Assembly: GCA_007695175.1 (NCBI GenBank)
Contig: REEH01000201.1
Coordinates: forward strand, 1 to 42,762
Reading direction: 5' to 3'
Source of the DNA: Spirochaetaceae bacterium
GTDB taxonomy: Bacteria > Spirochaetota > Spirochaetia > DSM-27196 > Alkalispirochaetaceae
Length of the DNA stretch: 42,762 nt
How positions within the stretch are numbered: the stretch's first letter is position 1; every line of letters begins with the position of its first letter. Under the pieces are notes generated by a model, which worked only from the letters and a program-made list of their open reading frames with translations, had not been told where the DNA came from and ran no database searches. The position numbers and the translations under genes were made by a program. Of the stretch, positions 1 to 42,762 are shown piece by piece.

Positions 1-434
1 CCGGCACCGGAACCGACCCCGCCCTCCCGGTCTATCACCAGGAAGGGATCCACCGCGCTCTGGATAGCCGCCATACCGGAGGCCGTTCCGATGCAGGACG
101 CCTCCACCTCGCTCCCGTAGGACTCCAGCAGCGCCAGCACGCCCTCGTAGTAGTACATGGTGGGGTTGGCGATACGAGCGTAGCACCACGTGGGAATCTG
201 GTAGGAGAGAGCCGCCTCCATCTCGTCGGAGTCGCGAAAACCCTGGGAGGTGGACATGTAGATCGGCTCGATCACCGACCCCTGGTTGAAATCCAGTGCT
301 TCCTGCATCGAATAGATGCCGTGCACCGCAATCGTGTCAAAGCGGCAGCGCCGCATCTCCCGGATGTTGTTCTGGTGCCAGGCCATCGCCCGGGCTCCGG
401 CCTGTACATAATGATCCGTCCCTTTGTGTTCCAT
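1..434 (-). CDS. Cys/Met metabolism PLP-dependent enzyme, N-terminal part (C-terminus outside window)
   Basis: The reading frame runs off the left edge, so only about 144 N-terminal residues are visible. The segment matches the start of the MetY / methionine gamma-lyase family: DTIAVHG near residue 33, then EPIYMSTSQGF, then YARIANPT, which corresponds to the conserved Y-(S/A)-R-x-x-NPT motif that binds the PLP phosphate. Downstream, CIGTASGMAAI is the SSGMAA-type turn. Family members transfer sulfide or thiols to O-acetylhomoserine or cleave methionine or cystathionine; which one cannot be decided without the PLP lysine region. The ATG at 432-434 is preceded only 6 nt away by a -10-like TATACA, and AGGATC could also serve as a weak ribosome binding site. 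It is divergent from the histidine phosphatase gene. Confidence 0.85.
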   Translation of the reverse strand, partial: MEHKGTDHYVQAGARAMAWHQNNIREMRRCRFDTIAVHGIYSMQEALDFNQGSVIEPIYMSTSQGFRDSDEMEAALSYQIPTWCYARIANPTMYYYEGVLALLESYGSEVEASCIGTASGMAAIQSAVDPFLVIDREGGVGSGA

Positions 435-440
435 TGATCC

Positions 441-469
441 TGTATACCGTGAAATCCGGGATCACGCAA
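441..469 (-). promoter_or_regulatory. Candidate promoter of the Cys/Met enzyme gene, start-codon-proximal
   Basis: On the minus strand TTGCGT (469-464), a 17-nt spacer and TATACA (446-441) form a sigma-70-like promoter. Only 6 nt separate the -10 box from the ATG, so the transcript would begin at or next to the start codon. Assigned by eye. Confidence 0.5.
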
Positions 470-481
470 ACGAAACGTCAC

Positions 482-510
482 TTGCGGTCCGGCTCCCGTT
501 CCGGTAGTCT
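482..510 (+). promoter_or_regulatory. Candidate promoter of the histidine phosphatase gene, start-codon-proximal
   Basis: TTGCGG (482-487), 17-nt spacer, TAGTCT (505-510), then 8 nt to the ATG at 519. There is no Shine-Dalgarno sequence in this 8-nt gap. It lies back to back with the divergent promoter at 441-469. Confidence 0.4.
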
Positions 511-518
511 GACGGTTC

Positions 519-1169
519 ATGACCGAAATTTGCATGATCCGACATGGCCAGACCGACTGGAACGCTATGGCCCGCATCCAGGGCTGCACCGACATACCGC
601 TGAACGAGATCGGCCGCGACCAGGCCCGTGCCGTGGCGGAGATGATTTCCCGGGAATCGGGGGAATGGGACGCCATCTGGGCGAGCCCCCTGAGCCGCGC
701 GCTTGACACGGCGCGCATCATCGCGGACCACCTCAGGATGGAGCCGATCCACACGGACTCCGACCTGCAGGAGCGAAACTTCGGCGCCGCCGAAGGGATG
801 AACCGGGACAGGCGGATCGAGCGCTTCGGGAACGGCCCCATTCCGGGAGCGGAAAGCTGGGAAGAGGTACGACAGCGGAGCCTGGAAATGATCGAGAAGA
901 TCCGCTCCATCCGGCCCGATCAGCGCGTGCTCGTGGTGACCCACGGGGGTGTAATCAACAGCATCATGTCCCATCTCAGCGGTGGGGAGATCGGTCCGGG
1001 AAAGACGATAATCACCAACGCCTCCGCTCACCTGATAGCCTGGGAGGGAGCGTGGCGCATCCAGTGGTTCAACCGGACGGCCGATCAGCGCGCCGGTATC
1101 ACCAGCCGTCGCCGCGATTCCTCCATCTCCAGCATGAGAGACCTGGCCAGTCCCTCCCTGAAGCTGTAG
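519..1169 (+). CDS. Histidine phosphatase family protein (phosphoglycerate-mutase-like fold)
   Basis: This 216-residue protein begins MTEICMIRHGQTDWN, the RHG signature whose His9 is the residue phosphorylated in the family. SPLSRALDTARI and LQERNFGAAEG supply the second Arg and the acidic residue, and VVTHGGVIN supplies the second catalytic His. Cytosolic; no signal peptide. Substrate cannot be told: relatives act on phosphoglycerate, alpha-ribazole phosphate, fructose bisphosphate or broad phosphomonoesters. The last 28 residues overlap the 3' end of the convergent gene on the other strand by 85 nt, and the domain itself appears complete at about residue 190, so the tail may be a read-on extension. 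No Shine-Dalgarno is visible; a -10-like box lies 8 nt before the ATG. Confidence 0.88.
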   Translation: MTEICMIRHGQTDWNAMARIQGCTDIPLNEIGRDQARAVAEMISRESGEWDAIWASPLSRALDTARIIADHLRMEPIHTDSDLQERNFGAAEGMNRDRRIERFGNGPIPGAESWEEVRQRSLEMIEKIRSIRPDQRVLVVTHGGVINSIMSHLSGGEIGPGKTIITNASAHLIAWEGAWRIQWFNRTADQRAGITSRRRDSSISSMRDLASPSLKL

Positions 1170-2539
1170 ACCCTTACGGTGCGGTAGCTCCCGTTCTCCT
1201 CAAGAGCCGTTATTTCCAGCTCCCAGCGCCCCTCCCGGGGCAGGTCCACGATCATGTTGTTGTTGATCCGCGTGATATTCGGGGGATCTTCCGCGCCGGC
1301 ATCCGGCAGATCGACGAAACGGAGTCTCTGCACACCCTCCAGGAGGAGAGTGCGCCGGCCACGGTTCACATCCTCCTGTCGGGCGCGCTCCACGAGCGCG
1401 TCCAGCAGAGCGCGATCATGCTGGTATTCCCGCAGCACCTCCACCGCTATCAGGTGCGTCGGGCTGCGATACGGCTCGTGGCGTGCCCCCGGCCAGCGCA
1501 GTGGCGGCTCCTCCGGGAGGACCTGTACGTTTTCCACCGAGGCATTGGAGAAGTTGTCCCCTTCGTCCCTGTCCCAGTTGTTGGCTGCCACGAGCGTCGT
1601 GGCGCCGCTCTGGAGATCCCGAATGTACCCATAGACGACCATGGAATGGTGCCGCTCCGGAGCAAGCATTCCCACCACCACCGGTTCTCCCCGGTGCACG
1701 CCCGCCCGGACCACCGCAAGCTGCGCCGCCACCTCCCGTGGACTCTGAGGCTCCTCTTCCACTCCCTCCGCCACGAAGCGCTGAAAAACGATGTCGTTCT
1801 GCAGAAGACTCATGCGTTCCCGCACGGGGATATTGCTTTCCCGGATTGAGTAGATCGTCTCGCTGAACCGGGGAAGCAGCTCCGGATACCGGTGGTACAG
1901 AACGGCCGTGCCGGTGAAGGCGTAGCAGAATCCCAGTTGTCCCCGCAGAATCTCGTAGGCCCGAAGGAGAAGAAATGCCCGCTCCCCGGGCGGTACCCTC
2001 CCGAATCGCGCCTCCAGCCAGGGATAGAGGATCTCCGAATAGGAGATGATCTCTCCCCGGTAGCGCGCGTCATTGGCAAAGGAGAAATTGTCACGGCCCC
2101 AGACGTAATCGACAAAGGCGATGCGGAACCGGCGCCGGTCCGCCAGGGTCTCTCCTCCCGCAGCCCGGGTCGAACGGAGATCTACCGAAAGCTCGTGCAC
2201 GCCGGCCTCGATGAAGGGCGAGACCGGGAACGAATAGGAGGCCGGCGCGTCGCTCGCGTCAACGGCGGCGCTCGCGTCCGTTGCCGTGGAGGGCTCCCGG
2301 CCCGGAACGCGGTGTTCCAGGTGTGTATCCGTGCTTTCCACTATCACCGCGGAGACGCGACGCTCCGGGTCCCGGAGCGTGACCTCCAGAAGCAGGGGAC
2401 TGCCCCCAAGAGCCCGTATCGATAGCGCCGCCGACTCCAGGGCGAAGATTCCGCCCTCGGCCCCGGGGAGGCCGAGGACGAACAGGCAAACCGCAAGGAA
2501 GAAGGCCCGGCGGCCTGTCCGAATCCCGCGGCGGATCAT
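1085..2539 (-). CDS. Secreted protein with a possible papain-like Cys-His-Asn triad, function unknown
   Basis: This 484-residue protein starts with a basic, hydrophobic signal-like segment (residues 1-30, RRAFFLAVCLFVLGLPG), so it is probably exported. Residues 35-145 look like a beta-rich domain. In the second half, LGFCYAFTG (Cys205), ERHHSMVVYGY (His297/298) and AANNWDR (Asn320/321) occur in the order and context typical of papain/C39-like peptidase or transglutaminase folds. This is motif reading, not a recognised family. The gene lies 5 nt downstream of trpB2, and its Shine-Dalgarno (TAGGGATC) overlaps the trpB2 stop codon, so the two are almost certainly co-transcribed. Its 3' end overlaps the convergent phosphatase gene by 85 nt. 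The link to tryptophan synthase is unexplained. Confidence 0.6.
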   Translation of the reverse strand: MIRRGIRTGRRAFFLAVCLFVLGLPGAEGGIFALESAALSIRALGGSPLLLEVTLRDPERRVSAVIVESTDTHLEHRVPGREPSTATDASAAVDASDAPASYSFPVSPFIEAGVHELSVDLRSTRAAGGETLADRRRFRIAFVDYVWGRDNFSFANDARYRGEIISYSEILYPWLEARFGRVPPGERAFLLLRAYEILRGQLGFCYAFTGTAVLYHRYPELLPRFSETIYSIRESNIPVRERMSLLQNDIVFQRFVAEGVEEEPQSPREVAAQLAVVRAGVHRGEPVVVGMLAPERHHSMVVYGYIRDLQSGATTLVAANNWDRDEGDNFSNASVENVQVLPEEPPLRWPGARHEPYRSPTHLIAVEVLREYQHDRALLDALVERARQEDVNRGRRTLLLEGVQRLRFVDLPDAGAEDPPNITRINNNMIVDLPREGRWELEITALEENGSYRTVRVYSFREGLARSLMLEMEESRRRLVIPAR

Positions 2540-2544
2540 GATCC

Positions 2545-3912
2545 CTACCCGGCGATCTCGGGCGTATTGATTTTCCCCACCGCCGTGTTGATATCATCCT
2601 GGGACAGACTGAGTCGACCAAGCTTGCCGGCGAAGTACGCCTCGTAGGAGGCCATGTCAAAGTTGCCGTGACCGCAGAGGTTGATCAGGATCGTCTTTGA
2701 GACCCCTTCCTCCTTCGCTATTTCCGCTTCCCGCAGCGCCACGGCGATTCCGTGGTTTGCCTCCGGTGCGGGGATGATTCCCTCGGCCCGGGCAAACGTT
2801 ACGCCCGCCTCAAAGCTGTCTATCTGGTCCACTGCCTGCGCCTCGATAAGCTTGTCCTTGAGAAGCTGGCTTACGAGAACCCCTGCTCCATGGTAGCGCA
2901 ACCCACCGGCGTGGATAGCGGCGGGCACGAAATCGTGTCCCAGGGTGTACATCGGCAGGAGCGGTGTCATCCCGGCGGTATCGCCGAAATCGTAGCGGAA
3001 GACGCCCCGGGTCAACTTGGGACACGCCGTGGGTTCCGCCGCGATCGCCCGTACGGAACGGCCTTTTGTCAGGTTGTGATGCAGGAAGGGAAAGGCGATA
3101 CCGGCAAAGTTGGAGCCTCCCCCAAAGGGAGCTACGATGATATCGGGAAACTCCCCGGCCATCTCCATCTGGGTGAGCGCCTCCTGCCCGATAACCGTCT
3201 GGTGAAGCAGTACGTGGTTCAGCACGCTCCCCAGGGCATAGCGGGCATCCTCGTTCTTCGCGGCGACCTCCACTGCCTCGGAGATAGCGATTCCCAGGCT
3301 GCCCGGTGAGTCGGGGTTCTCCGCCAGAATTTTGCGGCCCGTTTCGGTGCGATCCGAGGGAGAGGGGAAGACGTCGGCTTTCCAGGTGTTCATCATCAGT
3401 TTACGGTAGGGCTTCTGGTCGTAGCTGATACGTACCATGTAGACCTCGCACTTGATCCCGAAGAGCTGACACGCGAAGGCGAGAGCACTGCCCCACTGGC
3501 CGGCGCCCGTCTCGGTGGTGATCCGGGTAACACCTTCCTCCTTGTTGTACCACGCCTGGGCGACGGCAGTATTGGGTTTGTGCGAACCGGCGGGGCTTAC
3601 TCCCTCGTACTTGTAGAAGATCTTTGCCGGCGTATCGAGCGCCTTCTCCAGGCGATGCGCCCGAAACATGGGCGTTGGTCGCCAGAGCGCGTAGATATCA
3701 CGCACCTCGTCGGGGATCTCGATCCAGCGTTCCCCGCTCACTTCCTGCGCGATGAGGCCGGCCGGGAAGAGCGGCGCCAGCGCATCGGGACCGATCGGCT
3801 CGTGCGTGGCCGGATGAAGCGGCGGCAGCGGCTTGTTGGGCATATCCGCTACGATATTGTACCAGTGCTGCGGAATATCCCGCTCTGACAACAGAATCTT
3901 TGTCTCATTCAT
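2545..3912 (-). CDS. trpB: Tryptophan synthase beta chain, TrpB2 type (TrpB-like PLP enzyme)
   Basis: A 455-residue type-2 TrpB, longer than the roughly 400-residue TrpB1. TrpB joins indole to serine to make tryptophan. GSHKPNTA carries the PLP-binding Lys112; [11 protein letters not shown] and the phosphate-binding GGGSNF loop follow. The N-terminal extension ([18 protein letters not shown]) and [12 protein letters not shown] are typical of the TrpB2 branch. No trpA or other trp gene is nearby; stand-alone TrpB2 enzymes are known and are thought to scavenge indole or do related beta-replacement, so tryptophan synthesis here is an inference. I use the ATG at 3910-3912, because an upstream in-frame start adds only 12 residues without homology. 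There is no Shine-Dalgarno, and a promoter -10 box ends 8 nt upstream. Confidence 0.92.
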
Positions 3913-3920
3913 GGCGAGTA

Positions 3921-3948
3921 TTTTTATTGTTTGGACAAACGGTGTCAA
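3921..3948 (-). promoter_or_regulatory. Candidate trpB2 promoter, start-codon-proximal
   Basis: On the minus strand TTGACA (3948-3943), a 16-nt spacer and TAAAAA (3926-3921) precede the trpB2 ATG (3912-3910) by 8 nt. A transcript starting about 7 nt after the -10 box would have a leader of only 1-3 nt. The -35 box overlaps the stop codon of the histidine kinase remnant. Confidence 0.5.
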
Positions 3949-4133
3949 TGGGACTCAAGAGGAACGTTTATCAGGAACCGTGTTCCGGGATGGGCGGATT
4001 CATGAGCAAAAGTCCCTCTCAGCTGCTCCACCTGACTGCGCACCAGGAGCAGTCCGAATCCCCCGGCGGATTCCGCCGCTTCCCGGGTCATACCGACTCC
4101 GTTCTCCGCCCGGTTTCCCTCGACAGCAGCCAT
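3945..4133 (-). pseudogene. Remnant of a sensor histidine kinase ATPase domain (C-terminal end only)
   Basis: In the gap between trpB2 and the LacI gene, the minus strand reads ENGVGMTREAAESAGGFGLL followed by LVRSQVEQLRGTFAHES and then PGTRFLINVPL and a stop. This is the order of the HATPase_c G1 box (D-x-G-x-G), G2 box (G-x-G-L-x-L-V), the VEQLGG-type helix and the final GT-x-F-x-I-x-x-P strand of histidine kinases. G1 is degraded (ENGVG) and the N box, dimerisation helix and sensor are missing. At most 62 codons remain from the ATG at 4131-4133. The plausible reading is a decayed kinase gene whose 3' end survived; a short expressed protein cannot be excluded. Confidence 0.6.
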
Positions 4134-4167
4134 GAAGAGCGCTATACTCCGGTTAGTTGCATGCAAC
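4120..4167 (+). promoter_or_regulatory. LacI-gene promoter with palindromic operator GTTGCATGCAAC
   Basis: TCGACA (4120-4125), a 17-nt spacer and TATACT (4143-4148) form a good promoter. The 12-bp perfect palindrome GTTGCATGCAAC (4156-4167) begins 8 nt past the -10 box, over the expected start point. The same palindrome follows the promoters at dctP and at the SDR gene, so this is probably the operator of the adjacent LacI-type regulator, giving autoregulation. Confidence 0.7.
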
Positions 4168-4196
4168 AAGATGGTGCGGGAGGAAGTAGAGAAATC

Positions 4197-5273
4197 GTGA
4201 ACGGGGACACAACCAACCGCAAGGTAACCGTGTACGATATAGCTGAACGGGCCAATGTCTCGGCGGGCACCGTCTCACGCGTCCTGAACGACTCCAGCCT
4301 GGTCAGCGGCGATGTGCGGGACCGGGTCCTGCGGATTGCCGATGAGCTGGGCTATCTCAAACGACACATCCGGCGCCACCGGGGACGGACCATTCTCAAC
4401 GTGGCCCTCTTCCTCCCCGGGGGCGGGAGCAACTACGTGCATCTTTTCTACGATACGGCGGAACTGATCCACGCGGTCAGCGCCGGATTCGGGGAAGTCC
4501 GGGCCAATATCATCGCTCTTACCGACGGTCCCTCGGTCCAACTCTTTGAGAACAAGAAAAGTGGCACTATTGACGCCTGTGTCTTCGGCTTCACGACGCC
4601 CGGAGATGAGCTGCTGCGAATTATCGACGAGAGAAACATACCGGCGGTCCTGATCAACCGGATCGATCCGGCGCACAATTATGTCGTCTCGGACCACGCC
4701 GCGGGGATGCGGAAGCTCTTGCGGGAGCTGGTCCGTGTGGTGCCGGACGTCCGCCCCTGTTACCTGGGCTTTCCGGACATTCCCCAGGTTTCGGATCTCC
4801 GCCGGGAAGGGTTGCGTCACGCCGCACTGGAGCTGGGAGTCCCCTTCTCCGCGGCCGCCATGATGGACCTCGCCTCCATTCGGGACATCACACCGGCCCT
4901 TCTGGGTCGCCTCCTCGGAGAGGGATACAACGCGATCCTCTGCTTCAATGACGTCTTCGCCGTGTACACCTACCAGTGTGCTCTCGCCATGGGGCTGCGC
5001 GTACCGGGAGATTTTTCCCTCACGGGTTTTGACAATTCGCCGGTGCGGAGCCTCGTTACGGACTCCATCGTATCGGTGGATCTCAATGTGCCGGAGCTGG
5101 GGTTCCAGGCCGGTCGCTGGCTGCGGGACACCATAATCGAAAAGACCAGGACTACCCTGAAGCTGCACGTGCCGGGAGATCTGATTCCCGGAACGACGGT
5201 GGGCCCCGGGACACCCTCCCGGCCACCGGGACATGGTGATCGGGTAGCCTGCATACAAGGAGAACAGACATGA
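4197..5273 (+). CDS. LacI family transcriptional regulator of the uronate/TRAP regulon
   Basis: The N-terminus VTVYDIAERANVSAGTVSRV is the LacI-family helix-turn-helix (residues about 10-30), followed by the hinge region and a periplasmic-binding-protein-like effector domain with the usual FDNSPVRSL stretch near the C-terminus. I use the GTG at 4197, giving 358 residues with AGGAAG upstream; the longer open frame upstream would start inside the operator. The gene overlaps the GH88 gene by 4 nt (ATGA) and is the first gene of that operon. Three copies of GTTGCATGCAAC in the block make self- and regulon-wide repression likely. The effector is unknown, probably the sugar acid imported or released by the pathway. 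The operator centre is A-T rather than the C-G common for LacI proteins. Confidence 0.9.
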   Translation: MNGDTTNRKVTVYDIAERANVSAGTVSRVLNDSSLVSGDVRDRVLRIADELGYLKRHIRRHRGRTILNVALFLPGGGSNYVHLFYDTAELIHAVSAGFGEVRANIIALTDGPSVQLFENKKSGTIDACVFGFTTPGDELLRIIDERNIPAVLINRIDPAHNYVVSDHAAGMRKLLRELVRVVPDVRPCYLGFPDIPQVSDLRREGLRHAALELGVPFSAAAMMDLASIRDITPALLGRLLGEGYNAILCFNDVFAVYTYQCALAMGLRVPGDFSLTGFDNSPVRSLVTDSIVSVDLNVPELGFQAGRWLRDTIIEKTRTTLKLHVPGDLIPGTTVGPGTPSRPPGHGDRVACIQGEQT

Positions 5274-6679
5274 TCGGAATCGACACATCAGCAACCGCCG
5301 CGGATCTGCAACCGGCGCTGGACCGTTTCTTTTCCCTCGCGGCGGGTAAAATCAACGCCCTGCACAGGCGATGGGATCCTGCCGCCGGGACACCAGTCTT
5401 TACGGTGGCCGGTAAATACGCGTCCCGGGGGTGGACCGAGTGGACCCAGGGTTTCCAGTTCGGCAACGCGATCTACCAGTATGACGCGACGGGTGACAAA
5501 TCCTTTCTGGAGATGGGGCGCCGCGCCACGGTGGAGGTGATGGCCTCCCACGTAAGCCACATCGGTGTCCACGATCACGGCTTCAACAACGTGAGCACCT
5601 ACGGAAATCTTCTGCGCCTGATGCGGGAGGGCCGCATCCCGGAGAACGAGTGGGAACGGGAGTTCTACAAGCTGGCGATCAAGATCTCCGGCGCGGTGCA
5701 GGCGGCGCGGTGGACTCCCACGGCGGACGGACTTGGTTTCATCCACTCCTTCAACGGCGCCCATTCGCTCTTTTCCGACACGATCCGCTCCCTCCGCGTT
5801 CTCGCCCTGGGACACCGCTTCGGCCACGTCCTGATGGGGGAGCAGGACGAGAAGACGCCTCTTCTGCGGCGCTACCTCCAGCACGCGGAAACGACGGCCA
5901 GGTATAATGTTTACTTCGGCACGGGCCGGGACTCCTACGACACGCGGGGACGGGTGGTGCACGAATCGATCTTCAATACCCGGAACGGAGTCTATCGCTG
6001 TCCCTCCACGCAGCAGGGGTATTCGCCCTTCAGCACCTGGACGCGGGGCCTCTCGTGGATACTGAGCGGCTACGCGGAGGAGCTGGAGTTTCTCACAACG
6101 GTAACGGACGGGGAAATCGCCGCGACGGGTATACGGGAGTTTCCCGCGAAGGAAGCGGTTGCAGCGCGTTTCCTGGAGACGGCCCGGGCCACGGCGGATT
6201 TCTTTATTGAAAACACACCCACCGACGGAATTCCCTACTGGGATACGGGCGCACCGGGACTTGAGAAGATGCCCGGGTACCTCGATCGTCCCGCCGACCC
6301 CTTCAACGGACACGAGCCGGTGGACAGCTCAGCCGCGGCGATCTGCGCGCAGGGCTATCTGCGCCTGGGCCGGTACCTGAAGGGAGCCGGCGCCGCTCCC
6401 GGTGAGACCGCGGCCGCGGGCGAGCGTTACTTTCAGACGGGGCTCACCATCGCGAGATCACTCTTCGCGGAGCCCTACCTCTCCCCGGACCCGGACCACG
6501 AGGGGATGCTCCTTCATTCAATCTACCACCAGCCCAACGGATGGGATCACGTACCGACCGGTGCGACCGTTGCTCACGGTGAATCCTGTATGTGGGGTGA
6601 CTATCACCTGATGGAGCTGGCCGTATATCTGCAGCGTCTGGCTGCGGGCGGACCGTACCTGACCTTCTTCAACGTATGA
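5270..6679 (+). CDS. Glycoside hydrolase family 88-type unsaturated uronyl hydrolase
   Basis: 469 residues with the (alpha/alpha)6-barrel pattern of GH88 proteins. VHDHGF (Asp102) matches the family's H-D-x-G-F motif, and FSDTIRSL (Asp170) fits the position of the second catalytic Asp. Other family-like blocks are WTRGLSWILSGYAEELEFL, GIPYWDTGAP, PVDSSAAAI, LLHSIYHQPNGWDHVP and GESCMWGDYHLMELALY-like near the C-terminus. Characterised relatives remove the 4,5-unsaturated uronic acid left on oligosaccharides by polysaccharide lyases. No signal peptide is seen, so it is cytoplasmic and would act after uptake. Shine-Dalgarno AAGGAG lies at 5257-5262; the gene overlaps its neighbours by 4 nt on both sides. 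No polysaccharide lyase is present in the window. Confidence 0.85.
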   Translation: MIGIDTSATAADLQPALDRFFSLAAGKINALHRRWDPAAGTPVFTVAGKYASRGWTEWTQGFQFGNAIYQYDATGDKSFLEMGRRATVEVMASHVSHIGVHDHGFNNVSTYGNLLRLMREGRIPENEWEREFYKLAIKISGAVQAARWTPTADGLGFIHSFNGAHSLFSDTIRSLRVLALGHRFGHVLMGEQDEKTPLLRRYLQHAETTARYNVYFGTGRDSYDTRGRVVHESIFNTRNGVYRCPSTQQGYSPFSTWTRGLSWILSGYAEELEFLTTVTDGEIAATGIREFPAKEAVAARFLETARATADFFIENTPTDGIPYWDTGAPGLEKMPGYLDRPADPFNGHEPVDSSAAAICAQGYLRLGRYLKGAGAAPGETAAAGERYFQTGLTIARSLFAEPYLSPDPDHEGMLLHSIYHQPNGWDHVPTGATVAHGESCMWGDYHLMELAVYLQRLAAGGPYLTFFNV

Positions 6680-8268
6680 CAAATAGGCGCAGAACAATGA
6701 ATAAGAACAGACAGAACAAGGTAATCAGTTCCGAAAAGGCGGCGGCCCTGATACGGGAGGGGAGCACCCTCTCGGTAAGCAGCTCCAGCGGGCTGGGTTG
6801 TCCCGATGCGATCCTGGCCGCTATCGGCCGGCGGTTCCGGGAAAGCGGACAGCCGCGCAATCTCACGATGATCCATCCGATCGCGGCGGGGGACATGTAC
6901 GGGATTGAGGGAATAGGCCACCTGGCCCAGGACGGCCTCATCAGGCGAGTCATCGCCGGTTCCTACCCCTCGGGCCCCTCCAACCGGGAATCGCCGGAGA
7001 TCTGGCGTATGATAATCGAGAACCGGGTGGCGGCCTACAACGTACCCAGCGGTATCCTCTTTGACATGCACCGCGACGCCGCGGCGAAACGCCCCGGCGT
7101 CCTGACCCGGGTTGGACTGGATACCTTCGTGGACCCGCGCCGACAGGGGTGCAAAATGAACGAGGCCGCCACCGAGGAGATCGTGGAGCTCATCCAGTTT
7201 GACGGAGAGGAATGGCTCTTCTTCCGCAATATCGTCCCGGACGTGACGATCATCAGGGGCACAACGGCGGACGAGCGGGGAAATATCTCCATGGAGCACG
7301 AGGGAGCATACCTGGGCGTCATAGAACAGGCCCTGGCGGCGAGAACCAACGGCGGGATCGTGATCGCCCAGGTAAAACGGATCACCCAGGCCTTTTCCAT
7401 CCCCACGCAGCGCGCCTACGTGCCCTCCACCCTGGTGGACTACGTGGTTGTGGATCCGGACCAGCGGCAGACAACGGAAACGCTCTACGATCCGGCCATC
7501 AGCGGGGAGGTGCGCACCCCCATGAGCACTTTCGAGCCCGTACCGGCCGGTATCGAGAAAGTGATCGCCCGCCGCGCCGCGGCGGAACTCGCCCCGGGAG
7601 ATATCGTCAATCTTGGTTTCGGTATCTCCGCTCTCGTTCCACGCGTCCTGATCGAGGAGGATCGGCAGGACCTGGTCACCTGGGCGATCGAGCAGGGGGC
7701 CACCGGCGGCGTACCGCTGACGGACTTCGCCTTCGGCTGCGCGGTCAACGCGGAGGCGATTCTTGCCTCGCCCTACCAGTTTACCCTCTTTCAGGGGGGA
7801 GGCATCGACGTGACGCTCCTCTCCTTCATGCAGGTGGACCGGGCGGGCAACGTCAATGTCTCACGCCTGGCCGCCAAACCGCACGTTACCGCCGGTTGCG
7901 GCGGTTTCGTGGATATCGTCACCGCGGTGAAGCGGATCGTCTTCTGCGGCACCTTCACCGCCGGCGGCCTGGACGTGGGGATCACCGAGGGGCACGTCGA
8001 AATCAGGCGGGAGGGTAAGGTGAACAAGTTTGTACCTGAGGTGGAGCACGTCACCTTTTCCGGCCGGCAGGGCACGGCCAAAGGACAGGACGTGACCTAC
8101 GTAACCGAACGGTGCGTGATCAAACTTCTGCCGGAGGGACTCACGGTGACCGAGATAGCCCCGGGAGTCGATCTCGAGAAAGAGGTGCTGGCCCGTTCCG
8201 GCGTACCTCTGCGCGTGGCGGAAGACCTGCGACTCATGGAGGCAAGCCTCTTCCGGGAGGACGCGTGA
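6676..8268 (+). CDS. Acyl-CoA:acetate/3-ketoacid CoA-transferase (fused alpha-beta, YdiF/propionate CoA-transferase type)
   Basis: A single 530-residue chain fusing the two halves of a class I CoA transferase. The N-terminal half has TLSVSSSSGLGCPDAI and an ERGNISMEHEG block; the second half begins about residue 290 and contains WAIEQGATGGVPL, with Glu339 as the expected catalytic glutamate that forms the acyl-CoA thioester. These enzymes move CoA between short carboxylic acids, with acetyl-CoA commonly the donor. The start is either ATG 6676 (4-nt overlap with the hydrolase gene) or ATG 6697, seven codons later, which has AGGCG upstream. Placement directly between a uronyl hydrolase and a crotonase is unusual and suggests that the pathway activates an acid as its CoA thioester. 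Confidence 0.88.
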   Translation: MTNRRRTMNKNRQNKVISSEKAAALIREGSTLSVSSSSGLGCPDAILAAIGRRFRESGQPRNLTMIHPIAAGDMYGIEGIGHLAQDGLIRRVIAGSYPSGPSNRESPEIWRMIIENRVAAYNVPSGILFDMHRDAAAKRPGVLTRVGLDTFVDPRRQGCKMNEAATEEIVELIQFDGEEWLFFRNIVPDVTIIRGTTADERGNISMEHEGAYLGVIEQALAARTNGGIVIAQVKRITQAFSIPTQRAYVPSTLVDYVVVDPDQRQTTETLYDPAISGEVRTPMSTFEPVPAGIEKVIARRAAAELAPGDIVNLGFGISALVPRVLIEEDRQDLVTWAIEQGATGGVPLTDFAFGCAVNAEAILASPYQFTLFQGGGIDVTLLSFMQVDRAGNVNVSRLAAKPHVTAGCGGFVDIVTAVKRIVFCGTFTAGGLDVGITEGHVEIRREGKVNKFVPEVEHVTFSGRQGTAKGQDVTYVTERCVIKLLPEGLTVTEIAPGVDLEKEVLARSGVPLRVAEDLRLMEASLFREDA

Positions 8269-9080
8269 TGGCCGAACGCGTGATGGCCGGGGGAAACGCC
8301 GGTGCGCCGGTCACGTGGGAACGGCTCGGGAGGACGGCCCGGATTACCCTCAACCGGCCGGAAAAGCTCAACGCCCTTACGCTGGAAATGCTGGATCTCC
8401 TGGAAGGGGCGGCGAGAGAGATAGGCCGGGACGCGGAGTGCCGGGGAGTGATCCTGGACGCGACGGGGGAGAAAGCGTTCTGCGCGGGGGCGGATATCAA
8501 CGCCTGGGCGGACCTGCCCCCCCTTGAGATGTGGCGATCCTGGACGCGGCGCGGACACGAAGTATTTGAGGCCCTGGAGCGGCTGCCCCAGCCCCTGCTT
8601 GTGCTGGTGGACGGCATCGCCTACGGGGGCGGCCTGGAGCTGGCGCTCACGGGAGATCTCCTTCTGGCCACCCAGCGGAGCCGCTTCGCCTTTCCCGAGG
8701 TGCGGGTGGCGGCCGTTCCGGGCTGGGGCGGGACGCTCCGCCTGGCGGAACGCCTGGGCCTTTCCCGGGCAAGGGAGATGATATTTACGGGCGATCCCGT
8801 TGATGCCGCCACCGCCGCGGAGTGGGGGTTGGTGAACCGCCTGTATCATGACCGCACAGAGATGGAGAACGCCGCGCGGGAACTGCTTGATCGCATCGCG
8901 GAGAACGCCCCCGTCGCCGTGGCCGCGACCAAACAGCTCCTGAGGGTGCATCAGCACAGTCGCTGGACGGGAGCGGCCATGGAATCCCTCGCGGGAGGGC
9001 TGACGGCGATGACCGGCGATGGAGCGGAGGGGATCGCCTCCTTCCGCGAGAAGCGCCCCCCCCGTTTTGAGGGCCGCTGA
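8268..9080 (+). CDS. Enoyl-CoA hydratase/isomerase (crotonase) family protein
   Basis: 270 residues with the crotonase fold. ITLNRPEKLNALT, KAFCAGADINAW (oxyanion hole) and YGGGLELALTGDLLLA followed by FPEVRVAAVPGWGGTLRL are conserved. Both glutamates used by true hydratases are present (Glu in GGGLEL and Glu in FPEV), so hydration or dehydration of an enoyl-CoA is possible. The ATG at 8268 shares one base with the CoA-transferase stop codon (TGATG), so translation is probably coupled. A second ATG lies 15 nt downstream. It likely acts on the CoA ester made by the preceding enzyme. It is the last gene of the LacI-led operon; the next gene has its own promoter. Confidence 0.88.
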   Translation: MAERVMAGGNAGAPVTWERLGRTARITLNRPEKLNALTLEMLDLLEGAAREIGRDAECRGVILDATGEKAFCAGADINAWADLPPLEMWRSWTRRGHEVFEALERLPQPLLVLVDGIAYGGGLELALTGDLLLATQRSRFAFPEVRVAAVPGWGGTLRLAERLGLSRAREMIFTGDPVDAATAAEWGLVNRLYHDRTEMENAARELLDRIAENAPVAVAATKQLLRVHQHSRWTGAAMESLAGGLTAMTGDGAEGIASFREKRPPRFEGR

Positions 9081-9108
9081 GAATGGCCGGGATCGGGGAA
9101 CTTTTTCC

Positions 9109-9150
9109 TTGACACCTGTGGCAAACCACGGTAGCGTTGTTGCATGCAAC
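9109..9150 (+). promoter_or_regulatory. dctP promoter with palindromic operator GTTGCATGCAAC
   Basis: A perfect TTGACA (9109-9114), a 17-nt spacer and a weak -10 TAGCGT (9132-9137) are followed after one base by the palindrome GTTGCATGCAAC (9139-9150). The operator sits over the expected transcription start and would block initiation when bound. The palindrome is identical to those at the LacI and SDR genes. Confidence 0.7.
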
Positions 9151-9188
9151 TGTTTATCTCAGAAGGAGGGAGACAGTCATTATCGGTG

Positions 9189-9209
9189 GAGTTCCGCCTT
9201 TCGGAATTC
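9189..9209 (+). promoter_or_regulatory. Leader hairpin before dctP
   Basis: GAGTTCCG (9189-9196), a CCTTT loop and CGGAATTC (9202-9209) pair over 8 bp with one G-U. An A-rich run and the dctP Shine-Dalgarno (GGAG) follow. A stabilising or translation-modulating 5' structure is an inference. An extra AAGGAGGGAG at 9163-9172 has no ordinary start codon at the right spacing. Confidence 0.3.
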
Positions 9210-9227
9210 AAAAAAAGGAGTAGGACC

Positions 9228-10238
9228 ATGAAGAGAATTATCATTCTGCTGTGTGCGGCCCTCGTAGCGCTGCCCGCCTTTGGTGCGGGACAGGCCGAGC
9301 CGCCGGAAGACCGAGTCTACGAGGCGACCTTCGCCCACGTGGTGCGTCCCACCATCGCAAAGGGTATCGCCGCGGACATGTTTGCGGAGATGGTGGAGGA
9401 GCGCTCCAACGGCCGCATCGTAATCAATGTCTATCCCGACTCCCAGCTCGGCAACGACCGGGAGATTACCGAGCAGATGCAGCTGGGCGATATCGAGTTC
9501 AATGCTCCCTTCGCGGGAGTTCTGCCCGCTTTCGTCTCGCAGACGCAGATCTTCGATCTGCCCTTTGCCTTTCCCGACTCCCAGGCGATATTCGACGCCA
9601 TGCACGGCGAGGTGGGGGACGTTCTTGACCAGTACCTGCTGGATCAGGGACTGCGCGTACTGGGATACTGGGACGGAGGATTCAAGCATTTCACCAACAG
9701 CGTTCGTCCGATCCGGACTCCCGACGATATGGCCGGTCTGCGCTTCCGCGTTTCCCAGAGTCCGCTGCTTATCGCGCAGATGCAGGCCCTCGGCGCCGCG
9801 GGTATCGACATTCCCTTTGCCGAGCTCTACACCGCTCTGCAGCAGGGCACCGTTGACGGGCAGGAAAACACCCTGGCCAACAACTACACACGACGCTTCT
9901 ACGAGGCCCAGGACTACATGACCCTGAGCGGCCACGGCTACCTGGGATACATTTTTCTGGTGAGTGAGAGCTTTTACCAGTCCCTGCCCTCGGATCTGCA
10001 GCAGATCGTTGAGGAAGTCGCCGCTGAAGTGGCGGAGTGGCAGTGGGAAGCGGCAGCGGAAGAGAACGATGCCTTCCTGGAGCAGCTTCGCGAGACGGGT
10101 ATAGAAATTACGGAGCTCAGCTCACAGCAACGGCAGGCGTTCATAGACGCCACGCAGTCCGTGTACGACGATTTTGAACGGACCGTACCGGGAGGCAGCG
10201 AGCTGTTGCAGGCGCTCTACCGCGCCACCGGGCGCTGA
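9228..10238 (+). CDS. dctP: TRAP transporter solute-binding protein, DctP family
   Basis: 336 residues. The first 21 (MKRIIILLCAALVALPAFGAG) form a cleavable signal peptide for export to the periplasm. The rest follows the DctP fold: NGRIVINVYPDSQLGNDREI, FDLPFAFPD, then the GLRFRVSQSP block whose Arg normally grips the carboxylate of the ligand, and the DGQENTLANNY segment. TRAP systems import organic acids such as C4-dicarboxylates, sialic acid or uronates using an ion gradient; the surrounding uronyl hydrolase favours a sugar acid. ATG 9228 is chosen for its signal peptide and the GGAGTAGGACC ahead of it. The palindrome upstream and the terminator downstream frame it as the first and probably most abundant product of its operon. 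Confidence 0.92.
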   Translation: MKRIIILLCAALVALPAFGAGQAEPPEDRVYEATFAHVVRPTIAKGIAADMFAEMVEERSNGRIVINVYPDSQLGNDREITEQMQLGDIEFNAPFAGVLPAFVSQTQIFDLPFAFPDSQAIFDAMHGEVGDVLDQYLLDQGLRVLGYWDGGFKHFTNSVRPIRTPDDMAGLRFRVSQSPLLIAQMQALGAAGIDIPFAELYTALQQGTVDGQENTLANNYTRRFYEAQDYMTLSGHGYLGYIFLVSESFYQSLPSDLQQIVEEVAAEVAEWQWEAAAEENDAFLEQLRETGIEITELSSQQRQAFIDATQSVYDDFERTVPGGSELLQALYRATGR

Positions 10239-10286
10239 ACCGCCGGCGTGTACTGCGGATAGCGACTCGGCTCCACAGGAGCATCG

Positions 10287-10325
10287 GGACGCGCCACCGG
10301 GTTTAGGCCGGCGCGTCCTTTTTTT
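10287..10325 (+). terminator. Rho-independent terminator/attenuator between dctP and dctQ
   Basis: GGACGCGCC (10287-10295) pairs perfectly with GGCGCGTCC (10310-10318), followed by seven T (10319-10325). No new promoter is obvious before dctQ, so the hairpin probably lowers expression of the membrane subunits relative to the binding protein. Confidence 0.85.
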
Positions 10326-10406
10326 GTGCCGCGCCGGTGTGCCGCGCCGGTTCATAGCCGATACTTATTGGGAAATGCGAATCGGAAACAGGAGGAACAT
10401 GTCCGT

Positions 10407-10895
10407 ATGAAACGAGTACTCTGGTTCCTGGAAACCTACTTTACGGGGGTCCTGATGCTGGTCTCCTCCCTCATGATTTTTCTTCAGGTCGTCCTGCGCT
10501 ACGTCTTCAGCTACTCGATCATCTGGGTGGAGGAGTTTGCCCGGTATTCGATTGTGTGGTTCATCTTTCTTGGGGCGAGCCTCGCCGTCCGGGAGGGCAA
10601 GCACGCATCCGTGGATGTTCTGATCCGTCTCCTTCCGCCCAGGGTACAGAAATTTTTTGATGTTCTTGATATCGTGATATCGATGATCTTTACCCTCGTG
10701 GTGCTATGGTTTGGTATCCGCATGGTGGTGAGAATCGGCCAGATCGGAAATATCACTCCCGCCCTGCAGATTCCGATGTACATCCCCTACCTGGCGATAC
10801 CGATCGGTGCACTCATGATGACCTGGCGGTTTCTGGAGAAGCTGCTGGAGACGCTGCGTGCTCCGGCGGGACAGAAAGAACGGGAGGCCAACTGA
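10407..10895 (+). CDS. dctQ: TRAP transporter small permease subunit, DctQ family
   Basis: A 162-residue inner-membrane protein with four predicted hydrophobic helices (about residues 10-30, 45-65, 85-107 and 125-145). The family-typical VVLRYVF segment, the WVEEFARYSIVWFIFLGAS block and the REGKHASVDVL block are all present. DctQ pairs with DctM to form the transporter that takes ligand from DctP. ATG 10407 is preceded by GGAGG at 10391-10395; an out-of-frame ATG at 10399 is nearer but opens no gene. The stop codon overlaps the dctM ATG by one base (TGATG). Confidence 0.92.
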   Translation: MKRVLWFLETYFTGVLMLVSSLMIFLQVVLRYVFSYSIIWVEEFARYSIVWFIFLGASLAVREGKHASVDVLIRLLPPRVQKFFDVLDIVISMIFTLVVLWFGIRMVVRIGQIGNITPALQIPMYIPYLAIPIGALMMTWRFLEKLLETLRAPAGQKEREAN

Positions 10896-12160
10896 TGGCG
10901 GTACTCCTTCTTTTTACCCTTTTTCTGGCGATCGGCGTACCGATCGCGATAGCAACAGGATTCAGTGCCCTGCTGTTCATGCACTTCGAGGCGGGACGCA
11001 GTTACGGTGCGATCATCCAGGCCATGTTCTCCGGCGTGGACTCCTTTGCACTCATGGCGATTCCCTTCTTCATCTTCGCCGCCGATATCATGCTGGAGGG
11101 CGGTGTATCGCGACGCCTGATAACCTTCGCCAAACGGCTGGTGGGATGGACCGCCGGCGGCTTGCCCATTACGGGCGTGCTCTCGTCCATGTTCTTCGCG
11201 GCCCTCTCCGGATCCGCTCCCGCCACGGTGGCGGCCGTGGGCGGCATCATGATTCCCTCCATGCTGGACGCGAAGTATACAAAGCGCTTCGCCGTGGGAC
11301 TTATGTGCGCTTCCGGCTCCCTGGGTATCATCATCCCGCCGAGCATCACCCTCCTCGTCTACGGTGTAGTGGCGGAGGAGTCGATCGCCGCACTTTTCCT
11401 GGCCGGACTTGTACCGGGTATCTTTATCGGTCTGGTGCTCATCGCTGCGGCCTATATCTACGCACGGAGCCAGCCCTACGTGCGCGACCCCTTTCCCACC
11501 TTCCGGGAGGTCGTGGTTGCCTTCCGCGATGCCCTGTGGGGTCTCGCGATGCCCCTGATCATCCTGGGCGGTATCTACCTGGGTGTCTTCACCCCCACCG
11601 AGGCGGCCGCCGTGGCGGTAGGATACAGTCTCTTCGTGAGCCTCTTCATCTACCGGGAGGTGACCTTCCACGAGGTGATCACCAAAATCGCCGCCAAGTC
11701 CGTAGTAATCTCCGCGGTGATCATGTTCATCATCGCCAACGCGGAGCTCCTGAGCCGCTATCTCACCTTCCGGAGGGTACCGGCACAGCTGGCGGCGCTC
11801 ATCCTGGAGTACGCCGCAACACCGGTAGCTCTCCTGCTCTGGATCAACGTGCTGCTCCTGCTGGTGGGAATGATCATGAATCCCAGCGCGGCGGTTATCA
11901 TCCTGGCGCCGCTCTTTCTGCCCGCCGTTACAGCCATGGGGATCGACCCGATCCACTTCGGGGTGATCATGGTGGTCAACCTGGCGATCGGTATGGTGAC
12001 GCCCCCCTTCGGACTGAATCTCTACGTTGCCGCGGGAATCGGAAAGATGACCGTATCCGAGGTAACCCGGGCGGTCTTTCCCTTCATACTGATCTTCCTG
12101 GTGACGCTTCTGGTGATAACCTTCGTACCGAGCCTCTCCCTGGCGATACTCGGCAGGTAA
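10895..12160 (+). CDS. dctM: TRAP transporter large permease subunit, DctM family
   Basis: 421 residues, very hydrophobic, with the roughly twelve-segment pattern of DctM. ALMAIPFFIFAADIM, the ALSGSAPATVAAVGGIMIPS stretch, GSLGIIIPPSITL, GGIYLGVFTPTEAAAVAVGY and GMVTPPFGLNLYVAAG are hallmark DctM blocks. It is the ion-coupled transport channel. Translation is coupled to dctQ, and the MFS gene follows after 6 nt. Confidence 0.95.
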   Translation: MAVLLLFTLFLAIGVPIAIATGFSALLFMHFEAGRSYGAIIQAMFSGVDSFALMAIPFFIFAADIMLEGGVSRRLITFAKRLVGWTAGGLPITGVLSSMFFAALSGSAPATVAAVGGIMIPSMLDAKYTKRFAVGLMCASGSLGIIIPPSITLLVYGVVAEESIAALFLAGLVPGIFIGLVLIAAAYIYARSQPYVRDPFPTFREVVVAFRDALWGLAMPLIILGGIYLGVFTPTEAAAVAVGYSLFVSLFIYREVTFHEVITKIAAKSVVISAVIMFIIANAELLSRYLTFRRVPAQLAALILEYAATPVALLLWINVLLLLVGMIMNPSAAVIILAPLFLPAVTAMGIDPIHFGVIMVVNLAIGMVTPPFGLNLYVAAGIGKMTVSEVTRAVFPFILIFLVTLLVITFVPSLSLAILGR

Positions 12161-12166
12161 TCATCG

Positions 12167-13429
12167 GTGATAGCAGGGGAGAACCGGCGATATCGGTGGC
12201 TCCAGTGGAGCATTCTGGTTCTCCCCTACATGGTGGCGTACTTCCACCGTCTCTCCATCGGAGTACTGCGGGGGGACCTGACCGCCGAGTTCGGTCTGAG
12301 TGCCACCGCCTTTGCCCAGATAGGAGCGGCGTACTTCTACGTCTACGCCCTGCTGCAGATACCCTCGGGAATCCTCTCCGACACCCTGGGTCCGCGACGC
12401 ACCGTGACCGTTTCCGCTCTGATAACCGCGCTCGGCACGGCCCTCTTCGCCCTGGCCACTTCAGGGACGATGCTCTTCTTCGGACGCCTTGTAATCGGAA
12501 TCGGCGTTTCCTCCGTCTTCATCGCCGTATTGAAGATGCAGGCCCTGTGGTTTGAGGAGGGGGAATTCGCCACCGTTACCGGTTTTACCGCGGGCCTGGG
12601 GACGCTCGGAGCGGTGGGAGCGCAGACACCCCTGTTCCTCGCTTCACAACGCTGGGGATGGCGACCATCCTTTCTCGTCCTGGCCTTGATCAGCGTCTGT
12701 ACGGCGATTCTGTGCTGGACAATTATCCGCGATACCCCGCGGGCAGTCAGGGTGGAGAGCGGAGGCCACCGCACCGGGCACCGCCGGGAGACGCATCTCA
12801 TGCGTGAACTGGCGGCTACAATCTCCAACCCCCGCACGTGGCCCCCGGCGGTGATGTTTGCCGGCGTATACGGATCCTTCATCGCGCTGGCCGGTACGTG
12901 GGGTCAAAGCTATCTGGTAGTTGTCCTGGAGGTACCTCCCGCGGCCGCGGCCAACCTGCTTACCCTGGTGGTGATCGGAATTGCACTGGGCGGAATCGTG
13001 TTTGCCTGGATCTCGGACAAGCTCCGGCGGCGACGCGTACCGATGATGATTACCTCGACGCTCTGTCTCGTGTTCTGGGTCGTTCTCGTCAGCGGCCTGG
13101 TGAGGGAAGTGGCGGCTCTGCGGTTCCTGCTGCTCGCCATCGGTCTTACATCGGGCGTGGTGCTCACGGTACTGCCCTGCGGCAAGGAAGTGAATCACCC
13201 CGATTTTTCAGGAACCTCCACATCCGTTGTCAACGTGGGCGGCTTTCTCGGATCGGGCCTGATTCCGGTAGCCATGGGGGTGGTCCTGGACACCTTCGGT
13301 GGTGTCGAGGCGTACCGCGCCGCTCTGCTCGTGTGCATCGCAGCGTTGATCGCCGGGGTTATCGCGGCATCGCTCGTCACCGAAACGCGATGCCGCAACA
13401 TCTATTTCCAGCTGCGGGAACGGCACTGA
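12167..13429 (+). CDS. Major facilitator superfamily transporter
   Basis: 420 residues with twelve likely membrane segments. The cytoplasmic loop between helices 2 and 3, GILSDTLGPRRTVTVSAL, is the MFS motif A (G-x-L-x-D-x-x-G-x-R), repeated more weakly as WISDKLRRRRVPM in the second half. The start is a GTG at 12167, 6 nt after dctM, with only a weak AGG upstream. Its presence behind a complete TRAP system suggests a second carrier for a related substrate, or an exporter of a pathway product. The stop codon lies inside a hairpin shared with the convergent oxidoreductase gene. Confidence 0.85.
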   Translation: MIAGENRRYRWLQWSILVLPYMVAYFHRLSIGVLRGDLTAEFGLSATAFAQIGAAYFYVYALLQIPSGILSDTLGPRRTVTVSALITALGTALFALATSGTMLFFGRLVIGIGVSSVFIAVLKMQALWFEEGEFATVTGFTAGLGTLGAVGAQTPLFLASQRWGWRPSFLVLALISVCTAILCWTIIRDTPRAVRVESGGHRTGHRRETHLMRELAATISNPRTWPPAVMFAGVYGSFIALAGTWGQSYLVVVLEVPPAAAANLLTLVVIGIALGGIVFAWISDKLRRRRVPMMITSTLCLVFWVVLVSGLVREVAALRFLLLAIGLTSGVVLTVLPCGKEVNHPDFSGTSTSVVNVGGFLGSGLIPVAMGVVLDTFGGVEAYRAALLVCIAALIAGVIAASLVTETRCRNIYFQLRERH

Positions 13430-13447
13430 TCCCGGAAGCGGGATCAG
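13426..13447. terminator. Bidirectional hairpin enclosing both stop codons of the convergent MFS and oxidoreductase genes
   Basis: CTGATCCCG (13426-13434), loop GAAG, CGGGATCAG (13439-13447): a perfect 9-bp stem with a tetraloop. The MFS stop (13427-13429) is in one arm and the oxidoreductase stop (13444-13446) in the other. There is no T-run, so termination or 3'-end protection is inferred. Confidence 0.55.
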
Positions 13448-14589
13448 CGCAGTTCGGGCACGTCCATCCAGGCGCGCTTCTTCCAGCTCTCCAGGCCAAG
13501 CTCCGCCAGTTGCACTCCCTTGGCGGCCTCGAGAAGGTCCCAGCGGAACTCCCCCTCTCCCGCGTGATACTTGAGAAAGAGTTCCCACTGGATCTTGAAG
13601 GCGTTCTCGTAGGGATCGCGATCGGGCATCCGGGTCCACCCCTGGTAGAAGTCAACCGGGTTGGGGACGTCCGGATTCCAGACCGGTTTGGGCGTTGCTC
13701 CCTCGCTCTGGAGAAAGACATCCCGCAGACCGACCCAGGCGGATCCTTCCGTGCCGTCCACCTGCAATCCCATGATCTCATCCCGGCGCAGGCGGATCTG
13801 CCAGGAGGTATTGAAGTGCACGAAGACGCCGCTCTCCAGCTCGAAGGTGGCGCAGGCGGTGTCCTCCGCCGTCGATTTGTACTCCCGGCCATCCTCGTCC
13901 ACGCGCCGTGGCACCGTGATCGCACCGACGGCGGAGATTCCCTTGATGGGACCAAAGAGATTGTCCACCACGTACCGCCAGTGAGGAAACATATCCACGA
14001 AGATGCCGCCCCCGTCCTCCTTGCGGTAATTCCAGGAGGGGCGCTGGGCGGTCTGGTGAAAGCCGTCAAAGACCCAGTAGCCAAACTCCATGCGGACATT
14101 CACGATGCGGCCGAAGAAACCTGTGTCCACCAGGTACTTGAGCTTGCGCAATCCCGGCAGCCAGAGTTTATCCTGAACGACACCATGCCTGACGCCCGCT
14201 TTCTTCGCCAGGTGGTACAGCTCCAGCGCCTCGGCGGTGGTTTCCGCGGTAGGCTTCTCGCAGTAAATCGCTTTGCCCGCGGCGATCGCCTGCTTCACCG
14301 CCGCGACACGGCGGGTTGTGACTTGCGCGTCAAAGTAGATCTCGTTGCGCGGATCCGCCAGCGCCTCCTCGAGGCTGGTGGTATACCGTTCCACGTCGTA
14401 TCTCCGGGAGAGCGCCGCCAGCTTCTCCTCGTTGCGGCCCACCAGGATCGGGTCCGGCATGATCGTGTCCCCGTTGGACAGCTTCACGCCTCCCTGGTTG
14501 CGGATCGCTATGATGGAGCGCTCCAGGTGCTGGTTGGTCCCCATCCGCCCCGTGACACCATTCATGATGATTCCGACTGTTTTCTGCAT
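13444..14589 (-). CDS. Gfo/Idh/MocA family NAD(P)-dependent sugar oxidoreductase
   Basis: 381 residues. The N-terminal Rossmann domain is somewhat atypical (VGIIMNGVTGRMGTNQH), followed by the conserved EKP motif (IYCEKPTAETTAEA) that carries the catalytic/cofactor lysine of the family, then an alpha/beta substrate domain with GGGIFVDMFPHWRYVVDNLFG. Relatives oxidise a sugar, inositol or sugar-acid hydroxyl. It is the third gene of the SDR-led minus-strand operon, 24 nt after the isomerase gene, with Shine-Dalgarno AAGGGAG. Pairing with a TIM-barrel isomerase resembles pathways in which the sugar is oxidised at C3 and then isomerised or beta-eliminated, but substrate identity is unknown. Confidence 0.88.
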   Translation of the reverse strand: MQKTVGIIMNGVTGRMGTNQHLERSIIAIRNQGGVKLSNGDTIMPDPILVGRNEEKLAALSRRYDVERYTTSLEEALADPRNEIYFDAQVTTRRVAAVKQAIAAGKAIYCEKPTAETTAEALELYHLAKKAGVRHGVVQDKLWLPGLRKLKYLVDTGFFGRIVNVRMEFGYWVFDGFHQTAQRPSWNYRKEDGGGIFVDMFPHWRYVVDNLFGPIKGISAVGAITVPRRVDEDGREYKSTAEDTACATFELESGVFVHFNTSWQIRLRRDEIMGLQVDGTEGSAWVGLRDVFLQSEGATPKPVWNPDVPNPVDFYQGWTRMPDRDPYENAFKIQWELFLKYHAGEGEFRWDLLEAAKGVQLAELGLESWKKRAWMDVPELR

Positions 14590-14613
14590 TGCTACGCTCC
14601 CTTCCGTCCTGAT

Positions 14614-15432
14614 TTATACAAACTCCCGGTACGCCCGGATGATCTTCTCCAGATATCGTGTCTGATCGCTGCTCCAGTGACGCGTGGAGAAAACCTCCAC
14701 CTCGATGAAGCCCTGGAATCCCGCTTTCTCCACCGCCTTGCGAAAACGGGGAACCTCGATGCATCCCTCCCCGGGCAGCCCCCGATCCAGGAGAAAATGC
14801 TCCGTCGGTGAGCGCCAGTCGCAGACGTGAAACGCCAGGAGCCGGCCCGAGGCGCCGCACCGCTCGATCTCGGCGAACGCCTCCGGATCCCACCAGATAT
14901 GGTACACGTCCACCGCGACACCCACATTGTCCAGGTTGAGATCCCGGCACATGTCGTTGGCGCTTTTCATTGTGTTGACCGCCGATTTGGCATCGGCGTA
15001 CATGGGGTGAAGCGGTTCAATGGCGAGCTGGACCCCTGCATCCCGGGCCCGCCCCGCCACCGCACTGATTCCTTCCGCTATCTGATCGCGCGAATCCTCC
15101 AGGGACTGGCCCGGATCCGATCCGGGCACCAGGACGATGAGAGGTGCGCCCAGCGCCTCCGCCTCTCCGATCGCCGCAAGGTTGTCCTCGATTGCGCGAC
15201 GCCGCGCGTCCCCGTCCGGAGAGGGAAAAAACCCGCCCCGGCAGAGACTGATCACCTGGAGGCCGGAATCGCGAGCGAGTCGTCCCACGGCGGCGGGATC
15301 ACGCCCCTCCAGGGCATCGCGCCACAGGGTAATTCCGGCGACACCGGCACGGGCATAGTTAGCCAGAGCAATTTCAACGCTCCAGGGTTTTGTCGTGGCG
15401 GTATGAATGCACAGTCGTTTCAGGTCTTCCAT
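14614..15432 (-). CDS. Sugar phosphate isomerase/epimerase-type TIM barrel protein (AP_endonuc_2 family)
   Basis: 272 residues with the xylose-isomerase-like TIM barrel. The usual metal ligands can be read off in order: Glu in LAIEPLHPMY, Asp and His in VAVDVYHIWWD, His in LAFHVCDWRSPTEH, and Glu in FIEVEVFS. Family members isomerise or epimerise sugars and keto-sugars, or dehydrate inosose. CAGGAGGTACAA before the ATG is a strong Shine-Dalgarno. It lies 20 nt after the SDR gene and 24 nt before the oxidoreductase gene. Confidence 0.88.
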   Translation of the reverse strand: MEDLKRLCIHTATTKPWSVEIALANYARAGVAGITLWRDALEGRDPAAVGRLARDSGLQVISLCRGGFFPSPDGDARRRAIEDNLAAIGEAEALGAPLIVLVPGSDPGQSLEDSRDQIAEGISAVAGRARDAGVQLAIEPLHPMYADAKSAVNTMKSANDMCRDLNLDNVGVAVDVYHIWWDPEAFAEIERCGASGRLLAFHVCDWRSPTEHFLLDRGLPGEGCIEVPRFRKAVEKAGFQGFIEVEVFSTRHWSSDQTRYLEKIIRAYREFV

Positions 15433-15452
15433 TTGTACCTCCTGCGGTGTTG

Positions 15453-16277
15453 CTAGAGCCGCGATATATTGAAACCGCCGTCGGAGTAGATCACCGCGCC
15501 GGTCGAGAAGGCCAGGTCGCCCTGCGCGATCGCACCGACCAGTTTGCCCAGGTCTTCAGGTTTTCCCCACCGTTTCTGCGGAACGAGACCGTCCCCGATG
15601 AGCGCATCGTACTTCCCCTTCACGCCCCGGGTGAGGTCCGTCTCAACGATTCCCGGTCTGATCTCGTAGACCTGGGCATTTTCCGCGGCCAGGCGCACCG
15701 CCCAGAGTTTTGACGCCATGGAAAGACCGGCCTTGGATATGCAGTACTCGCCCCGATTGATGGAGGCCGTCTCGGCGGAGATGGAACTCACAAAGACCAC
15801 CTTCCGCCCCGACTCCAGGGGCGTATCCGGTGCACCCCCGTCCCTGCCCAGCCAGCGCCGGACTATCGCCTGCGTGAGGAAATAGGCTCCCGCCAGGTTG
15901 ACCTCCAGCACCTCCCGGAAGGATTCCTCCGTGGCGTCCACGATATCCAGGCGTTCCCGCGGGCCGATACCGGCGTTGTTCACAAGCACGTCCACCGTGC
16001 CGAAGTGCTCCCAGACCTCCCGTACCAGTCGGGTCCTGTCCTCCGGTCGGCCCACATCGGCCTGAAAGGGGGCAAATTCAGCCGCCGGCATCCCGGGATG
16101 CTCCCCCTGCCGGGCCGCTTCCACGCAGGCAGCGCGCGTTTCCTCGGCCGCTTCAGCGTTTCCCGCGTAGTTGATCGCTACTGAAAACCCCCGGCGCGCC
16201 AGTTCCACCGCGATGCCGCGGCCGATACCCCGACTCCCGCCCGTCACGAGCGCAACGGCACGTGTCTCCTTCACCAT
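15453..16277 (-). CDS. Short-chain dehydrogenase/reductase (FabG-like), first gene of the operator-controlled minus-strand operon
   Basis: 274 residues of the classical SDR type. VTGGSRGIGRG is the NAD(P)-binding glycine motif, NNAG follows, Ser in VSSISAE and YCISKAG provide Ser-Tyr-Lys catalysis, and YEIRPGIVETD and SDGGFNI complete the fold. Such proteins are often labelled 3-ketoacyl-ACP reductase, but in a sugar operon a keto-sugar or sugar-acid reductase is more likely. I use the ATG at 16275-16277 because GGAGGGAGA lies directly upstream. A longer frame would begin inside the operator palindrome and is rejected. Confidence 0.88.
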   Translation of the reverse strand: MVKETRAVALVTGGSRGIGRGIAVELARRGFSVAINYAGNAEAAEETRAACVEAARQGEHPGMPAAEFAPFQADVGRPEDRTRLVREVWEHFGTVDVLVNNAGIGPRERLDIVDATEESFREVLEVNLAGAYFLTQAIVRRWLGRDGGAPDTPLESGRKVVFVSSISAETASINRGEYCISKAGLSMASKLWAVRLAAENAQVYEIRPGIVETDLTRGVKGKYDALIGDGLVPQKRWGKPEDLGKLVGAIAQGDLAFSTGAVIYSDGGFNISRL

Positions 16278-16298
16278 TCTCCCTCCCCCCTCGGACAG

Positions 16299-16356
16299 TT
16301 GTTGCATGCAACAATATATCAGGCACCAGCGTAACCCCTGATCAGCGGTCTGTCAA
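16299..16356 (-). promoter_or_regulatory. SDR-operon promoter with 16-bp palindromic operator
   Basis: On the minus strand TTGACA (16356-16351), a 17-nt spacer and TACGCT (16333-16328) form a promoter. The perfect palindrome TTGTTGCATGCAACAA (16299-16314) follows 13 nt after the -10 box and ends 21 nt before the ATG. It contains the GTTGCATGCAAC core seen at the LacI gene and dctP. Confidence 0.7.
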
Positions 16357-16407
16357 GAATATCGAGAGATACCATGCCCGGACGGGTAGAGGAAATGGAA
16401 GGAAGAG

Positions 16408-16416
16408 TGATAGTAT
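16408..16416 (+). promoter_or_regulatory. Extended -10 promoter element of the antiporter gene
   Basis: TGATAGTAT has the TG-N extension next to a TAGTAT -10 box, 10 nt before the ATG at 16427. The -35 region is poor, as is common with extended -10 promoters. No Shine-Dalgarno sits in the gap. Confidence 0.4.
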
Positions 16417-16426
16417 TGCGACGACT

Positions 16427-17683
16427 ATGGCGTCGATTCTGACAGACCTGGTGGCTCTTCGCGATCTCATGAGTACCCACATCCTCTTCACCCTGGGAGC
16501 GATGCTCCTGGTGGGATACCTTACGGGCATTCTGGCGGGCAAGGTGGGGCTGCCGGAGATTACCGGATTCATTCTGGCGGGAGTCGTCGTGGGTGAATCG
16601 GGACTGGGGATCGTGCCCTTGAGAATGACCGCATCCATGAAAGTCGTTACCGAGGTTGCCCTGGGACTGATAGCACTCACGATCGGCAGCGAGTTCTCCC
16701 TGGTCAAGCTGCGTCGCATGGGCCGAAACGTTCTGGGCATAACGGGAGTTCAGCTGGCAGGAGTATTCGGACTCATCCTGCCGGTGATGCTCCTGGCGGG
16801 GATGGAGCTTCCCTTTGCCCTCATCATAGCCGCCATAGGTACGGCATCCTCCCCGGCTGTAGCGGTTGCGGTGGTACAGTCCCTGCGGGCACACGGCGCG
16901 TTCGTGGACTACCTTTACGCTGTGATCGCCCTGCTCGACGCGGGGGCGGTCATACTTTTCGGTATCAGTTTCTCCATCGCCGCGGGACTGATGGGCCTGA
17001 CAGCGGCCGGAGCCGGTCCGATCGTGCTCTTCCTGGCCGCCCTGAGTGAGGTGGTGCTCTCCCTGGTAGCCGGAATCGTCATGGGAGTCATCCTGCACGT
17101 GGCGGTACACCGGAAGAGTCGCACCAACGAGATCCTCATCATCACCCTGGGCATCGCCTTTACCGTAACCGCCGGGGCCATCGTATTTCACCTCTCGCCG
17201 CTCCTGATCAACATGACCGCCGGTGCGGTTCTGATCAATTTGACGCCCCGGCACAACCGGGTCTTCCGGATGCTGGAGCCCCTGACGCCCCCCATCTACG
17301 CGCTCTTTTTCGTGCTCGCCGGGAGCGAGCTCCAGATAGCACTCCTCGCGCAACCCCGGATTCTCATTCTCGGTGGGGCCTACATTCTCACCCGGGGGCT
17401 CGCCAAGTACGGAACGGTGTATCTTGGATCGGCTCTGACGGGAACGGCCCCGCCCATCCGCAACAATCTCGGTTTCTGCATGCTGCCCCAGGCGGGGGTG
17501 GCCCTGGGTCTCGTGCTTCTTGTTCAGGCATCCCCCCTCTCGAGCGGGATGTCTCCCGCCCAACTGGCGATGACCGGGACCCTGGTCAACGTTATTCTGC
17601 TCTCGGTCTTCGTCAACCAGCTGATCGGTCCACCCCTGGCAAAGGCTGCGGTCATCCGGGGTAACAGGATGGAGGTGTACTGA
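16427..17683 (+). CDS. Cation:proton antiporter, CPA2/KefB type, without regulatory domain
   Basis: 418 residues with about twelve hydrophobic segments. GYLTGILAGKVGLPEITGFI and the following GVVVGESGLGI are the hallmark N-terminal CPA2 segments, and IALLDAGAVILFGI is the likely ion-binding helix. It probably exchanges Na+ or K+ for protons across the inner membrane. The RCK/TrkA-N domain found at the end of Kef proteins is absent; regulation may instead come from the EIIA/PII-like protein encoded immediately downstream (TGATG overlap of one base). ATG 16427 is chosen because an extended -10 element ends 10 nt upstream; a second ATG at about 16470 is also possible. Confidence 0.85.
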   Translation: MASILTDLVALRDLMSTHILFTLGAMLLVGYLTGILAGKVGLPEITGFILAGVVVGESGLGIVPLRMTASMKVVTEVALGLIALTIGSEFSLVKLRRMGRNVLGITGVQLAGVFGLILPVMLLAGMELPFALIIAAIGTASSPAVAVAVVQSLRAHGAFVDYLYAVIALLDAGAVILFGISFSIAAGLMGLTAAGAGPIVLFLAALSEVVLSLVAGIVMGVILHVAVHRKSRTNEILIITLGIAFTVTAGAIVFHLSPLLINMTAGAVLINLTPRHNRVFRMLEPLTPPIYALFFVLAGSELQIALLAQPRILILGGAYILTRGLAKYGTVYLGSALTGTAPPIRNNLGFCMLPQAGVALGLVLLVQASPLSSGMSPAQLAMTGTLVNVILLSVFVNQLIGPPLAKAAVIRGNRMEVY

Positions 17684-18507
17684 TGGATCTGTTACAGGCA
17701 CTGCGGCCGGAATGCTGCTCCGTGAACCTGTCCGCTCACGACAAGGATGCGGTCCTGCGTCGCCTGGCGGAGCTGGCGTGCAAAAGCACGCTCATCGAAC
17801 CCATCGGGGTCGAACGGGTCTACCAGCACCTGAAGGAGCGGGAAGAACAGGGTTCCACCGGCTTCGGAAACGGAGTCGCCCTCCCCCACGCAGGGATCGA
17901 GGAACTGGAAGAGTTTGTCGTGGGTGTCGCCATCTCGCCCCGGGGCGTCGATTTCGGGTCCCTGGACCGGAAAAAGACCCGCATTATCGTGTTCATCCTG
18001 GGCCCCGCCGATGCAAGGGGTGACCATTTGAAGACCCTGGCGGCCGTTTCCCGACAGGTAAATGCTCCCCGCGTCCGGGAGGAGCTACTGAAGGCGCCCA
18101 CCGCCACCGCCCTCCATGAGTCCTTTGCGCGACGCCTCGGTGGCCAGGAGGAAAAGCGCGACAAGCCGCAGGCCATGAAACTGATCTTCGTAATCCTGTA
18201 TCTGGAGGAGCTGCTCTATGAGGTGCTGGAGTTCTTCCTTGAACAGGGGATTGAGGGTGCGACGATTCTCGAGAGCGCCGGCATGGGCCAGTATATTTCC
18301 AGCGTTCCCCTCTACGCGGAATTCATCGCTTTCATGCAGGAGCGGAAGAACCAGAGCCAGACGATCATCGCCCTCATCCCCTCCGATCGGGAACAGCAGA
18401 TCGTCCGGGGAATCGAGGCGATCACGGGAGACATGGACACGACGCAGGGAGCGATGGTGATGACCATGGACGTGAGTTTCCACAAGGGCACCATGAAGAT
18501 GATGTAG
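17683..18507 (+). CDS. PTS EIIA (fructose/nitrogen type) domain fused to a PII/CutA-like domain
   Basis: 274 residues with two modules. Residues 1-155 follow PTS EIIA type 2: STGFGNGVALPHAGIE carries His69, the residue phosphorylated by HPr in the family, and LDRKKTRIIVFILGPAD continues the fold. Residues 165-274 (MKLIFVILYLEELLYEVLEF, GIEGATILESAGMGQY, QTIIALIPSD) look like a ferredoxin-like PII/CutA-type sensor domain; I infer this from the pattern only. No PTS permease is encoded nearby. Translational coupling to the antiporter suggests that phosphorylation state or a small ligand controls ion exchange. Confidence 0.8.
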   Translation: MDLLQALRPECCSVNLSAHDKDAVLRRLAELACKSTLIEPIGVERVYQHLKEREEQGSTGFGNGVALPHAGIEELEEFVVGVAISPRGVDFGSLDRKKTRIIVFILGPADARGDHLKTLAAVSRQVNAPRVREELLKAPTATALHESFARRLGGQEEKRDKPQAMKLIFVILYLEELLYEVLEFFLEQGIEGATILESAGMGQYISSVPLYAEFIAFMQERKNQSQTIIALIPSDREQQIVRGIEAITGDMDTTQGAMVMTMDVSFHKGTMKMM

Positions 18508-18524
18508 CAGCGCCCTGTTGCCCC

Positions 18525-18553
18525 TTTCCGAAGCAGCCTGATTCTGGTACGTT
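18525..18553 (+). promoter_or_regulatory. Candidate promoter of the CobW-like gene, start-codon-proximal
   Basis: TTTCCG (18525-18530), 17-nt spacer, TACGTT (18548-18553) preceded by TGG (extended -10), then 6 nt to the ATG at 18560. No Shine-Dalgarno in the gap. Confidence 0.35.
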
Positions 18554-18559
18554 CTGCTC

Positions 18560-19669
18560 ATGATTCCCATTACATTGGTAACCGGTTTTCTCGGTTCCGG
18601 CAAAACGTCATTGATTGCCCACATCCTCGATAACACACCGGACCGCACCGTAGCGGTCGTGGTTAATGATATGGCTCCCCGCAGCATCGATTGCGTATAC
18701 CTGAGAGGTGGTGAGTTCCTCCAGACCGGGAGCGACGATCTGATCCGGGCGATTCCGGGCGGTCGCGTCGGTGCCGGAAAGCTGGAGACACTCCTGGAGG
18801 AAATACTCTCACTTCTCGATCAGGATCACAAACCGGAGGCGATTCTGGTGGAAACGTCGGGAGGGTCCCCCGCTCTTGTCCTGGCGGAGACACTCGAGAA
18901 TGAACCGCGCCTCGCCGGTCGGGCGCGCCTTGATTCCATCATTACCGTGGTGGATACGAGCGAGTTCCCCCGCTGGTGGAGTGACCCGCTCCTCCGGCCG
19001 GTGCTGGAGGACCAGATACGCGCGGCCGACCTGGTTATCCTCAACAAGTACGACCGGGCGGGGTTTTTCGGGCGCCTCCGCACCCGCATGACAGTCAGGG
19101 TTCTGCACCGCGCCGCGCCGGTGATTCTCGCGGAGTTCGGCAGGATTGATCCGGAGGAAGTTCTGAATACCGGTCGCCATGAGGGAAAAACACGTCCCGA
19201 TCGGCGCCACCGGAGCAACCCCAACCATTACCCCCTGGTGGCGCGACAACTGGAGGAGGTGAGACCCTTCCACCCGGAGCGTCTGCACCTGTGGCTCAGT
19301 CAGGATTGGCCCGGCATGATCCGGGTCAAGGGATTTCTGTGGCTTGCCACCGATATGGACCACGTCTACGTGGTCGATTCGATCGGTTCCCTGCGGGAAC
19401 TGGGCATGGAGGGCACCTGGTACGGCGCAATTCCGCCGGAGGACGTGCCGGATGATCCCGCAGTACAGAGCGCCCTGCAGGCCGGCCCCCACGGGGATCG
19501 CCGCCAGTCCATTACGGTAATCGGCACACCGGAAGCGGTGGAGCGGGAAATGCGCAATCTCCGGTCAGCTCTCCTGAGCGCAACGGAGCTTGACCGGGGG
19601 CCGCGGGGCTGGCGTGATCTGCCTGATCCGATTCAGCCCCAGTTCACGGAAACGGAAACGGAAGAATAG
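18560..19669 (+). CDS. CobW/COG0523-family GTPase lacking the CxCC metal motif
   Basis: 369 residues. TLVTGFLGSGKTSLIAHIL is the Walker A loop of the CobW/UreG/HypB group, ILVETSGGSPA corresponds to the Walker B region (normally E-x-x-G), and VILNKYD is the guanine-specificity NKxD motif. COG0523 proteins are GTP-dependent metal chaperones (zinc, cobalt, iron). At the place where the family has CxCC after switch I, this protein reads VYLRGGEFLQTGSDDLIRAI, with no cysteine cluster; the only nearby Cys is in SIDCVYL. The C-terminal CobW_C-like half (GMIRVKGFLWLATD and following) is present. Metal handling by the usual site is therefore doubtful. It is a single-gene unit; a start-proximal promoter is likely. 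Confidence 0.85.
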   Translation: MIPITLVTGFLGSGKTSLIAHILDNTPDRTVAVVVNDMAPRSIDCVYLRGGEFLQTGSDDLIRAIPGGRVGAGKLETLLEEILSLLDQDHKPEAILVETSGGSPALVLAETLENEPRLAGRARLDSIITVVDTSEFPRWWSDPLLRPVLEDQIRAADLVILNKYDRAGFFGRLRTRMTVRVLHRAAPVILAEFGRIDPEEVLNTGRHEGKTRPDRRHRSNPNHYPLVARQLEEVRPFHPERLHLWLSQDWPGMIRVKGFLWLATDMDHVYVVDSIGSLRELGMEGTWYGAIPPEDVPDDPAVQSALQAGPHGDRRQSITVIGTPEAVEREMRNLRSALLSATELDRGPRGWRDLPDPIQPQFTETETEE

Positions 19670-19691
19670 CCCGGAGGTGCGCGGGGGGACG

Positions 19692-19710
19692 CTGAGGGAC
19701 GCCCCCTCAG
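19692..19710. terminator. Hairpin between the convergent CobW-like and mltG genes
   Basis: CTGAGGG (19692-19698), loop ACGCC, CCCTCAG (19704-19710): a perfect 7-bp stem that includes the mltG stop codon (19707-19709). No T-run, so a terminator role is inferred. Confidence 0.45.
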
Positions 19711-20777
19711 TCCAGGTAGCGCGCTTTGGCGGCCAGGTGCTCCGCAAACGTTCGCGACAGGACGATCTCGTAATCGTGCTTGTGCAGAAAGAAAAGGTAC
19801 TCCGTATCCGAGGGATAAATCGCCGCCATGATGGCGTCCATCCCGGGGTTGCCGATCGGGCCCGGCGGCAAGCCCGCATTACGGTACGTGTTGTAGGGAT
19901 GCTCCACTGCCGTATCGGCAAAGGTGGGTTGGCGCCTGTTCGTGCCCAGCACGTAGTTAACCGTGGCGTCCGACTCGAGACGCATGCCTATCCGCAGGCG
20001 ATGCCAGAAGACTCCCGCCACGTCAGGCATCTCCGGCGCACCGGCCGATTCCTTCTGGACGATCGATGCAAGGGTGAGCACCTCGTGCAGCGTCCGCCCC
20101 TGCCGATCGATCTCGGAGCGCAACTCCGGGGAGACGCGGCGACCAAAGGTCACGAGCATTCGCCGGATAAGACTCTCCGGCGTACTCTCCGGGAAGAGGC
20201 GATACGTTTCCGGGAAGAGATACCCGTCCAGGATCGTGTCGTCCTCCAGGGGGCCAAGAAAATCAAAATCACGGTAGCTCTCCTGCATCACCACCGCTTC
20301 CCGGAACTGCTCCGCCTCAAAAAGTCCGATATACTGCAGGTGCGAGGCGATATCATCGAGACTCCATCCCTCGGGAATCGTCACGGTGATCTCTTCAAAA
20401 AGGGCGTCTCCCGCCACGATCCTGGCCAGGATTTCCGCCGGCGACTGCCTGGAGGACACCTGATACCGTCCCGCCTGCAGGCGCGTCTGGAACCCGCGGT
20501 ACCGGCCGTACCACTCCACCAGGCGCGCATTCCGGGCGAGGCCCGCCGCCACCATCGAACGTGAAACGGTGCGCAGCCCCTGGCCGGGCAGGATTTCGAG
20601 GATCATCTCCGGCGGTGCATCATCCGGTGATTCCGGCGCCTCCCCTATCTCCCCGGTCCCCTCCAGGGGCCGGTAGAGCTGGTTCTGTATCACCATGTAT
20701 GCGCCGGCCGCGCCCAGAACAAGAACCAGGAGAACCACCAGCGCAACGCCCGCCGTCAATACTAAAGACCGCTTCAT
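19707..20777 (-). CDS. mltG: Endolytic murein transglycosylase MltG (YceG-like)
   Basis: 356 residues: a short cytoplasmic start, one membrane helix (residues 6-30), then a periplasmic LysM-like region and the YceG domain. The enzyme cuts nascent peptidoglycan glycan strands near the membrane. Recognisable blocks are VTIPEGWSLDDIASHL, LASIVQKESAGAPEMPDVAGVFWHRL, MRLESDATVNYVLG, YNTYRNAGLPPGPIGNPG and FFLHKHDYEI. The normally strict E-G-[WYF]-x-x-P-x-T-Y motif reads LDGYLFPETY: Asp184 where the family has the presumed catalytic Glu. ATG 20775-20777 is used; a longer frame adds 37 residues upstream of the membrane helix without support. A -10 box lies 9 nt upstream. Confidence 0.9.
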   Translation of the reverse strand: MKRSLVLTAGVALVVLLVLVLGAAGAYMVIQNQLYRPLEGTGEIGEAPESPDDAPPEMILEILPGQGLRTVSRSMVAAGLARNARLVEWYGRYRGFQTRLQAGRYQVSSRQSPAEILARIVAGDALFEEITVTIPEGWSLDDIASHLQYIGLFEAEQFREAVVMQESYRDFDFLGPLEDDTILDGYLFPETYRLFPESTPESLIRRMLVTFGRRVSPELRSEIDRQGRTLHEVLTLASIVQKESAGAPEMPDVAGVFWHRLRIGMRLESDATVNYVLGTNRRQPTFADTAVEHPYNTYRNAGLPPGPIGNPGMDAIMAAIYPSDTEYLFFLHKHDYEIVLSRTFAEHLAAKARYLD

Positions 20778-20786
20778 GTGTGCCCT

Positions 20787-20816
20787 ATTGTAAAACCTCC
20801 GCCCCCGCCGCGGCAA
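20787..20816 (-). promoter_or_regulatory. Candidate mltG promoter, start-codon-proximal
   Basis: On the minus strand TTGCCG (20816-20811), an 18-nt spacer and TACAAT (20792-20787), with the ATG 9 nt after the -10 box. The predicted leader is 2-3 nt. Confidence 0.4.
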
Positions 20817-20886
20817 CCATCGCGGGGCACAACAACCGGCAGTGACTCCTACCAACATTTCCGGCAGCAGTGTATTCTGGAGGAGC

Positions 20887-21393
20887 ATGAAAGAGGGAAC
20901 GCCGATCTATGGACACTCCCGGGGCTATCGTACCCTAGCGATGGTATCCCTGCTGGCTCTCCTTCTCTCCATGACCAGTCTGTCGGAGCCGCGCAGGGCC
21001 GGCCCGGTAGCCGTCACGGGCAGCGTCGGCTTTGCCCTTCTTGCCGTATACGCCTGGAGTCGCTCCGCCCGCCGCACGGCGGTCATGACTATCGAGGACG
21101 AGGGATTCTGCATCTGCGATCCCGCGATCGCCCTGGGACTGCTCCCCTTCGAGGAGATCCAGGAGATCAGGATCTACGCTACCCTGGAGCGTCCCCTGGT
21201 TGCGTTCCGCCTGCTGGATCCCCGGCGGCTCGGAAAACGGACGCCCCTGGTGATGAGAATCGTCCTTCGACCGCTCTGGGCCGTACGACGATACCAGGTG
21301 GTGCTCGAACTGGACCGCTTCAACGATCAGATCATGGCAATCAAGACCACCGCCCTCAAGGCGGGAATTCCCGTGGTGAGCGAGCTGGTGTGA
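20887..21393 (+). CDS. Small membrane protein resembling the STM3941 family
   Basis: 168 residues: two hydrophobic segments (about residues 15-30 and 37-55) separated by a short polar turn, followed by a soluble beta-rich part (VMTIEDEGFCICDPAI, LPFEEIQEIRIYATLERP) that resembles a PH-like fold. STM3941-family proteins have this layout; their function is unknown. GGAGG lies 8 nt before ATG 20887. The stop codon overlaps the pabBC GTG by 4 nt (GTGA), so the two genes are translationally coupled, with no evident functional link. Confidence 0.55.
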   Translation: MKEGTPIYGHSRGYRTLAMVSLLALLLSMTSLSEPRRAGPVAVTGSVGFALLAVYAWSRSARRTAVMTIEDEGFCICDPAIALGLLPFEEIQEIRIYATLERPLVAFRLLDPRRLGKRTPLVMRIVLRPLWAVRRYQVVLELDRFNDQIMAIKTTALKAGIPVVSELV

Positions 21394-23396
21394 TCAGCCG
21401 GGCGATCCTGAGAACCGGACCCAACCGGTGGACGCAGTTCGAGGAACCCCTCGCGGCAATCCTCGTAGAGGACTCACCCGGCCGGATCCCGGAGGCGCTA
21501 CGCCTGCTGGAAGAAGAGGTAGAGGGCCGGGGTGTCCCTGCCGTTGGTTTTCTCACCTACGAGGCTGCCGCCGCGTATGGCCTGGCGGTGCACGAAACAC
21601 CCCGGAAGGCAACCGCACCGGGCGCGACCGCCCCGATCGGCGGCAGCCCCGCTCTCCCCCTGCTCTGTTTCGTGCTCTTTGGCCGACGCCGGGACGCCAC
21701 TGCCCTGATGAGTGCCGACCCGCCCTGCGGAAAGGGCTACAATGCCGGGCCCTGGCGCAACAGCCTGGAGGAAGCGGCCTACCGGGAACGGATACAGCGG
21801 GTTCGCTCCTACCTGCGCGCGGGAGACACGTACCAGGTCAACTTTACCTTCTCCATGACCGCCCCCTTTTCCGGTGATTCGGAAGCGTACTTCCGTGACA
21901 TGTGCGCCGCTCAGGATGGGGAACACGCGGCGTATCTGGAACTGGAGAGTGGAATCGCAGTGCTCTCGGCGTCGCCTGAACTCTTTCTCCGACGGGAAGG
22001 CTCCCGCCTTTTCGGCCGGCCCATGAAAGGCACCGCTCCGCGGGGACTCACTGCGCGGGAGGACCGGGCAAACGCGCGGAATCTGCGGCGTTCCCCCAAG
22101 GAACGCGCGGAAAACCTCATGATCACGGACATGATACGCAACGACCTGGGCCGGATCGCGATCCCCGGGTCCGTGACTGTGCCTCGACTCTTCCAGGTGG
22201 AGCGATATCCCCGTGTTCTGCAGATGGTCTCCCGCGTGGAGGCACGAAGCGACGCGTCCCTGGCGGAACTGCTGGCCGCCACATTCCCCTGCGCCAGCAT
22301 CACCGGTGCGCCCAAGAAACGCACCATGGAGATCATCCGGGAGCTGGAAAGCGGCCCCCGGGGTATCTACACCGGTTCGATCGGGGTGCTCTATCCGGGG
22401 CGGCGTATGCGCTTCAACGTGGCCATCCGCACCGTTGTGGTGGACCGCCGGAGAGGTTGCGCCACCTTCGGCGTGGGCGGGGGCATAGTCTGGGACTCCC
22501 TGCCCGAGGGGGAATACCGGGAGTGCGCCACCAAGGCAAACATCCTGGCCGATCCGCAGCCACCGGTGACCCTCCTGGAGACGCTCCGGTGGAGTCCGAC
22601 CCGGGGAATAACACTCTACGAGGGACACCTGCGGCGCCTCCGCTCGAGTGCCCGCTACTTCCGCATACCCCTCACCGCCGGCCACGGACGGGATCTCCTG
22701 ACCGCGGAATCACTGGACCGGCGGATTGCCGATGTCGCGGGCAACAGCGCGACGCCCCATCACACCGGGGACTGGCGCGTCCGGGTCCTGCTCAGCCGGC
22801 GATCGCTGGAGCTCCAGGCGGAACCAATCCCGGGTCCGCCGAGAGACCCCCTGGCACCCGATGCCGCCCCCCCTCAGGACTACCTGCCCGGGGGCGAATG
22901 CGCCGGCCTGCCGGAGCGCACGGTAGCGTTCTCGCCGGATCCGATCCCGGAAGGGATACCCTGGATCCACCACAAGACGACGCGGCGGGACCTGTACCAG
23001 GATCGGCTTTCGGCGTTTCCTGGTGCCCAGGACGTTCTGCTCTGCAACGGCGCGGGAAACCTAACCGAAAGCTGTACCGCCAACATCCTTGTGACGCGCC
23101 GCACCGGGCCGCGGGGGGATGCCGGGCGGCCGGGGGATGCCGGGCGGCCGGGCGAAGCCGAGTGGTACCTGGCAACCCCGCCACTCACGGAGGGCCTCCT
23201 GCCGGGAGTCTTCCGGGAATGGCTTCTTGCCCGCCGGGGAGTCACGGATGATCCCTGGACGCCCGGAGGGCTTTCCATCCGGGAAGAACCGATTCCCGTA
23301 AGCGTTCTCCGGGAGATACGGGAGGGGGAGGCGGACCTGTACCTGGTCAACTCCCTGCGGGGATGGATGCGGGCCACGCTGCTGCCCGATTCTTGA
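21390..23396 (+). CDS. pabB: Fused aminodeoxychorismate synthase component I / aminodeoxychorismate lyase (PabB-PabC)
   Basis: 668 residues. Residues 1-390 are a PabB chorismate-binding domain: GDTYQVNFT, SPELFLRREG, PMKGTAPRG with Lys213 (the PIKGT lysine that separates PabB from TrpE), ITDMIRNDLGRI, ITGAPKKRTMEIIRELE and FGVGGGIVWDS. Residues about 395-668 are a class IV PLP aminotransferase-type lyase: LYEGHLRRLRSSARYF, HHKTTRRDLYQ (Lys529, expected Schiff-base lysine) and NLTESCTANI. Together they convert chorismate plus ammonia to p-aminobenzoate for folate. PabA (glutaminase) is not in the window. GTG 21390 is used because it overlaps the previous stop; the much longer open frame upstream reads through another gene. 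An 18-bp tandem repeat lies in the C-terminal part. Confidence 0.92.
   Translation: MISRAILRTGPNRWTQFEEPLAAILVEDSPGRIPEALRLLEEEVEGRGVPAVGFLTYEAAAAYGLAVHETPRKATAPGATAPIGGSPALPLLCFVLFGRRRDATALMSADPPCGKGYNAGPWRNSLEEAAYRERIQRVRSYLRAGDTYQVNFTFSMTAPFSGDSEAYFRDMCAAQDGEHAAYLELESGIAVLSASPELFLRREGSRLFGRPMKGTAPRGLTAREDRANARNLRRSPKERAENLMITDMIRNDLGRIAIPGSVTVPRLFQVERYPRVLQMVSRVEARSDASLAELLAATFPCASITGAPKKRTMEIIRELESGPRGIYTGSIGVLYPGRRMRFNVAIRTVVVDRRRGCATFGVGGGIVWDSLPEGEYRECATKANILADPQPPVTLLETLRWSPTRGITLYEGHLRRLRSSARYFRIPLTAGHGRDLLTAESLDRRIADVAGNSATPHHTGDWRVRVLLSRRSLELQAEPIPGPPRDPLAPDAAPPQDYLPGGECAGLPERTVAFSPDPIPEGIPWIHHKTTRRDLYQDRLSAFPGAQDVLLCNGAGNLTESCTANILVTRRTGPRGDAGRPGDAGRPGEAEWYLATPPLTEGLLPGVFREWLLARRGVTDDPWTPGGLSIREEPIPVSVLREIREGEADLYLVNSLRGWMRATLLPDS
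23114..23149 (+). repeat. Two exact 18-bp tandem repeats inside pabBC
   Basis: Units 23114-23131 and 23132-23149 are identical and encode GDAGRP twice, followed by a degenerate third start (GEAEW). Being a multiple of three, copy changes would keep the frame. Confidence 0.85.
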
Positions 23397-23423
23397 CCCG
23401 CTCCGGCGCCGGCGGGGTATACT
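23393..23423 (+). promoter_or_regulatory. Candidate promoter of the thioredoxin/CcdA-like gene, start-codon-proximal
   Basis: TTGACC (23393-23398), 19-nt spacer, strong -10 TATACT (23418-23423), then 6 nt to the ATG at 23430. No Shine-Dalgarno in the gap. The -35 box overlaps the pabBC stop. Confidence 0.45.
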
Positions 23424-23429
23424 CCCCGC

Positions 23430-25088
23430 ATGGTAGCCCGGACCGCAATGGTCACTTTCCTGGTTCTCCTCTTCCTTATGATACCGGGGTCTTCCGCCGA
23501 AAGCGCTGAGGACCTGCCCCTCATCCCGGTGGTGTACTACGGTGACATCAGCTGCGCTCATTGCGATACGGTGGTGGACGGCCTGATACCCGCCCTGGAG
23601 GAGCAGTACGACGTCGCCTTTGAGGTGGAGGCCTACGATGTACTGCAGCCGGCGCAGGAGAGCGCGGCGCGGGCCCGCCTGGCGGAACTGGGACTCTCCT
23701 ACCGGGTGCCACCGGTGCTCCTGGTAGGCAACAACGCGTACCAGGGAAACTATGCCATCGACAAGCACCTCCCGGAAGAGGTCCAGCACTATCTGTGGTT
23801 CGGGGAGTTTCGTCCCTTTGAAAGGACGCTTTCCGAGACGCGCCATCCCTCCGCCCGGCCCATCGCCGACGAGGGGCCCACCTCTCCGGGTGACCCGGGG
23901 GTGCTGCGCTATTTCTGGGGGGTCGGCTGCCCCTACTGTGAACTGGCTGCACCATTCATAGACCGCCTGGAACGGGACTACCCCGACATCCGGGTGGAGC
24001 GCTATGAGGTCTTCCGGAGCCGCGAGCACCACGACACGTTCCGGGAAACGCTCGCCTGGTACGGAAGCTCCAGCACCGCCGTGCCCCAGATCTTCTTCGA
24101 GGATCAGGGCTGGGTCGGATTCAGCGATCGTGTGATGCGCGAGGCGGAAGAGGCAGTCCAGGGCCACAGGAGGTCAACCCCCGGGCGGGCGGGTACACCG
24201 GAAGCGGTGGAGCTTCCCGTTTTCGGAACGATCCAGGCCGGGAGTATCCCCGTCGTGGCCATGACCGCTGCGATCGCCTTCGTGGACGGTTTCAACCCCT
24301 GTTCCCTCTGGGTTCTCACCCTGCTTCTCGGCCTTATCGCACACACCCGCTCGCGCCGGAGGATCATGGTGGTGGGTGGAGTCTTCCTTCTCGTGACCGC
24401 CGGGATCTACGGCCTCTTCATGCTCGGTCTGCTCAGCGTCTTCGCCCTCGCCGGCAATGCACTTTCTCTCAGAATCCTGGTGGGTCTCATCGCGGTGACG
24501 ATGGGGCTCATCAACGTCAAGGATTACTTCCTTTTCAAGCGGGGGATCTCCCTGACCATTCCGGACCGATTCAAGCGGCGAATAACCTCGGGGAGCCGCC
24601 TGGTGGCCACCGCTACCGCGGGCACCATGGGGCTAATGGCGATGACCGCACTCTTCGCCGCGGGGATCGCAATCGTGGAGCTGCCCTGTACGGCGGGCTT
24701 TCCCGTGATCTGGTCCCGCTACGTCACCACCACCATTACAGCAAGGGGCACCTTCTACGCGCTGCTCGGATTGTACCTGCTCGTGTATCTCCTGCTGGAG
24801 ATCATGATCGTGGCAGCGGCTCTGTACACCATGGGACGCATCAGTTTCAGCGAGCGCCAGGCGCGGCCGATCAAACTGGTCGGTGGCGCGATCATGATGA
24901 GCCTCGGCGTCTTCTACGTTATCGATCCGGACATGGCGAGCACTCTGGCGGGAGTGGGGCAGATCTTTCTCGTCGCGATTCTGGGTGCCGCGGTCGCGGC
25001 GGGTGCCGCCCGCGGGGCGGAACGACTCGCCGGGCGCACTATCGGGCGTCCATCGCCGCGGAGACAGCCAGGTCCGGCCGATCCGTGA
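23430..25088 (+). CDS. Membrane redox protein: two thioredoxin-like domains fused to a CcdA/DsbD-like transmembrane domain
   Basis: 552 residues. A signal-type N-terminus (residues 5-23) places the next part in the periplasm. Domain 1 (about 30-130) has SCAHC (Cys42, Cys45) and the cis-Pro region RVPPVLLVG. Domain 2 (about 155-245) has GCPYC (Cys167, Cys170) and AVPQIFFE. From residue 275 on, six or more membrane helices follow, with FNPCSLW (Cys291) and ELPCTAGFP (Cys420), matching the paired intramembrane cysteines of CcdA/DsbD. The likely job is carrying electrons across the inner membrane to exported thioredoxin-fold domains that reduce disulfides. Its order (Trx-Trx-membrane) differs from DsbD (cap domain-membrane-Trx). 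The 3' end overlaps the convergent phosphodiesterase gene by 50 nt. Confidence 0.85.
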   Translation: MVARTAMVTFLVLLFLMIPGSSAESAEDLPLIPVVYYGDISCAHCDTVVDGLIPALEEQYDVAFEVEAYDVLQPAQESAARARLAELGLSYRVPPVLLVGNNAYQGNYAIDKHLPEEVQHYLWFGEFRPFERTLSETRHPSARPIADEGPTSPGDPGVLRYFWGVGCPYCELAAPFIDRLERDYPDIRVERYEVFRSREHHDTFRETLAWYGSSSTAVPQIFFEDQGWVGFSDRVMREAEEAVQGHRRSTPGRAGTPEAVELPVFGTIQAGSIPVVAMTAAIAFVDGFNPCSLWVLTLLLGLIAHTRSRRRIMVVGGVFLLVTAGIYGLFMLGLLSVFALAGNALSLRILVGLIAVTMGLINVKDYFLFKRGISLTIPDRFKRRITSGSRLVATATAGTMGLMAMTALFAAGIAIVELPCTAGFPVIWSRYVTTTITARGTFYALLGLYLLVYLLLEIMIVAAALYTMGRISFSERQARPIKLVGGAIMMSLGVFYVIDPDMASTLAGVGQIFLVAILGAAVAAGAARGAERLAGRTIGRPSPRRQPGPADP

Positions 25089-25938
25089 TCAGGCCCCGCA
25101 CTCCCCGGGCGAGCAACCGCTTCATCTCCTCCGCATCGTTGATCGTCCAGGCGGCCACGAACAGGTTCCGTCCCTCCGCCGCGCGAAGGAGCCGCCCCGT
25201 CGTTACCGGAAGGATGCCCCGCCGGGTCGGCACGAGCAGCGCCTCTCCCGCGGGTGAGAAGAGGTGGCCCGAGAAGAGCCAGGAAGCGATGAGAAAGGGC
25301 GTCGCTTCCCGCTCCGAGAGGTGCGTCGCCAGGCGCGCGTCGGACGACCGAAAGCGATCCAGTACAGGTTGGTGGAAGCTGGCAAGCATGGTCCGGTCGG
25401 AGCGGTTAAACTCCTGGACAAGAGCAACCACACGGTCCGCCAGCCCGAGATCGTTCTCCTTCACCTCCACGATCATGGGAGTCTCGGGAAAGGCATCAAA
25501 GACCTCACGCAAGGTGGGGATCACGACCTCACGCCCCCGCATGGGGTAAGTCCCGGGATCATCCAGAGGGGAAAAATGGAAGGCCGCATCGAGCTCCTGC
25601 AGCTCCTCCAGCGCAAAGGAGGGAACGGGTCCAGAGCCATTGGTGGTCCGGTCCACCGTCCAGTCGTGGATTACCACGGGGATGCCCTCCGCACTCTGAT
25701 GGACGTCCATCTCCAGCACATCGGCCCCCAGCGCAACCGCACCGCGGAACGCGGTGAGCGTGTTTTCAGGCCACAGATCGGCGCCGCCGCGATGAGCGAT
25801 CACCACGGGGCGATCCTGGGGAAGAGCGGTAACAAAAGGGTGATTGCGCACGGGAGCAGCAGTCAACCAGAGCGCGCCGTATGCCCCCGCTCCGATCGCG
25901 AGGAGGATCACCAGAAGTCCGTAGAAGAAACGCTTCAC
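25039..25938 (-). CDS. Membrane-anchored glycerophosphodiester phosphodiesterase
   Basis: 299 residues. One N-terminal hydrophobic helix (residues 5-28) anchors or exports it. VVIAHRGGADLWPENTLTAF (His49, Arg50, Glu58), VLEMDVHQS (Glu76, Asp78) and VVIHDWTVDRTTNGSG (His91) are the GDPD metal and catalytic residues; VEVKEND and the terminal WTINDAEEMKRLLARGV and GLITDRPD are also typical. It hydrolyses glycerophosphodiesters from phospholipid turnover to glycerol 3-phosphate and an alcohol. It starts with GTG, overlapping the DUF368 stop by 4 nt. Its 3' end overlaps the convergent redox gene by 50 nt. Confidence 0.92.
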   Translation of the reverse strand: MKRFFYGLLVILLAIGAGAYGALWLTAAPVRNHPFVTALPQDRPVVIAHRGGADLWPENTLTAFRGAVALGADVLEMDVHQSAEGIPVVIHDWTVDRTTNGSGPVPSFALEELQELDAAFHFSPLDDPGTYPMRGREVVIPTLREVFDAFPETPMIVEVKENDLGLADRVVALVQEFNRSDRTMLASFHQPVLDRFRSSDARLATHLSEREATPFLIASWLFSGHLFSPAGEALLVPTRRGILPVTTGRLLRAAEGRNLFVAAWTINDAEEMKRLLARGVRGLITDRPDLAVSAAMDAR

Positions 25939-26798
25939 GCCTGCCCCCTCCGGCTCAGCAATCGCTCCTTCATGTCCGTGCCGAGGATGAGACTCAGCGC
26001 GGCTCCCACCAGGAATGCCGCCAGATCAAGCATCATCATCGACCCGGAACTTATTCCCGGATAGAGGGTTATCGCGCTGCCGATGACGAGTCCGATGATC
26101 GCGAAGTACGTCGCACCGTGGAAGTTGCGCAGCAAGGCCGCGATCGCCTTTGAGACGAGCACAACCCCGGTGAGCGTTCCCCCCACGAAAACGAGGATCA
26201 CCGGAATATTGAGCGTACTGAAGCCCTGCTGCAGCGTACTGTACATCCCGATCAGGAGGAGGAGAAAGCTGCCGCTCACACCGGGAATAATCATGGCGAT
26301 ACTGGCCACGAAAGCCGCGGCGAAAACGAGCGTCCCCGAGGCGACGGTGATTTCCGTGATCGGGGGCGACGCCTCCGGTCGCGGCGTGAGCCCCATCCAG
26401 ATGACCGCTCCCAGACCCAGCAGGAAGAGAAGAATATACTGCGCCTTGAATCGGCTCGTTCCGGCGCGCTTGAAGAGGTAGGGTGTACTCCCCAGGATCA
26501 GCCCGATAAAGCCGAAGGTAGTCGCCTCCGGCGCCGCATCCAGGAAGAAACCGATCAGCCGCGCGAAGGCCACGTTGCCCACCAGTATTCCCGCCACTAC
26601 GGGCGCGAGAAAAAGGATATTGCGCCGCCAGCCGCCCTCGCTGCGGAAAAAGTTTCCAAATGCGTCCACCAGCTCGTCGTACAGGCCGGTGATCACGGCG
26701 ATCGTGCCACCGCTGACCCCGGGAATGATGTTGGCCACACCGACGGCGACGCCCTTGAGCGTATTGATGATCGAGAGAGGCTTCTTTTCAAAGTTCAT
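25935..26798 (-). CDS. DUF368 membrane protein (polyprenyl-phosphate translocase, PopT family)
   Basis: 287 residues, about eight membrane segments. Two copies of the family motif are visible: ANIIPGVSGGTIAVITGLY near the N-terminus and AMIIPGVSGSFLLLLIGMY in the middle, indicating an internal duplication. DUF368 proteins were shown in Gram-positives to recycle undecaprenyl phosphate across the membrane for cell-wall synthesis. Shine-Dalgarno GCAGGAG precedes the ATG. Coupling to the phosphodiesterase gene by a 4-nt overlap groups two lipid-related functions. Confidence 0.88.
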   Translation of the reverse strand: MNFEKKPLSIINTLKGVAVGVANIIPGVSGGTIAVITGLYDELVDAFGNFFRSEGGWRRNILFLAPVVAGILVGNVAFARLIGFFLDAAPEATTFGFIGLILGSTPYLFKRAGTSRFKAQYILLFLLGLGAVIWMGLTPRPEASPPITEITVASGTLVFAAAFVASIAMIIPGVSGSFLLLLIGMYSTLQQGFSTLNIPVILVFVGGTLTGVVLVSKAIAALLRNFHGATYFAIIGLVIGSAITLYPGISSGSMMMLDLAAFLVGAALSLILGTDMKERLLSRRGQA

Positions 26799-26818
26799 GG
26801 GCGTACTCCTGCCCGTAT

Positions 26819-28039
26819 TTATCCACGCCCGGCACCGGCGGGTCCACCCCCGGCGTCAATACTTCCGGTGCCGGGCGTCCCCGGAGCGATCCCGGCCGAC
26901 GAGGGCAGCTCAAACTGCGCGGAAAAACGGCGCGGCACCATGATCTCCTGAACGCTCTCGATCGCGAAGTCGTCAGTCATGCCCGCTATGTAGTCGAAAA
27001 CCACCTGCTCCGGCGGTGATTCCTCTGTGCTGTAAAAGGCTTCCATCTTGTGCACGTAATCGCCGAACCGCGCCGCCAGCGTGTTGTTTTCCCCCAGGTA
27101 CGCCTGCTCCTCCGGGCCGTGCTGCTCGAAGAGATCGTGCAGGTAGGAGAAAAGCGTCTCCAGAATACGCTCGAAATACTGGTGATATCCCGCCAGGGCG
27201 GGACTGGTATAAATCCGCCGGTAGTTGAACTCCTTGACCTCCACAAAAGCGCGGTAGATATCGTCGGAAAAGCCCACCGTTCCGGCATCAAGGGATGTGC
27301 GGATGAGATCGTTCACGAGGGCGTCGATGATCTCCGAGTTGCTGCTGCCCAGGAGACGGCGTCCTTCCGGGGGAACCTCCTCCGGCCGGATCATCCCCAG
27401 CTGCATCGCGTCCTCCAGGTCCCGACCCAGATAGGCGATCTTGTCGGACATGCGCACTACCACTCCCTCCCAGGTGGAAGGCAGGTGGTCCCGCCGCCGT
27501 ATCGCGGAGAGATCCTTCTCCTGGTGATCCGGCGAGAGCGCCTGTTCAAACTTCTCCCCGCAGTGATTGATGATTCCGTCCCGCACCGCGTAGGTAAGGT
27601 TGAGCCCCCGCCCGTAGTTGGCCAGGTGATCCACTACGCGGAGACTGTAGATCTCGTGGCGGAACCCCTGGATACCGCGCAGACGGGAGAGAATCTTCTC
27701 CCCCAGGTGTCCAAAGGGCGTGTGTCCCAGGTCATGACCCATGGCGATCGCCCAGGCCAGATCAACGTCCAGGTTGAGCGCACGGCAGATGGTGGCCGCC
27801 ACGGTGGCTACGTGCATCACGTGCTCGATGCGGGTGCAGATATGGTCATTCCGGGGAGCGAAGAAGACCTGGGTCTTCTGCTTGAGACGCCGGAAAGGGT
27901 AGGAGTGGATTATCGCGGTGGTATCCCGGAAATAGTGGCCCCGCATATCGGTGGCATCCTCCGGACGTTTCACGCGGCGCCGGCGCTGCACCTCCGGGCT
28001 CAGTTCGTTCTGGAAGAAAAGATTACCCTCGGGGTGCAC
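26819..28039 (-). CDS. dgt: Deoxyguanosinetriphosphate triphosphohydrolase-like HD protein
   Basis: 406 residues. The HD-domain metal ligands are clear: RIEHVMHVATVAATI (His73), AMGHDLGHTPFGHLGE (His102, Asp103) and VRMSDKIAYLGRDLEDA further on. The family cleaves dNTPs to the nucleoside and tripolyphosphate, controlling dNTP pools. SYPFRRLKQKTQVF before the HD motif is the typical lead-in. The start is a GTG at 28037-28039, overlapping the msrA gene by 17 nt; another possible start is the ATG 31 codons later, which would lose a poorly conserved leader. The last 40 residues are Gly/Ala/Pro-rich and outside the family core. Confidence 0.88.
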   Translation of the reverse strand: MHPEGNLFFQNELSPEVQRRRRVKRPEDATDMRGHYFRDTTAIIHSYPFRRLKQKTQVFFAPRNDHICTRIEHVMHVATVAATICRALNLDVDLAWAIAMGHDLGHTPFGHLGEKILSRLRGIQGFRHEIYSLRVVDHLANYGRGLNLTYAVRDGIINHCGEKFEQALSPDHQEKDLSAIRRRDHLPSTWEGVVVRMSDKIAYLGRDLEDAMQLGMIRPEEVPPEGRRLLGSSNSEIIDALVNDLIRTSLDAGTVGFSDDIYRAFVEVKEFNYRRIYTSPALAGYHQYFERILETLFSYLHDLFEQHGPEEQAYLGENNTLAARFGDYVHKMEAFYSTEESPPEQVVFDYIAGMTDDFAIESVQEIMVPRRFSAQFELPSSAGIAPGTPGTGSIDAGGGPAGAGRG

Positions 28040-28553
28040 TGTCGAATCCCAGCTTCTTGAGCTTCGGCTCGATAACGGCGCGGCAGTACCCCTGCCGGCT
28101 GTTGAGTTCGTAGTAATCCTGGTGGTAATCCTCAGCGGGATAAAACTCCCGGAGCGGTTCGATCCGGGTCACGATGGGATCGCGGAACTCCCCGGTCGCG
28201 GCTGCCCGGTCACGACTCTGCTCCGCCGCCAGGCGCTGCTCCTCATCAATGCAAAGGATGATCGAACGGTACTGCGTCCCCACATCCGCCCCCTGCCGGT
28301 TAAGCGTGGTGGGATCATGGGCTTTCCAGAAGAAGGCCAGGATCTCCTCCAGCGGGATGCGATCCGCGTCAAAGGTGACGCGCACCACCTCGGCGTGGCC
28401 CGTGGAGCCGCTGCACACCGTGCGGTAGTCGGGATCGGGCGTGGTGCCGCCGGCGTAGCCCGACTCCAGCTCCAGCACCCCCTCCAGACGGCGGTAGAGC
28501 GCTTCCACGCACCAGAAACACCCTCCCCCCAGGACGATTGACTGTCGGTTCAT
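28023..28553 (-). CDS. msrA: Peptide-methionine (S)-S-oxide reductase MsrA
   Basis: 176 residues, full-length for MsrA. GGGCFWCVEA contains the catalytic Cys12 (GCFWC), GYAGGTTPDPDYRTVCSGSTGHAEVVRV is conserved across the family, and FWKAHDPTTLNRQGADVGTQYRS follows. It repairs oxidised methionine in proteins. A recycling Cys could be that in RQGYCRAV near the C-terminus. GGAG lies 8 nt before the ATG. It leads into the dgt gene with a 17-nt overlap. Confidence 0.97.
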   Translation of the reverse strand: MNRQSIVLGGGCFWCVEALYRRLEGVLELESGYAGGTTPDPDYRTVCSGSTGHAEVVRVTFDADRIPLEEILAFFWKAHDPTTLNRQGADVGTQYRSIILCIDEEQRLAAEQSRDRAAATGEFRDPIVTRIEPLREFYPAEDYHQDYYELNSRQGYCRAVIEPKLKKLGFDSAPRG

Positions 28554-28643
28554 AATTTCTTCTCCATCGTGTCACCTCTGTCCTATGAAAGTACAGAAAA
28601 TCGGACCCGACGTCACGGGGATGCCCGGAGGCATTCAACGTCA

Positions 28644-29369
28644 CTACCCGGAAGGATCCTGCTCCCTCTTCCTCCGCGCCACGATTCGGGCAAAGAGGAT
28701 GCTTATCTCGAAGAGGCCCATCATGGGACCGGCGAGCAGCACCTGCGATACCACGTCCGGCGGGGTGAGAACCGCGGAGAGAATCACCAGCGCCACGAGG
28801 ACGTATTTCCTCGAGGAGCGCAGCATAGCCGGCGAGACGAGACCGACCCGCGCGAGAATCGTGACGACGACGGGCAGTTCGAAAGCGATACCAAAGGCGA
28901 GGAGAATTGAAATCACGAAACCGACATACCCGCCGAAGGAAAACATCGGTTGAATCGCCCGCGTCGCGTACTGCAGAAAGAAACGCATTGTCAGGGGGAG
29001 AATGATGCGAAACGCGAAGACCGCGCCGGCGGCGAAGAAGACACTTCCGCCAAAGAGTATGAACGCCACCGAAACCTTTTCACGACGGGAGAGCGCCGGT
29101 CTTACGAAAAACCAGATCTGTGAGAGCGTTATCGGAAGCGTAAGAACGATTCCGAGCATCAGAGAAATTCTCACATAGGCGAGAAAAAGCTCCGGCGGCG
29201 CCAGATAGACCATCTCGGCTCCGGGAGCGAGCGCGAGCAACTCCTCAACAATTGTTTCGACAAAGACGAAGCACGCCGCGCTCCCGGCAACCAGGGAAAG
29301 GAAAACGATGATCAGCCGTTTCCGCAGTTCCGAGAGGTGGTCGACAAACGACATGGACGCATCGGACAT
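28644..29369 (-). CDS. tatC: Sec-independent protein translocase TatC
   Basis: 241 residues with six predicted membrane helices. MSFVDHLSELRKRLI at the N-terminus is the TatC signature that helps bind twin-arginine signals; YLAPPELFLAYVRISLMLGI and the Pro-rich FELPVVVTILARVGLVSP loop are equally typical. It forms the Tat receptor with TatA/B to export folded proteins. It starts 11 nt after tatA and has no evident Shine-Dalgarno. Confidence 0.96.
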   Translation of the reverse strand: MSDASMSFVDHLSELRKRLIIVFLSLVAGSAACFVFVETIVEELLALAPGAEMVYLAPPELFLAYVRISLMLGIVLTLPITLSQIWFFVRPALSRREKVSVAFILFGGSVFFAAGAVFAFRIILPLTMRFFLQYATRAIQPMFSFGGYVGFVISILLAFGIAFELPVVVTILARVGLVSPAMLRSSRKYVLVALVILSAVLTPPDVVSQVLLAGPMMGLFEISILFARIVARRKREQDPSG

Positions 29370-29380
29370 AGGCGGTTGAA

Positions 29381-29599
29381 TCAGGTGCTGTCGGAACCGG
29401 TGCGGTTGTCGCTATCTTTCTTCTGATCAGCCGTATCGTCCAGATCGAGTTCTTCCGTAATGCTGTTGGAATGGCGCTTGAAATTCCTGATCGCGCTGCC
29501 CACCGCTTTTCCGATTTCCGGCAGCTTCTTGGGACCAAAAATGATCAGCGCGATCGCGAAGATCAGGATCAGTTCCATCGGCCCGATTCGTCCAAACAT
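29381..29599 (-). CDS. tatA: Twin-arginine translocase subunit TatA
   Basis: 72 residues. One membrane helix (residues 8-21, ELILIFAIALIIFG) is followed by the FGPKKLPEIGKAVGSAIRNF amphipathic helix and an acidic tail, the standard TatA layout. ATG 29597-29599 is chosen because it gives the normal length and has AGAGGG upstream; the open frame extends 82 codons further without homology. No separate tatB is seen; a single TatA-type protein may serve both roles. Confidence 0.95.
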   Translation of the reverse strand: MFGRIGPMELILIFAIALIIFGPKKLPEIGKAVGSAIRNFKRHSNSITEELDLDDTADQKKDSDNRTGSDST

Positions 29600-29642
29600 C
29601 TCTGGTACCCTCTCGTTCTGAGTTTTCGTCCCGTCCAGGTGA

Positions 29643-30149
29643 TCAGTATACCCCGTGATCAGTATATCCGCTGTTTTCCCGATCGGATAGGTATTCGCTC
29701 GGGATGAGGGAGGACTGCTTGCTGCAGTTCGCGCACAGCGCCGTCGGAGCGCCCCGTTCAAGGAACGCGCCGCAGCGGCGGCACCGCTTTCCCTTGACTG
29801 CAGTCCCGATGACTTCCCTCTCGCCGGCGTTCGCCCCATGCGCATCGTGCCGGTGGATTGCGTCCACGGGACACGCGGCGACGCACGCGCCGCAATCGCG
29901 GCATTCCCGCTGGGTGAACAGGATGGTGCGTGTTGTACCCTCCGTCGTAACCCTCCAGGCGCCGGAAGGACAGACGCGCGTACACCCGCCGGCGCGGGCC
30001 AGAACGGTTCTCAGAAACTCGCGCCGCGACACCCCCCCGTCGTGCGGATCCGGCGCATTTTCCTTATCGGACTGCAGTGGGGACTCCTTCAGCGCGGCAC
30101 CGATCATCCAGACCAAACTGACCGGAACGGTGATTACTCGTAGCGGCAT
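29643..30149 (-). CDS. Ferredoxin-like 4Fe-4S protein with twin-arginine-like motif and a second four-cysteine site
   Basis: 168 residues. CRDCGACVAACP (Cys83, 86, 89, 93) is a complete 4Fe-4S motif followed by VDAIH. Near the C-terminus CRRCGAFL and CANC (Cys123, 126, 139, 142) form a rubredoxin- or zinc-ribbon-like four-Cys site, and CTRVC adds two more (56, 60). Residues 41-50 read SRREFLRTVL, close to the Tat consensus S-R-R-x-F-L-K, but it is internal, with only a weak hydrophobic stretch after it. Residues 5-20 are hydrophobic. It overlaps the methyltransferase gene by 16 nt and sits 43 nt ahead of tatA, so electron transfer to the methyltransferase system or Tat export are both possible. 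Confidence 0.7.
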   Translation of the reverse strand: MPLRVITVPVSLVWMIGAALKESPLQSDKENAPDPHDGGVSRREFLRTVLARAGGCTRVCPSGAWRVTTEGTTRTILFTQRECRDCGACVAACPVDAIHRHDAHGANAGEREVIGTAVKGKRCRRCGAFLERGAPTALCANCSKQSSLIPSEYLSDRENSGYTDHGVY

Positions 30150-31555
30150 TGCGCCGGCAAGTGGGGCTGCAGCAGTTTTCTCCGGGCGGCGCTGTGCTCC
30201 GGTAGTTCATAGGCAGCAAAACGTTCTGCCAGAACCTGCTGAACCTGGCGGGCCAGATGTACCGACTCTTCAGTATTGGCCTGAGCAATGCCGCGCTTAT
30301 TGAAAATTCCGGTCATGTAATTATCCCGCTGGTACGTTTCCATGGAGCCGGTGTAGAGAAAACTGCCTGCATCGCGTCCTTCGACGAGCTGCTCCTGCAG
30401 CCGATCGTCGATAGCAGGATCTACCCCCCTGAGCATCCGGTTGGCATAGTTGATCGTTTCTTCATCAAGAATCGCCTTATGGAAGCTTCCGCAGGCAAAG
30501 CCGGCCATCAGCCCCGGATAACAGCACACCTCCGGTACCTCGGTTACGCTGAAGGGTAGCATGGTTGTCAGGACCGATTCCATCCCCGCCTGATAATCGA
30601 CCGCGGTGCCGTCGCCATAACTGCCGGAAATGACGCAGGGTAGTTTCAGGGTTCTGCACAGCTCGTAGAAGATGCCCTGGATAAAAACGGCTTCAGCACT
30701 GCCGTAATTGGGTTGCATTGTCTGGATATTGCTGATGGTGGAGGAGATACCGAAGGAGGTGGGGTGCCCCGGCGCATTGAGCTGAATATAGGCCAGCCCC
30801 GCCAGAGACATGGCGAAATCATGGACAACGAGCCCCATAATGCTTTCCGGCCCGGTCATGTAGCCCAGGGAACAGGGGACAAGGGATACGGCCTGCTGTT
30901 CGTCAACGGCCGCACGGAGACTGTCCAGACATTCCCGGTCGTAGGCCAGGGGCGGATTGGGACAGACCGACTGAGTCATCACCGGTTTATCCCAGACGTC
31001 GTGGAATTCACGAACCAACCGGAATGCCCGCCGGGCACTGCCGTAGACATCACCATTGGCGGCACCGCTGCCGGTGGTACGCAGGCCGATGGCGGGATAT
31101 TTTGCGGAGTATTTCAGGGCCATGGCCACCTGGGCGATAAACCCGTCCGGAGCATCAATGTCAACCGGGTCGGCGCAGCCGGGATTGGCGCACTCGTAGA
31201 GTGCCGAGGTTTCACCTACCTGATAGAGTTTCACCGCATCCTCGATTACGCAGCGCCGGATCTCTCCCGTCTCGTCATCCAGGATGAATGGTGCATTACC
31301 AAAGGGGTTGGCGGCGAAAACTCTTTTTTGGACGGGGGCGCTGTAATCCGGTTTCGGAGTCGTTTCAAGAGCTTCTTCCAGCAGGTGGCGAGGAAAGAAT
31401 ATCCTGTCACCCTCAACAGGGGCGCCGCGCCGGGCAATCGCATCAAAATAATCGTCCCCGCTTTCACTTTCAAAAGTTACCCCTACCTTTTCAACGATTT
31501 CAAAGGCTTGCATAAGAGCGTTTTGAATAGCGGTGTCATCAACACACGTTCGCAT
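30134..31555 (-). CDS. Trimethylamine methyltransferase (MttB) superfamily protein, non-pyrrolysine
   Basis: 473 residues, near the family's usual length. The N-terminal MQAFEIVEKVGVTFES, the RIFFPRHLLEEALE segment, the GSGAANGDVYGSARRA block and the GMESVLTTMLPFSVTEVPEV block match COG5598. Pyrrolysine-containing members read through an amber codon; here the frame is uninterrupted, so it belongs to the glycine-betaine/carnitine-type branch that moves a methyl group from a quaternary amine to a corrinoid protein. No corrinoid protein or RamA-type activator is present; the overlapping ferredoxin-like gene is the only candidate partner. Codon use is noticeably more A+T-rich than in neighbours and the gene follows a very AT-rich stretch, suggesting transfer. 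GGGGA precedes ATG 31553-31555. Confidence 0.82.
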   Translation of the reverse strand: MRTCVDDTAIQNALMQAFEIVEKVGVTFESESGDDYFDAIARRGAPVEGDRIFFPRHLLEEALETTPKPDYSAPVQKRVFAANPFGNAPFILDDETGEIRRCVIEDAVKLYQVGETSALYECANPGCADPVDIDAPDGFIAQVAMALKYSAKYPAIGLRTTGSGAANGDVYGSARRAFRLVREFHDVWDKPVMTQSVCPNPPLAYDRECLDSLRAAVDEQQAVSLVPCSLGYMTGPESIMGLVVHDFAMSLAGLAYIQLNAPGHPTSFGISSTISNIQTMQPNYGSAEAVFIQGIFYELCRTLKLPCVISGSYGDGTAVDYQAGMESVLTTMLPFSVTEVPEVCCYPGLMAGFACGSFHKAILDEETINYANRMLRGVDPAIDDRLQEQLVEGRDAGSFLYTGSMETYQRDNYMTGIFNKRGIAQANTEESVHLARQVQQVLAERFAAYELPEHSAARRKLLQPHLPAQCRYE

Positions 31556-31775
31556 CTGTTTTGTCCCCGGTAATAGTATGAGCGGTTCCAGCAGAGAAAC
31601 GCAATGCGATAAAGACTATATTTATGTATTTTGCACTATTGATTATTATTAATTTTACGTTTATTTTTTTAATCGTTATAATAATAAAAATATCTGTGGG
31701 TCGGTGGCCTCTCGTACAGTCTTTCGGTAATTTCCGCCGGAGTTAATCAAAAGCCATAGCTGGTCCGAGCCGCTG
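31556..31775. other. AT-rich intergenic stretch upstream of the MttB-type gene
   Basis: Roughly 31610-31700 is dominated by A and T, with TTTATTTTTTTAA and repeated ATTATT, in sharp contrast to the surrounding G+C-rich DNA. On the minus strand it offers several -10-like boxes, such as TATAGT in ATAAATATAGTC, for the methyltransferase gene. No coding frame is evident. It could be an imported promoter or the edge of a transferred segment. Confidence 0.6.
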
Positions 31776-32759
31776 TCAGGGGGTGTGTGCCCGCGCCCGG
31801 CGCAACCACTCCTTCCCGAGAGTCCGCTCCAGTTTCTGCTCCATGTCGAGGCGCGCGATCCCGATCAGGTCCAGCTGGTGTGCTTTGACGGGACTGCGCG
31901 TCTGAATACCGGAGACCTGGAAACCGATGTCCGCCAGAGCAAGACTGCGCTGCAGCTGCGAGATACCCAACATACCCACCGTTCCGCTCAGCGCTCTGGT
32001 GGGAGAAGCGAGTTTCTCCGGCATGAAGGAGAGAGCCAGACTCACCCCGATAGAGAAGCGCGCTCCCATGGCGCGCACCACGTCCACCGGGGTCTGATCA
32101 ACCAGTCCCCCGTCTACGAGATACATGTCCCCCACCTGGACGGGCCGGAAAAAACCCGGCACGGCGCAACTGGCGCGTATCGCCGCGCCGATGGAGACGT
32201 CCGTTACGATCAGGGTTTCCACGCCGGGCAGGTCGCCCCGGGGAGGCGGGAGAAAGCGCTCCAGCTCCCGCCGGTTGATGCGCTTCGCCACCCTGCGACT
32301 CGTGAAGAGCACTCTCCGGCGTTTCTGGATATCCGCGGCCGTCACCGCCACGTCCCGGGGCAGTTCATCAAAGGTGCGGCGTCCGATCAGTTCCTCCACG
32401 ATCTCGCCCAGGCGTGTGTTGGGCAGGAGGCCCGCCAGGGCGCCCTCCTCCATGTGAAGGATATCGGAGAACTTGACCACGTGGGAAAACCAGTTCAGTT
32501 CCGAGGAAAACTCCCGGATATCACCTACGGGGGTGTTGGCCGCGTAGAGCACGGCGATTACCGCCCCGGCGGACGTTCCCGCCAGGATCGAAGGTCTCAG
32601 GAGGGCATACTCTTCGAGCGCTTCCAGGATTCCCACGTGGGCGATGCCCCGGGCACCACCGCCACCCAGCGCCAGACCGACCGGGCCCCCGCGGACCCGC
32701 GACCGTGCCCGCAGGCGGGTCAGAGGGAGGTTTTTTGACAGTGAACTGTTGCGGGACAT
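31776..32759 (-). CDS. Patatin-like phospholipase family protein
   Basis: 327 residues. VGLALGGGGARGIAHVGIL is the oxyanion-hole motif, AGTSAGAVIAV carries nucleophile Ser63 (G-x-S-x-G) and LVDGGLVDQTP supplies Asp216 of the Ser-Asp dyad, as in RssA-type bacterial patatins. It probably hydrolyses lipid acyl esters. Start choice: the open frame extends to ATG 32867, but a TTGACA-17-TACTCT promoter ends at 32870, so transcription should begin downstream of that ATG. ATG 32759, with GAGGTGC ahead of it, is the better start. Confidence 0.9.
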   Translation of the reverse strand: MSRNSSLSKNLPLTRLRARSRVRGGPVGLALGGGGARGIAHVGILEALEEYALLRPSILAGTSAGAVIAVLYAANTPVGDIREFSSELNWFSHVVKFSDILHMEEGALAGLLPNTRLGEIVEELIGRRTFDELPRDVAVTAADIQKRRRVLFTSRRVAKRINRRELERFLPPPRGDLPGVETLIVTDVSIGAAIRASCAVPGFFRPVQVGDMYLVDGGLVDQTPVDVVRAMGARFSIGVSLALSFMPEKLASPTRALSGTVGMLGISQLQRSLALADIGFQVSGIQTRSPVKAHQLDLIGIARLDMEQKLERTLGKEWLRRARAHTP

Positions 32760-32869
32760 TTTCAGCACCTCGAGCACCTCGGCGGGAGGAGAAACCGGTT
32801 CAGCGACAGGTATTCCCGCTGCAATCCCGGCCGGCGTCGACTCAACCCCGTTGCCGCCTCTTATCATCA

Positions 32870-32898
32870 AGAGTAGGAGCCACCGGCGCTTCTGTCAA
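32870..32898 (-). promoter_or_regulatory. Candidate promoter of the patatin gene
   Basis: On the minus strand a perfect TTGACA (32898-32893), a 17-nt spacer and TACTCT (32875-32870). The predicted start point near 32863 gives a leader of about 100 nt before ATG 32759. Confidence 0.6.
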
Positions 32899-32912
32899 CG
32901 ATGGGGCCATTC

Positions 32913-32921
32913 TGGTACTAT
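32913..32921 (+). promoter_or_regulatory. Extended -10 element of the HAD phosphatase gene
   Basis: TGGTACTAT combines TG-N with a TACTAT -10 box, 7 nt before ATG 32929. An in-frame ATG at 32920 lies inside the box and is unlikely to be used. The -35 region is poor. It is divergent from the patatin promoter and the two regions adjoin. Confidence 0.45.
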
Positions 32922-32928
32922 GTTCGCC

Positions 32929-33606
32929 ATGTACGGACAATCCTATGAGGCAGTGATCTTTGACATGGACGGCGTGATTCTCGACAGCGAGCCCCTGCAC
33001 CAGCAACTGGAGGCGCGGATGTACCAGGAGCTGGGCATTTCCGTCTCCGCCGAGGAAGTGCGGAGTTATATAGGGGTCAACAGCTACGAAATGTGGCGAA
33101 CGTTCCGTGAGCGGCACGGCGTTACCCGATCCGTGGAAGAGCTGGTGCAAATCGAACGGGACCGGTACCGGAGGATCGTCGCGGAGCAGGGTGTTCCTTT
33201 TGTTCCCGGCGTACTGGAGCTGATCCGCAATCTCGCCGGCCGTGGTATTCGCCTCGCCGTGGCCTCCTCCGCTCCGCGCGAGCAGATCGATCACGCGCTC
33301 GAGTCGGCGGAAATGACCGCGCTTTTTCAAGCCCGGGTGAGCGGAGATGAGGTTCTTCGAAGCAAGCCCGATCCGGCAATCTTTCTGCTGGCGGCGGAGC
33401 GACTCCGCGTTGACACCGGGGCGTGCATCGTCATCGAGGACGCTCCCCACGGCGTAGCCGCCGCTCGTGCGGCAGGCATGCGGTGCATCGGTTTTGCCGA
33501 TCCCGAATCGGGCAGTCTTGATCTGAGCAAAGCGGATATGGTGTGCAGTTCCATGGAGGAGGTTTGGTACGTGCTCGAAGGGAGCGTACTGAAGGGGGCG
33601 TGCTGA
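32929..33606 (+). CDS. HAD-superfamily phosphatase/phosphoglucomutase-type protein
   Basis: 225 residues. VIFDMDGVILDSEPLH is HAD motif I (Asp12 nucleophile, Asp14 acid/base), LAVASSAP is motif II, SKPDPAIF is motif III with its Lys, and VIEDAPHGVAAARAAGM is motif IV. The cap domain after motif I is of the beta-phosphoglucomutase class, so the substrate is probably a small sugar phosphate. It starts at ATG 32929, chosen from the extended -10 element. The last codons and the stop fall in a run of degenerate 14-15 bp repeats, which sets the C-terminus (VLEGSVLKGAC). Confidence 0.88.
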   Translation: MYGQSYEAVIFDMDGVILDSEPLHQQLEARMYQELGISVSAEEVRSYIGVNSYEMWRTFRERHGVTRSVEELVQIERDRYRRIVAEQGVPFVPGVLELIRNLAGRGIRLAVASSAPREQIDHALESAEMTALFQARVSGDEVLRSKPDPAIFLLAAERLRVDTGACIVIEDAPHGVAAARAAGMRCIGFADPESGSLDLSKADMVCSSMEEVWYVLEGSVLKGAC

Positions 33607-33632
33607 AAGGGACGCGCTGAAAGGGACGCGCT
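33571..33632 (+). repeat. Degenerate 14-15 bp tandem repeats across the HAD stop codon
   Basis: Units read GTGCTCGAAGGGAGC, GTACTGAAGGGGGC, GTGCTGAAAGGGAC, GCGCTGAAAGGGAC and a partial GCGCTA. Because most units are 14 bp, each one shifts the frame, and a TGA falls in the third unit. Confidence 0.75.
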
Positions 33633-33661
33633 AAAAAACGAACGGCTTCCCGGAGGAAGCC
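33633..33661 (-). terminator. Rho-independent terminator downstream of hsp20
   Basis: On the minus strand GGCTTCC, loop TCCG, GGAAGCC (33661-33644) is followed by GTTCG and six T (33638-33633). It ends hsp20 transcription; the hairpin could also stop the convergent HAD transcript. Confidence 0.75.
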
Positions 33662-33700
33662 GCCTGTCCCTGTGTGTACTGCTGTGTACCTCTATTTTTA

Positions 33701-33757
33701 CCGGCCGGTCCGGCATAACCGGGGCCGGCCGGGTTTGTACTATCAACCGCGGTTGAT
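33701..33757. other. Two inverted repeats at the hsp20 3' end
   Basis: CCGGCCGGTCCGG (33701-33713) pairs imperfectly with CCGGGGCCGGCCGG (33719-33732) around a CATAA loop. A perfect 16-bp palindrome ATCAACCGCGGTTGAT (33742-33757) covers the hsp20 stop codon. With the terminator at 33633-33661 they make three structures in a row; their role is unknown. Confidence 0.6.
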
Positions 33758-34210
33758 CTTGATCTGCCGCGGCTTGGACTCGGGCTTCTTGGGCAGCACC
33801 ACCGAGAGAACGCCATTGCGATAGGTGGCGTCGATCTTGCCCGCATCCGCATCCTTGGGCAGGGAGAAACTGCGGTGGAAGGCGCCACACCGGCGTTCCC
33901 GCAGGAGATAACCGTTATGCTCCTCCCCGTTGTTTACCCCCTTGTCACTGCCGGCGCTCTTCTCCTTGTCCAGGGAAGAAATCACCAGCAGGTTGTCCTC
34001 GATCCGGACGTCAAACTGATCCTCGCTCATCCCCGGCAGGTCCGCCTCGATCGTGTACTGCTGTTCATCGGCGCGAATGTCCACGGCGGGCTTCCGTGTA
34101 TCCCAACCGGGAACACCGCTGAAGACGGAATCGAAAAGCCTGTCAAAAGAACCGAGCGTGCTCAATCCACTGTTTGCCACTGCGGGCCGTCGTACTGTCA
34201 GATAATTCAT
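33743..34210 (-). CDS. Small heat shock protein, Hsp20/alpha-crystallin family
   Basis: 155 residues. After a variable N-terminal part (SFDRLFDSVFSGV), the alpha-crystallin domain runs from about residue 40: PAVDIRADEQQYTIEADLPG, DNLLVISSLDKE, GYLLRERRCGAFHRSFSLP, then YRNGVLSVVLPKKPE, the GVL motif of the last beta strands. It is an ATP-independent holdase for unfolding proteins. GGGAGG precedes ATG 34208-34210; longer upstream frame ignored. No CIRCE element is seen, but a sigma-54-like element lies 110 nt upstream. A good terminator follows. Confidence 0.95.
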   Translation of the reverse strand: MNYLTVRRPAVANSGLSTLGSFDRLFDSVFSGVPGWDTRKPAVDIRADEQQYTIEADLPGMSEDQFDVRIEDNLLVISSLDKEKSAGSDKGVNNGEEHNGYLLRERRCGAFHRSFSLPKDADAGKIDATYRNGVLSVVLPKKPESKPRQIKINRG

Positions 34211-34550
34211 CTCATACCTCCCGTATGTCTCGATGCGGTTTTGTTTTCCGGCCGAGGCCGAGGCCCTTACCGGCGCCTCTCTATCAACCCCGCCGTTCCA
34301 CATCTCTTTGTCTACATATAAGCATGAACCGTGCCAAGCGTGACAAATTTCGGAATGAGATCCGTATATTATTTCCCGGAAATGATTTACATAACTTTCT
34401 CGTCGTGCCCGACACCGGCGAGAAGCTCCCCCGGGATGCCCGAAAAAGGACGGGAACGGGTAAAAGAGATACAGTGTCAAAATTACCCGTTCAGAGTGCG
34501 TCATAATGACACTACCGGCCCGAGTGGGAGGGAAGAGGTGTGTCTTCCGG
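34211..34550. other. 340-nt intergenic region between the alpha/beta hydrolase and hsp20 genes
   Basis: No credible gene. Next to the hydrolase stop is a 6-bp hairpin, GGAAGA (34531-34536) with TCTTCC (34543-34548), without a T-run. GTCATAATGAC (34500-34510) is a short palindrome. Promoter-like sequences for hsp20 lie at 34321-34350 on the minus strand. No repeat or RNA gene is recognised. Confidence 0.6.
34321..34336 (-). promoter_or_regulatory. Sigma-54-like -24/-12 element upstream of hsp20
   Basis: On the minus strand TGGCAC-GGTTC-ATGCT keeps the GG and GC dinucleotides at the -24/-12 spacing and differs from TGGCAC-N5-TTGCT in one base. A sigma-70 alternative, TTGTCA with an 18-20 nt spacer to TTATAT, overlaps it, so the assignment is open. 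The leader to hsp20 would be about 100 nt. Confidence 0.35.
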
Positions 34551-35396
34551 TTACCGCGGTTCTCCGCCGCCCATCGGAGCCCCGACAAAGTGAAGGATTT
34601 CCAGCCACGTCTCCCGGGAGAGGTCACCGATGAGCGTGTTGTGATCGGATCCCGGAACGGACCAGAGTCGCCCCGATCCGCGAAACCCCTCGTGGAGTTG
34701 CCGTCCGAAGCGCGCCGGAACCACCCGGTCCTCCTCCGCCACCACGACGGCAAGCGGCCCAGGGAATCCCTCCAGGTTCACTTCGTTATTCCAGCGATCC
34801 CGCAGAAGCAGCCCCACCGGGAGGAAGGGAAACTGCGATCGCGCCACGTCCACCAGGCTGGTGAAGGGTGTGATCAGGATGGCACCTGTCACCATTTCCG
34901 GATACGCTCCGGCGAGCCATGAGGCGGGGCCGCTTCCGATCGACTCCCCCAGAAGCAGGACGGGCCCGGACCGGGACGCCAGCTCCCGCAGTGCCTCCTC
35001 CGCGGCGAGACGGATGGACTTCTCCCCGGGGCGACCAGGCCGTGCGCCAAATCCGGGGTACTCCAGAATGTACACCGGACGATGAGGAAAGAGCTGGGCG
35101 TAGTAGTTCCGGTGTGCGGCGTAGCCGGCGTTTCCATGCAGGACCAGGACCGGCCCGGATTCATCCCCACTCTCCGGCTGTATTCGGGCCGGCCGGTAAA
35201 AACCGGTCAGCGCCCCATCCCCGTCCCACCAGGGCTCCAGTCCCGCGGTCGCGGCCGCTGCGGTAACGTCCCTTTCCGACCCGCGGGAGGGAAAGTAGAT
35301 CAGGCGACGCTGGGCAAGCGTCAAGAGCACCAGCATCAGCGCGTACAGCAGGAGAATTACGCGAACCCACCGCCAGAGAGCGTACACCCAGGCCAT
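34551..35396 (-). CDS. Membrane-anchored alpha/beta hydrolase (Bem46-like)
   Basis: 281 residues. One N-terminal membrane helix (residues 10-27) is followed by an alpha/beta-hydrolase core: LVLHGNAGYAAHR supplies the oxyanion strand (HGN), LLLGESIGSGPASWLAG the nucleophile elbow (G-E-S-I-G), VVAEEDRVVP the acid loop and GSDHNTLIG the catalytic His. The RRLIYFPSRG stretch after the helix is characteristic of this group. Substrate unknown; ester or lipid hydrolysis at the membrane surface is likely. The ATG directly abuts the stop codon of the rlmD-like gene upstream, so both are co-transcribed. Confidence 0.88.
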   Translation of the reverse strand: MAWVYALWRWVRVILLLYALMLVLLTLAQRRLIYFPSRGSERDVTAAAATAGLEPWWDGDGALTGFYRPARIQPESGDESGPVLVLHGNAGYAAHRNYYAQLFPHRPVYILEYPGFGARPGRPGEKSIRLAAEEALRELASRSGPVLLLGESIGSGPASWLAGAYPEMVTGAILITPFTSLVDVARSQFPFLPVGLLLRDRWNNEVNLEGFPGPLAVVVAEEDRVVPARFGRQLHEGFRGSGRLWSVPGSDHNTLIGDLSRETWLEILHFVGAPMGGGEPR

Positions 35397-36812
35397 TCAG
35401 CCCCTCCTTTCCAGCAGCACCACCGTCTCGACGTGCCGCGTCTGGGGAAACATGTCCACCGGTTGGATCAGTTTTACCTCGTACCGATCCGCCAGGTCCT
35501 GTATGTCCGTGGCCTGCGAGCGGGCGTTGCAGCTGACGTACACGATCCGTGGCGGTGCGATTTCCAGCAGCGCTTTCCGCGCCGCCCGGTGTACACCCAC
35601 CCGGGGCGGATCCACCACCACCAGATCCGGAGTACCGTACCGCGCCTCCAGAGTGGAGAGAAGTGTTTCCACCTGGCCTTCCAGGAAATCCGCGTTCCCG
35701 ATCCCGTTGAGCTCAGCGTTTTCCCGCGCCGCCCGGACGGCGTCCGGGACCGATTCGATGCCGACCACACGCTCCACCCGGCGCGCCAGCAGGAGCGCGA
35801 TGCTCCCGATCCCGCTGTACAGGTCAAAGGCGAGACGCGTCGGGTCTCCCGCGCCCGGCTCCGTGCCCAGCCCCGCCGTGAGCGCCGCCTCGTACAACCG
35901 CACCGCCTGCTCCGGGTTGGTCTGGTAGAAGGCCTTGGGCCTGATCCGCAGCCGGTTGGGTCCGCACCGTTCCGTGATAAAGGGTTCGCCCCGGTACAGC
36001 ATCACCTCGTGGGGAAAGATGCTGTCGTTCGCGCCGGTGTTCACCACGTAATTGAGGGAGGTGATCCCGGGAAAGCGCTCCGCCAGGGCACTCATCACCA
36101 GCTCCACCGCCCCCGGGTCATCCTCGCCGAACATTACCGTTACCATCACCTCTCCGGTGAGACTGGTGCGCACGATGAGAAGGCGCATCACGCCGCAGTG
36201 CTCCCGGGCGTCGTAAAAAGAGAGACCCCGCTCCCGCGTAAACTCGCCGAGAAAGCGACGGATACTCTCGGAGGGTTCCGGTTGGAGGTGGCATTCGGAA
36301 AGGTCCAGAACGCGATCGAAACGTCCCGGCGCATGGAATCCCAGACCGCGCCGGTCCGCGATCTCCTCCGCCTCCCGCACTTCCCGGTCGGTGAGCCACC
36401 GCTGCGCACCGAAGGAGTACTCCAGCTTGTTGCGGTACAGCCGTTCCCGCGGTGCGGGCAGGGCGGGCCGAAACACACCCGCCCCCGTATCGCCCCCGTC
36501 GGGAAGCCCCGCTTCCCGGAAAGCGGCGCGGACGGTGGCTTCCTTGAGCGACAGCTGGTCGCGGTAGGCGAGGTCCTGAAGCGTACACCCGCCGCACTCT
36601 CCGAAGTGAAGACAGAACGGTTCCACCCGGGGCCGCTCCGATTGGATCAATCGCAGCACGTCTCCCAGGATCGTTCCCGCCTTGCGGCGCCGGACCCGCA
36701 CATCCACCACGTCCCCCGGCAAGGCACCATTCACCGCCACCGGACGCTCCTGCCCGTCCGGCAGGGTGTGGACGCCGCGCCCGCGACCGCGACTGTCCAG
36801 TCCGGTAATCAT
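35397..36812 (-). CDS. TrmA/RumA-family RNA uracil-C5 methyltransferase (RlmD-like)
   Basis: 471 residues. Residues about 1-55 form a TRAM RNA-binding domain (GVHTLPDGQERPVAVNGALPG region). CLHFGECGGCTLQ (Cys67, 73, 76) with a later Cys makes the Fe-S site typical of RumA/RlmD. FDLYSGIGSIALLLA is the SAM-binding motif, VVVDPPRVGVHR the catalytic-site loop and IVYVSCNARSQATDI carries the nucleophilic Cys. The substrate is 23S rRNA or tRNA uracil; family members cannot be separated reliably by eye. ATG 36812 is preferred over the GTG 12 codons upstream because GGAGG lies 7 nt before it. Confidence 0.9.
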   Translation of the reverse strand: MITGLDSRGRGRGVHTLPDGQERPVAVNGALPGDVVDVRVRRRKAGTILGDVLRLIQSERPRVEPFCLHFGECGGCTLQDLAYRDQLSLKEATVRAAFREAGLPDGGDTGAGVFRPALPAPRERLYRNKLEYSFGAQRWLTDREVREAEEIADRRGLGFHAPGRFDRVLDLSECHLQPEPSESIRRFLGEFTRERGLSFYDAREHCGVMRLLIVRTSLTGEVMVTVMFGEDDPGAVELVMSALAERFPGITSLNYVVNTGANDSIFPHEVMLYRGEPFITERCGPNRLRIRPKAFYQTNPEQAVRLYEAALTAGLGTEPGAGDPTRLAFDLYSGIGSIALLLARRVERVVGIESVPDAVRAARENAELNGIGNADFLEGQVETLLSTLEARYGTPDLVVVDPPRVGVHRAARKALLEIAPPRIVYVSCNARSQATDIQDLADRYEVKLIQPVDMFPQTRHVETVVLLERRG

Positions 36813-36921
36813 GATTGCCTCCAGCTCTTTTCGGCGTCGTTCCTTCACCGTCTCGTTTCCCCGTTTCCTCGTTGCCTCGTATTCCCTTTCCTGGTCCGCC
36901 GGCTCCGCCGCCGCTCGCCCG

Positions 36922-36951
36922 TGGACACGGGAGTCTCCAGAATAGGATAAT
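36922..36951 (+). promoter_or_regulatory. Candidate promoter of the SpoU-type methyltransferase gene, start-codon-proximal
   Basis: TGGACA (36922-36927), 18-nt spacer, GATAAT (36946-36951), then 7 nt to ATG 36959. No Shine-Dalgarno in the gap. Confidence 0.45.
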
Positions 36952-36958
36952 CACCGGG

Positions 36959-37666
36959 ATGAGCACAATCGAAGGGGCGCGCCGGGAGGCGGAGATTACG
37001 ATCCTCAGGCCCTTTATCAGCGATCGCCGGTGGGAACGGATGCAGACCGTTCTGGCGCACCGGACGCGGTATGTCACCGTAGCGGTGGAGGATATCTACC
37101 AGCCCCACAACGGCAGTGCGATTCTCCGGTCCTGTGATGCCTTCGGCTTCCAGGACGTTCATATCATCGAAAACCGGAATCGCTACCAGGTCAACCCCGG
37201 CGTGGAACTGGGTACCTCCCAGTGGCTGACGATGCATCGGTACCGCCGGGAGGAAAATGATCATCCCGCGGCGGCAACCGACGCGTGCCTTCACGCGCTG
37301 CGCGGTGCCGGGTACCGCATCGTTGCCACGTCACCGCACGAGGAGGGAGCAACGCCCGACACCCTGCCCCTGGCGGGAGGACCGGTGGCTCTCCTCTTCG
37401 GAACGGAGAAGGAGGGTCTTACCGAGACAGCCCTCACCGGAGCGGACGAGCATCTTCGCATTCCCATGGTAGGCTTCGTGGAGAGCCTCAACATCTCCGT
37501 TTCGGCGGCGGTCACGCTCCATAGGCTGGGCAATCGCCTGCGGGAAGGCGGGACCGTACCGATTCCCTGGCAGCTCTCGGAGGATGAGCGCCGGGATATT
37601 CTCCACCGATGGATCCTCCGGAACGTGCGCCACGCGCACCAGATCATCAGCCGTCAGCTTCCCTGA
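36959..37666 (+). CDS. SpoU/TrmH-type RNA 2'-O-ribose methyltransferase
   Basis: 235 residues of the SPOUT class. The order of motifs is standard: YQPHNGSAILRSCDAFGFQDV with the conserved N-x-x-A-x-x-R, then VALLFGTEKEGLTE (SAM-binding knot) and GFVESLNISVSAAVTLHRL at the C-terminus. The short N-terminal helix ahead of motif 1 and the length suggest tRNA Gm18 methyltransferase TrmH, though rRNA targets are possible. It is a single-gene unit with a start-proximal promoter and is divergent from rlmD. Its 3' end overlaps the convergent 524-residue gene by 13 nt. Confidence 0.9.
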   Translation: MSTIEGARREAEITILRPFISDRRWERMQTVLAHRTRYVTVAVEDIYQPHNGSAILRSCDAFGFQDVHIIENRNRYQVNPGVELGTSQWLTMHRYRREENDHPAAATDACLHALRGAGYRIVATSPHEEGATPDTLPLAGGPVALLFGTEKEGLTETALTGADEHLRIPMVGFVESLNISVSAAVTLHRLGNRLREGGTVPIPWQLSEDERRDILHRWILRNVRHAHQIISRQLP

Positions 37667-39228
37667 GGACTTCCCCGCCGGCGCGGTACCGTACCGCTCC
37701 CGGCGACCGTTCCGCCCCCTGCCCGGGCCGCCGCGGCCCGGACGGTCATCCGCGCCGCCAGCAGTTCGTCCCAGGCTACGGGATTCCCCCGTTTCATCGC
37801 GGCTTCCAGGACCGCCACGTCCTCCAGGTACATTCTCCTGCCCCGGCGGGAAAACGTCGAGGAGATGCGCATCTGCACCTCTCGCGTGTCGCCACACCCC
37901 GCCTGAACGAGGATAATCCGGGGCAGGCGCCGCAGGAGCGGCCTCAGGAGCGAGAGTCGAGCCTCCTCCAGCGTCCGCGCCAGCGCGCCTGCTTCGATCT
38001 GCTTTTGCCACGCCTCCCGGAGACGCGCATCCCGCGGTCCGGAATAGAAGCGGCTTACCAGTTCATTGACCGCTCCCGGCGGACTGTAACCGGGACGCCG
38101 CGAACGGTCCGCCAGATCCCGGATCAGCATCTCGCAGGCGAGCGAGAAGTCTATCCACGGTGCCGGTACGGGTACGTGCTGCGTGCTGTGATCCAGGACT
38201 TGTTCCCACCGGCGCCGCCCCAGGGCACGGCCCACAACTTCCCTGTCCCGGTGCTGCAGCCCCGCAACGAGACTCACCAGTGCCCGATAGTGGGACCCGC
38301 TCCGGTACGCGCTCTCCACGAGCGTCCGTGGCGCGATACCTCCGGCCCTGAGAAGCTCCGTTACGGTGCGCACCGCGTAACGACTCCGTCGCTCCTCGGC
38401 GGTGCGGGGCAGAAAGGTCGACAGACCGCCGATTCCCTCCTTGCGCAGCAGGTAATCACAGATGCGCGCCGCGGCGGCGCGCTGCATCGATAGTGAGCCA
38501 CCCGGAGGTGTATCAGTCCGATCACCCCCCGGGGTGTCGACGATCCGGGCGAGCAGGCGGTTGAGCGTCGGTATCGGCCACCACGCGGTCCATTCCGCCG
38601 TGGCCAGGCGGAGCAGGCGTGCGTCCGTCCGTGCTACCGAGGGAGGACTGCGCTCCATCGTAACCTCTACCCGGGGCATTCCCGTTCCACGCAGTATATC
38701 CCGCGTGCCCTGTAGACCTCGCCCCAGGGCCCGTTCATCTCCGCCCCCGCTCTGCACCACGATCCATCCCACGTCACCGGCCCGGCAGTGCCACGGGACT
38801 TCTCCCGGTGTGTGGAAGACCCCATTCAGTTCCTGCCCCGTCACCAGGGTGACCTCCACCTGCCCCGGACCATGAAGCGCCGCCAGGGTCCGCCACAGGA
38901 GGAGGGGATCGGCAATCCAGGTCAGCACCTCCCGGGGAAGCTGCACGCGATACCGGGCATCCCCCGTTTCATCGCCCACCGGTTCCGGGTAACCGTACTC
39001 CTTCACTCCCGCGACGACGTCCGCCAGCACGCGCACAACCCCCGTCTCGCCCCCGGCAAAGGTGACGCCCGCAAAGGCGTCTCCGGCCCCGTTCCGGCCG
39101 CCCTCCCCCACCAGAAGCGAGCTCCCGCCCTCTTCACCCAGGGATTCAAAGGGGATGGTCAACGTTGAGGTTTGTCGTTTCAGGATTTCCCGGACCCGCA
39201 GCGGCCCCAATGCTCGTAGTGCGCTCAT
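37654..39228 (-). CDS. Uncharacterised 524-residue protein
   Basis: I do not recognise a family. The start (ATG 39226-39228) has AGGGAGC ahead of it and lies 34 nt from the divergent THUMP-methyltransferase start. No signal peptide or membrane helix is apparent. The first 230 residues look like a mixed alpha/beta fold with glycine-rich turns; residues about 250-524 are strongly basic and helical, with many Arg and Leu (TEERRSRYAVRTVTELLRAG-like and EARLSLLRPLLRRLPRIILV-like stretches). The high Arg content fits either a nucleic-acid-binding protein or general G+C pressure. The frame stays open beyond this start on the opposite strand of its neighbour, which I reject as coding. Confidence 0.6.
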   Translation of the reverse strand: MSALRALGPLRVREILKRQTSTLTIPFESLGEEGGSSLLVGEGGRNGAGDAFAGVTFAGGETGVVRVLADVVAGVKEYGYPEPVGDETGDARYRVQLPREVLTWIADPLLLWRTLAALHGPGQVEVTLVTGQELNGVFHTPGEVPWHCRAGDVGWIVVQSGGGDERALGRGLQGTRDILRGTGMPRVEVTMERSPPSVARTDARLLRLATAEWTAWWPIPTLNRLLARIVDTPGGDRTDTPPGGSLSMQRAAAARICDYLLRKEGIGGLSTFLPRTAEERRSRYAVRTVTELLRAGGIAPRTLVESAYRSGSHYRALVSLVAGLQHRDREVVGRALGRRRWEQVLDHSTQHVPVPAPWIDFSLACEMLIRDLADRSRRPGYSPPGAVNELVSRFYSGPRDARLREAWQKQIEAGALARTLEEARLSLLRPLLRRLPRIILVQAGCGDTREVQMRISSTFSRRGRRMYLEDVAVLEAAMKRGNPVAWDELLAARMTVRAAAARAGGGTVAGSGTVPRRRGSPQGS

Positions 39229-39261
39229 GCTCGCTCCCTGATACAATATCGGTGGGCGCCC

Positions 39262-40344
39262 ATGTATTGCTACCACCTGTATACAAATCCCGGACTGGAA
39301 GACCTGGTTGAGGCGGAAGCGCAGCGACTTCTTGCCGACTCGGGTCTCGAAACCGAGCCTTCTCCGCCTGGTCTCGCCGGCGTCACCGTCCTGCGCACGG
39401 CACTCCCGCCGGAAGAGTTCCGCTCGGCCCCGTTCCGGATGATCTACCAGGCTGTTCGAATGCTGAAATCGGGCAGGGTGGACGGGATGGAGCACCTCGC
39501 CGAGGAGGAAGCGCTGGGCCGGATCGTGGACCTGGCGGAGCTCACGGACTTCCCCGGGCTGGGTCCCGCCTCTTCGATCGCCGTTCGCTGCCGCCGCCGT
39601 GGAAACCAGACGTTCCGCAGTCCCGCCCTGGAGCGGGCCATGGGAGCCCACCTGGTGCGGCGTTACACCTGTCCGGTGAACCTGACCGCTCCGGACGTGA
39701 CGGTCCGCATCGATATCACCGATGCCCGGGTGGACATGGGCATTCTCGCCACACCTGCGGAAATGGACCGCCGCTACCACTGGGTGTACCGACCCCGGGT
39801 CACGCTCAGTCCCGTCACGGCGCAGGCGCTCCTGCAGATCGCCCGCATGGATGCACACCGGTGCGGAGCGATTCTTGATCCATTCTGCGGCTCCGGAACG
39901 ATCCCCATTGAGGCGGCCTCCACTGCGGCGCCATCGCCGCCGCTCTTCGCGGGCGACGTGAATCCCGAGGCCATCGCCGGTACCCGAATCAACCTTCACG
40001 CCAACAACCTGCAGAACCAGGTGGTTACCCGCTGTTCCGATGCCACCGATCCCCGCCGTTTCCGCGGCGCCTGGGGAGACCGGGGTATAACGACAATCCT
40101 CTGCAACCCTCCCTACGGTGTGCGGCTCGGGCGTAAGATCGACTTCCACCGTTTCTACCGGGGATTCCTTCTCGGAGCGGCGCAGGTTCTCCCCCCGGGC
40201 GGCCGCCTCGTGATGATGAGCTCCCGCCGCCGGGGTGCCCTGAACAACGTTCTGGCGACAATGGGGGAGTGGCGGATCATTCATGTGAGAATCGTCGAAA
40301 CTGGTGGAGTCTTTCCCGGTATCTTTCTCCTGGAACGATGCTGA
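39262..40344 (+). CDS. THUMP-domain class I RNA methyltransferase
   Basis: 360 residues. Residues about 1-160 form a THUMP-like RNA-binding region (MYCYHLYTNPGLEDLVEAEA at the start, then VTVRIDITDARVDMGI). Residues 175-360 are a Rossmann SAM-dependent methyltransferase: ILDPFCGSGTIPIEAAS is motif I and ILCNPPYGVRLG is the N-P-P-Y catalytic motif for amino-group methylation. Relatives are RlmL-type (23S m2G) and Trm14-type (tRNA m2G) enzymes, so guanine N2 methylation is likely. TACAAT at 39242-39247 could be its -10 box. Confidence 0.9.
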   Translation: MYCYHLYTNPGLEDLVEAEAQRLLADSGLETEPSPPGLAGVTVLRTALPPEEFRSAPFRMIYQAVRMLKSGRVDGMEHLAEEEALGRIVDLAELTDFPGLGPASSIAVRCRRRGNQTFRSPALERAMGAHLVRRYTCPVNLTAPDVTVRIDITDARVDMGILATPAEMDRRYHWVYRPRVTLSPVTAQALLQIARMDAHRCGAILDPFCGSGTIPIEAASTAAPSPPLFAGDVNPEAIAGTRINLHANNLQNQVVTRCSDATDPRRFRGAWGDRGITTILCNPPYGVRLGRKIDFHRFYRGFLLGAAQVLPPGGRLVMMSSRRRGALNNVLATMGEWRIIHVRIVETGGVFPGIFLLERC

Positions 40345-40350
40345 TCGCCG

Positions 40351-40379
40351 TTGACGTCCCGCGGCACCATCGCTATCGT
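40351..40379 (+). promoter_or_regulatory. Candidate promoter before the 122-residue hypothetical gene, start-codon-proximal
   Basis: TTGACG (40351-40356), 17-nt spacer, TATCGT (40374-40379), then 7 nt to ATG 40387. No Shine-Dalgarno is present. This is one of the clearest examples of the start-proximal promoter pattern in the window. Confidence 0.5.
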
Positions 40380-40386
40380 ACTGACC

Positions 40387-40755
40387 ATGAGTCCCCACGC
40401 CACGTCTCCCAGGGATGCGTTCCTCGCGGAGTTGCGGGAGCGAACCACCGCGCACCTGCTCCAGCTCGCGCGGGAAAGCGCCGAAACCTTCGGGCGCTAT
40501 ATCGCACTCCCTGATCTGGGCGCGCGCATCTACAACCGCCTGGTGGAGGAATTCCAGATGGACGGGGCCCAGGAAATCGCCGCCGCCCTGGTGGATCTCG
40601 TGTCGGGCAACCTGGACCATGGAACGGTCATGCTTACGGACCGGGAGTACCAGGGGTTCAAGCTCGTACGGGCGGAGTTCCGCCGGGAACTCCCCGACGG
40701 CCCCGGAGAAGCCCTGGACGATCTGGTCCTCTCTCTGGCACGGACAGATCGCTGA
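40387..40755 (+). CDS. Hypothetical 122-residue protein
   Basis: No family recognised. It is helical and charged (LRERTTAHLLQLARESAETF, IYNRLVEEFQMDGAQEIAAA, GEALDDLVLSLART), with no membrane segment or signal peptide; probably a small cytosolic helical protein. The gene following 25 nt downstream encodes a TPR protein, so the pair may form an operon and the products may interact. The start is placed at ATG 40387 by its position 7 nt after a good promoter; a TTG 12 codons upstream coincides with the -35 box and is rejected. Confidence 0.6.
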   Translation: MSPHATSPRDAFLAELRERTTAHLLQLARESAETFGRYIALPDLGARIYNRLVEEFQMDGAQEIAAALVDLVSGNLDHGTVMLTDREYQGFKLVRAEFRRELPDGPGEALDDLVLSLARTDR

Positions 40756-40780
40756 ACAGCAGACAACGGGAGAGACAAGA

Positions 40781-41689
40781 GTGTTTTTTTTACCTCATCA
40801 GCTTGACACCCTCTGCGCAGACACGACCCCGGATCTCCGGGACCAGGAGCTCCAGGAGGAACTCCGCGGGCTGCCGAAGCGACTTGCGGAAGAGCGCAGT
40901 GAGTACCGCCACTTCGGGCCCTACTGGTGGTGGGTGAAACCCCTGGTGCGCTCCGCACCGGCGGCACGGCGGAGCTGGTTCCGTGGTGGATTCGTGGACC
41001 GGGGATTCCTCGGACAGGTGGAACCGGCAGTCCCCGGGCGAGCGGGCCACGGTGATCCACAGGAGGAATCCCGCCGCTGGCTCGCCTGGCTCGGCCTGCA
41101 GTACTACCGGGCGGAGATTCTCGACGAGACACCGGCAGCGATGCATATCGTGGAACGGTCCGACGGCACCGCTTTCATCTACCGCCTGTACGATGCGGAT
41201 GCGAGCGAGCAGATTGACCTCTTTTCCGATCCCAGAGAGAGAAAGGAGCACCGGGAGTTCCTCGCCGATCCGGGACGGTTCAGTGGCAGCACATGGCTTC
41301 AGCGCGCGGATCGGTACATAAACGAGGGGGATCTTCTGCGGGGCGCCGCCTCCCTGCGTCGCGCCGTGGACCGGGCCATCAGTGAGGAGGACCGCACCAC
41401 CGCGTGGATCAGACTGGGACAGCTTTTCCAGGAGCACCGGCATACGGCAAAGGCGATCCTCTGCTATCACAACGCGTGGGAGCGTGACCGGGAGGGATGG
41501 ATCCAGGGACTGATCGCGGAGGCGTACCTGGACAACGATCAGCCCCACCTGGCCCTGGACTGCTACAGGTCGGCACTTAAGGCGATGCCTGGAAACCCGG
41601 AGTACCAGGCCGGACTGGAGCGATGCCGCCGGATTGCCCGGGAGCGCGAGGCGGGGTATTCCTTCACCGCGGAACCACTGGCAAACTGA
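40781..41689 (+). CDS. Tetratricopeptide-repeat protein, N-terminal function unknown
   Basis: 302 residues from a GTG start at 40781, supported by GGGAGAG 5-11 nt upstream; the longer frame reads through the preceding gene. Residues 1-170 are unassigned but contain an aromatic cluster (HFGPYWWWVKPL) and a beta-rich part (AMHIVERSDGTAFIYRLYDA). Residues about 180-290 are TPR-like helices: WLQRADRYINEGDLLRGAAS, TTAWIRLGQLFQEHRHTAKA, WIQGLIAEAYLDNDQPHLAL and a final helix pair. Probably a scaffold. A run of eight T immediately after the GTG could be prone to slippage. Confidence 0.65.
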   Translation: MFFLPHQLDTLCADTTPDLRDQELQEELRGLPKRLAEERSEYRHFGPYWWWVKPLVRSAPAARRSWFRGGFVDRGFLGQVEPAVPGRAGHGDPQEESRRWLAWLGLQYYRAEILDETPAAMHIVERSDGTAFIYRLYDADASEQIDLFSDPRERKEHREFLADPGRFSGSTWLQRADRYINEGDLLRGAASLRRAVDRAISEEDRTTAWIRLGQLFQEHRHTAKAILCYHNAWERDREGWIQGLIAEAYLDNDQPHLALDCYRSALKAMPGNPEYQAGLERCRRIAREREAGYSFTAEPLAN

Positions 41690-41704
41690 GCTGCCGGGCG
41701 AGGG

Positions 41705-42628
41705 TTACCCGGCCCAGAGCGGCGCGGGATACGTACCCTCCTCCACGAGACTGCGGATTCGCGCCACCACCTCGGGGCGATCCTCCTGGTAGGTAACGCC
41801 AAACCACTCGGAGTCGCTGCGCAGCACCCTCATGCGGGCGAGCCCCTTCTCGCGAAGCCGGTTCATGCCGTAGGGAATATAGAACTCGCTCCGGGTCTCC
41901 CCTCCGTATAGTTGGAGAAAGTCCGAAAACTCGCGGCTGAACTGCTCCATCGCCGGCGGGGCAAATCCGAAAAGGTTCATGCTCACCGGCTCACGCCCCG
42001 AGAACCAGGTTTTTACCTCGTCCTTTTCGTCAAGGCTTGCCACGGGAGGGTTTTGCGCTTCCTCCCGCCGCTTCAGCCTGGTGTGTTCCTCTATAGTCTG
42101 AAGCCAACCGGCATCATCGTGCGTCACGATACCCCGGGAGACGGTGCCGTGCTCCGAGAGCGTCCGGTCCAGGCGGTATCCCACCATGGCGTAATCGGTG
42201 CTGTCCGACGGGAGCTGCGAGAGATAATCCGCCATCACCTGCAACGCGGGACGCCCGTAGAAGTCGTCACCGTTGATCACCGCGAAGGGAGCATCCACTG
42301 CTCCCCGGGCTGCCAGCATAGCGTGGGCCGTTCCCCAGGGTTTGACCCGCTCGGGTGGTATGGGAAACTCCCCCGGTACGTCCGTGAGATCCTGGTGTAC
42401 GTAGTCCACGCGAAGGCGGTCCTCAAACTTCCCGGAGAAGAACTCGCGCACATCTCGCTCTATCTCCCGGCGTATAACAAATATCACCCGATCAAACCCG
42501 ACCTGGATCGCGTCGTAGATTGAATAGTCGATGATTGCCTCGCCTTTCACTCCCACGGGATCAATCTGCTTCACGCCGCCATAGCGACTGCCCATACCTG
42601 CCGCAAGTACCACCAGTGCCGGTTTCAT
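41705..42628 (-). CDS. Nucleotidyltransferase of the sugar-nucleotide pyrophosphorylase superfamily
   Basis: 307 residues. LVVLAAGMGSRYGGVKQIDPVG is the NTP-transferase signature (L-A-A-G-x-G-S-R), and FAVINGDDFYG supplies the Asp pair that binds the metal and sugar-nucleotide. WGTAHAMLAARGAVDAP is the usual mid-domain motif. The family joins a sugar phosphate to an NTP to make an NDP-sugar, but the sugar and nucleotide are not evident here. GGAAGGAGATCAGCAT before the ATG is a strong Shine-Dalgarno. Nothing else of a sugar or envelope pathway is adjacent. It is convergent with the TPR gene, 15 nt apart. Confidence 0.88.
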   Translation of the reverse strand: MKPALVVLAAGMGSRYGGVKQIDPVGVKGEAIIDYSIYDAIQVGFDRVIFVIRREIERDVREFFSGKFEDRLRVDYVHQDLTDVPGEFPIPPERVKPWGTAHAMLAARGAVDAPFAVINGDDFYGRPALQVMADYLSQLPSDSTDYAMVGYRLDRTLSEHGTVSRGIVTHDDAGWLQTIEEHTRLKRREEAQNPPVASLDEKDEVKTWFSGREPVSMNLFGFAPPAMEQFSREFSDFLQLYGGETRSEFYIPYGMNRLREKGLARMRVLRSDSEWFGVTYQEDRPEVVARIRSLVEEGTYPAPLWAG

Positions 42629-42762
42629 ATGCTGATCTCCTTCCGATACCGTGTTCGACCGTAATCGCGGTACCGTACCCCGGGAGAAGGCTTTATGTCA
42701 TGGGCCCCAAAGTATTCACATCCTTGAGTATTTCTGAACAGACACAAGCGGGAATCTCCTTG
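42629..42762. other. Upstream region of the nucleotidyltransferase gene at the window edge
   Basis: 134 nt without a recognisable gene. It holds the nucleotidyltransferase Shine-Dalgarno. I see no convincing promoter or structure, and the region continues outside the window. Confidence 0.4.

Follow-up and report, generated by a model that had tools for sequence, protein, structure and literature searches.

The 42,762-nucleotide stretch of spirochaetal DNA analysed here (the window) encodes a protein in which two CxxC domains precede a membrane part with conserved cysteines of its own, which raises the question of whether this chain is a known carrier in rearranged form or a different combination of parts. 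CcdA works with separate redoxins, and DsbD is a single-chain electron carrier with periplasmic domains and a fused C-terminal thioredoxin. In the accessible parts of the respective papers, CcdA is described as having a single cysteine pair and partner thioredoxins and as passing electrons outwards from cytoplasmic thiols (PMC12288474), it appears together with separate CcmG/DsbE (PMC8945050), and flavinylation clusters are reported that contain DsbD and a thioredoxin-like protein (PMC8238504). On the evidence below, the window protein quite probably carries electrons by thiol-disulfide exchange in the membrane, in the manner of CcdA, and has both of its periplasmic redoxins built in. What is new is the domain combination N1-N2-core, the kind of machine (a CcdA-like carrier) being already known.

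Two redoxin domains ahead of a membrane core

The ORF has the parts listed in the original prediction, namely a signal peptide-like start, N1 with CAHC, N2 with CPYC and a membrane part with FNPC and ELPC (Table 1). A structure model of the protein (75 sequences as input, mean pLDDT 83.7, pTM 0.66) shows a redoxin fold for each of N1 and N2, and seven helices, two of which break at the core cysteines; the predicted signal peptide was called from the hydrophobic N-terminus of the sequence and a helix in this model. The nearest relatives are from the same genus and order of spirochaetes and include Alkalispirochaeta alkalica DSM 8900 (L059).

Table 1. Features of the carrier gene, its upstream region and its neighbours in the window.
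Feature	Coordinates	Strand	Basis or remark
Whole ORF, N1-N2-membrane core	23430..25088	+	ATG to TGA, 552 aa
N-terminal hydrophobic segment, likely signal peptide (residues about 1-24)	23430..23501	+	sequence; helix 2-16 low-confidence in model
N1 thioredoxin-like domain, residues 30-140, C42-A-H-C45, probable cis-Pro in PPV near residue 95, GNNAYQG	23517..23849	+	profile matches and model
N2 thioredoxin/glutaredoxin domain, residues 155-246, C167-P-Y-C170, probable cis-Pro P219	23892..24167	+	Pfam and fold search
Membrane core, residues 264-528, seven predicted helices, two broken at N289-P-C291 and L418-P-C420	24219..25013	+	profiles, model, fold search
Promoter-like TTGACC-N19-TATACT	23393..23423	+	ends 6 nt 5' of ATG
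Upstream neighbour: pabB-like gene with pabC-like end			named from sequence
Downstream neighbours: glycerophosphodiester phosphodiesterase-like and DUF368-like genes		opposite	named from sequence

Upstream of the gene, TATACT lies 6-8 nt 5' of the ATG in five of six loci examined in the genus (the window, L002, L004, L005 and L006, not L003), and four of these five also carry TTGAC[CG] with a 19-nt spacer. A standard consensus promoter scan, set to spacers of 16-18 nt, reported no promoter upstream of the window ORF. The conservation of TATACT near the ATG suggests a conserved promoter and a leaderless transcript.

The sole Pfam match in the window protein is Glutaredoxin at residues 164-226 (E 5.8e-6), within N2. 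Fold searches aligned N2 with thioredoxin folds at Z scores of about 10-11, the lists returned for the whole model were filled by thioredoxins, and PDB sequence searches with the window protein returned redoxins only. N2 is a thioredoxin fold with a CxxC motif and a cis-proline, P219 being taken as cis from its position in the fold. Neither of its cysteines (C167 and C170) varies among the 75 aligned sequences, in all of which N2 adjoins the core.

Searched against Pfam, N1 matched nothing at E 1. Its profile matched the N1 of another spirochaetal redoxin-core family (prob 100, 45% identity) as well as N2 (prob 97.7, E 2.5e-12), and the model shows a b-a-b-a-b-b-a order with pLDDT mostly above 90. 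As judged from profiles and model, N1 is a thioredoxin-fold domain with CxxC and, by its place, a probable cis-proline. The cysteine pair of N1, as C-x-[HK]-C, is kept in all 14 N1 rows from two-redoxin proteins, four of which were extracted by this very pattern and the other ten without it. The profile matches indicate that the extra domain is a different redoxin class, related to the other spirochaetal family, and not a copy of N2. Profiles, model and HMM-assigned layouts thus agree on two N-terminal CxxC thioredoxin-fold domains before a CcdA-like core in one chain, as had been predicted.

Likeness of the membrane core to CcdA

In the model, the two broken helices of the core comprise H275-287/H290-304 around C291 and H399-421/H423-435 around C420, and helix 7 ends at residue 534, with 18 residues remaining to the C-terminus. 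Both C291 and C420 occur in every one of the 75 aligned sequences, whose identity to the window protein is 33-65%; 6 of 80 loci were omitted from this alignment: L049 (in-frame stop), L059 (ambiguous bases) and L083 (broken), together with L073, L105 and L117, which were removed by a filter on motif and length. Because C167, C170, C291 and C420 are all invariant at this degree of divergence, the motifs that contain them are not there by chance. Positive loops follow helices 1, 3, 5 and 7, the other loops being neutral or negative (helix ends from the model), and this alternation places the redoxins outside and the C-terminus inside.

The membrane core of the window protein matched nothing in Pfam at E 1, and none of the 75 members matched PF02683 (DsbD_TM) at E 0.01; PF02683 does detect CcdA-type proteins of the ordinary kind, in 41 of 46 genomes, including the window's own, where it found that other CcdA only. 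When profiles were compared with CcdA, the core profile alone reached prob 52.7 (E 1.4e-4), which we count against the electron-carrier reading, and the profile pooled from this family and the N1-core family reached prob 94.9 (E 4.8e-8, 199 columns). In the profile alignment both cysteines are in register with 24 CcdA sequences (NPC on SPC and LPC on SPC). The core also matched the core of the N1-core family (prob 99.4, 22% identity), which in turn matched CcdA (prob 96.0), and the controls (TatC, DUF368, SfLAP and the reversed core) gave prob 0.2-2.5. Fold comparison placed CcdA (5vkv) on the core model at Z 7.8 with an rmsd of 4.3 over 194 of 224 residues, a score on a par with those of unrelated transporters: the same search gave Z 9.0 for a YcsG model, 8.9 for a TOC-TIC chain and 7.0-7.5 for several amino-acid transporters, and a Foldseek comparison with the CcdA fold gave E 1.3. 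Since the fold comparison decides nothing alone, we call the core a distant relative that would work like CcdA, and not a member of PF02683. The profile evidence makes the core CcdA-like, distantly, and the expectation of a CcdA-like membrane domain in the original prediction holds at that distance.

What CcdA (PDB 5vkv; PF02683; TC 5.A.1) and the window protein have in common is one cysteine per core half next to a proline, both aligning over the full core. They differ in that the window family lacks a PF02683 match and has one extra predicted helix, and in that the redoxins are fused N-terminally in the window protein, whereas CcdA uses separate ones. A two-fold (3+3) inverted repeat, sought by sequence with one half against the other, gave no sign (prob 0.24 for the profiles of the core halves), and the model shows one broken helix per half.

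The membrane domain could also be a transporter of the LysE superfamily (for a metal, lipid or oxyanion) that is gated or maintained by the redoxins and carries no electrons, given that CcdA/DsbD and such exporters are placed in one superfamily in the accessible part of PMC4608589. Weak SfLAP matches in 2 of the 75 members (best E 0.00036) and in one member of the N1-core family point in this direction, as do the clusters in which some relatives lie with ArsR-like and ArsP-like genes. However, the core profile reached prob 2.5 at best against six SfLAP proteins, which disfavours an SfLAP-type transporter; these six have one cysteine each, without paired PC cysteines, whereas the two core cysteines are invariant with flanking prolines, as in CcdA. 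A transporter is therefore unlikely.

Distribution and origin of the layout

Matches to the window protein were obtained in 38 of 61 genomes searched as relatives and in 94 of 394 genomes of the class, many of the latter partial or remote; plasmid records gave one weak match, a Pseudanabaena 'glutaredoxin family protein'. One genome collection (named genomes) holds 435 confirmed stretches encoding relatives; the analysis covered the best 80 of them. Layouts were assigned with HMMs built for this analysis, stops being taken as X in 6 of the 80 frames (L049, L052, L083, L086, L105 and L108), and among the window protein and these best 80 of 435 we counted 67 N2-core, 13 N1-N2-core and one N2-N2-core protein, N1 being absent in 68 of the 81 (N2-N2-core included). 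The 13 N1-N2-core proteins are that of the window and those of 12 loci, all from Spirochaetota, a count that includes the broken L049 and L083. N2-core proteins come from Bipolaricaulota, Gemmatimonadota, Pseudomonadota, Actinomycetota, Chloroflexota and other phyla; they share N2 and the core with the window protein, differ from it in lacking N1 and are 36-67% identical to it over the core, and the window protein nests within them. The N2-core family is widespread, has no Pfam assignment and is uncharacterised within the literature searched. As to the damaged loci, L003/L049 is a spirochaetal orthologue with an in-frame TAG in N2 and L027/L083 one with frame damage, each by decay or assembly error.

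These counts bear on the proposal that the protein is a DsbD with swapped and doubled domain order, which we abandon: PF02683 matched no member, the redoxin-first arrangement is the usual one (67 of 81) and N1 does not duplicate N2. The window protein would resemble DsbD/ScsB as a single-chain electron carrier with periplasmic domains. It differs from them in having neither a C-terminal thioredoxin nor an Ig-like N-terminal domain, in that both of its redoxins are N-terminal CxxC thioredoxin folds, and in a core outside PF02683. A rearranged DsbD was rejected on these grounds.

Another spirochaetal layout was seen in L040 (1943-3385), in which a DUF1573 domain is followed by a redoxin and then by the same kind of core; L041, L042, L043 and L046 probably share it (N-terminal domain judged by eye). 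With an Ig-like domain in front of redoxin and carrier core, this layout is reminiscent of DsbD and its N-terminal domain.

In a core tree of 78 rows (a quick tree without bootstrap), the 12 two-redoxin Spirochaetota rows and L050 (= L006) form one set (SH-aLRT 99). L050 is from the same genus, is 67% identical in the core and has a hydrophobic N-terminus directly before N2, without N1; since it lies inside the two-redoxin set, the lack of N1 reads as a later loss. The tree suggests one spirochaetal origin of the N1-N2-core form and one secondary loss of N1. L087 (654-2684, Thermoflexales), whose protein has a pair of N2-type redoxins preceding its core, stands apart among Chloroflexota in the core tree and, to judge from this placement, doubled N2 independently. 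In G003, a same-genus genome without a full relative, a 160-aa frame (L044 2301-2780) has a signal-like N-terminus and an N2-like redoxin.

The spirochaetal N1-core family (DGINPCAF / ELACTGQ; L034-L039 and L045) resembles the window protein in N1 and, by profile, in the core, and differs from it in having one redoxin, with N1 directly before the core, and a core of another branch. In an N1 tree of 28 rows, built after a filter on the N1 motif pattern that kept 14 of the 26 loci fetched, the N1 of two-redoxin proteins and that of the N1-core family are split by one branch (94/93, 92% of bootstrap trees). Because the tree is unrooted, capture of N1 from the N1-core family is the likely direction, though unproved. 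The literature searched, in which subscription journals are thinly covered, contained no protein that joins a pair of N-terminal CxxC domains to a core of this kind and gave no support for an identical architecture having already been characterised.

CcdA-like carriers would accordingly have taken in redoxins more than once, the N2-core form being common and N1 having been added once in Spirochaetota and lost once; the separate doubling of N2 in a Chloroflexota protein would be a further case. This makes the order of a disulfide relay testable in a single polypeptide. The membrane family, with its hundreds of relatives, is unnamed by Pfam as a thiol carrier and may help to explain periplasmic disulfide reduction in bacteria without known Dsb proteins.

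Possible electron route, partners and gene neighbourhood

The likely task of the window protein is to supply proteins on the far side of the cell membrane with reducing power. We infer the direction of flow, the order of the two redoxins and the client as follows. Reduced thioredoxin in the cytosol would donate electrons to C291 and C420 of the membrane core, from which they would pass to the CPYC motif of N2, the domain that always adjoins this core. N1, outermost and optional, would receive them from N2 in line or would swing over to the core for them; reduced N1 would then act on a client disulfide outside the membrane, the electrons ending on N1 or on the clients of either redoxin. Because N2-core proteins are common and a same-genus relative has lost N1, N1 would sit at the end of the chain or on an optional branch.

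Two arrangements fit this route. In the first, the in-line relay put forward in the original prediction, electrons would run in fixed order from core to N2 to N1 to client, as suggested by an N2 that adjoins the core, always with CxxC, in all 75 sequences and by an N1 that is outermost, optional and of another redoxin class. However, the N1-type domain of the other family lies directly before its own core and is thus apparently loadable by a core without N2, and we give this in-line order almost an even chance. In the second, the core would reduce N1 and N2 in turn, each arm with its own clients. N1-type and N2-type redoxins are each found alone with a core, and the two N2-type domains of L087 suit equal arms better than an ordered relay, but the core of the N1-core family is clearly different (22% identity), and that the present core would accept N1 is conjecture; parallel arms are a serious possibility with the chances set against it. 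Combined with the proposed history, the in-line order gives a single-chain outward disulfide relay made by capture, in which the redoxin of one family was put before the redoxin-core protein of another, the order core, N2, N1 is fixed, no diffusible periplasmic partner is required, and the core is an unnamed, broadly spread CcdA-like branch. We offer this fuller account tentatively, as appreciably short of evenly probable.

Turning to partners in the genome, thioredoxin (PF00085) has seven matches. Two of these, on C184 and C231, are strong and fall in short frames of 117 and 127 aa; they are possible electron donors. The genome's ordinary CcdA (L033 1501-2133, G000:C118) lies beside a TlpA/ResA-like ORF, and with this CcdA already present it is not apparent why another carrier would be required, a point that we count against our best explanation. 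A role in cytochrome c maturation, with which CcdA is often named, could be argued from the resemblance of the core to CcdA. Yet the cytochrome c assembly protein (PF01578) had no match in the window's genome, as against 9 of 14 control genomes, and the ordinary CcdA has its own TlpA/ResA-like neighbour, which disfavours such a role and makes it highly improbable. Searches of the same genome for DsbA, DsbB and VKOR gave no match (control genomes did), so an oxidising partner is not in sight; with the genome 97% complete in 256 contigs, absent Dsb, VKOR or PF01578 genes could have been missed.

The genes flanking the window ORF include no redox partner. The C-terminal end of the pabB-like gene precedes the carrier in at least four of the six loci of the genus. 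Among the loci examined there was no conserved operon partner that would name a client, which we also count against the electron-carrier reading, and the immediate neighbours of N2-core loci (117 proteins scanned) showed no dominant family, the commonest models being LigT (4/117) and, after two overlapping RNA-ligase models, ArsP_1 (3/117).

ArsR-like and permease-like clusters, named from sequences, were each seen at 9 of the best 80 of 435 loci, and for the protein of L060 an HTH_5/arsR match bore this naming out. In several phyla, regulators of ArsR type and permeases of ArsP type occur close to N2-core genes (L061, L062, L065, L067, L103, L107 and others). Such neighbours make a metalloid link of the wider N2-core family possible. 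The ars-operon sets of CcdA, thioredoxin and redox-active disulfide protein 2, as far as the accessible part of PMC2963123 describes them, likewise encode a CcdA-like core and a thioredoxin together, and the N2-core relatives near ArsR/ArsP-like genes are akin to them; in those sets the genes are separate, and the window gene lies outside any ars cluster (genes named from sequence). Elsewhere in the window, MsrA-like, TatC-like and TatA-like genes, again named from sequence, lie at 28023-29845 on the minus strand.
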